DNA from: Candidatus Thermoflexus tengchongensis
GTDB lineage: Bacteria > Chloroflexota > Anaerolineae > Thermoflexales > Thermoflexaceae
Assembly (NCBI GenBank): GCA_016842085.1
Contig: JAEVEX010000007.1
Span: 1 to 52,861 of the forward strand
Length of the DNA stretch: 52,861 nucleotides
Direction: 5' to 3'
The position numbers and the translations under genes were made by a program. Positions 1-52,861 of this stretch are shown here, piece by piece; within the stretch, counting starts at the first letter, position 1, and the number at the start of each line of letters is the position of its first letter. The notes under the pieces were generated by a model. It saw only the letters and a program-made list of their open reading frames with translations, had not been told where the DNA came from and did not search any database.

Positions 1-176
1 GGATCCCGTTCCTTTAACAAGCCGTGTTTCGCCACCCAGTAGGCGGCCTTCCCATCGGCAACCTTCAGAATGGCAGCACAGCGTTCCCGCACATAGGGAC
101 GAGGATCGTGATCTCGATGGTTAATCAGTTGTTGGCGTTCCTCTTCCGTCAATGTTACTGTTCTACGTCGGGCCAT
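1..176 (-). CDS. IS630-type transposase N-terminal part (partial, runs off the window)
   Basis: The minus-strand frame opens with ATG at 174-176, preceded by a good ribosome site (AAAGGAG), and runs to the window edge without a stop, giving about 58 residues (MARRRTVTLTEEERQQL...). The sequence is charged and helical, with a DHDPRPYVRERCAAIL segment and a WVAKHGLL segment. This resembles the helix-turn-helix N-terminus of IS630/Tc1-mariner-like transposases common in Chloroflexota. Only the DNA-binding part is visible; the DDE domain would lie outside. It could also be a stand-alone helix-turn-helix ORF of such an element. The family call is from memory of similar proteins, so moderate. Confidence 0.6.
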   Translation of the reverse strand, partial: MARRRTVTLTEEERQQLINHRDHDPRPYVRERCAAILKVADGKAAYWVAKHGLLKERD

Positions 177-335
177 CTTTCGCTCCTTTCATGCGTGATG
201 ACCCGAGTATGCCTTTACCGATCTTGACTGTCAAAACTCATTAGGATCCGCTCCCGCGGGAGCCACCGTACGCCCGAGCGCGGCGACGACGGTGAACGCT
301 GGCAAACAGCCACTGCTGATCTCCTCACCCGAACA

Positions 336-372
336 CCGGGGGCAGGCGCTGGACACCTGCCCCCGGTTTTTT
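336..372 (+). terminator. Strong rho-independent terminator
   Basis: Perfect 11-bp arms (336-346 and 356-366) with a 9-nt loop are followed by six T residues (367-372). The stem is all G/C except one A-T pair. No intact plus-strand gene lies upstream in the window, so it may be left over from a gene displaced by the adjacent insertion element. The rest of 177-451 holds no recognisable gene. Confidence 0.85.
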
Positions 373-451
373 ATGCCCGGGCCGCGCCCCCAACCTTCAG
401 GCCGCGGGGTGGGTATATAGGGTGGAAAAATCTTTCCACGGGAGGTGTGCG

Positions 452-1183
452 ATGCGTGGGCTATCTCCGTTGCGATTCCGAAGGGCCCTTCTGGGCCTGG
501 GGATATGGGGGGCCCTGCTCGGGCTGGGGGCGGCCCCGACGCCGGAGGTCCCGCCCTCCGAGGGGGTGCAGGTCCCCGTGGTCTTAGATGGCGTGCGCTA
601 CGAGCCGGAGGAGTTCAATCGCATCTGGGCAGATTTCGATGGACGGGGCGTTGATCTCTGCTTTGTGTTGTTCAAAGGTAATCTATATGCGTTTTCTACT
701 CTGGAGGGATGTAATGCGTTTTTGCAAAAGATACAGCCGGGAGGACCTCCTCTAACTCCCCCCACTCCCTCAGACTTGAGGCCTCTTCACATGCGGGTGG
801 AGGGGGGAGGCGTTCGGGTTGGTGTGGAGCCAATTCCCGAGTCTTCTCCTCCAGACAATGGGGGCGAGCCCAAGCAAATCTGTCAGCAGCCGAATCCTTC
901 CATGAGTATGAACTGGGAGCATATCCTTTGCGCGGGAGACTGGCTGGGCGTTTTTCCGAATACACCGATTGCGGACCTTCGTCAGGTCATAGGCCCCTGC
1001 TCCGGGGGCTGGAATGATTGCATCTCTTCCGCCCAGGCTGCAACAGGTATTTCTCGGTTGATTTTGTGGGAGCATATTCAATTTCAAGGCCAGTCCTTTG
1101 TGCTCCTCGCTGGAGATACAGCGCCGGATCTGCGGGCGTTTGGCTGGAACGATCGGGCCTCTTCCCTCTATGCCCAGCCTTAG
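452..1183 (+). CDS. Secreted beta/gamma-crystallin-like protein
   Basis: A 243-residue protein with an N-terminal signal peptide (basic start, then a hydrophobic stretch ending near AAPTPE). The start at 452 is chosen because GGAGGT sits at 441-446; an upstream GTG at 422 lacks a site. Two copies of a crystallin-type motif are visible near the C-terminus: GGWNDCISSA, and LRAFGWNDRASSL preceded by FQGQSFVLL. That spacing is typical of beta/gamma-crystallin or peptidase-inhibitor I36-like folds. Known relatives are calcium-binding or inhibitory secreted proteins; which applies here cannot be told. Bases 660-1100 are visibly richer in A/T than the neighbours, which may mean transfer. The sigma gene follows after 8 nt, so the two may be co-transcribed. 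Confidence 0.7.
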   Translation: MRGLSPLRFRRALLGLGIWGALLGLGAAPTPEVPPSEGVQVPVVLDGVRYEPEEFNRIWADFDGRGVDLCFVLFKGNLYAFSTLEGCNAFLQKIQPGGPPLTPPTPSDLRPLHMRVEGGGVRVGVEPIPESSPPDNGGEPKQICQQPNPSMSMNWEHILCAGDWLGVFPNTPIADLRQVIGPCSGGWNDCISSAQAATGISRLILWEHIQFQGQSFVLLAGDTAPDLRAFGWNDRASSLYAQP

Positions 1184-1191
1184 TGCAGGTG

Positions 1192-1737
1192 ATGGACGAG
1201 CGCGAGGCGATCGAGCGGTGGCGGAAGGGTGATCCGGAGGGGATGGCGGCGCTGGTGCGATGGTATCAGGGCCGCGCCCTCCGGATCGCTGCTCTCATCC
1301 TGCCAGACCCGATGCAGGCGGAGGACGCCGTCCAGACGGCCTTCATCCGCGCCTGGATGAAACGGAAATCCTTTCGTCCTGATGCCCCGTTCTGGCCGTG
1401 GTTCCGCCGTCTGGTGGCGAACGAGGCATGGCGCCTGGCTCGCCGAGAGGGTCGGGAGGCACCGGCGGAATCCGGCCCGGTGGAGGAGGGTGGCCCGGAT
1501 CCCGCATCAGACCCGGCGGATGGCTGGGATCAAAGGGAAACCCTGGAGCGGCTGGTCCAGGCCCTGGAGGCCCTCTCGCCGATGCAACGGGCCGTTCTGA
1601 CCCTTCGCTACTATGAGGCGATGAGCGAGGCGGAGATCGCGGAGGCGTTGGGCTGTGCGATCGGCACGGTGAAGTGGCATCTGCATCAGGCACGGGAACG
1701 GCTGCGCGCCTGGCTGAAGACGGGAGAAGAGCGATGA
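1192..1737 (+). CDS. ECF-subfamily RNA polymerase sigma factor
   Basis: A 181-residue protein with the two-region ECF layout. Region 2 spans about residues 10-75 (ALVRWYQGRALRIAALIL, AEDAVQTAFIRAW) and region 4 about 120-175 (LSPMQRAVLTLRYYEAMSEAEIAEALGCAIGTVKWHLHQARERL, a helix-turn-helix). It would direct RNA polymerase to a small regulon. The start at ATG 1192 lies 8 nt after the crystallin-like gene's stop; the reading frame is open further upstream, but that part overlaps the previous gene. Its last bases overlap the next gene by ATGA, so translation is coupled, as is usual for a sigma/anti-sigma pair. Confidence 0.93.
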   Translation: MDEREAIERWRKGDPEGMAALVRWYQGRALRIAALILPDPMQAEDAVQTAFIRAWMKRKSFRPDAPFWPWFRRLVANEAWRLARREGREAPAESGPVEEGGPDPASDPADGWDQRETLERLVQALEALSPMQRAVLTLRYYEAMSEAEIAEALGCAIGTVKWHLHQARERLRAWLKTGEER

Positions 1738-2849
1738 GCGGGTTCCCCTGCACGCCGGAAGAAGAGCGGCAGTTGCAAGAGGCCCTGGATCGGCTGGCCC
1801 GGATGCGGATCCCGGAGGAGCGAGATTTGTGGCCAGCCCTCCAGGCCCGGCTGTTCACGCCCCACCGCCGTGGTTGGCGATGGGTGGTCCAGAGGAATTG
1901 GGCCTGGATGGCGGCTGCGCTGCTGTTGGCGTTGGCCTTCATCGGGATGGCTTCCGTCCCCAATCTATGGGAAGCCTTCTTCCTCACGCAACCTTTGGAG
2001 CAGGATCGGAAACTCCAGGCCCTTTCCCTGACCCAGACCCGGGGGGGCGTGACGGTGACCATCGAACGGGCCTATGCGGACGCCAACCGCATCCTGATCG
2101 GTTACCGGGTCCGCGGGCTCCCGGAATCCCCCGCCGCTCACTGGATCCCCATCCTGACCTTGGAGGACACGTCCGGGCACCCGATCCCGAGCTTGATCGG
2201 GGAAGGCCTGGTAGGAGCCTCGGAGGTCCTCGGGCTGTCGCTCCCGCCCGGGGAACTGGCCGGCGTGGTCGGTTTTGACCCCTGGGCGTTGCCGGGCTGG
2301 CCCACCCACCGACCGGAATCCCTCTCCTTGCGATTGCACGTGGTATTCCAGGCGGTTCCCTATCCTGCGGAGGGCCCCACGCCGGCGGCGGGATGGCGCT
2401 TCATCTTCGATCTCAGGGTTCCGGTCGAGCCCGAGGCGGAGCGCTATGGCCCTCGGACCGAAGTCGCCAACGGACTGGAGCTCACCCTGGAGCGATGGGT
2501 GTGGGCTCCCTCGGGCGCGCGGGCGCGGGTGTGCTTCATCCCGCCGGACCCTCAGTTGAGCTGGACGATGCATGAGGAGCTGATGCTGGAGGCGCAGGAC
2601 GAAGTCTCTCCATCGGCCCCCTCCGGCGAGATCGCAGGGGGAGAGGCGCTCACCATCACGACGCCGATCCTCCAGAGCCCGCCGCGGCAGCAGGGGGAGC
2701 AGGTCTGCCTGGATCGGTTCTTCGCGGCTTCGCAGCTGGAACGCGCGCGCCCGGTAGTCTTCCAGGTCCTGGAGCTTGTGGGGTGGTCTCCCGCGACCCT
2801 GAAGCCTGTGCGCCGCTGGCAGGGACCATGGGTGTTTCGGATCCCTTAG
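1734..2849 (+). CDS. Membrane-anchored protein, probable anti-sigma factor (DUF4179-like)
   Basis: A 371-residue protein with a short cytoplasmic head (residues 1-65, helical and charged), one membrane helix near residues 66-84 (AWMAAALLLALAFIGMASV) and a long beta-rich outer part with no cysteines typical of enzymes. ATG 1734 overlaps the sigma gene stop. Head, single helix and extracytoplasmic domain is the plan of DUF4179-type proteins paired with ECF sigma factors. I infer that it holds the sigma factor inactive until an outside signal arrives. No zinc-binding anti-sigma motif (HxxxCxxC) is visible, so the family call rests on layout and context. Confidence 0.65.
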   Translation: MSGFPCTPEEERQLQEALDRLARMRIPEERDLWPALQARLFTPHRRGWRWVVQRNWAWMAAALLLALAFIGMASVPNLWEAFFLTQPLEQDRKLQALSLTQTRGGVTVTIERAYADANRILIGYRVRGLPESPAAHWIPILTLEDTSGHPIPSLIGEGLVGASEVLGLSLPPGELAGVVGFDPWALPGWPTHRPESLSLRLHVVFQAVPYPAEGPTPAAGWRFIFDLRVPVEPEAERYGPRTEVANGLELTLERWVWAPSGARARVCFIPPDPQLSWTMHEELMLEAQDEVSPSAPSGEIAGGEALTITTPILQSPPRQQGEQVCLDRFFAASQLERARPVVFQVLELVGWSPATLKPVRRWQGPWVFRIP

Positions 2850-3030
2850 ATGAAATGATCGCGCCTTGCAGCCGTCTGAATTCCGCACCCGGTGAAACCG
2901 CGCGGCACCGGAGATACGAGGATGCCTGTGGAAAGCGCTCCCCACAGGCTCGACGCTCCTGGTACACGGCCCTCAAAGATGACGGTTCACAGGATCGGGG
3001 CGCCCTGGTTGGGATGAGGACGGGAAACCC

Positions 3031-3053
3031 AGGTGAGCATGAAGACCTCACCT
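3031..3053. terminator. Hairpin between convergent genes
   Basis: Arms 3031-3037 and 3047-3053 (AGGTGAG/CTCACCT) lie between the converging anti-sigma gene and aroB. Only a weak T run follows on either strand, so a terminator role is tentative. Confidence 0.35.
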
Positions 3054-3068
3054 TTCCAGGGATTACCT

Positions 3069-4193
3069 TCACAATCCGGCTGTCTCTTCCAGGGCCTGCA
3101 GCACCGCTTCATCGGGCACATCCGAATGGACGCGCACCACACCGGGTCGATGGATCAGGATGAAACGGAGGCGCCCACCCCGTCGCTTTTTATCCGTGCC
3201 CATCGCCGCGAGGACATCTTCCGGCGCTGCCTCGATCCCATATCCGGCCAGCCAGGTCCGCCAGCGGGTGGGAAGCCCCAACCCCTGAAGAACCCGTTCC
3301 AGGTCCTGGAGAAGATGGGGGTCCTCCAGAAGACCCCGGCGGGCGGAGAGCGTTGCCGCCGCCATCATGCCGGCGGCGATCGCTTCCCCATGAGGAACCC
3401 GATAGCCGCTGATCCGTTCGAAGGCATGGCCGAAGGTGTGGCCCAGGTTCAGCACCTCCCGCTCCCCCCGGGTCTCCAGAGGGTCCTGCTCCACGATGCG
3501 AACCTTGACCGCGATGGCCCGGGTCAGCAGGTCGACGAGGGGCTCGATCTCCGGCATTGCCGCCCAGCGGGCGGGATGATCCCGGAGTTGCTGCCACAGC
3601 GCAGTATCCCCGATCAGAGCGGCCTTGACCACTTCCGCCATGCCGTTTCGCCATTCGGCCGGCGGGAGCGTGCTCAGGACCATGGGGTCGATGAGAAGAA
3701 GGCAGGGGGGATGGAACGCCCCGACCAGGTTTTTGCCCTCCGGCAGATCCACCCCGGTTTTCCCCCCGATGGAGGCATCCACCATGGCCAGCAGCGTGGT
3801 CGGGATGCTCACCAGCGCGATCCCCCGCATATAGGTCGCCGCCACAAACCCCGCCAGGTCCAGCACCACCCCGCCCCCCAGGCCGATCAGGACGCCATCC
3901 CGCCCGATCCCGCCCTGAGCGAGACGTCGATAAAGCCCTGCGGCCGTATCCAGGGTCTTGGTCTTTTCCCCAGGGGGCAGGAGGATCTCCAGAACCGGGA
4001 ACCCGGCTTCCTCCAGGGATCGTCGCACCCGCGCGCCATGGTAGCCCGCTACCGTGGTGTCGCTCACCAGGGCGATCGGTCCTTCCAGGCCGGCTTCCCG
4101 CAGGGCCGCCCCGCAACGATCCAGCAGGCCAGGCGTTAGCAGAATCGGATGGGAATGCTCCGGTTTCGGGAAACGCAGATGAAGCGTGATCAT
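3069..4193 (-). CDS. aroB: 3-dehydroquinate synthase
   Basis: A 374-residue cytoplasmic enzyme that converts DAHP to 3-dehydroquinate, the second step of the shikimate pathway. The family signatures are complete: the NAD-binding GLGGGVVLDLAGFVAATYMRG, the substrate loop SIGGKTGVDLPEGKNLVGAFH, AEVVKAALIGD with a metal-binding Glu, and NLGHTFGHAFE with the metal-binding histidines. Length is normal. It is the last gene of the minus-strand run methyltransferase, unknown protein, alr, aroB, with 136 nt separating it from alr. No clear ribosome site precedes the ATG, so the start is less certain than the identity. Confidence 0.97.
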   Translation of the reverse strand: MITLHLRFPKPEHSHPILLTPGLLDRCGAALREAGLEGPIALVSDTTVAGYHGARVRRSLEEAGFPVLEILLPPGEKTKTLDTAAGLYRRLAQGGIGRDGVLIGLGGGVVLDLAGFVAATYMRGIALVSIPTTLLAMVDASIGGKTGVDLPEGKNLVGAFHPPCLLLIDPMVLSTLPPAEWRNGMAEVVKAALIGDTALWQQLRDHPARWAAMPEIEPLVDLLTRAIAVKVRIVEQDPLETRGEREVLNLGHTFGHAFERISGYRVPHGEAIAAGMMAAATLSARRGLLEDPHLLQDLERVLQGLGLPTRWRTWLAGYGIEAAPEDVLAAMGTDKKRRGGRLRFILIHRPGVVRVHSDVPDEAVLQALEETAGL

Positions 4194-4329
4194 GGTTTTG
4201 TGGCGGGCGCGCGATGCAAATTCCGGCAGGACTCATGCCCGGGAGAGATTGAGGGCCATCTTCAGCGGCCTCCATCCCCCGAAAATCCCTCATGCGGATA
4301 AAGCGGAACAATCAAAGCCCGGACCCGGA

Positions 4330-5469
4330 TTATGTGGATCCTCCCCGATAGATCCGGGGGACCCGGGGGGAGATCCGGGTCGTAATCTCATAGTTGATCG
4401 TGTGGGCCCACGTCGCCAGCTCCTCCGCGCAGATCTCCGCTTCCCCCTGTCGGCCCAGGATCACCACCTCATCCCCCACCTTCACATCCGGGATCTCCGT
4501 GACGTCCACCACGATCTGGTCCATGCTCACCCGGCCGCGCACCGGAGCCCGCTGGCCCCGGATGAGAACATACCCCCGATTGGAAAGAGCGCGCGGATAG
4601 CCATCGCCGTAACCGATGGGCACCAGCGCCATTCGGGATTCCCGCTCCGCAATGAACGTCCGGCCATACCCCACGGATTCTCCTGGAGCCAGCGTCCATA
4701 CCCGGATCACCCGGCTTTTAAGCGTCATGGCCGGATGCAGAGGGAAGGGAGGTTCCCACTCCATGGAAGGGCGCATGCCGTAGAGGGCCAGCCCGGGACG
4801 CACGGCCTCGAAGTGGGCGGATCGGAAACGCATCGTCGCCGCGCTGTTCGCGGCATGGCGGAGGGGAACCCGGATCCCGATGGATTCCAGGACGGTGATG
4901 ACCTCTTCGAATCGGCGGAGCTGACGCATCGTGAAAGAGGGGTCGCTCTCATCGGCGGTCGCAAAGTGCGTATAGAGGCCCTCTACCTGCAGGCCATCCA
5001 TCGTCCACAGCGCGCGAAGGAAATCCACCGTGTCCTCCGGGGAGATCCCCGCCCGCCCCATCCCGGTATCGACCTCCACGTGGACCGGGATGACCCGCCC
5101 GGCTCCCCGGGCGGCCGCGTCCAGGGCCTGCGCCGCCTCGATGATGGAGAGCGTTGGGGTTAACCGCCAGCGAACCACCTCAGGGGCCTCCTCCGGCATA
5201 AGGGGAGCCATGACCAGGATCGGCGCCTCGATGCCCACCTGACGGAGGGCGATCCCTTCGCCCAGGCGATGGACGGCCAGGCGGTCTGCGCCCGCGGTGA
5301 GGACCGTTCGGGCGACCGGGATCGCGCCGTGGCCGTAGGCATCGGCCTTGACCACCGCGATGATCTGCACCCGCTCGCCCACCCATCGCCGGATCGCCCG
5401 GGTGTTCGTTGCAATCGCGTCCAGATCCACCTCGGCCCAGGTTGGGGAAGACGCCTTCACAGTCACCAT
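4330..5469 (-). CDS. alr: Alanine racemase
   Basis: A 379-residue PLP enzyme interconverting L- and D-alanine for peptidoglycan. The PLP lysine motif VVKADAYGHGA is at residues 39-49 (Lys41). GYGRTF and SMDQIVVDVTEIPDVKVGDEVVILG are the C-terminal catalytic Tyr region and beta domain. ATG 5469 is chosen because it starts at the conserved WAEVDLDAIATN region and has GAGGGA upstream; a longer frame reading back to 5568 would add residues that lie inside the preceding gene. The start overlaps the preceding 215-residue gene by 7 nt, so alr translation is probably coupled to that gene. Confidence 0.97.
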   Translation of the reverse strand: MVTVKASSPTWAEVDLDAIATNTRAIRRWVGERVQIIAVVKADAYGHGAIPVARTVLTAGADRLAVHRLGEGIALRQVGIEAPILVMAPLMPEEAPEVVRWRLTPTLSIIEAAQALDAAARGAGRVIPVHVEVDTGMGRAGISPEDTVDFLRALWTMDGLQVEGLYTHFATADESDPSFTMRQLRRFEEVITVLESIGIRVPLRHAANSAATMRFRSAHFEAVRPGLALYGMRPSMEWEPPFPLHPAMTLKSRVIRVWTLAPGESVGYGRTFIAERESRMALVPIGYGDGYPRALSNRGYVLIRGQRAPVRGRVSMDQIVVDVTEIPDVKVGDEVVILGRQGEAEICAEELATWAHTINYEITTRISPRVPRIYRGGST

Positions 5470-6110
5470 CGTCCCTCGAGAAGCTGCACCATATCCTCCC
5501 GATAGGAGCGGGAGGCCAGGGAGAAGGCATCCGCCAGCGCCATCACCAGGTCTACGGATGGAGACCACCGGGCTCGCTCCTTCGCATGGGCTGTTCGTCC
5601 GATCAGATCAGGAGGCTCGCAGACTCGCAAAGCGATCACCAGAAAGACCATAGCCTGGAATCCCACCGCCCGCTGTCGGTGCCGGATCTCAATCTCAATC
5701 CTCACTCCGTCTTCAACCTCTCGGATGAATACCGGATGCTTCCGCCATGAAATTATAAAGTCCGCAAACCGAAAAGAGGTATACTCGCTTTCGATAGAGA
5801 ACTTTTCATCGCAAAACTCGCTGTAAGATTTGATCCGATGGACCAATCTCTGCATAGTCAATAAGTCGAGCAGATGCTCCTGATGGATGATTCGTAACAT
5901 CTCTCCCATTTCTACAGGGTTACCCTGATGATCCCGATAGGCGATTTGCCACTCGATCACATCCTCTGCATGCAAAGGAACCCGGCGAGCGGGGATGGGC
6001 TTTTCCCCTCGCCGGAGGCGGACCCGGCCCGTGGGTCGGGTGAGGGGAAGGTCACAGAGAATGCGCTTCGTTGCTGGATCCCAGTGAACCGGAACGAACT
6101 CCCGGGGCAT
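5463..6110 (-). CDS. Unknown protein coupled to the adenine methyltransferase; candidate restriction partner
   Basis: A 215-residue soluble protein with no family I recognise. The start at 6110 is well supported by GGAGGG 8 nt upstream, although it lies 59 nt inside the 3' end of the methyltransferase gene. Residues 90-175 are charged and mixed alpha/beta (SEFCDEKFSIESEY, RFADFIISW, VRIEIEIRHR). An acidic/basic cluster there could belong to a PD-(D/E)xK-like fold, but no clean motif is visible. The stretch 5730-5930 is distinctly A/T-richer than the flanking housekeeping genes, which suggests import together with the methyltransferase. Its position makes a restriction or accessory subunit the leading guess, but that is inference. 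Confidence 0.75.
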   Translation of the reverse strand: MPREFVPVHWDPATKRILCDLPLTRPTGRVRLRRGEKPIPARRVPLHAEDVIEWQIAYRDHQGNPVEMGEMLRIIHQEHLLDLLTMQRLVHRIKSYSEFCDEKFSIESEYTSFRFADFIISWRKHPVFIREVEDGVRIEIEIRHRQRAVGFQAMVFLVIALRVCEPPDLIGRTAHAKERARWSPSVDLVMALADAFSLASRSYREDMVQLLEGRW

Positions 6111-7542
6111 CGTCGGAACCCTCCAGCATGGCCTCCAGACGGGCGATCAGGGCATGGAGCTCTTCCATCACCGCCTGTCCTTCCCGAGCACGATGGTGAA
6201 GAACTCGATACGTCGTCGCAAACGGCTCCTGCATCGGGAGCGGAGGCACCGGAATCCGGAGCTCCCGAAGCAAACGTTGTGGCACCGTGACCGTCCCGGT
6301 CCCCCGCCAGATCCGCCGCAGCTCCTGCCGGAAAAAAGCGGTTTGCGTCAGCAGGGCGAAAAACTCGGGCCGCATCACATCCGGTCGAAACCGCAAGATG
6401 TAAATATAGTCATCCGCAAGACCCTCTTCATCTTCCTCCAGCACCACCGCTGCCCGCCCAATACACCCCACGCCGACGCGCACAAACAGCACATCTCCCC
6501 TTCGAACCCGCGCGCCGGGATGATCCATCAGGCTCCCGGGAGCAATGTAGCGGCCATCACGACGTGGGTCGATCCCGACCGGGGTCACGGTTTTGGCAGA
6601 GAGGAAGGGGATCCCGGATTCGGCGAACCTTCGTTGCGCGCCGTATTTCGCATGCCCTCCCCGAATCTCCCACAGCAGCTCCTTCAGGGGACGCATGGGG
6701 AATACGGTGGGCCATGCGCTGGGAGCCAGATGGTGCAGCGGCGTCATATCTTCGATGAGCGCTTCGACAGGTTTCCAGAACCCTTCGCCTTCCTGGAGCT
6801 GCCTGGAAACCCGGCTCAGGTCCTCCTCTCCCTCCACGTGAGCAAGGAGCACCCCCATGGAAGGATCAACAGGCTCCCTGCGGGCGATCAAAACGCAGCT
6901 TTTGGCAGGAAAGAACTGTCGGGAGAGGCTGATCACAGCCAGCGGGCGAACATGGCGGAGCAACCACTCCCGGACCCGCCGGTAGGGCAGATTGGCGAAG
7001 AGGCCCTCGGGTAGCACAATGGCCAGCATGCCTCCCTCTCGCAGCGCCCGCACGCAGAGCTCTAAAAACAATACTTCTATCGCCTCGCTTCGCCGACCAG
7101 CTCCCAGGGTGAAACGCTGAAGTTTGGATGCTTCCTTCACCCGGCCGTATTTTGCAGAGAAAGGAGGATTGGTGGCGACCAGATCGAATCGGCCCTCCAG
7201 CATATCCACCCAATCCAGGGCGTCCCCCAGGTGAAGGGATAGGCCAGGCGTTCCTTTCAGACGACGCCCTGCTGCTGCCCACACATCGGGATCCACCTCA
7301 ATGCCGACGATCTCTGTAAATCCCAGAGAGCGCGCCGGTTCCAGGAACGCCCCATCGCCGCATGCGGGGTCCAGCATGGACTCCCGACGGGGAAGCAGGG
7401 TAAGAGCCGTTTCCACCATCCAGGCGGCAAGCCTGGGGGGTGTGAAAAATTGTCCAAACACCTTCCTGGGCCGACGAAAATGGCGATCCCTCTGGCGTTC
7501 AAAGAGCTCCTCGATGTATAGAGGTAGAGGTAAAGGAAGCAT
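6052..7542 (-). CDS. N6-adenine DNA methyltransferase fused to a type I-like specificity domain
   Basis: About 496 residues. The N-terminal half is a SAM-dependent adenine methyltransferase: GQFFTPPRLAAWMVE, the SAM-binding LDPACGDGAFLEPA, and the catalytic ATNPPFS motif. The C-terminal half resembles one HsdS-type target-recognition domain with its helical spacer (IPFLSAKTVTP..., RRGDVLFVRVGVGCIGRAAVV, ELRIPVPPLPMQEPF). One recognition domain per chain suggests that it works as a dimer on a two-part site. ATG 7542 is preferred to ATG 7548 because GGAGGA is 7 nt upstream of the former and only 1 nt from the latter. No helicase or nuclease domain is visible in it. It overlaps the next gene. 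Confidence 0.88.
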   Translation of the reverse strand: MLPLPLPLYIEELFERQRDRHFRRPRKVFGQFFTPPRLAAWMVETALTLLPRRESMLDPACGDGAFLEPARSLGFTEIVGIEVDPDVWAAAGRRLKGTPGLSLHLGDALDWVDMLEGRFDLVATNPPFSAKYGRVKEASKLQRFTLGAGRRSEAIEVLFLELCVRALREGGMLAIVLPEGLFANLPYRRVREWLLRHVRPLAVISLSRQFFPAKSCVLIARREPVDPSMGVLLAHVEGEEDLSRVSRQLQEGEGFWKPVEALIEDMTPLHHLAPSAWPTVFPMRPLKELLWEIRGGHAKYGAQRRFAESGIPFLSAKTVTPVGIDPRRDGRYIAPGSLMDHPGARVRRGDVLFVRVGVGCIGRAAVVLEEDEEGLADDYIYILRFRPDVMRPEFFALLTQTAFFRQELRRIWRGTGTVTVPQRLLRELRIPVPPLPMQEPFATTYRVLHHRAREGQAVMEELHALIARLEAMLEGSDDAPGVRSGSLGSSNEAHSL

Positions 7543-7634
7543 CCTCATTCCTCCGGATAGGAGACATGCTTGCGTGAAACAGGAGCTGGCTTCCCCTCAC
7601 TGTTCTTCTGCGCCTTCCCAAAGTGTTTGAAGGC

Positions 7635-7640
7635 GAGTTC
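7635..7640 (-). promoter_or_regulatory. Candidate -10 element for the methyltransferase operon
   Basis: A TATAAT-like box reads on the minus strand in the otherwise G/C-rich divergent region (GCTATAATACC), about 95 nt upstream of the methyltransferase start. The -35 region is poor, so this rests mainly on the -10 match. Position is approximate to a few bases. Confidence 0.35.
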
Positions 7641-7686
7641 ACTGGTATTATAGCGTTTGATCCGATCTCGGTCGTCAGCTTGACCC

Positions 7687-7731
7687 AACTCCTGGAACTG
7701 GCGCTCAGGGCGCCAGTTTGAACTCCTGGAA
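7687..7731. repeat. Hairpin flanked by 11-nt direct repeats in a divergent intergenic region
   Basis: Perfect 9-bp inverted repeat AACTGGCGC/GCGCCAGTT (7696-7704, 7710-7718). The 11-mer AACTCCTGGAA occurs on both sides, at 7687-7697 and 7721-7731. It lies just upstream of the FAD oxidoreductase gene and opposite the methyltransferase operon, so it could be an operator. Confidence 0.5.
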
Positions 7732-7746
7732 ACCTCAGGAGGGCCT

Positions 7747-8931
7747 ATGGGGCCACGGGTTGCGGATTCAGGGGCTTTTCCCCGCACAGCGGATCTCGTG
7801 ATCATCGGCGGAGGGATCGCCGGGGCAGCGGCCGCCTTTTATGCAACCCGTGAGGGCTTCCGGACGGCGGTGGTGGAACGCAAGCCGTGGCTGGGGGCGT
7901 TGACGACCGCCGTGGCCGTGGCCTGCTTCCGCGCCCAGTGGGACGATCCGGACTTCGCGTATCTGATGGTCCCGAGCATCGCCACGTATGAGCGATTCGC
8001 CGAGGAGATCGGTGTGCCGGGCTATGAGATCGGCCTGCGCCAGCAGGGCTGGCTGTTCGCCACGACGGATCCCCGAGGCCTCGAGCGTTTTCAGCAATGG
8101 GTCGAAGGGCAACGACGCCTGGGGATCACCGACACCGAACTCTGGACCGGCGACGAGGCCCGACGGCGCTTCCCATGGCTTTCCCCCGATGTGACCGCTG
8201 CTACATTTCGGGCCCGGGATGGCTGGCTTTCGCCTCATGAGGTGGTCTACGGCTACGCGCGGGCGAGCGGAGCCGCCTTCCTCCTGGAGACCGAGGCCCT
8301 GCGAATTCGCGTGACCGGCGGACGGGTCGCCGGCGTGGAGACCTCACGGGGCTTCCTCGCCGCGCCCCGGGTGGTCATCGCCGCAGGGCCGTTCTCCAGG
8401 CGCCTGGCCGCCACCGCGGGGGTGGACCTCCCGCTGTTCCTGCTCCGGCGCCAGCGGGCCTTCGTCGCCGATCCGGCCATCCCACCGGATGCGCCGATGG
8501 TGGCGGATGACGATACCGGCGTCTACTGGCGCCCTGAGGCCGGGGGCGCTTTCCTGGGATGGGGATTGCCGGAGCCACCAGGCGAGCCTCAGGACCCGGT
8601 CCCGGCGGATCCCCTGTTCCCGGCGCGGGCTCTGGAGGGGGCTGCCCGGCTAACGCCCCTCTTCCGGGAGGTGGCGGCCCGGCTGACCCGGGATCGGGTA
8701 TCTGTCGCTGCGGGTCAATACACATGCACGCCCGACGGAAAACCGCTCATTGGGGGTTGTCCGCCGGTGGATGGATTGTATGTGCTGACCGGAGATAACG
8801 GCTATGGGATTGAGAGCGCGCCTCAGGCTGCGCGACATCTGGTGGACGTGCTGACCGGTCGGCTCCCTGAAGCGGAGAACCGCTTTCGAGTCCATCGACC
8901 CTTTCGCCCGACAGGGAAGAAAGTCCTGTGA
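7747..8931 (+). CDS. FAD-dependent oxidoreductase, DAO/sarcosine-oxidase-beta type
   Basis: A 394-residue flavoprotein. The Rossmann FAD motif is at residues 17-35 (ADLVIIGGGIAGAAAAFYA), followed by the adenine-ribose acidic end (VVERKPWLGALTT). The C-terminal segment CTPDGKPLIGG..GLYVLTGDNGYGIESAPQAARHLVDVLTG is typical of the DAO family, which oxidises secondary amines or amino acids such as glycine derivatives, sarcosine or proline. The substrate cannot be read from sequence. The ribosome site CAGGAGG precedes ATG 7747. The next gene, a PLP dehydratase, begins 39 nt later, so a small amino-acid catabolic operon is plausible. Confidence 0.88.
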   Translation: MGPRVADSGAFPRTADLVIIGGGIAGAAAAFYATREGFRTAVVERKPWLGALTTAVAVACFRAQWDDPDFAYLMVPSIATYERFAEEIGVPGYEIGLRQQGWLFATTDPRGLERFQQWVEGQRRLGITDTELWTGDEARRRFPWLSPDVTAATFRARDGWLSPHEVVYGYARASGAAFLLETEALRIRVTGGRVAGVETSRGFLAAPRVVIAAGPFSRRLAATAGVDLPLFLLRRQRAFVADPAIPPDAPMVADDDTGVYWRPEAGGAFLGWGLPEPPGEPQDPVPADPLFPARALEGAARLTPLFREVAARLTRDRVSVAAGQYTCTPDGKPLIGGCPPVDGLYVLTGDNGYGIESAPQAARHLVDVLTGRLPEAENRFRVHRPFRPTGKKVL

Positions 8932-8970
8932 GACGCAGCGGATCCCTTATCCCTCCTCCTGGAGGCTGCG

Positions 8971-9930
8971 ATGGCCGAGCTCTCGATGCCGACATTCACC
9001 GACGCGTTGCGCGCCCGGCAGGTGGTGGGGCGTTTCCTGCCGCGCACCCCGCTCTATCGCTATCCGACCCTGGATGCGCTGCTGAGGGCACGGGTCTACG
9101 TGAAACACGAGAACTTCCAGCCCATCGGCGCCTTCAAGGTTCGGGGCGGCGTGTATCTCATGTCCCGGCTCTCGCCGGAGGAGCGATCCCGGGGAGTCAT
9201 CACCGCCTCCACCGGCAACCACGGCCAGTCCATCGCCTATGCCGCGGCCCTCTTCCATGTCCGCGCCGTGATCGTGGTGCCCCAGAACGCCAACCCGGTC
9301 AAGGTGGAAGCGATCCGCGCCTACGGCGCGGAGATCCGCGTGCATGGCCGGGATTTCGATGACGCCCGTTCCTACTGCGAACAGGCGGCCGCTGAGGAAG
9401 GCCTCCGCTACATCTCCTCCGGCGATGAGCCGGACCTGATCGCCGGGGTCGCCACCGAGACCCTGGAGATCCTGGAAGAGCAGCCGGAGGTGGAGATGAT
9501 CTTCGTGCCGGTGGGCGGCGGGAGCGGCGCAGCAGGGGCCTGCCTGGTGGCGAAGACGCTGAATCCTCAGATCCGGGTGATTGGGGTGCAGTCCGCTCGC
9601 GCGCCCGCGGCCTATCTCACGTGGCGCCATCGACGCTGGATGGAAGCACCGATGGAGACGCTGGCGGAGGGCCTGGCCACGCGGCGGCCGTTCATGCTGC
9701 CCCAGCGGATCCTGTGGGAGAAGCTGGACGACTTCATCCTGGTGGAGGATGAGGAGCTGGTGGAAGGCGTGCGGATCTATCTGGAAAAAGCGAAGACGCT
9801 GGCGGAGCCCGCCGGGGCCGCCCCTCTGGCCGCCGCCCTCCGGTTGCGGGAACAGATCCGCGGGAAGACCATCGCCCTGATCCTGAGCGGGGGGAACGTC
9901 TCTCCCGAGCAGCTCCGCCGTTTTCTGTAG
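8971..9930 (+). CDS. PLP-dependent threonine/serine dehydratase-like enzyme
   Basis: A 319-residue fold-type II PLP enzyme. The PLP lysine is Lys56 in FQPIGAFKVRGG. The substrate loop ASTGNHGQSIA follows at about 80-90, and the glycine-rich phosphate loop VGGGSGAAG is at about 182-190. It matches catabolic threonine ammonia-lyase/serine racemase proteins, which make 2-oxobutanoate or pyruvate plus ammonia. The C-terminal ACT regulatory domain of biosynthetic IlvA is absent, so a catabolic or racemase role is more likely. GGAGG lies 8 nt upstream of ATG 8971. It probably shares a transcript with the upstream oxidoreductase. Confidence 0.9.
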   Translation: MAELSMPTFTDALRARQVVGRFLPRTPLYRYPTLDALLRARVYVKHENFQPIGAFKVRGGVYLMSRLSPEERSRGVITASTGNHGQSIAYAAALFHVRAVIVVPQNANPVKVEAIRAYGAEIRVHGRDFDDARSYCEQAAAEEGLRYISSGDEPDLIAGVATETLEILEEQPEVEMIFVPVGGGSGAAGACLVAKTLNPQIRVIGVQSARAPAAYLTWRHRRWMEAPMETLAEGLATRRPFMLPQRILWEKLDDFILVEDEELVEGVRIYLEKAKTLAEPAGAAPLAAALRLREQIRGKTIALILSGGNVSPEQLRRFL

Positions 9931-9986
9931 AAGTCACGCGCTTGGCCCATTATGGAGGCTTTTGAGGCCAGGGGGTGGGAGGCTCA

Positions 9987-10769
9987 TCACCCGCCCGCGC
10001 TCGTATAGTGACGGAGCGCATAGCGCCAGAAGGAACGGCTGATCCCGAAGAGGATCGCGGCGATCAGGAGACCGGTCAGAACCCCTTCCGGCCGCAGCCA
10101 GCCCAGGACCGCCTGGGCTGGCACCGTGGTGATGAACGCGATCGGAACAATGAAGGTCAATATGATCCGCACCCAGGTGGGAAAGGCGGTCACGGGGAAA
10201 CGGCCGGCCTCGAAGAAGGTATAGATCAGCTCCATAATATTCCCCACTTCCACAAACCAGAAGGCCAGGGTGATGAGGATCATCAGCAGCGAGTAAAAGA
10301 TCACCAGGCCGGAGACCAGCATCACCCCGAACAGGAGCAGGCGATCCGGCGAAGGCCACCCCAGCCGGCTCAGGGCCCAGGCCACCACCCCCAGGCCCAG
10401 CAGGATATCCGTGAGATGCCAGATCTGCATCCGCTGGAAGGAGACCAGGAACTGGCTGTCCAGAGGGCGCAGCAGGATGAAATCCAGGGTGCCCTGGCGG
10501 ATCGCCTCCGGGATCTCCTCCAGGTTCGGGCGGAAGAGGGCCGCCATCACGCCCTCGAAGGCGATAAAAAGCCCGGCCACGATCAGGGCTTCCTCATAGC
10601 GCCAGCCGCCCAGCCGGGGGCGATGCATAAAGAACACCTGGAGCGCCGCCAGCGTCCAGAGGGAGGAGGCGACCGCCACCAGGGCGTTGGCCAGGAAATC
10701 CGCTCGATATTCCATGGCGGCCATCAGGTTGGCCTTGAAGAACCGAAGCAGAACCCGCACGTAGGTCAT
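9987..10769 (-). CDS. ABC-2 type transporter permease (DUF990-like)
   Basis: A 260-residue integral membrane protein with about six hydrophobic helices. It has the family's conserved first cytoplasmic region (ANLMAAMEYRADFLANALV), a central EAIRQGTLDFILLRPLDSQFLVSF and a C-terminal FWRYALRHYTSAG. These permeases normally form exporters with a second permease and an ATPase. ATG 10769 overlaps the TGA of the upstream gene (ATGA); a GTG at 10781 with GGTGGA nearby is an alternative start. No ABC ATPase gene is in the window on either side, so its partners are elsewhere or lost. Confidence 0.88.
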   Translation of the reverse strand: MTYVRVLLRFFKANLMAAMEYRADFLANALVAVASSLWTLAALQVFFMHRPRLGGWRYEEALIVAGLFIAFEGVMAALFRPNLEEIPEAIRQGTLDFILLRPLDSQFLVSFQRMQIWHLTDILLGLGVVAWALSRLGWPSPDRLLLFGVMLVSGLVIFYSLLMILITLAFWFVEVGNIMELIYTFFEAGRFPVTAFPTWVRIILTFIVPIAFITTVPAQAVLGWLRPEGVLTGLLIAAILFGISRSFWRYALRHYTSAGG

Positions 10770-11236
10770 CCCAGGCGCCACTCCACCCGATAGCCGAATC
10801 CTTTCGTATTATCGATCCACCGCACCCAGCGCGGGGTGACCCGATACAGCCGGGCATGGGCCAGGGCCTGGGGGAGCTCTTCGATGAACGGAAACTTCTC
10901 CCGATATCGGGCCATCACCCGTTCCCGCTCCTCCGGGTCCTCCACGGGGTCCGCGATCCCGGTCAGCTGAAGGCCCTGGATGGTTTTCCAGTCCCATGGC
11001 TCCCCATGGATGGTCACGGCAACTTCCGGTTGGGCAATGAGATGGCGAACGTGCCGGCTTTCCGGGGAGGAGAGGAAATAGAGCCGCAGCCGTTCATCGT
11101 GGACAAAGTAGAGAGAAGCCGCATAAGGACGGCCGCCCTCATCCACAGTGGCCAGGGTCAGGGTCGAGCGACGGCTCAAGAAATGGAGGGCCGCTTCCCA
11201 GGCCTCTCCGGTATGAGGCGGAACGGATTCAGCCAT
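10766..11236 (-). CDS. Pyridoxamine 5'-phosphate oxidase-fold flavin protein
   Basis: A 156-residue split beta-barrel protein: LHFLSRRSTLTLATVDEGGRPYAASLYFVHDERLRLYFLSSPESRHVRHL, then VAVTIHGE and IQGLQLTGIADPVED. This is the general PNPOx/general stress protein 26-like pattern, binding FMN or F420. It lacks the specific signatures of true PdxH, so the substrate is open. ATG 11236 is chosen because longer readings would run into the tRNA-Leu gene. It is translationally coupled to the downstream ABC permease. Confidence 0.82.
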   Translation of the reverse strand: MAESVPPHTGEAWEAALHFLSRRSTLTLATVDEGGRPYAASLYFVHDERLRLYFLSSPESRHVRHLIAQPEVAVTIHGEPWDWKTIQGLQLTGIADPVEDPEERERVMARYREKFPFIEELPQALAHARLYRVTPRWVRWIDNTKGFGYRVEWRLG

Positions 11237-11296
11237 GCAGGACTGCCCTGTGGGTGGAGGAGAGATTTCCATTCGAATCCGGATCCTGCCCGCAGA

Positions 11297-11382
11297 TGGG
11301 CCGGGCGGGAGTCGAACCCGCACGCCCCTTCCGGGGCAGCAGATTTTAAGTCTGCCGCGTCTGCCGTTTCCGCCACCGGCCC
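11297..11382 (-). tRNA. tRNA-Leu (UAA anticodon)
   Basis: On the minus strand the 86-nt cloverleaf has a 7-bp acceptor stem GGGCCGG/CCGGCCC with discriminator A, anticodon loop CTTAAAA with anticodon TAA, a long variable arm (GCCCCGGAAGGGGC) and a T arm with GGTTCGACTCC. The long variable arm is the class II shape expected of leucine tRNA. CCA is not encoded. Confidence 0.97.
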
Positions 11383-11510
11383 GTTTTCCATATTATTTTA
11401 ATCGAACTCGCCGGTCTCTGCCGTGCAGAGGGACAGGTTTGTATCCATATGGCGTGGGGGCGCTAAAGAGGCTCCCCATGCCCCTCCCGAATCCCGAACA
11501 GGAGATCGCC

Positions 11511-12494
11511 ATGGAACTCGGGGAATGGCTTTCGCGAGGACTTCAGCTCACATGGCGGTATAAAACGCTCTGGATCTTCGGTTTCCTGACAGCCCTGGGC
11601 GCGGGAGGATCTCCCCGTCTGCAGGGCCGCCTGAACCTGGGGGCACAGCCTCCCACATCTTTTCCTCCAGGTTTTGAAAGGGCGCTCCAGCGATGGGTGG
11701 AGCAGAACTGGCCGCTCCTCCTTCTGGCCCTCCTGGGCTTTGTGGTTTTCGCTTTACTGATCCAGCTGGTGGCCCTCTGGGGCCAGGGGGCGTTGATCCT
11801 GGGAAGCGGTGAGGCGGCGGGAGGCCGATCGCCAGCGCCGGGCGTTCTGGCCCGGCGGGCGACCGCTCGATTGTTGCGCCTGATTGGAATCATGGTGCTG
11901 CTGGGCGCCCCTGGCTTCCTGATCGCCCTGGTTTTCCTCCTGGCCATCCTCGGCGGCTTCCTGCTGGCCTTCACCCAGCAGACCGAAGCGGTCCGCATCG
12001 CCACCGTGTTCATGGTCGTTCTGGCCATGCTGGCCCTTCTGGGCTGTCTGCTGATCCTCGCCGGGGCCCTGCATCTCTGGTCCCGCCTGGCCCTGCGAGC
12101 GGCGCTGCTGGAGGATCTTCCATGGATCGCCGCGCTCCGTCGGGGCCTTCAAATCGGCCTGCGACGGATCGGCTCGCTGCTCCTGGTCTGGCTGGTGCTG
12201 GACATCGGGGTGCTGGGGGTGACGACCTTTATCCTCTCTTTCCTCGCGGCGATCCCCCTTCTGGCGATCGGGGGAGTGGCCTTCCTGGCGTTCTTCGGAA
12301 GTGGAGGCCCTGCGGATCCCTCCACGATCGTCCGGTTCGTCCTGGTGATCATCCTGACGGCCCTCTGCCTCAGTGTCTTGATCCCGCTTCCACTGGCCCC
12401 GGTCATCACCTTTGTGGAAACGGTATGGACCCTGGCTTATCGCTCGTGGATCGGAGGGCCCGCGCCGGCGGAGGAGATCCCTCAGACCCCATGA
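11511..12494 (+). CDS. Multi-pass membrane protein of unknown function
   Basis: A 327-residue protein beginning MELGEWLSRGLQLTWRYKTLWIFGFLTALG, with about six long hydrophobic segments separated by short loops. The start is set by AGGAG 6 nt before ATG 11511; a possible ATG at 11478 lacks a site. The opening, a short amphipathic helix followed by WRYKTLWIFGF, recurs in DUF7544/glycerophosphodiesterase-membrane-domain-like proteins of Chloroflexota. No catalytic or transport signature is visible. The next gene starts 140 nt downstream on the same strand. Confidence 0.8.
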   Translation: MELGEWLSRGLQLTWRYKTLWIFGFLTALGAGGSPRLQGRLNLGAQPPTSFPPGFERALQRWVEQNWPLLLLALLGFVVFALLIQLVALWGQGALILGSGEAAGGRSPAPGVLARRATARLLRLIGIMVLLGAPGFLIALVFLLAILGGFLLAFTQQTEAVRIATVFMVVLAMLALLGCLLILAGALHLWSRLALRAALLEDLPWIAALRRGLQIGLRRIGSLLLVWLVLDIGVLGVTTFILSFLAAIPLLAIGGVAFLAFFGSGGPADPSTIVRFVLVIILTALCLSVLIPLPLAPVITFVETVWTLAYRSWIGGPAPAEEIPQTP

Positions 12495-12634
12495 ACGCCT
12501 CCCCCCTCACCGATGGTATTCACCGGCGGTGGGGAGCGCTCCCTTCGTGCGACAACCGCCGTTCGCTGAACCGGTTCTCCCATTCATCACCGGACCAGGT
12601 AGCCAGAGTCACCCTGAATCGGGCAGGAGATGCC

Positions 12635-13612
12635 ATGCGCGCGCTGATCACGGGAGGGACAGGCTTTCTGGGCGCCAACCTAGCCGCCTATCTCCGACAG
12701 CAGGGCTGGAGGGTCCGGATCCTCCGCCGCACCACGTCTTCTCTGGAGGCGGTGAAGGACCTGGAGGTGGAGCATGCGATCGGGGATGTGCTGGACCCGG
12801 ACACCCTGCGCCTGGCAATGATCGGGTGCGATGTGGTTTTCCACACCGCGGCGATCTCCGCTTACTGGCGCACCCCGGCGGAACAGATCCTCCGGGTGAA
12901 CGTGGAGGGCACACGGAATGTCCTGGCCGCGGCCCGGGAGGTGGGGATCCATCGGGTCGTCCTGACCAGCTCCCTGGCGGCCCTGGGGGTACCGGAGCCC
13001 GGCACGCTGCTGACCGAGGATCATCCCTACAATCTGCCCCCCGGCCGCTTTCTCTACGGATACAGCAAAGCCATCGCGGAAGCGATCGCCCGGGTTTTCG
13101 TAGAGCAGGGGCTGGAGGTGGTGATCGTGAACCCCTCCGTGATCCTGGGTCCCCGGGATATCCATCGCATCTCGGGGAGCCTGATCCTGGAAATGGCCCG
13201 GAGGCGGGTGCCGGCCCTGCCGCCTGGCGGGGTCAATGTAGTGGCGGTTGAGGATGTGGCCCGAGGGCATGCCCTGGCCCTGGAGCGCGGGCGACCCGGC
13301 GAGCGTTACATCCTCGGGGGGGAGAACCTGACCTATCGGGAGCTCGCTGAGCAGATCGCGGAAGTCGTGGGCGTCCCCGCCCCCCGCCGGGTGATCCCCC
13401 CGCGAGGGGTGAAAGGATTGGCCGCGCTGGCCCGGATCGCAAAGGCCCTGGGCCTTTCCCTGCCGGTGGGGGCGGATCAGCTGTGGCTGAGCGCTCACTT
13501 CATCTGGTGCGATGGCCGCAAAGCGGAGGCGGAGCTGGGCTACCGCCCGGAGATCCCGGTGCGCGAGGCGATCCGGCGCGCGTGGGAATGGTATCAGGGA
13601 TTATGCGCTTAG
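12635..13612 (+). CDS. NAD-dependent epimerase/dehydratase (extended SDR)
   Basis: A 325-residue Rossmann enzyme. The NAD motif GGTGFLGANLAAYL is at residues 7-20, and the catalytic YGYSKA (Tyr and Lys of YxxxK) lies near residue 147. The upstream catalytic Ser is in VLTSSLAALG. It belongs with the nucleoside-diphosphate-sugar epimerase/dihydroflavonol-4-reductase group; some members are hopanoid-associated epimerases. Substrate cannot be decided. The start at 12635 is supported by CAGGAGA about 6 nt upstream. Its stop codon abuts the nested palindrome that follows. Confidence 0.9.
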   Translation: MRALITGGTGFLGANLAAYLRQQGWRVRILRRTTSSLEAVKDLEVEHAIGDVLDPDTLRLAMIGCDVVFHTAAISAYWRTPAEQILRVNVEGTRNVLAAAREVGIHRVVLTSSLAALGVPEPGTLLTEDHPYNLPPGRFLYGYSKAIAEAIARVFVEQGLEVVIVNPSVILGPRDIHRISGSLILEMARRRVPALPPGGVNVVAVEDVARGHALALERGRPGERYILGGENLTYRELAEQIAEVVGVPAPRRVIPPRGVKGLAALARIAKALGLSLPVGADQLWLSAHFIWCDGRKAEAELGYRPEIPVREAIRRAWEWYQGLCA

Positions 13613-13687
13613 TACGACAGCCGCACCTGGCCTTCAAGGCGTAGGGCAACTGCAAGCAGTTGCCCTACGGGAAACGCGGTTGTCGTA
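13613..13687. repeat. 75-bp nested palindrome (MITE- or terminator-like)
   Basis: The outer arms 13613-13624 and 13676-13687 match at 11 of 12 bases (TACGACAGCCGC against GCGGTTGTCGTA). Inside is a perfect 13-bp hairpin (13641-13653, 13656-13668) with a 2-nt loop. It begins one base after the SDR stop codon. The shape suggests a small non-autonomous mobile element that may also end transcription. Confidence 0.8.
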
Positions 13688-13802
13688 TCAGGCGGGCTCT
13701 GACGGAGCGCTGATATTTTGCTCACATTTCGTTTACATAGAGGCGATATATTAAGCCCATGGAAGCAGCCTCGAACGACGCCCCAGGAGGAGGTGAGGAC
13801 AT

Positions 13803-14321
13803 ATGGTGCGCCTGGATCTCGGCCTGGCGATCCTGCGCGTTTTGATCGGGTTGCTCTTCGCGGGCCATGGGGTTCAGAAGCTGTTCGGATGGCTCGGCGG
13901 CCATGGGCTGAACGGAACGGCCGCATGGCTCGAGAGCCTGAACATCCGGCCGGGGCGTCCGTGGGCGCTGTTGCTCGGCCTGGGGGAGTTCGTGGGCGGC
14001 CTGCTCCTCGCCCTGGGCCTGGCCACGCCGTGGGCGACCCTGCCGCTGCTCGCTTCCCAGCTGGTAGCCCTCATCCGGGTCCACGCGCCGAAGGGGCTGT
14101 GGATCGATCGGGGTGGCTTTGAGTATAACCTGGTCCTGATCGCTCTGAGCGCCTTCTTCGGATTCTATGGGGCGGGCGCCTACAGCGCGGATGCCTGGCT
14201 GGGGTGGGTATGGCCGCAGCCCATGACCTTCGGGCTCGTCCTGATCCTGGCGCTGCTCATCGCCCTCGTGGCCCTGGCCGCTCCGGTCTGGGTGCCACGG
14301 CTCTCGCGGCGGGCCGCCTGA
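13803..14321 (+). CDS. DoxX-family membrane protein
   Basis: A 172-residue membrane protein with four or five helices. The family opening is clear: LDLGLAILRVLIGLLFAGHGVQKLFGWLGGHG. It is followed by LESLNIRPGRPWALLLGLGEFVGGLLLALGL and LWIDRGGFEYNLVLIALSAFF. DoxX-like proteins are found with quinone-linked and redox-stress systems; the precise role is not known. AGGAGGTGAGG lies just ahead of ATG 13803. A sharp terminator follows, so it ends its transcription unit. It stands alone, between a palindromic element and the oppositely oriented trkA gene. Confidence 0.9.
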   Translation: MVRLDLGLAILRVLIGLLFAGHGVQKLFGWLGGHGLNGTAAWLESLNIRPGRPWALLLGLGEFVGGLLLALGLATPWATLPLLASQLVALIRVHAPKGLWIDRGGFEYNLVLIALSAFFGFYGAGAYSADAWLGWVWPQPMTFGLVLILALLIALVALAAPVWVPRLSRRAA

Positions 14322-14348
14322 TCCCCATGGCCCTGCCGGATCCGATGG

Positions 14349-14383
14349 CGAAAAGGGCGGCCGCAAAGCGGCCGCCCTTTTCG
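14349..14383. terminator. Bidirectional rho-independent terminator
   Basis: Perfect 16-bp arms (14349-14364, 14368-14383) with an AAA loop. An A run at the left edge and a T run at the right edge make it work in both directions. It separates doxX (plus) from the trkA gene (minus). Confidence 0.93.
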
Positions 14384-14403
14384 TAAGCCGGACAGATCCA
14401 GGC

Positions 14404-15066
14404 TCATGCTCCCAGCAGCAACCGTCGCAGAACCGGCTCGCTCTGGGGGGTCGTGACGGCCAGGATCTCATCCTCCGCCCGGAGGATGGTTTCCCCAGAA
14501 GGGATGAACGTCTGATCCCCCCGCACGACCATCACCACGAGCGCATCCGCAGGGATCCCCAGCTCCCGCAACGCCCGCCCATCGGCCGGGGCACCTGGGG
14601 CGACTTTGCCCTCCACCAGCTGGATCCCACCCCGGCGCAGGGCCAGCAGATGCACCAGGGAACGCAGAGGAAGCGCCCGCTCGATCTGCGCCTGGATGAT
14701 CTCGGTGGTGGAAACCGTCACATCGATCCCCAGCCGGGCGAAGATCTCCGCGTTGCGCGGATTATTGATGCGGGCAATGGTCCGGGGGACGTTGAATTTG
14801 CGCTTGGCCAGCAGGCAGACGACAAGGTTGTCCTCATCGTCCCCGGTGACCGCGATGACGGCATCCGCCCGGTTCATCCCCACCTGGGCGAAGGTGCTGG
14901 AATCGCACCCATCGCCCACCCACACGTGATCCGCCCCCAGCTCGTCGATGAGAAAGGCCGCGCGGCGGGGATTCTTCTCGATCAGCAGGACCTCATAGCC
15001 CTCGGCCAGCAGGGATTTGCTCAGGTAATAGCCGACTTTCCCACCGCCGACGATGATCAGATACAT
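14404..15066 (-). CDS. TrkA/RCK potassium-gating protein with N and C domains
   Basis: A 220-residue cytoplasmic regulator. The TrkA-N Rossmann domain (residues 1-120) starts MYLIIVGGGKVGYYLSKSLLAEGYEVLLIEKN; VWVGDGCD and VIAVTGDDEDNLVVCLLAKRKF are typical. The TrkA-C domain (about 140-215) includes LRELGIPADALVVMVVRGDQTFIPSGETILRAEDEIL. RCK proteins bind NAD(H)/ATP/ADP or c-di-AMP and open or close ion channels and transporters. It lies 3 nt after a smaller RCK gene, so the pair is co-translated, recalling ceoB/ceoC of mycobacteria. No channel gene is adjacent; the APC permease upstream is the likely client. Confidence 0.92.
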   Translation of the reverse strand: MYLIIVGGGKVGYYLSKSLLAEGYEVLLIEKNPRRAAFLIDELGADHVWVGDGCDSSTFAQVGMNRADAVIAVTGDDEDNLVVCLLAKRKFNVPRTIARINNPRNAEIFARLGIDVTVSTTEIIQAQIERALPLRSLVHLLALRRGGIQLVEGKVAPGAPADGRALRELGIPADALVVMVVRGDQTFIPSGETILRAEDEILAVTTPQSEPVLRRLLLGA

Positions 15067-15069
15067 CGA

Positions 15070-15468
15070 TCAGTCCTCCAGACACTTTCGAATGGCCTCG
15101 ACAGCCAGCGCGGTAGGAGAAACGGTTTTCAGCCCCAGCTCCTGGAAGATCTCAGCCCGGAGCGGATCGTTGAGGCGGGTGATCACCCGGGGGACGCCGA
15201 AGATCTCCCGGGCGACCTCCGCGGCCATGATGTTGGTGTTATCGTAGCCTGTGACGGCGATGAAGGCATCCGCCCCTTCAATGCCGGCCCGGCGCAGCAC
15301 TTCGGCATCGATCCCCATTCCCACCACGGTCTCCCCGGGGAAATCCGGCCCCAGCGCGTCCAGGGCCTCCCGCTCGCGATCGATGACTACCACCTCATGC
15401 CCGTCCTGTGCGAACCGCCGGGCGAGATAGGCGCCCAGCCGACCACAACCCAGGATCACGATACGCAT
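15070..15468 (-). CDS. TrkA-N (RCK) domain protein, single domain
   Basis: A 132-residue Rossmann protein: MRIVILGCGRLGAYLARRFAQDGHEVVVIDRE, then VVGMGIDAEVLRRAGIEGADAFIAVTGYDNTNIMAAEVA and VITRLNDPLRAEIFQELGL. It contains only the nucleotide-binding N domain; the ligand-binding C domain found in its neighbour is missing. The two probably form a hetero-oligomer. ATG 15468 is chosen at the strand-1 motif, with GGAGCG upstream. Between it and the NIL gene lie 204 nt with an 8-bp hairpin (15520-15538), so this pair may have its own promoter or be separated by an attenuator. Confidence 0.92.
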   Translation of the reverse strand: MRIVILGCGRLGAYLARRFAQDGHEVVVIDREREALDALGPDFPGETVVGMGIDAEVLRRAGIEGADAFIAVTGYDNTNIMAAEVAREIFGVPRVITRLNDPLRAEIFQELGLKTVSPTALAVEAIRKCLED

Positions 15469-15519
15469 GGGTTCGCTCCGTTTCCTGATCCGATATTTAG
15501 GGTTTCCCCCCGCTCTCCT

Positions 15520-15538
15520 CGTGCGGCGAAGCCGCACG
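15520..15538. other. Hairpin between the NIL-domain and trkA genes
   Basis: 8-bp perfect stem CGTGCGGC-GAA-GCCGCACG with no T run on either side. It could be an attenuator, an mRNA processing site or a boundary between transcription units of the minus-strand cluster. The gap also has complementary G/C runs at about 15610-15660. Confidence 0.45.
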
Positions 15539-15672
15539 GGAAAGGCAGTCGGTTTCTCTCCAGAGCCTTAGGGAAAGGAGTGACGCGCCTCTGGTGCCCT
15601 ACTCCCCCATGTGGGGCCCTGGGGTGTCGAAAGGTATCCCTGCGGCCCCAAAGCCCCTGGGAAAAACGACCA

Positions 15673-15909
15673 TCACGATTCCATGATCTCCACCAGAACG
15701 CCCTGCTTCTGGATCCAGGCGAGGCCCTCCTCGACGCGGTCTGAAGGCCCCTCCAGATCGACCACCAGCCAGGCCTCCGTGGCCTCCACGTGGGCGCGGC
15801 GGATATTGACCATCAATCCAAACCGCTGGATCAGCCGGTAGAGCAGGGGCTCATCGATGAGCGAAGGCGGGTAAATCAATTTCACCCGCCGCTGGATCGT
15901 CTGATCCAT
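15673..15909 (-). CDS. NIL-domain ligand-sensing protein
   Basis: A 78-residue ACT-like domain protein (RRVKLIYPPSLIDEPLLYRLIQRFGLMVNIRRAHVEATEAWLVVDLEGPSDRVEEGLAWIQKQGV). NIL domains sit at the end of MetN-type ABC ATPases, where they bind amino acids, and also occur alone. ATG 15909 is preferred because AGGAGG is 7 nt upstream; an ATG at 15954 would overlap the upstream gene. A free-standing NIL domain next to a permease and RCK genes suggests substrate sensing for the transporter, which is inference. Confidence 0.85.
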   Translation of the reverse strand: MDQTIQRRVKLIYPPSLIDEPLLYRLIQRFGLMVNIRRAHVEATEAWLVVDLEGPSDRVEEGLAWIQKQGVLVEIMES

Positions 15910-15943
15910 TGCCGCCTCCTCTGGTCGGGGCAGGTGGACCTGC

Positions 15944-16501
15944 TCATTCGACAATCGGAGCCTTTGCGACGATCACCTCGCAGGAGGCCCGCCGCATCAC
16001 CTCATGCACGGTCCGGCCCAGGCCGTCGCTGGATGCCCGCCGTTTGAGCCCAATGCCCATGATAATCTGATCCGCCCCGACCTGGCGGGCCACGCTGAGG
16101 ATGCCTTCCGGCGCCGAGCGGTGCCGCACCAGGCGGATTTCCGGTTTCAGCCCGTGCTGTATGGCGATGAAGCGGGCGGTCTCCAGAGCCCGCTGTCCCC
16201 GGGCTTCCAGATCCGGCAACGGGGTATCCAGCGGCACCGTGTAGGGGACCTCCAGAACGTGCACCAGGACCAAGCGGGCATGCTGGCGCTCGCCCAGCCG
16301 GCAGGCCAGCTCCACCGCCCGCTCCGAGTAGATACCCTCAACGATCGGCACCACGATGCAGCGGGCGGCTTCCACGGAGTAGACCGCGCGAGCCACCTCC
16401 ATGGGCACCGGGCGGGGCACCCGGAGCATCCACATCAGGGTGGAGATCAACACGATCAGGAAGAAAAGCGCCAGGAAAATGCCCAACGGATGTCCGCTCA
16501 T
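15944..16501 (-). CDS. Membrane-anchored universal stress protein
   Basis: A 185-residue protein with one membrane helix at residues 8-26 (IFLALFFLIVLISTLMWML) and a UspA fold from about 45. IVVPIVEGIYSERAVELACRLG is the first strand-helix unit. The end, VGADQIIMGIGLKRRASSDGLGRTVHEVMRRASCEVIVAKAP, carries a GxxxR...GxxxxxV ATP-loop-like pattern. USP domains bind ATP or cyclic dinucleotides, and in KimA-type potassium importers a USP-like domain is fused to an APC-fold permease. Here a tethered USP lies next to an APC permease gene, so the parts may assemble. Confidence 0.85.
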   Translation of the reverse strand: MSGHPLGIFLALFFLIVLISTLMWMLRVPRPVPMEVARAVYSVEAARCIVVPIVEGIYSERAVELACRLGERQHARLVLVHVLEVPYTVPLDTPLPDLEARGQRALETARFIAIQHGLKPEIRLVRHRSAPEGILSVARQVGADQIIMGIGLKRRASSDGLGRTVHEVMRRASCEVIVAKAPIVE

Positions 16502-16520
16502 CCCCGTTCGCCTCGACCGT

Positions 16521-16721
16521 TCACTTCCGATAGCGATGGATCTCCAGCCAGCTCCGCCAGCGATGGGCTCCCAGGGCCGCCATCAGCACCCCGACGATCA
16601 CTGGCAAAAACAGACTCGAAACCGCCAGGCCCTGGGCCAGCACCAGCCAGAGACTGCGCCCGATGATCACCAACCCCAGGGCGATCATCAGTGTCGCCAG
16701 AACTAAGCGGAAAGCCCACAT
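16521..16721 (-). CDS. Small two-helix membrane protein
   Basis: A 66-residue protein with two hydrophobic helices (about residues 4-26 and 33-52) and a basic tail (HRWRSWLEIHRYRK). It lies 12 nt after the APC permease and 19 nt before the universal-stress gene, so it is part of the operon. No family is recognised. Small membrane proteins in such positions often act as transporter subunits, but that is inference. A frame overlapping it in another phase has no hydrophobic pattern and was discarded. Confidence 0.72.
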   Translation of the reverse strand: MWAFRLVLATLMIALGLVIIGRSLWLVLAQGLAVSSLFLPVIVGVLMAALGAHRWRSWLEIHRYRK

Positions 16722-16733
16722 GGGTCTATCCCC

Positions 16734-18278
16734 TTATGCCTCCTGTTGCGATCGTCGTCGGCGCTCCAGCTCAATACGGAAACGCTCCAGCAGGTCCCAC
16801 TCCCCGGTCTCCTCCAGGATGCGAAGCTGCTGCGCGTCCCAATCCCGGGCCAGGTTCCCCCACACCGGCTTCCCGGTCCGCTTTCGATACCACGCATAGT
16901 AAAGCACCCACATGGCCACCCAGGCGGGCCCGGCCACCCGCGCAATATCGTGGGTCCATAGCACCACCAGCACCATCAACCCGGTCCCGATCACCCCCAG
17001 GATCCCCAGAACGGGGATCTCCGCCTCTCCCCAGCGGATGTTCAGCGGCACCCGATAGGGCCGGGGCACGTGGGGTTCCTTCACCCGCAGCGCCAGCAGG
17101 GCGATCGTGCTCAGAAAATAGGCCAGCATCGCCCCAAAGGCATACATATTGGCCATCGTCTCCAGCGCCCGCCGCCCGCTCAAAAACGCAAACACCGCCT
17201 CGGCCGCCGCTACCCCCGAAAAGAACAGGATCGAACGCACCGGCGTGTGGAAGCGGGGATGAACCCAGGACAGTCCTTCCCCGATCAGCCCCAGCTCCGC
17301 CATACTGTAAGCCAGCCGGCTCGCCCCCATCACCCCCGTGTTCGCCGAAATCAGCACGATCGTCGCTGCCAGCACCGCCGCCGCCGGCCCCGCCAGAAAC
17401 CCCACCAGCGGCAGCTGGCTCGCCAGCCGCGCCACCGGATCCCCTTCCCGCGCCGCGATCTCCTGCCATGGCAGGATCCCCAGCGATACCGTCGGGAAGG
17501 ACATCGCAAACAGCAGCACAATGACGATGAGGGCCAGGGAGGTGCGGGGGATCACCGTCGCCGGCCGGATGGTCTCCTGCGCTGCCTGGGATACCGATTC
17601 CAGCCCCACATAGGAGATCACCGCAATGGAGACCCCGTACAGCAGCTGATGGAGGGAAGGGAACTGAGTCTGCCACTGGTGAATGAACAGCTCCGGCCGC
17701 CAGGCGAAGGCGAAGCCGATCACAATGATGCTGCTCTCCATCACCAGATCTAATGCCCCCAGCACCTCGTTGAACAGCGAGGATTCCCGAATCCCCTTGA
17801 TATTGAGGAGGGCCAGCAGCAGGATCAGGACCAGTGTCTCCCCCAGCCAGATGAGATTCACATCGTGGAACGGCCCCAGGCTCATCCGGAACTCCCGAAA
17901 CTGCGGGAAGAAAAAGTTGATGTAGCCCGCGGAGGCCATGGCGAACAGCGCCACATCCACCGTGTAGTCCAGCATCAGGGCCGCCCCGGCCACCAAACCC
18001 CAGAAATCTCCCAGTCCACGCAAGGTGAAGTAGTGCCCTCCACCTGCCACGGGATAGGCGGCAGCCATCTCGGTGTAAGCCAGGCCGACCATGATGTAAA
18101 CGATCCCCGCGATCAGGAAGGCCAGAGGGGTGGCCCCCTGGGCCGCCGCCATCACCAGACCGAGGGCCACATACACATCAGCCCCCACATCGGCATACCC
18201 CCAGGTGAAGGACCCCCAGACCGTCACCTCCCGCCGTAACCCCACGTGCTCGCGATGGATTTTGCGCTCGGCTACCAT
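16734..18278 (-). CDS. APC-superfamily permease (amino acid or K+ transporter)
   Basis: A 514-residue integral membrane protein with about 12 helices. The first is VTVWGSFTWGYADVGADVYVALGLV, and YPVAGGGHYFTLRGLGDFWGLVAGAALMLDYTVDVALF is the conserved helix 2-3 region of amino-acid permeases. ATG 18278 is chosen, with AAAGGAG upstream. COG0531-type proteins transport amino acids or polyamines; mycobacterial Rv2690c, a relative, neighbours ceoB/ceoC, the same partners as here. The presence of RCK, USP and NIL genes in the cluster favours a nucleotide-gated transporter, possibly of potassium, over a plain amino-acid carrier. The C-terminal tail is charged. Confidence 0.88.
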   Translation of the reverse strand: MVAERKIHREHVGLRREVTVWGSFTWGYADVGADVYVALGLVMAAAQGATPLAFLIAGIVYIMVGLAYTEMAAAYPVAGGGHYFTLRGLGDFWGLVAGAALMLDYTVDVALFAMASAGYINFFFPQFREFRMSLGPFHDVNLIWLGETLVLILLLALLNIKGIRESSLFNEVLGALDLVMESSIIVIGFAFAWRPELFIHQWQTQFPSLHQLLYGVSIAVISYVGLESVSQAAQETIRPATVIPRTSLALIVIVLLFAMSFPTVSLGILPWQEIAAREGDPVARLASQLPLVGFLAGPAAAVLAATIVLISANTGVMGASRLAYSMAELGLIGEGLSWVHPRFHTPVRSILFFSGVAAAEAVFAFLSGRRALETMANMYAFGAMLAYFLSTIALLALRVKEPHVPRPYRVPLNIRWGEAEIPVLGILGVIGTGLMVLVVLWTHDIARVAGPAWVAMWVLYYAWYRKRTGKPVWGNLARDWDAQQLRILEETGEWDLLERFRIELERRRRSQQEA

Positions 18279-18363
18279 GGACCGACGCTCCTTTCCCCCC
18301 GCTACCTCGGGCAGGGCGATCCGCACGACTCCCTGGAGCGACTCCAGCTTCCAACGGCCCCAG

Positions 18364-18393
18364 ATTTTAATTGGGACAGGCCATCCCTGTCAA
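18364..18393 (-). promoter_or_regulatory. Sigma-70 promoter of the APC/RCK cluster with overlapping palindrome
   Basis: Minus strand -35 TTGACA (18388-18393), 18-nt spacer, -10 TAAAAT (18364-18369). A palindrome GACAGG-N5-CCTGTC (18375-18391) covers the spacer and part of the -35, so a repressor bound there would block initiation. The start of transcription would lie about 80 nt upstream of the permease ATG. Confidence 0.62.
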
Positions 18394-18541
18394 AAAGCGA
18401 TCAGGGGATAGGGATCCCGGTTCATCCGGAGAGGCAAGCGGAAACGGGGCCATCCAACCCGCTATCATTTTATTGGGAGCCGGGATCGAAGGGATGGAAA
18501 ACGAGATCGCGTCCGATATGCTATGCCGGATCGGAACCCCC

Positions 18542-20077
18542 ATGCTCGCACGATTGTTCAGCTGCGCGCTGATCGGATTGAACGGGGAACTGGTGACTGT
18601 GGAGGTGGATGTCAGCCGGGGGCAGCCTGGCTTCACGATCGTAGGGCTGCCCGACGCTGCCGTCCAGGAAGCCCGGGAGCGGGTGCGCTCAGCGATCCGC
18701 TACGCTGGGTTTTCGTTCCCCCTCGCCCGCATTGTGGTCAACCTGGCCCCGGCGGACCTGCGGAAAGAGGGGCCCGTCTATGATCTCCCCATCGCCCTGG
18801 GCGTGCTGATCGCTTCGGAGCAGCTCCCCCTGAACGCGCTGGATAATGCCCTGGTGGTCGGGGAGCTGGGGCTGGATGGGACGGTGCGCCATGTGCCCGG
18901 GGCGCTGGTGATGGCCGCACTGGCCCGCGATCTGGGCACCCGGCGTCTCTTCGTTCCCGCCGCCGATGCGCCCGAGGCCGCCCTGGTGCCCGACCTCGAG
19001 ATCTACCCGGTGGCCACTCTGCAGGACCTCATCGCCCACCTCCTCGGGCAGAAGCCGATCCTGCCTCAGCCCCCCACGCCGCTGGACCACTGGGTCGACA
19101 CGCCGCCGGCGGTGGATTTCGCCGATATCAAGGGCCAGGAGCATGCCAAGCGGGCCCTGGAGGTCGCCGCCGCGGGTAATCATAATCTCCTGATGGTCGG
19201 CCCCCCGGGCACCGGAAAGACGCTGCTGGCCCGCGCGCTGCCCGGCATCCTCCCCCGCCTGTCCCTGGAGGAAGCCCTGGAGGTGACCCGGATTTACAGC
19301 GTGGCGGATCTGCTCTCCCCAGAGGCTCCGCTGATCCGCCAGCGGCCCTTCCGGGCTCCTCACCACACCATCAGCCACGCCGGGCTGGTCGGCGGCGGGC
19401 GCTTCCCGCGGCCGGGAGAAGTCTCACTGGCCCACCGGGGCGTCCTCTTCCTGGACGAATTACCGGAGTTCGACCTGCGAGCGCTGGAGGTGCTGCGCCA
19501 GCCCCTGGAGGACAAGCGGGTGGTGATCAGCCGGGCCGCCGGGACGCTGGAGTTCCCGGCCGCCTTCATGCTGGTCGCCGCGATGAACCCATGCCCGTGT
19601 GGTTATTACGGGGATCCGCTGAAGCCATGCACCTGTTCTCCCACGATGGTTGCTCGCTACCAGAAGCGCCTGAGCGGCCCGCTGCTGGATCGGATCGATA
19701 TCCAGATTGAGGTGCCGCGTGTGGAATTTGAGAAGCTCTCCGATGACCGGCGGGGGGAACCCTCCGCGCGGATCCGGGAGCGGGTGGAGCGCGCCCGGGC
19801 GATCCAGCGGGAGCGTTTCCACGGAACCGGGATCCTCTGCAACGCGGAGATGGGGCCCGGCCATATCCGGGCCTACTGCCGGATGGAGCCCCAGGCCCAG
19901 GCGCTGCTGAAAGCGGCCATGCAGCAGCTCCATCTCTCCGCCCGCGCCTACCATCGCGTCCTGAAGGTGGCCCGCACGATCGCAGATCTGGAGGGTTCGG
20001 ACCTGCTGCGCGCCCATCACCTGGCGGAAGCCCTCCAGTATCGATCCCGCTGGCCGATGGGTGGGTCCTATGGGTAA
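18542..20077 (+). CDS. comM: YifB/ComM-family Mg-chelatase-like AAA+ ATPase
   Basis: A 511-residue protein. The N-terminal ribosomal-S5-like domain begins [51 protein letters not shown], the family hallmark. The central AAA+ domain has Walker [15 protein letters not shown], Walker [12 protein letters not shown] and a [17 protein letters not shown] cysteine loop. The C-terminal helical domain ends in [24 protein letters not shown]. ComM is a helicase that moves branches during natural transformation. It fits with comF in the same window. ATG 18542 is chosen because it begins the conserved domain; the frame is open upstream but has no better site. Confidence 0.95.
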
Positions 20078-20135
20078 ATATGCATAAGCACGGTGCTTTC
20101 AAACGCCCGGGAAAAACCAGCAAAGGCGCTTCCCG

Positions 20136-20594
20136 ATGCGCGTGAAGACGCTCTGGATCCGTGAGGAGCCCCTTCGATGGATTCTCGCGGGCCGCAAAAC
20201 CATCGAGGTGCGGGTCGCCTATCCGAACCTCACGCGCCTGAACCCGGGGGATCTTCTGTTGCTGAACGGCCAGTATCGATTCGTGATCCGCCGCATCGCG
20301 CGTTATCGGGATTTCGAGGAGCTGCTGGCCTGCGAGGATCCCGCGGCCATCGCGCCGGGCTGGACACCGGCGCAGTTGCTGGAAGCCCTGCGGGCGCTTT
20401 ATCCTCCAGAGAAGGAAGCCCTTGGCGTGATCGCCCTGGAGCTCATGCCGGAGGAGGAAACCCGTGGCGTTGCCGGGGCATCCGGATTTCTGGAAGAAAC
20501 TCCGAAAGGCCCACCAGGAGCGCCGGACCCGTCTGGGGCTGGCCCTTCCCATCCGCATGGATCGCATGCCTGCACCGATGCTGCGGGTGGATGA
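20136..20594 (+). CDS. ASCH-domain protein
   Basis: A 152-residue product whose first 105 residues form an ASCH (PUA-like, RNA-binding) domain: MRVKTLWIREEPLRWILAGRKTIEVRVAYPNLTRLNPGDLLLLNGQYRFVIRRIARYRDFEELL. The G-K-T-(V/I)-E-x-R segment is the signature. The remaining 45 residues are a proline- and glycine-rich stretch that reads out of frame through the next gene for 131 nt, so the natural stop may have been lost by a frameshift. ASCH proteins are thought to bind RNA or modified nucleosides; the exact role is unknown. Confidence 0.8.
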   Translation: MRVKTLWIREEPLRWILAGRKTIEVRVAYPNLTRLNPGDLLLLNGQYRFVIRRIARYRDFEELLACEDPAAIAPGWTPAQLLEALRALYPPEKEALGVIALELMPEEETRGVAGASGFLEETPKGPPGAPDPSGAGPSHPHGSHACTDAAGG

Positions 20595-21246
20595 TCCGGT
20601 CTTCCCTTTCGGCCGGATCATCGTGGATACGGTGGGCGATCAGGTCTGCGCCTGTGCGATCCCGGTGATGTCGTTCCTGGCTGAAGGGGCCGCTGGCATG
20701 GTGGCCATGGAGCGCCTGATCCGCTATCTGCCAGACGACCTTCCGATCCTGCTGGATTTGCGGTGGCGGGACCCCGGGTCCGCGGAACGTTGCGCGCGGG
20801 CCGCTTTCGAGGTATGGGGGGCGGACGGGGTAACGGTGGCGCCGGAGTTCCCGGCGGAGGCGGCCCACGCCTTCGCCGCTTATCGAGGCGGGGCCGTCTT
20901 CTGGTGGATCGGTGAAGCGGGAGAGCTCCCTCAGGCCCGGCGTCACGCACGGAGCGCATATGCGCAGGGGATCCCGGCCGGCCTGGCCTTCAGCGCCCTC
21001 GTGGATACCCCGGCTCAGGAGCTCGAAGACCTTCCCTGGATCGCACTGGATGTAAGGCATCCATCCATGCTCTCCCGGGTGGCCTCCTGGCCGCCCCCGG
21101 CGGTGGTTTTCGTGGGGGAGCCCATCCTCTACGCCTCCCGGCGTATGGATTTCCAGGAAGCAGCACGGGGGGCGGTGAAGCAATGGCGGCAGGAAGTCGC
21201 CGCCCATTTCCCGCTGGATGAACACGCCAGCCGCATCCGCGGTTAG
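20464..21246 (+). CDS. Orotidine-5'-phosphate decarboxylase-like protein lacking catalytic lysines
   Basis: A 260-residue TIM-barrel-type protein. It follows type 2 OMP decarboxylase along its length: HPDFWKKLRKAHQERRTRL at the start, FGRIIVDTVGDQVCACAIPVMSFLAEGAAGM for the first catalytic strand, LPILLDLRWRDPGSAERCARAAF for the second, then ADGVTVAPEFPAEA. In active enzymes the strands read CAYKPN and DAKRGDIG. Here the lysines are Ala65 and Arg100, while Asp98 and Asp103 remain. Decarboxylase activity is unlikely, and a binding or new catalytic role is possible. GTG 20464 is preceded by GGAGGAGG. It overlaps the ASCH gene. Confidence 0.72.
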   Translation: MALPGHPDFWKKLRKAHQERRTRLGLALPIRMDRMPAPMLRVDDPVFPFGRIIVDTVGDQVCACAIPVMSFLAEGAAGMVAMERLIRYLPDDLPILLDLRWRDPGSAERCARAAFEVWGADGVTVAPEFPAEAAHAFAAYRGGAVFWWIGEAGELPQARRHARSAYAQGIPAGLAFSALVDTPAQELEDLPWIALDVRHPSMLSRVASWPPPAVVFVGEPILYASRRMDFQEAARGAVKQWRQEVAAHFPLDEHASRIRG

Positions 21247-21273
21247 ATAGGGAACCACCCTGAGGAGCCCGAA

Positions 21274-21864
21274 ATGCCTTCATCCCCCTCCCCGGACTCT
21301 ATCTCTGCGATCAAGCGGGCGTTGCGGACCCGGTGGCTGGCGGAGCGCATGGCCCTTCCCCCCGAAGTGGTCGCCGCCGTCAGCGAGGTGATCCGGCGTT
21401 ACGTGGAAGCATGGCCACCCTTCCACACGGCCCGCACGGTGCTCGCCTACATGGCGTTCCGGAACGAAATCGATCTGACGCCTCTCCTGGAGTCCCATCC
21501 GGAGAAGCAGTGGGTGCTGCCCCGCATCGTCGCCCCTGGAGAGCTGGCCCTCCACCTTTACCACCCTGGCGCATTACAACGACACCCCTACGGCATGCTG
21601 GAGCCTGCGCCGGAGTGCCCGGTTGTGGATCCGGAGGAGATCGAGCTGGCTTTCATCCCCGGCGTGGCTTTCGACCGCTATGGGTTCCGGCTGGGTTATG
21701 GTGGAGGGTATTTCGATCGCCTGCTGCCCCGCCTGAAAGGGCGGACGGTGGGGGTCACCTACGCCCGCTTCCTGGTCGAGGCCCTCCCTCATACCCCAAC
21801 AGACGGGCGGGTCCAGTGGATCCTCACGGAGGCCGGCTGGCTCCAGGCCCAGGCCCTCGAGTGA
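21274..21864 (+). CDS. 5-formyltetrahydrofolate cyclo-ligase
   Basis: A 196-residue cytoplasmic enzyme that converts 5-formyl-THF to 5,10-methenyl-THF with ATP, the folate-salvage reaction. The signatures are IKRALRTRWLAERMAL at the N-terminus, LAYMAFRNEIDLTPLL, and the ATP/folate motif FIPGVAFDRYGFRLGYGGGYFDRLLPRLKG near residues 126-155. Length is normal. It lies 27 nt after the OMP-decarboxylase-like gene and 17 nt before the TctA-like gene on the same strand, so an operon is likely. Confidence 0.95.
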   Translation: MPSSPSPDSISAIKRALRTRWLAERMALPPEVVAAVSEVIRRYVEAWPPFHTARTVLAYMAFRNEIDLTPLLESHPEKQWVLPRIVAPGELALHLYHPGALQRHPYGMLEPAPECPVVDPEEIELAFIPGVAFDRYGFRLGYGGGYFDRLLPRLKGRTVGVTYARFLVEALPHTPTDGRVQWILTEAGWLQAQALE

Positions 21865-21881
21865 ACCAAGGAGCATCCAGC

Positions 21882-23195
21882 ATGTCGCTTCATGAAATCC
21901 TCCTGGGCATCGGGATCGGTATGGGGCTCAGCGGGCTGAGCGCCATGATCCCCGGCCTCCATCCCTATAACCTGGTCGCCGCCCTGATCCTCGGTCTCCA
22001 ATGGAACCGGTGGCCTTTCTCTGATGACCTTGGATTGGGATTGGGAATCGGCGTCGCGGTGGGATACGCGTTCTTCCACCTGGCCCCGGCCGTGTTCTAC
22101 CAGACCCCAGACGAAGGAGCGGCCGGATTGCTCCTGCCCGCACAGAAAGCCCTGCGGGAAGGATGGGGATTCGAGGCGGTCCGCTGGTCCGGATGGGGAG
22201 CGTGGGGCGCCCTGCTCCTGATGTTGCTTTCCGCTCCCCTCTGGCCTCGCGGATGGGCCGTGTTGCGGGCCGTGCTGATGCCCCATATGGGCTGGATCCT
22301 GCTTTCCATCGTCGCCTTTATGCTGCTCTCTGAATGGCCCTGGGGCTATGAGCGCCTGCCCACGCCAGGCCAGCGCTTGCGGGCCGTCTGGCTGCGCCTG
22401 GGAGCTGGCCTGCTCACTTTCGTCCTCTCCGGGCTGCTGGGGGTTTTGCTCCTCTCCCGGAATCCCCTCATCGGTCCCCTGGCCCACCAGCCCCTGGTCC
22501 CCGCCTTCCTGGGCCTGTTCGCCATCCCCGGGCTCGTGCAGGGACTGATCGGCTCCCGTCCTCCCCAGCCAGCAGCTCGAGAGAAGCCTCTGTCTCCGGG
22601 GGTCTGGATACGCGGGCTGGGCGCCGGGGTTCTGGGCGGGGCATTTGCCGTCATCTTCCCGGGCGTGACCGCTGGGATCGGAGGGCTGCTGGCAGGCCAT
22701 GCCACCGCCCAGCGGGACGAGCGGGCCTTTCTGGTCTCTCAGGGCGCCGCCCGGGCCTTTTATATCATCGGAAGCTTCTGGCTGCTCCTCCTGCCGGATG
22801 CTCCCACCGCCCGGGGAGGGTTAAGCGCGATGCTGGCACCATGGGTCGGGCCTGCCACTCCCATACGGTATCAGGCGGCGGTTTGGGCCACAGGGCTAAC
22901 CGGGGCGCTCGCTTTCGGGCTGCTGGGACCTCTGGCCCGGGGGATGCAAAAGTGGTCGGCACATCCATCCTGGCGGTGGGCTTACGGAGGAGCGCTGGGG
23001 CTGATCCTCCTGAGCACCAGCGCTCTTGGGGGATTCCCGGGGATCTGCGTCCTTGCGGCCGCAGCCGGCATCGGATGGCTGCCCGTGCTCACCGGGAGCC
23101 GTCGCCTGAACACCCTGGGAGTGATCCTGGTTCCTCTGTTGCTTCGAAGGTTCGGGCTGGAGGGAGGGATCGGACAGGCGCTGGGCCTCTATTGA
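21882..23195 (+). CDS. TctA-family integral membrane transporter-like protein
   Basis: A 437-residue protein with about 10-11 membrane helices. The start MSLHEILLGIGIGMGLSGLSAMIPGLHPYNLVAALIL carries the small-residue and proline pattern of the TctA family. A second such element, GVLGGAFAVIFPGVTAGIGGLLAGHATAQRDERAFLVSQGAARAFY, appears in the second half, as in COG1784 (archaeal-type TctA-like). TctA proteins are the large membrane subunit of tricarboxylate TTT transporters, but no TctB or TctC gene is near. AAGGAG precedes ATG 21882 with suitable spacing. Confidence 0.85.
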   Translation: MSLHEILLGIGIGMGLSGLSAMIPGLHPYNLVAALILGLQWNRWPFSDDLGLGLGIGVAVGYAFFHLAPAVFYQTPDEGAAGLLLPAQKALREGWGFEAVRWSGWGAWGALLLMLLSAPLWPRGWAVLRAVLMPHMGWILLSIVAFMLLSEWPWGYERLPTPGQRLRAVWLRLGAGLLTFVLSGLLGVLLLSRNPLIGPLAHQPLVPAFLGLFAIPGLVQGLIGSRPPQPAAREKPLSPGVWIRGLGAGVLGGAFAVIFPGVTAGIGGLLAGHATAQRDERAFLVSQGAARAFYIIGSFWLLLLPDAPTARGGLSAMLAPWVGPATPIRYQAAVWATGLTGALAFGLLGPLARGMQKWSAHPSWRWAYGGALGLILLSTSALGGFPGICVLAAAAGIGWLPVLTGSRRLNTLGVILVPLLLRRFGLEGGIGQALGLY

Positions 23196-23373
23196 TGTGC
23201 CCATCCGCACAAAAGGAAGTGCTTTTCGCGGGTCAGGCCGGGTCGGCTCCCGAAGTCCTGAAAGGAAACCGACGGTATACCTCCCCCGATGAGACAGCAA
23301 ACGCCTTTCTACAGGCCCCCCTGGCCTGCTCAAACAACCGTGGTGATCGCCGGAAGTCCGGCACGGGAAGGCT

Positions 23374-23970
23374 TCAAGCGGCTTCGGAGCGGATGCGGTA
23401 CCGGCAGGCGGGATCGCCGTGGACGATGCATGAAACCCGCTCGGCCGGCGCTCCGAACAGCTCTTCCATCAGCGCGGCGTCCAGCGCGCAGAGCTCCCCC
23501 CGCTCCCGGGCGACCTCCAGATAGGGGCAATTTCGGATCTCCACCCAGGCCGGTCCATTCCCCGAGGTCTCCAGCCGGGCCAGATAGCCCCGCTCATTCA
23601 GGAAAGAGATGGCAGCCGTCAGCCGGGCCCGGCCGGTCACGCCCTGGAGGCTGGCTTCCTGGCTCATGCTGCGAGCGACCTGCCGGATTTCCTCGGGGGA
23701 CAGGGTGATGGGGAGAAGGTGGCGGACCAGCCCTTCATAGTTTCGAGGGAACAGGCGGTTTGCCGCTTCGGTGAGGGTGAAAACGATACGCGGACGACCG
23801 CGCCCGTTACGGAGCGTGCGAACCTCGCGGATCAGGCCATCCTCTCGAAGCAACCGGAGGTGATGACGGACCGTCACCGCCCGGAGGCCGAGGCGGGTGG
23901 CCAGTTCGACGGCGGTGGCTTCCCCTTTCTCACGCAAAATCTGCAGAATACGCGCTCGCGTGGCCTGCAT
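23374..23970 (-). CDS. SufR-like winged-helix regulator with a four-cysteine C-terminus
   Basis: A 198-residue DNA-binding protein. The ArsR/DeoR-type winged helix is at residues 1-75 (TRARILQILREKGEATAVELATRLGLRAVTVRHHLRLLREDGLI). The C-terminal domain carries Cys148, Cys161, Cys181 and Cys189 in NCPYLEVA, LCALD, SCIVHGDPACRY, a cluster ligand pattern like that of SufR-type regulators that sense Fe-S supply. ATG 23970 is chosen because AGGAGG lies 6 nt upstream; an ATG at 24003 has none. It is preceded by a palindrome (23990-24009). No suf genes are in the window, so the target is unknown. Confidence 0.82.
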   Translation of the reverse strand: MQATRARILQILREKGEATAVELATRLGLRAVTVRHHLRLLREDGLIREVRTLRNGRGRPRIVFTLTEAANRLFPRNYEGLVRHLLPITLSPEEIRQVARSMSQEASLQGVTGRARLTAAISFLNERGYLARLETSGNGPAWVEIRNCPYLEVARERGELCALDAALMEELFGAPAERVSCIVHGDPACRYRIRSEAA

Positions 23971-23989
23971 GGGCCACCTCCTGAGCGAC

Positions 23990-24009
23990 GGGAAGGTCGA
24001 CACCTTCCC
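23990..24009. promoter_or_regulatory. Possible autoregulatory operator
   Basis: Inverted repeat GGGAAGGT-CGAC-ACCTTCCC lies 20-39 nt upstream of the regulator's start codon, where a dimeric repressor would cover the promoter or leader. It does not match the cyanobacterial SufR site that I know. Confidence 0.4.
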
Positions 24010-24174
24010 CGGATCCGCTCATCGCCGACCACTCCGACCCGCCCCTTCCTCCATATAAAAGCATAATCGAAGCGGGGAAAAATGTCAATGGACCTGTTTA
24101 AAAACGAGGGATCTTTCAAAAACAGAGGTTCCTCGATGGCTCTCCCCACAGCATAAGCCCTGCGAGATCCATGG

Positions 24175-24201
24175 CCTGGATATCTGAAGACCATATCCAG
24201 G
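24175..24201 (-). terminator. Hairpin after the RsmC-like gene
   Basis: Perfect 9-bp arms (CCTGGATAT/ATATCCAGG) with a 9-nt loop, 24 nt beyond the minus-strand stop at 24225. No T run follows, so the terminator role is tentative. Confidence 0.4.
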
Positions 24202-24224
24202 AGGAAGGGCCAGCCGCGCGACGG

Positions 24225-25415
24225 CTATCGAAGCCGGCGGGGCATATGGATCGCCCGATACACCCGATAATGACGATCATCGAACAGGATCTCCACATTC
24301 CCGAAGACCCGCTCAATGATCGCACGATAGGGCAGCACCACCGCCCCCACCAGATAGAGCCGTCCGCCCGGGCGCAACACAGACGGGGCGTCATATACGA
24401 ACTGCATGGCCACTTCCCGCTCCACTCCAAAACCCTGGTGGATCGGCGGGTTAGTTACCACCACATCGAATTGCTCGCCCCGCACCCCATCGATGACATC
24501 GCTGAGACGGATCTCCACATGAGGCAGGGAATAGAGCGCCAGGGTGCGGCGACTTGCCTCCAGGGCCGCGGCGCTGATATCCACCATCACCACCCGGCCT
24601 TCCCGCGCTTCGTGGCCAGCGATCACCCCCACGATCCCATACCCGCATCCCAGATCCAGAACGTGATCCGCAGGGCGGATCTCCATCTGCTCGATGAGAT
24701 GTCGGGTTCCCTCATCCAGGGCGGACCACGAGAACAGGCCGGGGCGGGTGACGAAGCGCCAGGCGCGGCCCCGAACAACCGCTTCCCGTTCCACGAAATC
24801 CTCTCCGGGGGGCTCGATCTCCAGGTGGGCCGGGCGGGAGGCCACCGCCACCCGGTAGCCGCTTCCATACGCCCATACCGGAGCCCGGCCGAAGAGATCC
24901 CGCGCATAAGCGATGATGCTGTCCACGCCGCCTCGCTTCGGCCCGGCCAGATATAGCCGCCCTCCCGGCTTAAGCGCCCACGCCGCGAGGCGCACCAGGC
25001 GCTGAGCGACCTCTTTGCCCTTAGGGATGTTCAAAAAAACCACGTCAAAAGCCCCGGGCTCCAGGAGGGGATAGCCATCGCCGTGGAAGATGATCGCACG
25101 CCCCTCGAAGCCATTCATCGCCATCGTGCGCCGGGTGGCCTCCACCGCCAGGCCGTGGTCGCTGGCCAGGACGATCCGACCGGAAGTGCGCCGGGCGGCC
25201 AGCACCCCCAGCCATCCCACCCCGCAGTTCAAATCGAGGACATGATCCCCGGGACCGATCTCCATGACCTGGGCGATGAGAGCGACGCCCGGATCGATAT
25301 GGCTCCAGATCTCCAGGCCCGGCTTCCCCGCCCAGCGGATCCGCTCCCCGCCGATGCGATCCTCAAATTCCCGCCAGACATAGTAATCCGTGACCGTTCT
25401 GTGGATCATAGTCAT
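24225..25415 (-). CDS. RsmC/RlmG-like rRNA guanine-N2 methyltransferase with duplicated domains
   Basis: A 396-residue protein of two tandem class I SAM-methyltransferase domains. The second (residues 220-385) is the active one: VLDLGCGYGIVGVIAG for SAM and VVTNPPIHQGFG as the N6/N2-type catalytic motif. The first (55-180) keeps VLDLNCGVGWLGVLAA but has VVFLNIPKGK where NPP is expected, a degenerate copy as in RsmC. RsmC/RlmG proteins methylate specific guanines of 16S or 23S rRNA. The first ATG (25415) lies inside the end hairpin of the TnpB element; a second ATG six bases on (25409) may also serve. Confidence 0.85.
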   Translation of the reverse strand: MTMIHRTVTDYYVWREFEDRIGGERIRWAGKPGLEIWSHIDPGVALIAQVMEIGPGDHVLDLNCGVGWLGVLAARRTSGRIVLASDHGLAVEATRRTMAMNGFEGRAIIFHGDGYPLLEPGAFDVVFLNIPKGKEVAQRLVRLAAWALKPGGRLYLAGPKRGGVDSIIAYARDLFGRAPVWAYGSGYRVAVASRPAHLEIEPPGEDFVEREAVVRGRAWRFVTRPGLFSWSALDEGTRHLIEQMEIRPADHVLDLGCGYGIVGVIAGHEAREGRVVMVDISAAALEASRRTLALYSLPHVEIRLSDVIDGVRGEQFDVVVTNPPIHQGFGVEREVAMQFVYDAPSVLRPGGRLYLVGAVVLPYRAIIERVFGNVEILFDDRHYRVYRAIHMPRRLR

Positions 25416-25446
25416 TTATTTCACCTCATAGGGTGAAACAAATGAC
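25411..25446. repeat. IS200/IS605-type end hairpin
   Basis: Imperfect palindrome: arms 25411-25425 and 25432-25446 match at 14 of 15 bases around a 6-nt loop (TCATAG). It encodes the last codons and stop of tnpB and also the first ATG of the RsmC-like gene. Subterminal hairpins like this are the transposase recognition sites of IS200/IS605 elements. The opposite end near 26.8 kb shows no clear matching hairpin to the eye. Confidence 0.7.
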
Positions 25447-26678
25447 CGGCCACTTCCTGCTTCAACGACCCGTGGCTCGTAGACCGACCCGAAGGCCGTT
25501 CCGCCGCCAGAGGGATCTCCACAGGCGTCACTTCCCGGGGAACTCCCGGTAGGGCCTTTGAGGGCAGCCAACCCATAAAGCCGCAGGTTGAGCGCCGCGT
25601 TCCAGTCCCGATCCATCTCCAGCCCGCAGGCCGCGCAACGGAAAACCCGCTGGGACAGCGAAAGCCGCGGACCCACCCATCCACACTGCGAACACCTGCG
25701 GGTGGACGGGAAATCCCGCGGCGCCACAATGAGCCGCGCGCCATACCAGCGGCCCTTGTATTCCAGCATCCGGCGGAACATCCCCCAGCCCACATCCATT
25801 ACGCTTCTGGCCAGTTTCCCACGAGCCAGGCCCTTCACATGGAGATCCTCCACCACGATCGTCGACTTGGTTTTCGCCAGCGCCGTGGTGACCTGGTGAA
25901 GGAAGTCCCGCCGGATGTTCCGAATCCGCCGATGCAGCCGGGCCAGCCGAAGGGAGGCCTTGCGATGGTTCCTCGATCCCTTTTGCTTGCGGGAGAGATG
26001 TCGGGAACGGCGCCGCAATAAGCGCAGCCCCCGGGCCAGCGGCTTCGGGGCTTCGATGCGCGTTCCATCGGACAGCACCAGGAAGGACATCAGCCCCAGA
26101 TCCACGCCCACCACGTCGTCGTCCTGGGGAACACGGGGGATGGGATCGGGCCGCTCCACTTCACAGGTGAGGCTCACAAACCAGCGATCAGCCTCCCGGG
26201 AGATGGTGGCCGAGAGGATGCGGGCCTTCTTTTCCTGGAGGAGCCGGAGGAGCCTGTCCGTCCGCTCCTTGGTGCGCACCTTGCCGATGCGGGGGAGCTG
26301 CACGTGACGGGGAGTCACCCGGATGGAGCCCGTCAGGCGGGCCTTGTTATCGTCCAGGCTCTTCTTGCGCTTGAACCGGGGCCTTCCGGCCCGGCCCTGC
26401 CGCCAGTTGCGAAAAGCCCGCTCCAGATCCCGGAAGGCCTCCTGAGGGGCGCACTTGGACACCTCTACCCACCAGGGAGCGTTCTCTCGCTTCCAGACGT
26501 TCCACGCCTTGTGGAGCTGGGCGGCGGAGGGAAGGGGCAGGCCTTGCTCCAGCGCCTCCAGGCAGCGGGACAGACCCCAATTGTAGGCGAAGCGGGCCGC
26601 CCCCACGTGCTTGGCCAGGGCCACCCGTTGCGTCCCGTTGGGATCCAGCTCGAAGCGAAACGCCTGCATCTCCCGCAT
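25416..26678 (-). CDS. tnpB: RNA-guided nuclease TnpB of an IS605/IS1341-type element
   Basis: A 420-residue protein with an intact RuvC triad: Asp193 in VVGVDLGLMSF, Glu277 in TIVVEDLHVKGL and Asp358 in EMDRDWNAALNL. The zinc finger CSQCGWVGPRLSLSQRVFRCAACG uses Cys329, Cys332, Cys348 and Cys351. The start MREMQAFRFELDP fits the family, and ATG 26678 has GGAG upstream. TnpB cuts DNA guided by an RNA made from the element's own 3' end. No tnpA is adjacent, so this is a tnpB-only copy that moves only with help in trans. The 3' end overlaps the end hairpin. The gene is full-length, so it may be active. Confidence 0.95.
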   Translation of the reverse strand: MREMQAFRFELDPNGTQRVALAKHVGAARFAYNWGLSRCLEALEQGLPLPSAAQLHKAWNVWKRENAPWWVEVSKCAPQEAFRDLERAFRNWRQGRAGRPRFKRKKSLDDNKARLTGSIRVTPRHVQLPRIGKVRTKERTDRLLRLLQEKKARILSATISREADRWFVSLTCEVERPDPIPRVPQDDDVVGVDLGLMSFLVLSDGTRIEAPKPLARGLRLLRRRSRHLSRKQKGSRNHRKASLRLARLHRRIRNIRRDFLHQVTTALAKTKSTIVVEDLHVKGLARGKLARSVMDVGWGMFRRMLEYKGRWYGARLIVAPRDFPSTRRCSQCGWVGPRLSLSQRVFRCAACGLEMDRDWNAALNLRLYGLAALKGPTGSSPGSDACGDPSGGGTAFGSVYEPRVVEAGSGRSFVSPYEVK

Positions 26679-26765
26679 CCCATCGTCTCCAGCACCCGCC
26701 TGCATGCGGTGAGGTGGCGGATCCCCTGCTGGCAAGCCCAGTCAGAGCGCTTTGTGGTCGAATGG

Positions 26766-26794
26766 AAGATAATAAGAACGGCAGCTGTTGTCAA
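26766..26794 (-). promoter_or_regulatory. Candidate tnpB promoter
   Basis: Minus strand TTGACA (26789-26794), 17-nt spacer, TATCTT (26766-26771). The -35 is perfect and the -10 matches 4 of 6. It lies about 90 nt upstream of the tnpB start. Confidence 0.5.
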
Positions 26795-26852
26795 CCCCCA
26801 TGGCACGCCCTGTCGGCGCGAGAAAAATTGAAGCTCCCGGCCTTATAAACGT

Positions 26853-26890
26853 GAAGTGGGCGAGGCCCATTCCAGGACCCCGCCCACTTC
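26853..26890 (-). terminator. tmRNA terminator hairpin
   Basis: Arms 26853-26862 and 26881-26890 (GAAGTGGGCG/CGCCCACTTC) lie just beyond the tmRNA 3' end on the minus strand and are followed by a short T-rich stretch (GTTTATAAGG). The loop is 18 nt. Confidence 0.6.
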
Positions 26891-26898
26891 CGCGCAGG

Positions 26899-27281
26899 TG
26901 GAGGCGGCGGGAATCGAACCCGCGTCCGGAAGATTCGATCGCCGGTGCCTACAGGCTTATCCGGTTCTTCCCTCTCGCCGGCCGGTCCTCCAACCGGCAA
27001 GGTCTCCGGCCAGCCAGCCCCTGGGATCTTAGGCGGCCTTCCGGGGCGCCCGGCCGCCGCACGCCGACTTTGTCACACCCGATCCGGCCCCGTCGGCGAT
27101 GGGTCCGGTCGAGCGGGTCCCCTCATCGGGGGACCGTCCCCTCACGCTGGCTTAGGCGGCCAGCGGGAGAGCCGCGTAATCGCGGTTGGCACTTGTTGTT
27201 TGCCCGGGTTGTTCACGGGGTCCGAGCGGCCCCGACCTGCCACCGACGATCTGCCTCCCCCGTCGAGCCCTCTTCGCCCCC
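26899..27281 (-). ncRNA. ssrA: Transfer-messenger RNA (tmRNA)
   Basis: The minus-strand 3' end has the tRNA-like T arm with GGTTCGATTCCCGCC. The 5' end at 27281 starts GGGGGCG and pairs with CGCCTCC of the 3' end (26900-26906), discriminator A at 26899, giving 383 nt. The resume codon is GCC (27188-27190), and the tag reads ANRDYAALPLAA followed by TAA at 27152-27154. The tag is 12 residues and ends in LAA, the usual protease signal. tmRNA rescues stalled ribosomes and tags the unfinished protein for degradation. CCA is only partly encoded. Confidence 0.95.
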
Positions 27282-27293
27282 TTGTGCATTTCT

Positions 27294-27322
27294 ATTATAT
27301 CGCATGTCCAGCTTCCTGGAAA
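27294..27322 (-). promoter_or_regulatory. tmRNA promoter
   Basis: Minus strand -10 TATAAT (27294-27299, perfect), 17-nt spacer and -35 TTTCCA (27317-27322, 4 of 6). The -10 ends 12 nt before the mature 5' end, leaving a short leader for RNase P to remove. Confidence 0.7.
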
Positions 27323-27797
27323 CTACTCAGGGCTTTTCGAAGATCTTACCCATCCAGACAGGAGGTGGAGGGAGAAGGTGGGGGGACACCCCCCGCAGCC
27401 CCCCTGCCGGGGGCTTTTGCCCCCTGCACCCCTCTATCTCTCAGAACATTGAAAAGCCCTGGAAACTACTCCTTCACCCTGTTCAGGGCTTCCCAATCCT
27501 CTGTTGTATCAGGGATCGCACCGTTTGCTTCCCCACGGGGGCACTGTCGGTGCCCCTCCCCCGCGAAAGCCCCGCCCGAAAACGCATCCCTCCGGATGGA
27601 GGGACTACTGAAAAGCGAAGGGGGGATATGTCACCCCAACCGGCCCTCTGCATCTAAAAGGAGTGAAGGGCAACGGTCCGCGCCATCGGGCCCTCCGACT
27701 GGGGGGAGGGGGTGGGCTTCCGCCCACCCCCTCCAGGCTCCCAGGAGGAGGCCGGCGGATCGAACCCGAAACCCTTTCGCCCCAGGAGGAGGTCCGT
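27323..27797. other. Non-coding region with G/C hairpins and repeated motifs
   Basis: No gene is supported here. It holds a GGGGGG-ACA-CCCCCC hairpin (27380-27394). Then come three arms GCCCCC (27398-27403), GGGGGC (27409-27414) and GCCCCC (27419-27424), of which the middle can pair with either side. There is also a perfect 13-bp hairpin (27705-27717, 27722-27734), and the block GGAAACTACT with GGGCTTTT-type motifs is repeated and inverted around 27318-27340 and 27452-27480. It looks like decayed interspersed repeats plus the leader of the downstream oxidoreductase gene. Confidence 0.55.
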
Positions 27798-28538
27798 ATG
27801 GCGTTGCTGGATGCGCATACCCGTGAGGAAGTCCGACGTCTGCTGACAGATCTGAAGAACCCGGTCCGGCTTCTGGTTTTCATCCAGCACGTGGATTGTG
27901 TATATTGCCGCGAGACGCGGCAGCTGATCGAGGAAGTTGCCTCCCTGTCGGATCAGATCACCGTAGAGGTCTACAACCGGATCACCGATCGGGAGATGGC
28001 CGAGCGCTATGGCATCGATAAAGCGCCCGCGGTGGTGATCGAGGGGGATCAGGACTACGGCATCCGCTACTTCGGGATCCCGTCCGGCTATGAGTTCGGC
28101 TCCCTGATCGAAGATATCCGGATGGTGGGGGCGCGGGATTCCGGTCTCTCCCCATCCAGCCGCAAGCGCCTGGCTCAGATCCAGACGCCCGTTCACATCC
28201 AGGTCTTCGTCACGCCGACATGCCCCTACTGCCCGCGGATGGTGCGGCTGGCCCATCAGGCGGCCATGGAAAGCCCGTGGATCCGGGCGGATATGGTGGA
28301 GGCGATGGAGTTCCCGGAGCTGGCGGATTACTACGGCGTCTATGGCGTCCCCCGAACGGTGATCAACGAGGTCATCCACATCGAGGGGGCGGTGCCGGAG
28401 GGCTACTTCATCAACGAGCTGATGAAGGTGATGGATCCGGAGGCGATGGCCCGGGCTCAGGCAACCTGGGAGCATATGCGCCATGCCCTCGCTGGAGCGC
28501 ATGCACATCATCACCATCATGACGATGAAGAGGAATGA
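27798..28538 (+). CDS. Protein disulfide oxidoreductase with two thioredoxin-like domains
   Basis: A 246-residue glutaredoxin-like protein. Domain 1 has the active site CVYC (Cys34/Cys37) and cis-proline in DKAPAVV. Domain 2 has CPYC (Cys142/Cys145) and GVPRTV. Two fused thioredoxin folds with CxxC in each are the PDO family, which makes or rearranges intracellular disulfides in thermophiles. The C-terminal tail HAHHHHHDDEEE (235-246) could bind a metal. AGGAGGAGGT precedes ATG 27798. The DUF2892 gene follows after 54 nt. Confidence 0.93.
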   Translation: MALLDAHTREEVRRLLTDLKNPVRLLVFIQHVDCVYCRETRQLIEEVASLSDQITVEVYNRITDREMAERYGIDKAPAVVIEGDQDYGIRYFGIPSGYEFGSLIEDIRMVGARDSGLSPSSRKRLAQIQTPVHIQVFVTPTCPYCPRMVRLAHQAAMESPWIRADMVEAMEFPELADYYGVYGVPRTVINEVIHIEGAVPEGYFINELMKVMDPEAMARAQATWEHMRHALAGAHAHHHHHDDEEE

Positions 28539-28592
28539 GTCGGTGAGGTTGGAGAGGACCCTGTCCGATCTCAATCCGGAGGAGGTGAAACC

Positions 28593-28790
28593 ATGACAGT
28601 GAATATGGCCAGCTGGGATCGGATCGTGCGGTTCATCGTGGCCGTGGTTTTCATCCTGCTCTCCGCCTTCGTCCTCCGCTTCAACACCCTGGGCATCATC
28701 CTCACCATCATCGGCGTGATCTTCATCCTGACATCTCTGGTCGGGTGGTGCCCGCTCTACACGCTTCTGGGCTTCCGGACGAAGCGCTGA
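28593..28790 (+). CDS. DUF2892 (YgaP-like) small membrane protein
   Basis: A 65-residue protein: NMASWDRIVRFIVAVVFILLSAFV and then TIIGVIFILTSLVGWCPLYTLLGF. It has two membrane helices and the conserved GWCPLYTLLG end of DUF2892/YgaP_TM proteins, which often sit next to rhodanese or redox genes. Here it follows a disulfide oxidoreductase with a GGAGG site in between, so the two probably work in one thiol-related unit. Confidence 0.93.
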   Translation: MTVNMASWDRIVRFIVAVVFILLSAFVLRFNTLGIILTIIGVIFILTSLVGWCPLYTLLGFRTKR

Positions 28791-28817
28791 GACAGGGACG
28801 CGGGGGATTTCCGGAGG

Positions 28818-28846
28818 CAGGGGGCGCCCAGGGGGGGCGCCCCCTG
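28818..28846 (+). terminator. G/C hairpin after the DUF2892 gene
   Basis: Perfect 11-bp arms (28818-28828, 28836-28846) with a 7-nt loop, 28 nt after the stop. No T run follows, so termination would be inefficient. The remaining 28847-28994 has no recognisable gene. Confidence 0.5.
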
Positions 28847-28994
28847 TGAATATCCGGAACCCGCCGGGCCGGCGATCCCACGAAGTGGCCCTGCCGCGAA
28901 GCGGGAGCCCGGGTAGGTGCCCATCGCCCTTCACAGCCACCCCAGTCCCCTCGCCATTGTCTGGACACCGGGCAGGAGAAGGAGGGGGCCGGAT

Positions 28995-29023
28995 TTGACA
29001 AGGGCGCCCGGACCCGCTAAATT
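28995..29023 (+). promoter_or_regulatory. tRNA-Gly promoter
   Basis: -35 TTGACA (28995-29000), 17-nt spacer, -10 TAAATT (29018-29023). Transcription would start within about 10 nt of the tRNA 5' end. Confidence 0.6.
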
Positions 29024-29037
29024 GTTATATAGAGCGC

Positions 29038-29113
29038 GCGGGCGTAGCTCAGATGGTAGAGCGTTGGCTTCCCAAGCCAAAGGCCGCGGGTTCGAGTCCC
29101 GTCGCCCGCTCCA
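29038..29113 (+). tRNA. tRNA-Gly (CCC anticodon)
   Basis: A 76-nt cloverleaf with 7-bp acceptor GCGGGCG/CGCCCGC, discriminator T and encoded CCA, D arm AGCTCAGATGGTAGAGC, anticodon stem-loop TTGGCTTCCCAAGCCAA with anticodon CCC, and T arm GGTTCGAGTCC. The U discriminator fits glycine tRNA. Confidence 0.97.
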
Positions 29114-29115
29114 TT

Positions 29116-29149
29116 GGGGGCAGATCAGCGATCTGCCCCCTTTGTTTTG
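29116..29149 (+). terminator. Terminator after tRNA-Gly
   Basis: Perfect 11-bp arms (29116-29126, 29130-29140), loop AGC, followed by TTTGTTTTG. It begins 2 nt after the encoded CCA. Confidence 0.9.
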
Positions 29150-29187
29150 TAACCAAGGGGAGAGATCGTTCCATCCTATCTTCTGTA

Positions 29188-29309
29188 GGAGAAAGCGCTC
29201 GCACCGGGAGAGCGAACAGGCTTTCTCCTCACCCCTCCTGGCCACGGAGGAAACGGGGGTTTGGGGTGGGGCGAGCCACCGATGGTGGCTCGTTCCGCCT
29301 CAAACCCTC
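29188..29309 (+). promoter_or_regulatory. Structured 5' leader of rnc with a long RNA hairpin
   Basis: Two hairpins lie between the tRNA terminator and rnc. Hairpin 1 has an outer stem GGAGAAAG/CTTTCTCC (29188-29195, 29221-29228) and an inner stem CGCTC/GAGCG. Hairpin 2 has arms 29255-29280 and 29284-29309 that pair over all 26 positions, counting four G-U pairs, around a 3-nt GAT loop. Hairpin 2 is long enough to be a duplex substrate for RNase III, the product of the next gene. This suggests self-regulation of rnc mRNA, as known in E. coli. Confidence 0.75.
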
Positions 29310-29409
29310 AGGGAAGGATCAACTGGGCCACGAAGGAGGGGGATCTCAGAAGAATGTCCTTCATGCGCTTTATCCCGGTGGTTCATCCTTCCCCTGAGGG
29401 GAGTGTGGA

Positions 29410-30231
29410 ATGGGAAACTGGTGGATTCGTATTGGGCGTCTCTGGGGGCATCTTCAGGAGAACCAGAAGGAACGTACGCCTCGCGGGTCGCCCCTCCCTT
29501 CGCCCCAGGCTTCCCCTTCTGAAGAGGAGCCTCTTCTGCTCCTGGAGAAACGCCTGGGCTGGTCCTTCCAGAACCGGGCCCTTCTGATAGAGGCCCTGAC
29601 CCACCGGTCTTATGTCAATGAGCACCCCGATGAAGGGATTCGCGACAACGAGCGCCTGGAATTCCTGGGAGACGCGGTCCTTCAACTGGTGGTCAGTGCG
29701 GATCTGTTTCGTCGGTTTCCGGACTGGGCGGAGGGGCGCCTGACGGAATTGCGCACCGTCCTGATCCGCGGGGAGCGGCTGGCCGCCTGGGCGGAGGATC
29801 TGGAGCTGGGCCGCTGGCTTCGCCTGGGGAAAGGCGAAGCCGAAAGCGCCCGGACCCGCCCCTCCGTTCTGGCGGACGCCTTTGAGGCGCTCCTGGGCGC
29901 CCTGTATCTGGATGGGGGGCTGCCGGCAGTGGAACGCCTGATGGACCGGCTGCTCCCGGAGGCCATCGATCAGGCCCTGAGGGATCTGGAGTGGCACGAT
30001 CCGAAAGGACGCCTGCAACAATGGAGTCAGGCGGTCCGGGGGAAGACCCCCGTCTATCGGGTGGTGGCCGTGGAAGGCCCTCCCCACGCGGCCCGTTTCA
30101 CGGTCCAGGTGCTGATCGGCGATGAGGTCGTGGGGGAGGGTCAGGGAGCCAGCAAGCGGGAAGCCACCCGGGAGGCAGCCCGAAACGCCCTGGTCCGCCT
30201 GGGGATCGAGAACGGCGGCAAGGGGGAGTAG
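29410..30231 (+). CDS. rnc: Ribonuclease III
   Basis: A 273-residue double-strand RNA nuclease that processes rRNA and mRNA. The signature NERLEFLGDAVL (residues 80-91) holds the catalytic Glu/Asp residues, with Asp88, and LADAFEALLGALYLD supplies the second acidic set. The C-terminal double-strand-RNA-binding domain (about 195-268) has DPKGRLQQWSQ and GASKREATREAARNALVRL. The first 40 residues are an unusual polar extension. The start ATG 29410 has GAGGGGAG upstream. Its leader contains a probable RNase III substrate. Confidence 0.96.
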   Translation: MGNWWIRIGRLWGHLQENQKERTPRGSPLPSPQASPSEEEPLLLLEKRLGWSFQNRALLIEALTHRSYVNEHPDEGIRDNERLEFLGDAVLQLVVSADLFRRFPDWAEGRLTELRTVLIRGERLAAWAEDLELGRWLRLGKGEAESARTRPSVLADAFEALLGALYLDGGLPAVERLMDRLLPEAIDQALRDLEWHDPKGRLQQWSQAVRGKTPVYRVVAVEGPPHAARFTVQVLIGDEVVGEGQGASKREATREAARNALVRLGIENGGKGE

Positions 30232-30235
30232 GAGG

Positions 30236-30342
30236 GGCTTTCGCCCCGACAGGCTTTCGCCCCGACCGGATGTCGCCGCTGAAGCGGCTCCTACTCCTAC
30301 AGACTCCTACAGACCGGATGTCGCCGCTGAAGCGGCTCCTAC
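30236..30342. repeat. REP-like direct repeats between rnc and prfA
   Basis: A 31-nt unit occurs at 30264-30294 and 30312-30342; each carries the hairpin GCCGCTGAAGCGGC. Ahead of it, GGCTTTCGCCCCGAC occurs twice (30236-30250, 30252-30266). These resemble short palindromic intergenic repeats spread through many genomes. Confidence 0.75.
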
Positions 30343-30381
30343 AGGCGGCACATTGCCATGTTTGCCATGTGGGGAATTCCT

Positions 30382-31473
30382 ATGGAACGCCGATGGCTGG
30401 AGAAACTGGAAGCTGTTGAACAGCGCTATGAAGAGCTGACCGCGATGCTGGCCGACCCGGCCGTGGCGGCGGATGTTTCCCGGCTTCGAACGCTCAGCCA
30501 GGAGCGGGAGGAGCTGGAACCCATTGTGGAAACCTTCCGCCGCTATCAGGCGGTGCGCCGACAGCTGGAAGACGCACGGCAGTTGCTGGAAACCACCGAG
30601 GACGAAGAGCTGGCTGCCCTCGCCCGGGAGGAAGTGGAACGTCTCTCCGAAGAGCAGGAGCAACTCGAGCAGCAGCTCCAGCGCCTCCTGCTCCCCCGCG
30701 ATCCCAACGATGAAAAGAACGTCATTATGGAGATCCGCGCCGGGGCAGGCGGGGAGGAAGCCGCCCTGTTCGCTGCCGATCTCTTCCGGATGTACACCCG
30801 TTACGCCGAGCGGAAGGGTTGGGAGGTGGAGCTCCTCAGCGCCAATGAGACCGGCCTGGGCGGCTTCAAGGAGGTCATCTTCCTGATCCGTGGCCGCGGC
30901 GCTTATTCCCGCCTCAAATACGAGAGCGGCGTCCATCGGGTCCAGCGGGTGCCGGTTACGGAGGCCTCCGGGCGCATCCACACCAGCACGGCCACCGTCG
31001 CCGTGCTCCCCGAGATGGATGAGGTGGAAGTGCAGATCGATCCGAAGGACCTGATCATCGAAACCTTCCGGGCGGGCACGGCCGGCGGGCAGCACATGCA
31101 GAAGAACGAGACAGCGGTGCGGATCACCCATATCCCCACCGGGATCGTGGTCTCATGCCAGGATGAGCGCTCCCAGTTCCAGAACAAGCAGCGAGCGCTG
31201 GCCATCCTGCGGGCCCGCCTGTATGAGCTGGAGCGTCGAAAGCGGGAGGCGGAGGTCAGCCAGGCCCGCCGCCTCCAGGTGGGGACCGCGGAGCGCGCCG
31301 AGAAGATCCGCACTTACAACTTCCCTCAGAATCGGGTCACGGATCACCGGATCAACCTCTCGCTGTATCGGCTGCAGGAGATCCTGGATGGCGATCTGGA
31401 TCCTCTCATCGATGCGCTGATCCTGGAGGATCAGGCCCGCCGGCTGGCGGAGGAAGAGATGGCCACACGTTGA
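30382..31473 (+). CDS. prfA: Peptide chain release factor 1
   Basis: A 363-residue translation terminator reading UAA and UAG. GGQ is at residues 235-237 ([23 protein letters not shown]), and the anticodon-like tripeptide PVT lies in [27 protein letters not shown], which marks RF1 rather than RF2. ATG 30382 is chosen because [19 protein letters not shown] is the normal family start, with GGGGAAT upstream. The REP-like repeats separate it from rnc. Length is normal. Confidence 0.97.
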
Positions 31474-31578
31474 AATCCACCGGTCGCATCAGGGGTTGCG
31501 CGGTGGGTTTCCCTGGCGCATCCCCTGACTTTTGATTTTTGCCAGCATTTCGCGATTCTGTTTCGGAAGCTTCAGGAC

Positions 31579-32388
31579 ATGACGGAAACGGGACAGGTAT
31601 TTCAACGGGCTTCCCGCTGGGCGACAGCCACGCGGGTCCATCGACATTCGTGGCTGCGCCGCTTCCTGACCTTCCTGCTTCATCTCGCTTACCGGATAGT
31701 GTTGCGCCTGGAGGTCGTGGGGCTGGAGAACATCCCCCCCTCCGGGCCCGTGATCCTGGCCATCAATCACATCAGCTTCCTGGACCCGGTTCTGGTGGTC
31801 AGCCTGCTGCGGCGCAAAGTGCTCCCCATGGCCAAAGCCGAGGTCTTCCGTGACGTGGTTCTGGGCCCCCTGGTCAGCGCCTTCGACGCCTTCCCGGTCC
31901 GGCGGGGGGAGATCGATCGCCGGGCCATCCAGACCGCCCTGGAGGTACTCCGGATGGGTGGGGTGTTGCTCATCGCCCCCGAGGGAACGCGCAGCCCCAC
32001 CGGCGCATTGATCCCGGGGAAGGAAGGGGCCGTCTACCTGGCCTGGCGCACAGGGGCTCCCATCGTGCCGGTGGGCGTCGATGGAACCGACCGCTTCAAG
32101 TTCAACATCCGCCGGCTCCGGCGCACGCCGGTACGGGTGGTCTTCGGCCCGCCTTTCCGGGTGGAGATCCCCGAGGAGCGGAGCCGGGAGGCGTTGCGGG
32201 AGGCCACAGACGAGCTGATGGTCCAGATCGCGGCGCTGCTCCCTTCGGAGCGACGCGGGGTTTACGCTGACTTCCCGGCTGCCGCGCCGCGCTACCTCCA
32301 CCCCCTGGCAGCCCCGGAGAGCCTTGAGGCGCGGCGGACCCTGGCGGGGCATGTGACTATGGGCCCCTACTCCACTGAGATTCCCTGA
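31579..32388 (+). CDS. plsC: 1-acyl-sn-glycerol-3-phosphate acyltransferase (PlsC-like)
   Basis: A 269-residue membrane-associated enzyme that adds the second acyl chain to make phosphatidic acid. The catalytic HX4D is NHISFLD (His64, Asp69), and EGTR is at 135-138. One hydrophobic segment lies at about 27-45 (RRFLTFLLHLAYRIVLRL). The C-terminal 40 residues after the domain are polar and not characteristic. The start is the first ATG of the frame; a weak site (GGAAGC) lies upstream. It ends 24 nt before the opposite-strand gene's stop. Confidence 0.9.
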   Translation: MTETGQVFQRASRWATATRVHRHSWLRRFLTFLLHLAYRIVLRLEVVGLENIPPSGPVILAINHISFLDPVLVVSLLRRKVLPMAKAEVFRDVVLGPLVSAFDAFPVRRGEIDRRAIQTALEVLRMGGVLLIAPEGTRSPTGALIPGKEGAVYLAWRTGAPIVPVGVDGTDRFKFNIRRLRRTPVRVVFGPPFRVEIPEERSREALREATDELMVQIAALLPSERRGVYADFPAAAPRYLHPLAAPESLEARRTLAGHVTMGPYSTEIP

Positions 32389-32412
32389 GCGAGCTGCAAA
32401 AAGGCTCCGGCT

Positions 32413-33936
32413 TCAACGCCACGCCATCGCCGCGATGTCCCCCCGGGCGGTGAGACGGTCGATCCGGCCGGAAGGGAGGGCGATCCGGTAGAGGTCCCCC
32501 TGATAGCGAACCAGGAGGCTTTCCCCGTCGGGCGCCCAGCGCATATCCGGCTGGCCGCCGAATCCCATCTCCCCCTCCGGGGGGAACAGCCGCCGGCGGT
32601 TGCTCCCATCGTGATCCGCCCAGTAAAGGTCGTAACGCGAAGCGTCCCCTGCTTCCGGCTGACGGGCCTGGCCGAAGAAGAGCCCCTCAGGGCTCCAGAG
32701 CACGCCGGCCCATATCCCAACATCCTCGATCAACGGGCGTGCCCATCCTTCATCCACCGCCAGGATCCAGAGATCGAACCGGGTGGATTGCTCCGGGGGC
32801 TCTGCGGAGCGGGGAGGGCCATGGACCAGCGCGGCGAGGTATCGGCCATCGGGGGACCACGCGAGGGCGGGCACCCAGGCCCATGCGCTCCGGGTCTCAT
32901 AAACCGGGAAGGTGAGCCACATGGTCGCCTTCAGGCTCCCCAGATCCAGGATTCCGACCCCATCGGTGCGCCCGAAGGCCAGACGGCGGCCATCCGGGGA
33001 CCACGCCCAGGCCATGCCCCACCATCCGTAAGGGCCGCCAGCGGTTGGCGTCAGCACCTGGCGGGCTTCGATCCGCCCGTTCACCCATCGGCCGATCCAG
33101 AGGTCGTTATGCGCCCGCCAGCCCGGCGGCCCGGGGCTCGGCTCCCCGGTGGCGAAGGCCAGGCGGTCCCCCTGAGGGGACCATTCCAGCCAGAGCACAT
33201 TTTCCAGACCCACCGGCTGCGGACGTGGAGGATCGGCGCGGAGGTTCAGCCCCCACAGCGTGTTCAGAAGGGGACGAGGGGATGTCAGGGGAACCCGGGA
33301 GAACAGGAGGACGCCGCCATCCGGAGACAGGGTGAAGATCCGGCCGTCCAGATCGCCCAGGTTCGTGAGCGGCAGGATCCGGGTCGTTTCCCCAGCGACG
33401 CGCCATGCATCCCGACGGGCCAGGAAGACCAGCGTGCCGGAGATGGGCATGGACGCCACCTCGCCCAGCAGACTGACCGCCACGATCTCGGGAACCGGAT
33501 CCCGCAGGCGCTCCCGGTGGATCTCCTGGCGCTCCACCGGCTGGCCATCGGCCCATGTGATCCGGACGGTCACCCGTTCGACGCCGGGTTCGCCCCGGCG
33601 GATCAGGCGGGTCTCCCCCGGCGCCAGCCGCGCGTCCTTCAGGATCTGTCGGGGAAAGGGGATCGGGATCTCCTGAGCCTCCAGGGTCTGGGTGATGCGG
33701 GTGACCGTGATCACCATCCCTGGAGTGATCCGGGCCGTCTCCGGCGGGGACACCCGGTCCAGATCCCCCAGGGAGATCCCAGCCTGCGCCAGCGCCTCCC
33801 GTACAGTGGTCGCGCGAAGATAAACGGTGCGCTGCTGTCCATCGGCCACCACCGTGACCGGGATCGGTCGGGCGAGGCAGGCGACCAGCATCGCTACCCC
33901 GAATCCGATCATCCCGCGTTCCCACCGGCGGATCAT
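32413..33936 (-). CDS. Extracytoplasmic protein with DUF348, G5 and TolB-like beta-propeller repeats
   Basis: A 507-residue protein. A membrane anchor/signal lies at residues 8-24. A DUF348 ubiquitin-like domain spans about 25-78 (VTVVADGQQRTVYLRATTVREALAQAGISLGDLDRV), and a G5 domain about 85-155. WD40-like PD40 repeats run from about 175 to 500, with repeated WSPQGDRLAFATG, WSPDGRRLAFGR, WSPDGRYLAALVH, WAPDGESLLVRY. G5 domains bind peptidoglycan or polysaccharide, and PD40 propellers bind partners, so it is likely a surface scaffold. It ends the minus tad arm. Confidence 0.85.
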   Translation of the reverse strand: MIRRWERGMIGFGVAMLVACLARPIPVTVVADGQQRTVYLRATTVREALAQAGISLGDLDRVSPPETARITPGMVITVTRITQTLEAQEIPIPFPRQILKDARLAPGETRLIRRGEPGVERVTVRITWADGQPVERQEIHRERLRDPVPEIVAVSLLGEVASMPISGTLVFLARRDAWRVAGETTRILPLTNLGDLDGRIFTLSPDGGVLLFSRVPLTSPRPLLNTLWGLNLRADPPRPQPVGLENVLWLEWSPQGDRLAFATGEPSPGPPGWRAHNDLWIGRWVNGRIEARQVLTPTAGGPYGWWGMAWAWSPDGRRLAFGRTDGVGILDLGSLKATMWLTFPVYETRSAWAWVPALAWSPDGRYLAALVHGPPRSAEPPEQSTRFDLWILAVDEGWARPLIEDVGIWAGVLWSPEGLFFGQARQPEAGDASRYDLYWADHDGSNRRRLFPPEGEMGFGGQPDMRWAPDGESLLVRYQGDLYRIALPSGRIDRLTARGDIAAMAWR

Positions 33937-34026
33937 CCATGCCTCCGGTTCTCTGTTCTGGCATGCCGTCCGGGAGGCCTCTTTCCGGTTGTTGATTTTA
34001 CCGGAGGCGAGGACGGGCAGGGGGAT

Positions 34027-35178
34027 TTACGGAGGGCTGCGCAGGATCAGCGGGAGGAAGAGGACATGCGGGCAGATCATGGACACATTGTTGTCCTCCC
34101 ATGCCTCCCAGACCCGTCCGGTCAGGGGGCTTTCTCCGTAGGGATCCACATCCACGTTCAGGAACAGGCACCGACCGGGCTGGAGCGAGGCGGTTCCAGT
34201 GATCGGAACCTCGTGGCCGGGGCTCAGAGGAGGGAGCCACACGCCGGTGGGTCCCTGCATCCACGTCTCGAACCCTCCGCCGTCCGCCGGGCTGGTCGGG
34301 GGATCTCCGGGGGCGCGTTGCTGCAAAGCGACCAGAAAGCCGCCGACCCGTGATGGGACCGATGCGGCGCCTGCATTGCGGATCCATGCATTCACCTGAG
34401 CGCTTCCTCCATGGATCCGCAGGGTCATGGTGAGGGGGATCAAATCCGGGAGCGTGGCTTCCGATCGATTCCGCAGATCCCCCAGGCGGAAGGTATACGT
34501 GACCCATGCCCGGCTCTCTGGAGTGGTGGTGAAGCGCGCCATCGGCCAAACGAGGCCTCCGGGCACGTAAAGGGGAAAGGGGCTCAACCCCTCGTGACTG
34601 GCGGAGACGATCCGCGCATAGGTAACTGTATAGACGCCTGCGGACAGACGCACTGCCATCCCGGTGGCGAAATCGAAGCCCTCTCGCCCAATGGTCCCAA
34701 CGGTGATCTCGTATTCCGGCGGGTCATAGCGCGCGTAGGCGGTTGTAACCCATGAGGCGAAAAGCGTGTGAGTGGGCTGGATGTTGTAGAACACCACCCC
34801 GGTGGCCTCCACCGTCCAGGTAATCGCCCCATCCAGGGGATCCGCCCAGGCCTCCACGCGGGTGATCTGCCCCGGGAACGTGAGCCCTCCAAACCCGATG
34901 CGCAGGGAGCTCACGGTGGCGTTCTCAACCCGGTTTTCCCGGGTGATAGAGAGATGAGGGTCTCCCGGATCCGTGATGCCGATGGTCATGGTCTGCCACC
35001 GAGCGTTGGGAAGCGTCTCAGCCGCAGCAATCCCTGGCTCCGGGGCAGGAGGAGCCGGCCACGGAGGAGGGGGCGGGGGCGGAAGGGTCTGGGCGCTCCC
35101 GCGTCCGATCAGAGCGCCCAGAAGCCCCAGTCCTGTTAAGGTGAGCCCCATGAGCCAGAGGATCCTCCCCCTTGGCAT
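34027..35178 (-). CDS. Secreted protein with C-terminal [10 protein letters not shown] tail
   Basis: A 383-residue protein with a signal peptide (residues 6-29) and then a proline run. The rest is a beta-rich, CARDB/Ig-like region with no enzymatic signature. It ends [11 protein letters not shown]; the kelch/DUF11 protein of the plus arm ends FLPLVLRSP, so this hydrophobic-basic tail may be a localisation or anchoring signal. ATG 35178 is chosen, with GGAGGGGGG upstream. It lies 28 nt after the Thr-Pro-rich TadE-like gene on the minus strand and ends the run before the G5 gene. The function is unknown. Confidence 0.8.
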
Positions 35179-35206
35179 CTTTGATCCCCCCTCCCTTTCG
35201 TTCGGT

Positions 35207-36415
35207 TCACCCGTCAAAGCCACCCGGCGTGGGCGTCATCGTCGGCGTGGGCGTCCACGCCGGCGTAGGGGTACGGGTGGGCGTGCGGGTGGGAGTCGAT
35301 GTGGGCGTTCGCAGCGGCGTCGGCGTGGGGGTGGGCGTCGGCGTAGGAGTGCGGGTAGGCGTTGGCGTCCACGTCGGTGTGCGCGTGGGCGTCGGCGTCT
35401 GCGTGGGCGTGGGAGTTCGGGTCGGGGTCCGCGTCGGCGTGGGCGTGCAGATCGACGGCGGGCACACCGTCGGCGTGGGCGTGCGGGTGGGGGTCGGTGT
35501 CCGCGTCGGCGTGGGCGTGCGGGTGCGGGTCGGCGTAGGGGTACGGGTGGGCGTGGGGGTCGGCGTCGGCGTGCAGATCGACGGCGGGCACACCGTCGGC
35601 GTGGGCGTGCGGGTGGGGGTCGGTGTCCGCGTCGGCGTGGGCGTGCGGGTGGGGGTCGGTGTCCGCGTCGGCGTGGGCGTGTGGGTGCGGGTCGGCGTAG
35701 GGGTACGGGTGGGCGTGGGGGTCGGCGTCGGCGTGGGCGTTGGGGTAAACGTGGGCGTGGGCGTCGGCGTATCCGTCGGCGGCGGCGTGGGCGTCGGCGT
35801 ATCCGTCGGCGCCGGTGTGAACGTGGGCGTCGGCGGCGGAACCACCGTCGGGATTTGCGGCGGCAGCCCCAGCAGACGAACCGTCCGAAAGCGCTCGTTG
35901 ATGGCCTCGCGGCGGGCGATCAGCGGGATGTAGGCCACGATGGGCCGGAGGAGCGGGGTGATGATCATATGGTTGTGGCGCACCACCACCACCACCCGAT
36001 CCCCGGGGCCGCCCGCGTCGTTCCCCGGGACACACTGCAGCGTCGCCGGGTCGAACTCAAAGCCGGACCGGCTGCTGCAGATGGTGACCCCATAGAAGCC
36101 CGGCGTGTCGGAGCCCGGTCCCCCGGCCTGCTCCCCAAATTGCGTGATCAGGAGACCGTAAAGGATCTCACGGCCCCGCTCCAGGCCCGACCGCAGCCGG
36201 GCCTGCTCCCGATCGGCTTCATCCGCGCAACCGCTGAGACAGAAGGCTGGATCGAATTGCCCGGTGGAGAGATACCGGGCCGCCGCCCGGGCGTTGTTTT
36301 CAATGGTGGCCCAGGCATAAAAGACCCGAGCCAGCTCAATGACCATAAAAACCAGAAGGAGAAAAACCGGTAAAGCCAGCGCAAATTCCAGTGTCCCCTG
36401 TGCCGGCCGGCGCAT
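35207..36415 (-). CDS. TadE-like pseudopilin with long Thr-Pro repeat tail
   Basis: A 402-residue protein. The start [44 protein letters not shown] is a TadE prepilin segment with Glu at position 5 of the mature form. Residues 50-190 form the pilin body, with cysteine pairs. Residues 195-398 are a low-complexity run of [12 protein letters not shown] and TPTFTP units. Within it, [15 protein letters not shown] occurs twice, 126 nt apart (35448 and 35574), as an exact duplication of 42 codons. Such Pro/Thr stalks are often O-glycosylated and project a domain from the surface. RBS GGAGGG is upstream. Confidence 0.88.
35446..35700. repeat. Tandem Thr-Pro coding repeats with a 126-nt duplicated unit
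   Basis: The G/T-rich coding repeat (G-G-x-G-T units on the plus strand) includes two near-identical 126-nt units starting at about 35448 and 35574, both containing the ATCGACGGCGGGCACACC segment. Such arrays expand and contract by slippage. Confidence 0.75.
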
Positions 36416-36448
36416 GGAGCCCTCCTCTCTAAAACATCGAAAGCCCGT

Positions 36449-37960
36449 TTACCGGTTCAGACGGGTGAAGATCCGCCGGGCGATCTCGCGGAAGATCTGC
36501 TGCAAGGTGCCTGCGTCCGGGGCGTAGAAATAGTTGCTGCAGGATTGGCCCACGGGCTGCCAGACCGCCCCTGGGTTGAACCAGTCACTCCCGCTCTGGA
36601 GGCACTCGGCCTGATTATCCCCATCGGTCACATCGGCCAGATAACGCATGAACTTCTCCCCCACATCACGATCCCGCCCGCCGCCCGGCCGGATGTTCAG
36701 GTTGTGCATGCTGCTGCCGTAGCCGATGGCGAAGACCACCACATTGGCCTCCCGCAGCACATCCACCATATCCAGCGCCGCATCCTCTGCATCATATCGG
36801 AAGCTCGTGCTGGGATGCCGGGTTTCGAAGTCGCCATCCTGGCAGAACGGGCGGTAAGCCGGATCCCCCCAATACCAGGTGGGCTCCCCCCATCCGGGAG
36901 GTGGATTATATCGAGGGCAAAGGCCGAAATCCCTCGCTGGGGGATCGGGGGAATCCGGGACTGGATCGGTGGCGTTGGCCGACGCGTCGCTCAACATCAC
37001 AATCGCCCAGAGAGCACCGGTCTCCGCCGGCCGTCCCTGGGTGGCCAGGACATTGTAGGCCATCCGGAGGGCTCCCTGGACGTTGCTGCTGGGGCATGGA
37101 CGGGGATCATTGCCCGGACCGGGTTCGAAGGGAGGAACCGGGCTGCATGTCCCGGATGTGCAATCCATGCCGGCGCATTTCGCGGTTTGGGGGTTCTGGG
37201 CGGGATCATAAACCTGGATGCTCTGGATCGCGTTCTGAACAGTGGCGAGGCTCGTTCCCCCGTTGAGATCCACCCATAGACGGGCCTGGCGATCAAAGGA
37301 AAGCACCGCGACCCGGTCATACGGATAATACATGCGGGCGGCGAACTCCAGAGCTGCCTGACGCACGAAACGGAAAGGCGCACAGCTATCCGTGGGATTG
37401 CAGAAATGCGGCTTCTGCGGCCGGGGGCAGGCCGGATTGGGGTCCGGTGCATCGGTGGGAATGCAGATAATCGGGTTCCCGCTGGCCAGGACCATGGGGG
37501 TGTCGTAAGCCATGGATTCCGAGCTGTCGATGATCAGCACCAGGTCAACAGAGGCTGCCTCGCCAGTGGCGGAGCCGGAGAGCCGGACGCTCTGCCAGCC
37601 CACCACGCGCATGAAAGTCATGGGAACGATCACCTCCGCCTCCACCCGCACCAGCTTGCGACGAGGGGTCGTGCAGAGTTCAGCAGCGTAAGGGCCCGGA
37701 TCGTCACAGGTATAGACCCGGATGTTGGCCACATCGAAGCCCTGGGCGGTCAGGAAATCCCGGGCGGCCTGCTGGATATCGGCAAGGGTGCGGCCGACGC
37801 GGAACTGGTTGGAGCCGGCCAGGGCCGCTCCATCCAGGGCATGCTGCAGGCGGTGTCGGGCAGCATAGAGGCGGGCACCATCCATCGCCAGGCCGGCCAG
37901 GGCCAGCAGCCCCACCAGCATGAAGGCGAACAGAACTATGATCTGCCCACGACCGCGCAT
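36449..37960 (-). CDS. TadG-like protein with von Willebrand factor A domain
   Basis: A 503-residue protein. The N-terminal membrane segment (RGQIIVLFAFMLVGLLALAGLAMDGARLYAARHRLQHALDGAALAG) is the TadG/TadE-like helix with the DGAALAG motif. A vWA domain runs from about residue 138 to 470; its MIDAS metal site begins DSSES (Asp145, Ser147, Ser149). Many cysteine pairs follow, suggesting disulfides outside the cell. vWA TadG proteins are pilus-tip or adhesive subunits that bind ligands through a metal ion. It lies between the two TadE-like genes of the minus arm. Confidence 0.9.
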   Translation of the reverse strand: MRGRGQIIVLFAFMLVGLLALAGLAMDGARLYAARHRLQHALDGAALAGSNQFRVGRTLADIQQAARDFLTAQGFDVANIRVYTCDDPGPYAAELCTTPRRKLVRVEAEVIVPMTFMRVVGWQSVRLSGSATGEAASVDLVLIIDSSESMAYDTPMVLASGNPIICIPTDAPDPNPACPRPQKPHFCNPTDSCAPFRFVRQAALEFAARMYYPYDRVAVLSFDRQARLWVDLNGGTSLATVQNAIQSIQVYDPAQNPQTAKCAGMDCTSGTCSPVPPFEPGPGNDPRPCPSSNVQGALRMAYNVLATQGRPAETGALWAIVMLSDASANATDPVPDSPDPPARDFGLCPRYNPPPGWGEPTWYWGDPAYRPFCQDGDFETRHPSTSFRYDAEDAALDMVDVLREANVVVFAIGYGSSMHNLNIRPGGGRDRDVGEKFMRYLADVTDGDNQAECLQSGSDWFNPGAVWQPVGQSCSNYFYAPDAGTLQQIFREIARRIFTRLNR

Positions 37961-38016
37961 GCTTCACCTCCAGATTCCCCATGAGGGCAGGGGAGCTGGG
38001 CCAGCCGATGTGCCGT

Positions 38017-38619
38017 TCATTCCATTGGATCTACGGAGGGCAACGGCATCCAGGCCGACGCATACATCGGGATGATCTCCGGGAAGATCCAGGTGAACAG
38101 GCCCAGGCGCTGGCGATAGTGGTGATACGCTTCCACCACCAGAACACCCTTGCTGGGGGGGTGGCCGATCTCCGCAGCGATCGCCGCATCGGTGACCCGG
38201 GAGCTCTGGTTGTGGAAACGAGACCATCCGTTGGGCGCATTTCGAGGGAGCCGCCAGGCCAGCGTGCCATCCTGCCGGATGCCGAAGGCGGAGATCACCA
38301 GGTCATCCCCCAGGCCGGCGTTCAACCCATATGGGCGGAAGGCCTCATCAAAACGCTGCGAAACAGGATCCATAAACAGGGGGCTGTCACAGACGGCGCC
38401 AGGATCCCGGGGATCTTCTTGATGGTCCGCATACAGGCAGGGGTCTCCATCAGCCCCAAAGCGGGCGGCCTCCCGCACGGCGTCCTGGAGGGAAAGATAC
38501 GCGGCGATCGCGAACCCCAGCTCCGTCAGGCCGGCGATGAGGATCAGGAAGAGGGGCAACAGGATCGCCAGCTCCACGATGCTCTGGGCCCGTCGTCTAC
38601 CCTCGACCCTTCGAGCCAT
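38017..38619 (-). CDS. TadE-like pseudopilin
   Basis: A 200-residue protein. The prepilin segment is RRAQSIVELAILLPLFLILIAGLTELGFAIAAYLSLQDAVREAARFG, with the conserved Glu after the cleavage region. Residues 50-200 are a soluble domain with three cysteines or more (DPCLYADHQ..AVCDSP). ATG 38619 is preferred over 38643, with GGGGGATCC just upstream. It is the first gene of the minus arm, behind a strong promoter. TadE-type minor pilins are processed by prepilin peptidase and help assemble Flp pili. Confidence 0.88.
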   Translation of the reverse strand: MARRVEGRRRAQSIVELAILLPLFLILIAGLTELGFAIAAYLSLQDAVREAARFGADGDPCLYADHQEDPRDPGAVCDSPLFMDPVSQRFDEAFRPYGLNAGLGDDLVISAFGIRQDGTLAWRLPRNAPNGWSRFHNQSSRVTDAAIAAEIGHPPSKGVLVVEAYHHYRQRLGLFTWIFPEIIPMYASAWMPLPSVDPME

Positions 38620-38643
38620 GGATCCCCCGTATCTAAAAGCCAT

Positions 38644-38720
38644 CTTGAGGCGGTATTACAAAAATACCTTGACTCAGCTCAATCATAATTAAAAATTCTC
38701 AAACCGTCAATAGCCTCAAG
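38644..38720 (-). promoter_or_regulatory. Strong promoter of the minus tad arm, flanked by an inverted repeat
   Basis: Minus strand -35 TTGACG (38705-38710), 17-nt spacer, -10 TATGAT (38682-38687); both hexamers match at 5 of 6. The 8-mer CTTGAGGC (38644-38651) and its inverse GCCTCAAG (38713-38720) flank it. A second hairpin GGTATT-N5-AATACC lies in the leader. The plus arm starts at 38802 with a site AGGAGGTTAG. Confidence 0.68.
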
Positions 38721-38801
38721 GTCCGGGGGGCGAGGGGCCTGGGATCCGGCGTAACCCCCCTGCGAGGATCAGCGGTATTTGTAAGAGGAGGTTAGAGCAC
38801 T

Positions 38802-39356
38802 ATGACTTTATGGACTCCAGCAACTCCTGCGAAGTTCCCCCGCCGGGGTCAGGGCCTGGTGGAGTTCGCCCTGATCCTCCCGGTGCTGTTGCTGTTCATG
38901 CTGGGCATCATGGAGTTCGGCCGGATCCTCTTCATTTATACCGAGGTCTCCAATGCGGCGCGGGAAGCTTTGCGCGCGGCGGCGGCGACGATCCATCGGG
39001 GCAACGATGCGGATCGCGGGAAGGTGACCGCAACAGAGTGCAACGAGATCCTGAACCGGGCCTACGGAACCCTGGCGCTGACGCCCCGAACCCAGGTGAC
39101 GATCACGGTGGAATATGTCCGTCCGAACCCCGGAGGCGGCAGTGGGACCCCCATTGGGGTCTGCTCCTCGGATCCGGCTCAGTCCCAACTGCCCACCCAG
39201 GTGCTGGTCCTGAACGATCAGGTATATGTGGAGGTCCGATCCCAGGTGAGCGCGGCCACACCCCTGATCCGACCCTTCGTATCGAACCTGCCGCTCCGTT
39301 TCGCCGGGATGCGCTCCGTGGTCCCGATCAGCGGGATCGCCATGCCCAAACCGTGA
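38802..39356 (+). CDS. TadE-like pseudopilin
   Basis: A 184-residue protein. The prepilin segment is RRGQGLVEFALILPVLLLFMLGIMEFGRILFIYTEVSNAAREALRAAAA, clearly of TadE type. The body (60-184) has two cysteines (Cys near 75 and 121) and ends in a short hydrophobic strand. AGGAGGT lies 8-10 nt before ATG 38802. It is the first gene of the plus arm, 19 nt before the second TadE-like gene. It is likely a minor pilin of the Flp pilus. Confidence 0.9.
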   Translation: MTLWTPATPAKFPRRGQGLVEFALILPVLLLFMLGIMEFGRILFIYTEVSNAAREALRAAAATIHRGNDADRGKVTATECNEILNRAYGTLALTPRTQVTITVEYVRPNPGGGSGTPIGVCSSDPAQSQLPTQVLVLNDQVYVEVRSQVSAATPLIRPFVSNLPLRFAGMRSVVPISGIAMPKP

Positions 39357-39374
39357 GCGCGAGGGGAGAGGACG

Positions 39375-39863
39375 ATGGGATCCTGCTGGAATCACCATTC
39401 CTCTGATTATCGCCAGCGCGGCCAGAGCCTGGTGGAGTTCGCCCTGGCCGCCACGGTGTTGTTGCTGCTGCTCACCGGGGTGCTGGATCTGGGCCGGATG
39501 TATATGGCGTGGGTGGCGATCCAGGACGCGGCGGGCGAGGGGGCCCTCTATGCGGCGATGAACCCGCGCTGCATCAGCGCGGCGGACGGGCCTTCCTGCG
39601 CGACCCCCAACAACGCTTACGATCGGACGTTCATCGCGATCCGGCAGACGCCCGGGACCCCCCTGGATCCCTATCAGGTGACGATCACCATCACGCCGAA
39701 CGATCCGGCTCAGATCTGCTTCGGGACGCCGATCACGGTCTCGACCACCTATTCCTTCACGATGATCACGCCCATCATGCGGGGGATGTTCGGATCCGGA
39801 GTGACGCTGCGCGCCTATGCGGTCCAGCGCGCGTTGAACCACGGCTCCAGCAGCTGCCCGTGA
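39375..39863 (+). CDS. TadE-like pseudopilin
   Basis: A 162-residue protein with the segment QRGQSLVEFALAATVLLLLLTGVLDLGRMYMAWVAIQDAAGEGALYAAM. The rest is a soluble domain with Cys residues (NPRCISAADGPSCAT) and ends NHGSSSCP. GAGAGGAC precedes ATG 39375. Sequence divergence from the other TadE-like genes argues against a recent duplication. It lies in the plus tad arm between another TadE-like gene and the TadG-like gene, and is probably a second minor pilin. Confidence 0.9.
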   Translation: MGSCWNHHSSDYRQRGQSLVEFALAATVLLLLLTGVLDLGRMYMAWVAIQDAAGEGALYAAMNPRCISAADGPSCATPNNAYDRTFIAIRQTPGTPLDPYQVTITITPNDPAQICFGTPITVSTTYSFTMITPIMRGMFGSGVTLRAYAVQRALNHGSSSCP

Positions 39864-39936
39864 ACCTGGAGGACGCACGCTGGACGGAACGCCGGCGGAC
39901 AGCCCCCATCTCCGGTACAGGCAACAGGAGGCCAGG

Positions 39937-41247
39937 ATGTGGAAAGGGAAAACCGAACGAGAACGCGGTCAGGCGCTGGTGCTCATTGCGATCGCCTTCA
40001 TCGGCCTTCTGGCCCTCACGGCCCTGGCCCTGGATGGCAGCAACGCTTACGGCCAGCGCCGACGGGCCCAGAACGGGGCGGACGCCGGGGCGCTGACCGG
40101 GGCCCGCTTCCTCTGGAACCCGAAGCCGTGGTGCAACAACGCGCAGGGCTACGGATGCCCGGAGGCGGCGCTGTTGCGGGCCGTCAACAGCGCGGTCGAG
40201 GCCCACAACCTGCCGGACACGGACGGCCAGCCCGGGAACGCCTACAACGGCAACATCCAGGTCTTCTACACCGACGCCGATGGGAACGTCCTCGGCCCGG
40301 TGGGCGGCGGCTTCGTCCCCGCCAAGATCGGCACCAAGGATGTGAAAGGGGTTCGCGTGGTGGTCTGGAACCCCTTCCCGGCCTTCGTCGCCCGGGTCAT
40401 CGGCCAGTCGAACCTCCGGGTCAGCGCGGAGGCCACGGCCGTTTACCAGCCCCCGGTCTCATGCAACGGCTGGGCGATTTTCGGAGGGTGCACCGGCAAT
40501 TGCCAGCCGAACGTCCTGAAGGCCACCGGCGGCGGCCAGGCTGGAGTCGTCAACGGCAACATCCACTCCAACGCCGACATCAACATCAGCCAGCAAATGT
40601 ATATCAACGGGGTCTGTGACTACGTGACGGAGAAGAAGGGAAACGGGACGTGCCAGACCACCCAGCAGGGCAGCTACATCCCGATGCCCGAGTTCTACAA
40701 GTATGAAGACTTCCTGCCCGGCGGCTCGAAATGGAACCAGGTCGATCCCAGCCGGCGGTATTATTTCAACGGCCCCATTACGTTGAAGTCCGCTGGCCTC
40801 TGCCCCTCCCCCGGGAACAACGGCGGCGGCTCCTATAAGCTCTGCGATGGCCTCTACGTGGTCAATGGGGATGTCACCATCCAGGGCGGAGGGACGGTCA
40901 CCATCACCATCGTCACCAACGGGGAGATCAAATCCACCAGCTCGAACAACGATCAGGCCTACTTCAAGGGGTTCTACAAAGAGCCGGACGGCAAGGGGCA
41001 GCTCCTGTTCTTCTCGACGTCGAATGACACCAACAACGGGGCGATCCAGCTCTCGTATTCCAAGATCTCATGGGAAGGCCTGATCTACGCCCCGAGCGGC
41101 CTGGTCAACCTTTCAGGCAGCCAGGGGTTCACCGGGAACGGCGCCATCTTCGGGTATGAGGTGGATGTCTCCGGCGCCGATTTCCAGCTGACCTATAACG
41201 ATAACGCCTGTCCGACCACACCGCCTCAGCTCTTCCTGTTTAAGTGA
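39937..41247 (+). CDS. TadG-like putative pilus protein with polymorphic C-terminal region
   Basis: A 436-residue protein. The N-terminal TadG helix is ERGQALVLIAIAFIGLLALTALALDGSNAYGQRRRAQNGADAGALTGA. Residues 60-180 form a soluble domain with cysteine pairs. Residues 190-436 have repeated N/G-rich strands (GNIHSNADINIS, GDVTIQGGGTVTITIVTNGEI) that look like a right-handed beta-helix. A vWA domain is absent, unlike in the minus-arm TadG. This suggests an adhesive or structural role. A clear terminator follows. Confidence 0.85.
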   Translation: MWKGKTERERGQALVLIAIAFIGLLALTALALDGSNAYGQRRRAQNGADAGALTGARFLWNPKPWCNNAQGYGCPEAALLRAVNSAVEAHNLPDTDGQPGNAYNGNIQVFYTDADGNVLGPVGGGFVPAKIGTKDVKGVRVVVWNPFPAFVARVIGQSNLRVSAEATAVYQPPVSCNGWAIFGGCTGNCQPNVLKATGGGQAGVVNGNIHSNADINISQQMYINGVCDYVTEKKGNGTCQTTQQGSYIPMPEFYKYEDFLPGGSKWNQVDPSRRYYFNGPITLKSAGLCPSPGNNGGGSYKLCDGLYVVNGDVTIQGGGTVTITIVTNGEIKSTSSNNDQAYFKGFYKEPDGKGQLLFFSTSNDTNNGAIQLSYSKISWEGLIYAPSGLVNLSGSQGFTGNGAIFGYEVDVSGADFQLTYNDNACPTTPPQLFLFK

Positions 41248-41258
41248 ACGGATCCTCC

Positions 41259-41293
41259 GGGGAGGCGCAGCCGGGCTGCGCCTCCCCCCTTTT
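41259..41293 (+). terminator. Rho-independent terminator after the plus-arm minor pilin genes
   Basis: Perfect 12-bp arms (41259-41270, 41276-41287) with a 5-nt loop, then CC and TTTT. It closes the TadE-TadE-TadG transcript and separates it from the large surface-protein gene. Confidence 0.88.
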
Positions 41294-41342
41294 GCGCCTC
41301 CGGATCGTATAAAAAACCTAACCATTTTGCGCAGGAGCGATC

Positions 41343-44300
41343 ATGAAAGCCCGTAATGGTTGGTATCGGGTTGGGATTACCCTGGGCATCGCTGCCGTGG
41401 GGCTGATGCTCCTCTGGCTGGCCATGAGCCGCCGGGCGGAGGCCGGGATCGAGGTGCGCTCCCAGACGACCCTGGACGACTTCAACGGCGGGGAGTTCCT
41501 TCGCACCGGCCTGGCGGATGTCGGCGACGGTGCGGTCTCGTTGCTGCGGGCCGGGTTGAGCGGGGAATGGATCACCACGGTGGTCACCGCTGGCCTCACC
41601 CCCCGCTGGGGTCACACCGCCGTCTACACGAACGGGCGCATTTACGTCATCGGCGGGCTCGATGATCCAGCGGTCCCGAACGCCATCACGGCCACCATCG
41701 TGCAATCCGCCACTGTCCTGAACGACCATGGCCTCTCCCCCTGGGCGACGGTCTCCACCAATCTGACCGCGATCTTCACGCGGGGAACCGCTTATGGCGG
41801 CGCGGTCCTGGTGAACGATTTTCTTTACGTCATCGGGGGTCGGCAGGATCCCCTGATGGAATTCCCCTTGCAATCCGGGGTCGCCTACGCTCGGGTTCGC
41901 CCGGACGGCTCGCTTTCCCCCTTCACCGCCACCACCCCCCTTCCGACCGGCCTGTCGAACATGGCGGTCGTGGCCTGGGATGGATGGATCTATGTGATCG
42001 GGGGGTTGGCGGAGGGGAATCCCATCACCGTGGTGGATACGATCTACGTTGCCCACCCCGATCCGACCACCGGGGAGATCTCCGGGTGGGCCCTTCTCAC
42101 CTGGACGCTTCCTTACCCGCTGCACAGCCACGCGGCGGTGGCGGAACAGGGATACCTGTATCTCATCGGGGGCATGACCCAGACCGTGGGCAGCCCGCTG
42201 TTTGAGGTCTGGTTCGCCCCGCTCGGGGCGGGGACCCTTCAGGCCCCCTTCACGCGAACCGCTTCGCTGGATAACAACCTGGTGGAGCTGGCGGCGATCA
42301 GCTATAACGGCCTGCTTCTGACCAGCGGCGGCCTGCAGAGCAACCTCAGCGATCCCAGCCCGGACGTGCGAGCCGGGGTGATCGCGGACACCGGAGATGT
42401 GATCACCTGGACGGCCACCAGCCTGATCACGCCGCCCCGCCACGCCCACGCCATGGTGGTGCTCCCGGATGGATGGGTGTATGTGATCGGTGGCCTGTCC
42501 CGCTCCGGAGGTGGGAGCAACATCCCTCTTACCCACATCAACGCAGGGCATTTCGGCACGGATGGCCTGGGGCTGTTCGTCTCCAGCGGCCGCTATCTCG
42601 CCCCGCCCTTCCATCTCAGCCAGCGACGATTGCTCCAGGCGCTGCGCCTGCATGCATTGCGACCCAATTCCACGGACATCACCCTCCGCTATCGCACCCA
42701 GGCCCAGGACGGCTTCCCATGGAGCGATTGGAGCGCATGGGTTTCGATTACCGGAACCGGTGAGCTCACGGTCGAGATCCCGCTGGGCGTCTACGTGCAG
42801 TCGTTGCAGTATGAGCTGGCTCTCACCACCTCAAACCCGCTTACAGCCCCATTTCTGCTGAATGCGGACCTGCTTTATGAGGTGCCCGATCAGCCGCCCA
42901 CGTGGATCAAACGGGCGTCCCCACCGGATGGGACCCCGGTGCGGCCCGGGGATCGCATCACTTACACCCTCGTGCTGACCAACGACAGCGGGGCCACCCT
43001 CCACGGGATCCGCCTCGAGGACAGCTTCCCGGCTGGCACGGTGTATGTGGAGGGATCCGCCGCCGCCTCGCCGGTGCTTTCCTGGACGGTCACAGGCTCC
43101 GGGGTGGTGGGAGAGATAGAGGCCCTGGGTCAGGGACAGGTGGTGACCATGACTTTCGCGGTGACCGTTACAGCCGGCTCCGGGTCGATTCAGAATCAGG
43201 CAATCCTGGGGACGGACGAGTTCGGCCCCATGAACAGCGCGAAGATCGCGCACCCGATCGCCGCGCTGACCGGAAGCCTGAATGCGCGGCCGCCTTCAGG
43301 GGGCATGGTCTTCCCCGGCGATCGGCTCACCTACACGGTTCGTGTCACCAATCCGGCTCTCGTGGCGATCGGCCCCGTGGAGATCACAGGGCGCCTGCCC
43401 ATTTCGATCACCCTGCTTCCTGGGGGGATCCAGGCAAGCGCGGGAGCGGTCTACACGAACACCTTCCCGGACTTCCGATGGACCCTGTCGACCATGGAGG
43501 CCGGGGCGGCCGCCGCCCTGACGATGACCGTGCGGGTGACCGACGCGCCCTTCATCGCGGATGGAGCCTGGCTGATGGCCACCGCGGCCCTCTCCGGAGC
43601 CATCCCCCTCCCCCTGGGCATCGTCACCCACGAGGTGCGCCAGCCGTATATCCTCCAGGTCACCAAAACCGACGGGAAGGCGATGGCGGACATCGATGAG
43701 CTTCTCATCTATACCATCACCCTCACCAACACGGGGTGGGTGACCGTGACCGACCTTCAGATCACCGACACGCTGGCCGGATGGCCGTGGATCTTCTTCC
43801 CGGATCAACCGGGGGCTTCCCGGTGGGTGACCGCATGGCCTGCCCTGGGGCCGCAGGCAACTGCGATCCTGACCCGGAGCGCTCGCATCAGCCTGTCGGC
43901 CAACCTCTCGGATGTGGTCGCCCTCACCAACACCGTGATCGCCCGCTCCTTCGGGACGTCCGGCGTCCCTCTCATGGATTCCTTCGAGGCCTCCGACGTT
44001 ACCGCCCTGGCCGGGCCGGATCTCATAGCGACCATCCTGCCGGATTCGATTCAGTATCAGGAAGACAACCCCACTCGAACGCTTACATTTACGTTGAAGG
44101 TGACCAACATCGGCCCCGGAACCGCCCGTCCGCTCAGCGGCACCCTGGGCTGCGCGCCGTGGTGGATGCTGATCGGATTGAAGATCAATGGGAACCCCGC
44201 CGATAGCCGCTATTTCGGCCTTCCCGCCCGGCGGCTGGCTCCCGGGGAAAGCCTCTCCCAGACCTTCATCTACACGACCACGGAGGCGATCCCGATCACC

Positions 44301-44456
44301 CGTTTGCAGGCGATGGTGGATGCGCCAGCCCCCGGGTTCGGGGATCCGGCACGGGGCTGCGTGATGGAGGTCAACGAGGGCAATAACAATACCCTCGAAG
44401 TATGGATCGGGCAGCGCTTCCGGGTGTTCCTCCCGCTGGTCCTGCGCAGCCCATGA
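41343..44456 (+). CDS. Large secreted kelch/DUF11-repeat protein with FLPLVLRSP tail
   Basis: A 1037-residue protein. A signal helix spans about residues 8-28. A kelch-type beta-propeller (about 85-400) has at least five units with GRIYVIGGL, DFLYVIGGR, GWIYVIGGL, GYLYLIGGM and GWVYVIGGL. A linker (about 420-510) precedes three or four DUF11/Ig-like repeats (about 515-1000) with GDRITYTLVLTND, GDRLTYTVRVTNP and DELLIYTITLTNTG. It ends FLPLVLRSP. GCAGGAGCG precedes ATG 41343. It is probably a surface adhesin or cell-wall protein of the pilus region. Its position between two tad blocks suggests a link to pili, but that is inference. Confidence 0.88.
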   Translation: MKARNGWYRVGITLGIAAVGLMLLWLAMSRRAEAGIEVRSQTTLDDFNGGEFLRTGLADVGDGAVSLLRAGLSGEWITTVVTAGLTPRWGHTAVYTNGRIYVIGGLDDPAVPNAITATIVQSATVLNDHGLSPWATVSTNLTAIFTRGTAYGGAVLVNDFLYVIGGRQDPLMEFPLQSGVAYARVRPDGSLSPFTATTPLPTGLSNMAVVAWDGWIYVIGGLAEGNPITVVDTIYVAHPDPTTGEISGWALLTWTLPYPLHSHAAVAEQGYLYLIGGMTQTVGSPLFEVWFAPLGAGTLQAPFTRTASLDNNLVELAAISYNGLLLTSGGLQSNLSDPSPDVRAGVIADTGDVITWTATSLITPPRHAHAMVVLPDGWVYVIGGLSRSGGGSNIPLTHINAGHFGTDGLGLFVSSGRYLAPPFHLSQRRLLQALRLHALRPNSTDITLRYRTQAQDGFPWSDWSAWVSITGTGELTVEIPLGVYVQSLQYELALTTSNPLTAPFLLNADLLYEVPDQPPTWIKRASPPDGTPVRPGDRITYTLVLTNDSGATLHGIRLEDSFPAGTVYVEGSAAASPVLSWTVTGSGVVGEIEALGQGQVVTMTFAVTVTAGSGSIQNQAILGTDEFGPMNSAKIAHPIAALTGSLNARPPSGGMVFPGDRLTYTVRVTNPALVAIGPVEITGRLPISITLLPGGIQASAGAVYTNTFPDFRWTLSTMEAGAAAALTMTVRVTDAPFIADGAWLMATAALSGAIPLPLGIVTHEVRQPYILQVTKTDGKAMADIDELLIYTITLTNTGWVTVTDLQITDTLAGWPWIFFPDQPGASRWVTAWPALGPQATAILTRSARISLSANLSDVVALTNTVIARSFGTSGVPLMDSFEASDVTALAGPDLIATILPDSIQYQEDNPTRTLTFTLKVTNIGPGTARPLSGTLGCAPWWMLIGLKINGNPADSRYFGLPARRLAPGESLSQTFIYTTTEAIPITRLQAMVDAPAPGFGDPARGCVMEVNEGNNNTLEVWIGQRFRVFLPLVLRSP

Positions 44457-44500
44457 GCTCCCCGGATATCCGACCGATCCGAGCGTGAAGATCCAGTCGG

Positions 44501-44527
44501 GAAGGGCGCGGCTGCGCCGCGCCCTTC
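44501..44527 (+). terminator. Terminator hairpin after the kelch protein gene
   Basis: Perfect 11-bp arms (44501-44511, 44517-44527) with a 5-nt loop, 44 nt after the stop. Only a mixed pyrimidine tract follows (TTCCGCTTTC), so strength is moderate. Confidence 0.6.
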
Positions 44528-44566
44528 TTCCGCTTTCGAACGCGGAGGAAGGGATCCTCTCGCCCC

Positions 44567-44608
44567 TTGACCTTCCCTGGGCGGATTTAAAATAAAATGA
44601 GATATAAT
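44567..44608 (+). promoter_or_regulatory. A/T-rich promoter region of the LPXTG protein gene
   Basis: -35 TTGACC (44567-44572), 15-nt spacer, TAAAAT (44588-44593), and a second perfect TATAAT at 44603-44608 without a good -35. The A/T-rich block stands out in this G/C-rich region. Confidence 0.42.
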
Positions 44609-44691
44609 ACGTGGCAACCTGCAGGCGATGCCCTTGGCCCCACCGGGGCCGAACGGTCCCGGACGCGCCGTCCGTTTGATCCGAGGTTTCC

Positions 44692-45231
44692 ATGCGGAGA
44701 TGGATCTGGAGCAGCCTGCGAAGCGCGCTGATCCTGGGGATGGTGTGGAGCCAGGTCCGGCCGGCCGGGGCGCAATTCCCGACCCCCGGCCCCACGCCCA
44801 CGCCGCCGCCTACGCCCACGGCGACGCCAGAGGTCTCTCCCACGCCCGTGGCCACTGCCACGTTCACCCCGACGCCGACCCTGACCCCAACGCCCTCCGC
44901 GACCGCTACGCCGACGCCGCCCGCGCCCACGCCGACGCCAGGGGTCTCTCCCACGACCGTGGCTACCGCCACGTTCACCCCAACGTCCTCGCCGCCGGCC
45001 GAACCCCCCACCCCCACTCCAACGGTTTCTCCCATGCCTCCCGCGCCGCCGGGGGGTGGAGCCCCCCCGCCGCCTCCTCCCCCTCCCGCCCCCGGGGGGG
45101 CCGGTGGGGAAAGCCGCCCCCTGGACGCGGCCACGCGTCTGCCGAACACGGGATGGGGCCTGCTGGGGCCGGTGGCCGCCGGAAGCCTGGCGCTTCTGGC
45201 CCTTCTGATCGCCCGCCGGCGAGGCCGGTGA
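44692..45231 (+). CDS. LPXTG-anchored, Thr-Pro-rich cell-wall protein
   Basis: A 179-residue protein. A signal peptide spans about residues 1-27 (MRRWIWSSLRSALILGMVWS...AGA). A TPTPTP stalk follows (28-115), then a proline/glycine hinge with eight prolines, and a full sortase signal: LPNTG at 150-154, a 20-residue hydrophobic stretch and RRRGR. A sortase would cut after Thr and join the protein to cell-wall peptide. This fits a single-membrane, cell-wall-bearing cell, as in much of Chloroflexota. The sortase gene is not in the window. Confidence 0.92.
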   Translation: MRRWIWSSLRSALILGMVWSQVRPAGAQFPTPGPTPTPPPTPTATPEVSPTPVATATFTPTPTLTPTPSATATPTPPAPTPTPGVSPTTVATATFTPTSSPPAEPPTPTPTVSPMPPAPPGGGAPPPPPPPPAPGGAGGESRPLDAATRLPNTGWGLLGPVAAGSLALLALLIARRRGR

Positions 45232-45347
45232 GGAGCGAATCCTTCCCAGGAGCACCTGAAGCATCCTCCGGGAAAGCCCATGGGGCGCTTCTGCGAAGCC
45301 CTTTCCCGGATTGGACAAAAGGCCTATCCGAGGAACCCAAAACGGCC

Positions 45348-45353
45348 TATAAT
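45348..45353 (+). promoter_or_regulatory. Candidate -10 element for the cpaB operon
   Basis: Perfect TATAAT at 45348-45353, with poor -35, and GGCCTAT occurring at 45321-45327 and 45345-45351 as direct repeats 24 nt apart. The leader to cpaB would be about 170 nt. The rest of 45232-45530 has no gene. Confidence 0.45.
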
Positions 45354-45530
45354 TAGTTTGAACTATGCGGAGGTTGCAGGATGAGGCAACCGCCTGCGCA
45401 GGGCACCGCCCGGTTGAGCCCGGAAGCTGTGCAGCCGGTTTCCTGGTGAGCGCTCTCGGGGTCGAGGGGGTTTCCTCCAGCGGCCTGCCCGACCCCAGCT
45501 GGAGTTGAAACTGGATCCGGAGGTCGATGA

Positions 45531-46541
45531 ATGCGCCGGCGCAGAAATCGAACGCTGTTGCTGCTGATCGTTCTGATCCTGGTGCTGATGGTCGCGGCGC
45601 TGCTGATCCTGCCCCGTTTCGCTGCGGCCCCGGCGCCAACGGCCACACCGACTCCGCCCTTCTTGCAATCCATTGTGATCGCCGCACAGAATATCCCGCG
45701 CGGGGCGGTGATTACGGCATCGGACATCACCCTGCGCGGATGGCCGGTGGAGGTGCTCCCGGAGGGGGCGTTCACGGACACCGGGCAGGTCATCGGCAAG
45801 GTCGCCCGGGTGGATATCCCCCGCCAGAAGCCGATTGTGCCGGAGGATCTGACGGTCCAGCCTGCGGAGGTGGGACGGCGGGGATCCGACGCCAGCTTCT
45901 TCGTGCCACCCGGTAAAGTGGCCTTCCCGATCCCTGTGGACGAGGCGGGCGCGGTGGCCTTCAACTTGGCGCCTGGAGATCGGGTGGATGTCCTGGTGAC
46001 GTTCCGGTTTGTTCCCGTTAAGCAGGCGGCGGAGGGAGAGTTTTATCCCCAGATCCTGGATGAAGATCTTTTCAACCGCTTGAAAGCTCTGGGGGTGGAG
46101 CCCGGGGCTGCTGTTCAGGCCGCTGTGGTGAAGCCGGACCAGCAGGCGGTCCTCCCGGTCAGCCAGCTGGTCCTTCAGAACGTGGAAGTTCTTTCCGTGG
46201 GGCCTTTCGAGTCGCCTCGCCGCCCTGCCCCAACCCCCGGACCGACGCCTGCTCCTGGGCCCACGCCGACGCCCACGCCCATGCCGCGGCATCAATATAT
46301 CACGCTGCTGGTGGACCCTCAGGAGGCCTTGATCCTGCAGTGGCTACGGGAATCGGGGGCCGTGGTAGATCTGGCCTTGCGCAATCCGACAGACAACCAG
46401 CTGGCGCGGACGGATCCGGTGACGCTGGGCTGGCTGATCCAGCGGATCGGGATCACGCTTCCGCCTCCAGGACGCTTCGGCTTGGCTCGAGATAACGTGC
46501 CAGGCTGCCCCGATCAATTCGCCCGGGAGCCGTGCCGATAG
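45531..46541 (+). CDS. cpaB: Flp pilus assembly protein CpaB/RcpC
   Basis: A 336-residue protein. A signal anchor lies at residues 8-30 (TLLLLIVLILVLMVAALLILP). A SAF/beta-clip domain spans about 45-110 (SIVIAAQNIPRGAVITASDITLRGWP), with the RcpC-like core following (FPIPVDEAGAVAFNLAPGDRVDVLVTF). A proline-rich insert (PRRPAPTPGPTPAPGPTPTPTP) near 235 separates a second beta domain (PRHQYITLLVDPQEALILQWLRESGAVVDLALRN). CpaB takes part in the outer part of the Flp machine. GGAGGT lies just ahead of ATG 45531. It starts the core tad operon. Confidence 0.9.
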   Translation: MRRRRNRTLLLLIVLILVLMVAALLILPRFAAAPAPTATPTPPFLQSIVIAAQNIPRGAVITASDITLRGWPVEVLPEGAFTDTGQVIGKVARVDIPRQKPIVPEDLTVQPAEVGRRGSDASFFVPPGKVAFPIPVDEAGAVAFNLAPGDRVDVLVTFRFVPVKQAAEGEFYPQILDEDLFNRLKALGVEPGAAVQAAVVKPDQQAVLPVSQLVLQNVEVLSVGPFESPRRPAPTPGPTPAPGPTPTPTPMPRHQYITLLVDPQEALILQWLRESGAVVDLALRNPTDNQLARTDPVTLGWLIQRIGITLPPPGRFGLARDNVPGCPDQFAREPCR

Positions 46542-46658
46542 CCATGAGGAGTCGCGCACTGGGTTTCCTTGTCCGGAGCTTTGGAGGCTGAGCCAGCCCC
46601 AGACTTGAGCCCGGCCACGAAAGTTCTGTTTTCATTCTGATCGCCCAGCGGGGGAGGT

Positions 46659-47861
46659 ATGGCGGATCAACGGATTCGAGTTCTGATCATCGATGATGTC
46701 CCGGAGACGCGGGAAAACCTGAAGAAGCTTTTGATGTTCGAGCACGATATGGAGGTGGTGGGCGCTGCCGCCACCGCCGAGGAGGGGATCCGGCTGGCCC
46801 GGGACCTCCAGCCGGACGTGGTCCTGCTGGACATCAACCTGCCGGGGATGAGCGGGATTTCGGCCGTAGAGCAGATCATGGAGGTTGCGCCCCTCACCCA
46901 GGTGGTGATGATGTCCGTCCAGAGCGACGCGGACTATCTGCGGCGGGCGATGCTGGCCGGAGCCCGGGACTTCCTGGCCAAACCCTTCTCGGCCGACGAG
47001 CTGGTCGCCACGGTTCGCCGGGTGCATCGGACGCGCCGGCCGCCGCCGGTGCTGCCCCCAACGGGGCCGTTGCCCGGAGGTGGGCGTGGCACCCAGGGGA
47101 AGGTCGTGGCGGTTTACAGCCCCAAGGGAGGAGTGGGCACCACGCTCATCGCCGTGAACCTGGCCGTGGCTTTGCAAAAGCCGGAGCGCCGTGTGGCCCT
47201 GATCGATGCCTCGCTGCCCTTTGGGGACATCGGGGTGTTCCTGAACCTGCAGGGGCCGCGAAGCATCGCCGACCTGGCCCGGCTGGAAGAGATAGATCCG
47301 GAGGCGTTCACCCTTTCTCTGGTCTCCCACGTCTCCGGCTTGAAAGTGCTCCTGGCCCCACCCCGGCCGGAGCTGGCGGAGTATGTGACCGCGGAGGCGA
47401 TGAAGCGGATCCTGAACATGGCCCGAACCCTCTTCGACATCGTGGTGATGGACACCACCACCCAGCCCACCGACACCACCCTGCTGATCCTGGACGAGGC
47501 GGACCAGATCGTGCTGGTGGTGACCCCCGATGTGCCGACGATCAAGAACGCTCGCCTGTTCTTCGATGTCATCACCCAGCTGAACTACCCGCCGCAGAAG
47601 ACGCTGATGATCCTGAACAAGATGGATCGCCGCTTTGGGATCACCGCGGAGATGGTCGAGCAGGCCCTCAAGCATCCAGTGGGCGCTCAGATCCCGTGGG
47701 ATGAGATCACGGTGCTGAATTCCATCAATAAAGGGGCCCCGCTGGTCGCTCAGCGCTCCAAACCCATCGTTCAGGCGATCCTCCAGCTGGCCGGGCGGGT
47801 CGAGGAGGCGCTGTTCGCCCCTCAGGAGGTCGAGGAGGCACGAAAGCGGAGCGGTCGTTGA
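46659..47861 (+). CDS. cpaE: Tad localisation ATPase CpaE/TadZ with receiver domain
   Basis: A 400-residue protein. Residues 1-125 form a response-regulator receiver domain with Asp12/Asp13, phospho-acceptor Asp58 in LLDINLPG, Ser86 and Lys108 (LAKPF). Residues 148-390 are a MinD/ParA-type ATPase with KGGVGTT (156-162) and a switch region. CpaE/TadZ localises the pilus apparatus at the cell pole; the intact receiver residues suggest phosphorylation control. The gene lies 117 nt after cpaB and 66 nt before cpaF, so the operon is continuous. Confidence 0.94.
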   Translation: MADQRIRVLIIDDVPETRENLKKLLMFEHDMEVVGAAATAEEGIRLARDLQPDVVLLDINLPGMSGISAVEQIMEVAPLTQVVMMSVQSDADYLRRAMLAGARDFLAKPFSADELVATVRRVHRTRRPPPVLPPTGPLPGGGRGTQGKVVAVYSPKGGVGTTLIAVNLAVALQKPERRVALIDASLPFGDIGVFLNLQGPRSIADLARLEEIDPEAFTLSLVSHVSGLKVLLAPPRPELAEYVTAEAMKRILNMARTLFDIVVMDTTTQPTDTTLLILDEADQIVLVVTPDVPTIKNARLFFDVITQLNYPPQKTLMILNKMDRRFGITAEMVEQALKHPVGAQIPWDEITVLNSINKGAPLVAQRSKPIVQAILQLAGRVEEALFAPQEVEEARKRSGR

Positions 47862-47927
47862 AAGCGGGAAGGGGTGGGAAGGGGTTCTCCCGCCATGGAG
47901 GAAACGTTAACATAAGGAGGTGGAGCG

Positions 47928-49328
47928 ATGTCTCTCTTAAAGCGAATTCAGGGCGCCCAGCCCTCTCCCTCGACTTCTCTGAATCCTGAGCCGGCGCGCG
48001 CCATGCCGGCCCCGGAGCCTCCGTCCACGCCTCCTCGTCGTCCGCTCCCTACCACCGGGGGGATGCGGGATGCCTACGTGGACCTCAAAAACCGTATCCA
48101 GGCGAAGCTCCTCTCGGAACTGGAGCCCACGCTGAATTTCTCCCGTACGGATGAGCTGCGGGCGATGATCGAGGAGAAATTCGATGCGGTCCTGATGGAA
48201 GACCATATTGTCCTCAGCCGCCTGGAACGGCAACGGCTCTTTGAACAGATCGTCGCTGAGATCCTGGGTTTCGGCCCTCTGGAGCCCCTGCTGAAAGATG
48301 ACTCCATCACGGAGATCATGGTGAACGGCCCCAAGAAAGTCTACATCGAGCGCAATGGGAAGATCGAGCGGACCAACGTGGTCTTCGAGGATGACGAACA
48401 CCTGATGCGCATTATCGAACGCATCGTCGCCCCGCTGGGCCGGCGGGTGGATGAAAGCATGCCCTATGTGGATGCCCGGCTGCCGGACGGCTCGCGCGTG
48501 AACATCGTGATCCCGCCCATCTCCCTGATCGGCCCGGTGGTGACCATCCGGAAGTTCTACCGCACGCCGCTTACGGTGGACGACCTGATCCGCCTGGGCT
48601 CGGCCACGCCCGAGGTGATGGAGTTCCTCAAGGCCTGCGTTCAGGCGAAGATCAACATCGTGGTGTCCGGCGGGACCGGCTCCGGGAAGACGACGTTGCT
48701 CAACATCCTCTCCGGCTTCATTCCGGAGGGGGAGCGGATCATCACGATTGAGAACGCGGCGGAGCTGCAGCTGCGCCAGGAGCACGTGGTGACCCTGGAG
48801 ACCCGCCCGCCCAACATTGAGGGGAAGGGCGAGATCACCATGCGGGATCTGGTGATCAACGCCCTGCGGATGCGGCCGGATCGGATCATCGTCGGCGAGT
48901 GCCGCGGCGGTGAGGCCTTTGACATGCTCCAGGCGATGAACACCGGCCACGAAGGATCCATGACCACCATCCACGCCAACAGCCCCCGCGATGCCCTGGC
49001 CCGTCTGGAGAACATGGTGCTGATGGCGGGAACGGATCTGCCCCACCGGGCGATCCGGGAGCAGATCGCCATGGCCATCGACCTGATCATCCAGACGGCT
49101 CGCATGCGCGACGGCTCCCGCAAGATCGTCTCGCTCACGGAGATCCAGGGGCTGGAAGGAGAGGTGATCACCACCACGGAGCTGTTCAAGTTCGAGCAAT
49201 ACGGGATGGAAGGGGGAAAGATCGTCGGCCGCCTCATCCCGACCGGGATCCGCCCCCGCTTCATGGACCGCCTGGAGGCGGCCGGCATCCGGCTGCCGCC
49301 CTCGATTTTCGGCGTCGGACGAAAGTAG
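47928..49328 (+). CDS. cpaF: Tad secretion ATPase CpaF/TadA
   Basis: A 466-residue cytoplasmic ATPase that powers Flp pilus assembly. The N-domain (60-225) contains [39 protein letters not shown]. Walker A is [15 protein letters not shown] near residue 247; the Asp box is [42 protein letters not shown], containing Walker B-like and His-box residues. The first 45 residues are a proline-rich linker. Length is normal. ATG 47928 has AGGAGGTGGAG upstream. Confidence 0.96.
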
Positions 49329-49366
49329 GATTTCAGCCGGTCGCATCGAATCCGTGGAGAGGAGCC

Positions 49367-50338
49367 ATGGCCTGGCAAACTTATGTGCTGATCGGCGGAG
49401 GTGTTCTGATTCTGATCCTGCTGCTTCTCTACATCTTCAGTGGGGAAGAAGAGGAGGTCGTGGTCGAGCGGCTGGAACGGTATGCCACCGCACCACCAAG
49501 GCGTCGGGGCGATGCGCTGGCTGACACAGCCAGCACCCGCCGGACGATACCGTTTAGCGAAAATTTGAATCGAGCGATCGCTGGGCGAGGCTTTGCGGAA
49601 GACCTGCGGATTCAGCTGGCCCGGGCCGATCTCAAGCTCACCCCAGCGGAGTTCCTGATTATGCAGTTTCTCTCCACGGGGTTAGGTTTCGTGCTGGCCC
49701 AGCTGATTTTCCGATTCCTTCCCCTGGCCCTGCTGGGCGCTATCGCCGGCTTCTTCGCACCGCGCCTCTATGTTGCCTGGCGGCAGCGAAAACGGCTCCA
49801 GGCCTTCAACGCCCAGCTCGGCGACGCCATCAACCTGATGGTGAACGGGCTGCGCGCCGGCTACAGCATCCTTCAGGCGATGGAGGCCGTCGCCCGCGAG
49901 CTGCCCCCACCGATCTCCACCGAATTTGATCGGGTGGTGAAAGAGCAGCAGCTGGGCCTCTCCATGGAGCAGGCGCTGCACAACATGCTGCGCCGGGTGC
50001 ATAGCGATGACCTGGAAATGCTGGTCACTGCCATCCTGATCCATCGCGAGGTGGGGGGGAATCTGGCGGAGATCCTGGATACGATCAGTTTCACCATCCG
50101 GGAGCGGGTGCGGATCAAGGGGGAAATCCGGGCATTGACGGCCCAGCAAACCCTCAGCGGATATGTGCTGATGGTCCTTCCCATCGGGCTGGGTCTCATC
50201 CTGTTCGGGATCAATCGGGACTATATGCTGAATTTCTTCAACAGCGGGATCCTGGGATATTTCATGATCGCCTGCACGGCCGTGATGATGCTGATCGGTT
50301 ACTTCGTGATCCGGCGGATTGTCCGGATCGAGGTGTGA
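49367..50338 (+). CDS. tadB: Tad inner-membrane platform protein TadB
   Basis: A 323-residue type II/IV secretion F-domain (GspF-like) protein. There is an N-terminal helix (5-24), a second membrane group at 105-130 and a C-terminal pair at 265-320. The F-domain signature [38 protein letters not shown] and [39 protein letters not shown] is clear. TadB with TadC forms the membrane base on which CpaF acts. The start ATG 49367 has GAGAGGAG upstream, and the next gene starts 4 nt after the stop. Confidence 0.95.
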
Positions 50339-50342
50339 GGGG

Positions 50343-51278
50343 ATGCTGAGCCTGATCCTGATCCTGGGGGTTCTGGCCCTGGGGGTGATCGCCCTGGCCC
50401 TGGTGATCGGCCTGGGTGCCCCGCGGGAGGAGGAGGTGCTCCAGGCCCGTCTGGCGGAGTTCGCCGCCCGGGATGTGCCCGTCACGCTGGAGGAGATCGA
50501 GCTTTCGATTCCCTTCACCCAGCGGGTGATCGTCCCCATCCTCCGTCAGATCGCGGAATTCATCAGCCGCTTCACGCCGCAATCGATCATCGAAGACACC
50601 CGCCGTCGGCTGGAGCTGGCCGGCAACCCCGTCCGCCTGGGCGCGGCCGAGTTCTTCGTGCTGCAGATCTTCGCGGGCATCGCGCTTTTCGGCCTCGTCC
50701 ATCTGCTGCTGTTGCGCGCTCCCCTGACCCAGCGATGGGCCCTGAGCCTCGCCATCGGGGGCATCGGATTTTACTACCCCAGGCTGTGGCTCAACCAGCA
50801 GATCGCCCGGCGCAAGAAGGAGATCCTGAAGACGCTCCCAGACGCCCTGGACCTGCTGGTGATCTGCGTGGAGGCCGGGCTGGGGTTCGACGCCGCCATG
50901 CAACGGGTTGCCGAGCGATGGAACAACGAGCTGGGGAAGGCCTTCGCGCGGGTGCTTCAGGAAATCGCCCTCGGGCGCTCCCGAAAGGACGCGCTGCGAG
51001 ATATGGCCGCGCGGGCGGATCTGCCGGAGATGACCACCTTCGTGGCCGCGATCATTCAGGCCGAGCAACTGGGGGTGAGCATCGCCAAAGTGCTTCACAT
51101 TCAGGCAGACCAGATGCGCCTGCGCCGCCGGCAGCGGGCGGAGGAGCTGGCCCGACAGGCCCCGATCAAGATGCTCTTTCCGCTGGTCTTCCTGATCTTC
51201 CCGGCCCTCTTCGTCGTCCTCCTGGGGCCGGCCCTGCTGATCGTGATCAAACAGTTCGGCGGCGGATTCCTTCCCTGA
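50343..51278 (+). CDS. tadC: Tad inner-membrane platform protein TadC
   Basis: A 311-residue GspF-domain membrane protein with an N-terminal helix (LSLILILGVLALGVIALALVIGLG), a middle helix pair at about 105-145, and the F-domain TLPDALDLLVICVEAGLGFDAAMQRVAERWNNELGKAFARVLQEIALGRSRKDALRDMAARADLPEMTTFVAAIIQAEQLG. Two terminal helices follow. ATG 50343 is 4 nt after the tadB stop, so translation is coupled. TadC pairs with TadB in the platform. It ends the core tad operon. Confidence 0.95.
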   Translation: MLSLILILGVLALGVIALALVIGLGAPREEEVLQARLAEFAARDVPVTLEEIELSIPFTQRVIVPILRQIAEFISRFTPQSIIEDTRRRLELAGNPVRLGAAEFFVLQIFAGIALFGLVHLLLLRAPLTQRWALSLAIGGIGFYYPRLWLNQQIARRKKEILKTLPDALDLLVICVEAGLGFDAAMQRVAERWNNELGKAFARVLQEIALGRSRKDALRDMAARADLPEMTTFVAAIIQAEQLGVSIAKVLHIQADQMRLRRRQRAEELARQAPIKMLFPLVFLIFPALFVVLLGPALLIVIKQFGGGFLP

Positions 51279-51309
51279 ACCCATTTCTTTCCAGCAGGCC
51301 TGGAATCCC

Positions 51310-52035
51310 TTGTCCCCATTTCGCTTTTCCCGGTGGATCAGTCGCCTGAGGGAGGAGGCGCTGGACCTCCTGTTCCCCCCGCGTTGCGCGGGCTGCGGGC
51401 GCCCGGGGTGGTCCTGGTGCCCGACCTGTGACACAGCGGCGAGCCCGGTGATACCACCCGTTTGTTCTCTATGCGGCATCCCCTGGTCAAAAGGAGGGCG
51501 TTGCCTGCGCTGTAAAGAGGATCCCCTGCATCTGGATGGCATCCGATCCTGCTACCTTTATTCCGGTCCCATCCGGCGGGCGCTGCACCGGCTGAAATTC
51601 CATGGGCGGTATCGCCTCGCTCAGGCCCTGGCGGTCAAGATGATGGAAGGATGGGCCCGCTTCGCGCTGGAGGCCGACCTGCTGGTCCCGGTTCCAGCCT
51701 CCAGCGCGCGCCAGCGTCAGCGGGGATATAATCAGGCCGCCATGCTGGCCCGGGCTCTGGCGGAAGGCGTGGAGATTCCGTTCTGCCCTCAGGCGCTGCA
51801 TCGGGTTCGGTCCACCCCGTCCCAGGTCGGGCTGGATCAGAACGCCCGCCGCGAGAACGTGAGAGGGGCTTTCGCGGCGGATCCCCGATGGGTGCGAGGG
51901 AAGCGGGTCGTCGTGGTGGACGATGTTTGCACCAGTGGGGCGACACTGGAAGCGTGCGCGGCGGCCCTCTATCAGGCCGGGGCGCGATCGGTCTGGGGAT
52001 TCACGCTGGCCCGGACGATCCTTAAAACGATCTAA
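51310..52035 (+). CDS. comF: ComF-family phosphoribosyltransferase-like protein
   Basis: A 241-residue protein. Two zinc-ribbon-like Cys clusters lie at the N-terminus (CAGCGRPGWSWCPTC and CSLCGIPWSKGGRCLRCK). A PRTase fold follows, with RQRGYNQAAMLARAL and the PRPP loop VVVVDDVCTSGATL. ComF is needed for DNA uptake in natural transformation. With comM in the window, this suggests competence. The start is TTG at 51310; no early ATG is available and the ribosome site is weak, so the start is uncertain. It lies 31 nt after tadC. Confidence 0.92.
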   Translation: MSPFRFSRWISRLREEALDLLFPPRCAGCGRPGWSWCPTCDTAASPVIPPVCSLCGIPWSKGGRCLRCKEDPLHLDGIRSCYLYSGPIRRALHRLKFHGRYRLAQALAVKMMEGWARFALEADLLVPVPASSARQRQRGYNQAAMLARALAEGVEIPFCPQALHRVRSTPSQVGLDQNARRENVRGAFAADPRWVRGKRVVVVDDVCTSGATLEACAAALYQAGARSVWGFTLARTILKTI

Positions 52036-52123
52036 AATTCAGGAGCTACGCAGTGGGCCATTCCGCCTCCCGAACCGGAGCCCGACTGTGTAAGCTCTGA
52101 AATTGAGCTCAGGGAGGATGACG

Positions 52124-52663
52124 ATGGAGCTGATCATCCGGGGACGAAATATCGAGATCACGGATCAGATCGAAACGTACGCCCGAAAGCGAATCGCGCG
52201 CCTGGAGCGCTTCCTGCCCACGATCTCTCAGGCCGAGCTGGAGCTGGCTCAGGAGAACACCCGAAGCCGGGATCAACGTCAGATCGCTCAGCTCACGCTG
52301 CGAATGACCCCGGGTATCCTCCTGCGCGCCGAGGAGCGCCACGCCGATCTTTTGGCGGCAATCGACCTGGTGGTGGATAAGATGGAACGCCGGATCGAGC
52401 GCTTTAAGGGACGCCGGGAAGGACGGATCCGCGCCGAGGCCGTGGAGTCCGCCTCCCCCGGAGAGGCCAGCAGCCCCACCGGACGCATCGTGAAGATCAA
52501 GCGGTTTGAGATCACCGCGATGACGCCGGAGGAGGCCATCGAGCAGATGGAACTCCTGGGTCACGATTTCTTTATTTTCTACAATCCGGAGACGGCCAGC
52601 ATCAACCTGGTCTACCGCCGACGGGACGGCAACTACGGGCTGATCCAGCCGGAGCTGACGTGA
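52124..52663 (+). CDS. hpf: Ribosome hibernation-promoting factor, long form
   Basis: A 179-residue protein. The S30AE domain spans about residues 1-100 (MELIIRGRNIEITDQIETYARKRIARLERFLPTISQAELELAQENTRSRDQRQIAQLTLRM). The C-terminal dimerisation domain (about 122-179) contains IVKIKRFEITAMTPEEAIEQMELLGHDFFIFYNPETASINLVYRRRDGNYGLIQPEL. The long form binds 70S ribosomes and joins them into 100S dimers in stationary phase. ATG 52124 is chosen because GGAGG is 6 nt upstream; an earlier ATG at 52118 is directly abutting it. Confidence 0.96.
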   Translation: MELIIRGRNIEITDQIETYARKRIARLERFLPTISQAELELAQENTRSRDQRQIAQLTLRMTPGILLRAEERHADLLAAIDLVVDKMERRIERFKGRREGRIRAEAVESASPGEASSPTGRIVKIKRFEITAMTPEEAIEQMELLGHDFFIFYNPETASINLVYRRRDGNYGLIQPELT

Positions 52664-52689
52664 ATCTTCCCCTATGAATCTTCCCCTAT
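52662..52689. repeat. 14-nt tandem duplication after hpf
   Basis: GAATCTTCCCCTAT occurs twice in a row (52662-52675, 52676-52689), starting inside the hpf stop codon and ending 22 nt before the IS110-like stop. Such a duplication may reflect slippage or the insertion of the neighbouring element. Confidence 0.6.
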
Positions 52690-52711
52690 GCCGCTACGCG
52701 CGGAGAGACAA

Positions 52712-52861
52712 CTATGTTCTTGTCAAGGGGGTGAGAGCGGGCTGCGGTCGTGGAAGTCGGGGCCTGGCCAGGGCCGGATCCCAGGGCCGCCCGGTGCGCA
52801 CGATGGCGTTGAGGATCACTACCAGACGTCGCATCACGGCCACCAGCGCCACGTGTCCCGC
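52712..52861 (-). CDS. IS110/IS116/IS902-type transposase, C-terminal part (partial)
   Basis: The minus frame is open from the window edge to TAG at 52712-52714, 49 codons plus stop. It reads AGHVALVAVMRRLVVILNAIVRTGRPWDP, matching the end of IS110-family transposases (K-x-A-L-x-A-V-M-R-K-L-L-x-x-L-N-A). Those enzymes have an N-terminal DEDD domain and act with a bridge RNA made from the element's non-coding end. Only the C-terminus is in the window, so neither completeness nor activity can be judged. Confidence 0.75.
   Translation of the reverse strand, partial: AGHVALVAVMRRLVVILNAIVRTGRPWDPALARPRLPRPQPALTPLTRT

Follow-up and report, generated by a model that had tools for sequence, protein, structure and literature searches.

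Positions 29255-29401 of the window (the whole 52,861-nt stretch of Candidatus Thermoflexus tengchongensis DNA analysed here) appear to form a cis-acting RNA leader of rnc, the gene for RNase III, in one clade of the hot-spring genus Thermoflexus (Chloroflexota); the best explanation for this leader, which we hold with moderate confidence, is feedback by RNase III on its own mRNA. The leader comprises a long hairpin, P1, and a second helix, P2, over the Shine-Dalgarno (SD) region, and since nucleotides 29305-29309 (CCCTC) belong to both, the full P1 and the full P2 are mutually exclusive. P2 was missed by an earlier, sequence-only reading of this DNA, and it is the stronger sign of regulation. 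We are highly confident that P1 and P2 are a selected RNA structure. The features of the locus are as follows.

29038-29113, + strand: tRNA-Gly, anticodon CCC, directly upstream of rnc (ARAGORN; Rfam tRNA, 74 bits).
29116-29140, + strand: intrinsic-terminator-like stem followed by a T-rich tail; separates tRNA-Gly from the rnc leader.
29188-29228, + strand: weaker hairpin proposed by the sequence-only reading, seen in the fold and with no counterpart in relatives; left out of the element.
29255-29309, + strand: P1, a 26-bp stem with no interruption and a 3-nt loop; candidate RNase III site.
29305-29319, + strand: 5' strand of P2, CCCTCAGGGAAGGAT, anti-Shine-Dalgarno; its first 5 nt also close P1.
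29385-29400, + strand: 3' strand of P2, ATCCTTCCCCTGAGGG, with one bulged C; covers most of the Shine-Dalgarno.
29396-29401, + strand: probable Shine-Dalgarno GAGGGG, 8 nt before the start codon (from sequence and position relative to the conserved ATG).
29410-30231, + strand: rnc, RNase III of 273 aa, catalytic domain plus dsRBD (Pfam, PDB relatives, orthologues).

The product of rnc matches the RNase III (4e-32) and dsRBD (2e-15) families of Pfam, its PDB relatives are RNase III structures such as 1o0w and 7r97, and orthologues are present in 8 of 8 same-genus genomes. P1 has the geometry that the sequence-only reading had described, with arms at 29255-29280 and 29284-29309 that pair over 26 consecutive positions around a 3-nt loop (GAU); the G-U pairs number five, where four had been counted. 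Because rnc starts at 29410, P1 ends 100 nt before the ATG, a distance that agrees with the earlier estimate. P1 is the longest hairpin of the window when both strands of the 52.9 kb are considered, and 20 first-order resampled windows gave maximum hairpin lengths of 12-15 pairs vs. 26 for P1. The 260-nt rnc leader, whose folding had been suggested as a check, has a folding energy of -130.4 kcal/mol, whereas shuffles average -103.5 (z = -4.9) and 0 of 200 are as stable. RNase III generally cuts duplexes longer than two helical turns well, and P1, as an uninterrupted duplex of this length, is a likely substrate; we consider it probable that RNase III cuts P1. A role for P1 as an intrinsic terminator was rejected for want of a T-run after it, the next sequence being AGGGAAGG. 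In Rfam, the P1 leader has no match to a known RNA family, riboswitch or T-box; near rnc a gathering threshold is reached by the tRNA only, and the weak matches there are to unrelated models, of animal microRNA and other RNAs. The second hairpin of the sequence-only reading, at 29188-29228, is present in the window as a weaker, interrupted fold but is not conserved among relatives. The 60 nt upstream of P1 have a mean identity of 40% among them, and only ~15 nt lie between the terminator T-run and P1 in G008; on these grounds it was rejected as a conserved second hairpin.

The transcription context bears on whether P1 is part of the rnc message. A sigma-70-like promoter of tRNA-Gly (TTGACA-17-TAAATT) lies at 28995-29023 and scores 17.8 in the genomes where it is readable, while with the same matrix, an approximate E. 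coli one, the interval from terminator to rnc contains no promoter-like site that beats shuffles in any of the six genomes with P1 (16-96% of shuffles are as good). The gene order tRNA-Gly, terminator, rnc is common to nine Thermoflexus genomes, the G001 contig starting just inside the promoter. Most simply, transcription from the tRNA-Gly promoter probably continues through the terminator at 29116-29140 into rnc, which would place P1 in the rnc mRNA. P1 might then serve mainly as a processing site at which the precursor of tRNA-Gly is parted from the rnc mRNA, and autoregulation would come second or not occur at all; the tRNA-Gly and terminator directly upstream in nine genomes and the lack of an apparent separate rnc promoter would allow this. 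E. coli metY-nusA-infB is a precedent: RNase III cutting between a tRNA and the downstream mRNA is the subject given in the title of reference 40 in PMC3997798. As far as that title goes, the E. coli operon resembles the Thermoflexus locus in its succession of tRNA gene, RNase III-type stem and mRNA, and differs from it in that the downstream gene here is rnc itself and an intrinsic terminator stands between the tRNA and the candidate stem. That terminator, which belongs to tRNA-Gly, argues against processing as the main function of P1, as do the species that keep the same gene order without P1 and the conserved SD helix, which processing would leave unexplained; we judge this reading quite improbable.

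P1 is found at the same site before rnc in six of nine Thermoflexus species, that of the window among them (G000, G001, G002, G005, G007 and G008; clade A), and no P1 lies upstream of rnc in the other three (G003, G004 and G006; clade B). The clades were defined by protein identity together with shared features, and RNase III is 78-81% identical to that of the window in clade B and 88-93% within clade A. Since P1 is present in six species and absent in three close ones, gain or loss of such a regulatory loop could be compared directly; that rnc of clade B occupies this position without the P1 element counts against RNase III feedback. At 21 loci from other genera of the class, no stem upstream of rnc reaches the clade-A score, a result on which P1 as a class-wide feature of rnc leaders was rejected, and a class-wide search with the P1 model gave no match of clade-A strength elsewhere, with weaker matches outside the genus. 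The sequence-only reading had seen here an independent case in a distant phylum. The phylum is indeed thermophilic and far from E. coli, but the case is restricted to one clade of one genus, and its stem is repeat-like. P1 was not found in the leader of pnp, the other classic leader target of RNase III; P1-type hairpins do lie shortly downstream of pnp in G002 (L093:1525-1594), G007 (L104:590-659) and G008 (L148).

Comparison with relatives, also suggested beforehand as a check and as a possible refutation, did not refute the sequence-only reading, which is partly supported: the pairing of P1 is preserved through compensatory changes in the six species. In their alignment 96.2% of P1 cells are standard pairs, and 17 of the 26 pairs are variable, five with two-sided changes. 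Covariation reaches 0.331 vs. 0.262 ± 0.021 in shuffled alignments, with 0 of 500 shuffles as high, counts that are not probabilities because the rows of the alignment are related. Sliding one arm as a control lowers the pairing to 38-63%, and RNAalifold recovers the P1 stem from the six-species alignment. Four of the six P1 5' arms carry four G-runs, and the conserved feature could in principle be a G-quadruplex in this G-rich arm instead of the duplex; however, the pairing persists in the window and in G007, where the four-run motif has been lost, and changes in the C-rich arm track those in the G-rich arm. We rejected the G-quadruplex, which seems hardly credible to us, because the pairing outlives the G-runs.

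P2 is formed by 15 of 15 pairs in 6 of 6 clade-A species, with a single bulge in two of them. The 5' strand averages 94% identity among the six and the 3' strand 83% (a value lowered by the two bulges and by the choice of ends), against 44% for the stretch that separates them, whose length ranges from 43 to 78 nt. The uninterrupted complementarity of P2 exceeds all 2000 shuffles in four of the six species; in the two bulged ones it is matched in 87 and 43 of 2000 shuffles and so is not exceptional. The sole two-sided change in P2 is a compensatory C-G to U-A replacement in G001; it falls in the segment shared with P1, where the same base forms a G-U pair. That P2 has only this one two-sided change also counts against the feedback reading.

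The competition between the two helices was examined by folding. With the full leader at 70 °C, three species have a predicted SD:CCTC pairing of 0.01, 0.08 and 0.15, a fourth has 0.62, and the remaining two have 0.85-0.95; upon a simulated cut, in which the transcript is removed up to the middle of the P1 3' arm as an assumed cut site, it becomes 0.93-0.99 in all six. By these models a cut should close the ribosome site in every one of the six species, but only about half of them are predicted to have it open beforehand. The predicted switch is not uniform, which counts against the feedback reading: two of the six species are predicted to pair the SD with P1 intact, and in the 37 °C folds most of the SD pairing is present whether P1 is cut or uncut. 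The two species with a mostly paired SD, and the near-invariance of a P2 that covers the SD, are what one would expect if P2 alone regulated, as a heat-sensitive or ribosome-dependent SD lock, with P1 as a folding neighbour or a stabiliser of the mRNA 5' end. On the other hand, P1 has compensatory changes of its own and its last five nucleotides are common to P2, which suggests a joint function; regulation by P2 alone appears very improbable.

We propose the following scheme for RNase III feedback. With P1 intact, its base would tend to keep CCCTC engaged. More RNase III would lead to more cutting of P1 and loss of its 5' arm, whereupon CCCTC could complete P2 and the ribosome site would close; the cut rnc mRNA would moreover be open to decay, giving negative feedback, and the same cutting would free tRNA-Gly from the rnc message. 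Whether cutting of P1 regulates rnc is, in our assessment, evenly balanced, and the specific SD-locking step is put forward tentatively, as one that is rather less likely than not to operate. P1, P2, their conservation and their competition are seen in sequence and folding; transcription through P1, cleavage and an effect on translation are our inferences.

P1 also resembles a family of hairpins dispersed in the same genomes. A covariance model of P1 and its tail has many non-rnc matches in each of the six clade-A genomes, of up to 57 bits, and no matches in the three clade-B genomes (12 candidates scored per genome); because the model was built from P1, part of the likeness between P1 and the repeat is selected. 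The family copies, matched by the model and by BLAST, are near-perfect hairpins of 40-60 nt that end in TTTGGGG...CCCCAAA; many have a C(GAA)G apex of the type GCCGCCGAAGGCGGC. P1 belongs with them as a long GC-rich stem with ends of this type (GGGTTTGGGG...CCTCAAACCC), and its own apex varies between species (CGATG, CGCCG, TGAAG and others). Loose matches to the apex pattern number 385 in G005, 85 in G002, 65 in G001, 33 in G000, 31 in G008 and 12 in G007; since both strands and overlaps are counted, true copies come to roughly half of these or fewer, from a few to nearly 200 per clade-A genome. The counts are far above a reversed control in G005, G002 and G001 and about three- to twelvefold above it in G000, G007 and G008, and those of clade B are near the reversed control and not above background. 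Of the 42 copies inspected, simple codon-usage gene calls place 40 in intergenic sequence, more often at convergent or tandem sites than at divergent ones. A tail similar to that of P1, CCC..GGGAAGGATC, is seen on some copies, but an unbiased count of 35 hairpins found it on 3 of 70 flanks vs. ~1 expected, a result that does not support a constant tail in the repeat unit. One copy, L071, consists of hairpins at one intergenic site in five clade-A genomes, with arms that are strongly diverged and still paired; its alignment stops at the hairpin point in clade B.

The genome-wide matches in clade A alone, the excess over the reversed control, the common ends, the intergenic placement and the orthologous L071 copy are all consistent with P1 being an old copy of a dispersed, REP/MITE-like repeat that lies upstream of rnc by chance and stays paired for the palindrome's own reasons, with no regulatory consequence, cut or uncut. 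Site retention is not unique to rnc, since the L071 copy is retained too, and retention alone is no proof of rnc control, because P1 is repeat-like and this unrelated intergenic copy is also kept in five clade-A genomes. Three observations weigh against a chance copy. Over the same five genomes, mean identity is 76% for P1 vs. 56% for the L071 hairpin. P1 is accompanied in 6 of 6 species by P2 with the SD region, whereas a P2-like partner for the tail is missing from most other copies examined (L071, L081 and L088 do have one, and at least those of L081 and L088 overlap other family hairpins). Finally, the P1 element at rnc is single-copy when judged by its exact tail. We consider a chance copy possible but doubtful, and continue to prefer RNase III feedback. 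A connection of the family to RAYT (Y1 transposase, PF01797) was not found in these draft genomes: PF01797 is absent from G005, the genome richest in copies, and is present in G000, G002, G008 and the clade-B genomes G004 and G006.

Several further observations concern these and other repeats. Example copies of the family, at L078:1508-1552, L088:1497-1541, L130 and L131, are long near-perfect hairpins (TTTGGGGCTGGGGCGCCGCCGAAGGCGGCGCCCCAGCCCCAAAA); family hairpins often have another hairpin beside them, CCCCTCCCC-GGCC...GGCC-GGGGAGGGG. The family is abundant in G005, and its arms vary from copy to copy with the pairing maintained. A different short repeat of ~85 bases, at L071:443-527 (G000:C13), is repeated dozens of times across G000, G008, G003 and G004, in some cases with a regular spacing near 147-160 nt. 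Immediately 3' of rnc, at 30225-30345 of the window, lies a REP-like palindromic cluster with two units of GACCGGATGTCGCCGCTGAAGCGGCTCCTAC; this type has 63 matches in the genome of the window, is found also in G003, G004 and G006 and twice in G005, and has none in G001, G002, G007 and G008, a distribution that differs from that of the P1-type hairpins. Elsewhere in the window, a 439-aa ORF on the minus strand (25416-26735) looks by eye like a TnpB-type transposon protein, with CxxC motifs near its end, and adjoins a tmRNA at 26897-27281; a 17-pair hairpin at 14348-14384 (GCGAAAAGGGCGGCCGC-AAA-GCGGCCGCCCTTTTCGT) is nearly identical on both strands and is possibly a bidirectional terminator.

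Its likeness to a repeat dispersed in these genomes suggests that P1 may have originated by insertion of such a repeat. A more specific version, which we think unlikely as a whole, would be that the rnc gene of one clade recruited a copy of the dispersed hairpin and linked it to the SD helix by way of the five nucleotides that the two have in common, so that an RNase III cut leads to a refolding that turns translation off. If so, other transcribed copies would compete with the leader for RNase III, and the state of the leader would reflect how much enzyme there is relative to duplex RNA.

In E. coli, the product of rnc cuts the 5' UTR of its own mRNA, which leads to rapid decay, a case of leader autoregulation (PMC5371410). 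The Thermoflexus leader resembles E. coli rncO in having a stable stem 5' of rnc and, as proposed here, in a negative feedback that acts by cutting the 5' UTR; it differs in consisting of one uninterrupted 26-bp stem and a further conserved helix that covers the ribosome site, with a proposed effect on translation. The kinship would be a likeness of working and not of descent, as the leader has no Rfam match to a described rnc leader family. RNase III also controls its own message in S. coelicolor (absB/rnc) and S. aureus, as we propose for Thermoflexus, but the cut is made within the coding region of S. aureus rnc and in a polycistronic transcript in S. coelicolor, and neither involves a leader stem coupled to SD pairing. 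In S. aureus cspA, an RNase III cut in the 5' UTR alters translation; cleavage activates there, whereas it is predicted to repress in Thermoflexus. The Correia elements of Neisseria (CREE/NEMIS) are, like the Thermoflexus hairpins, repeats dispersed in the genome; RNase III binds or cuts their stem once it is transcribed, and they can sit 5' of genes, as P1 does (PMC2649163). The likeness claimed here is one of description: the Thermoflexus copies are hairpins of ~40-60 nt, without known ends or transposition, and the proposed target is RNase III's own gene. By these analogies, the Thermoflexus leader would work like that of E. coli rnc, with the gene order of metY-nusA-infB and an origin that may be Correia-like. 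If cleavage is shown, the leader would extend RNase III leader autoregulation to a thermophilic phylum far from E. coli, with an off-switch that consists of locking the ribosome site after the cut vs. rapid decay in E. coli, and it would illustrate how a hairpin repeat of mobile appearance can come to control the enzyme by which hairpins of this kind are cut.
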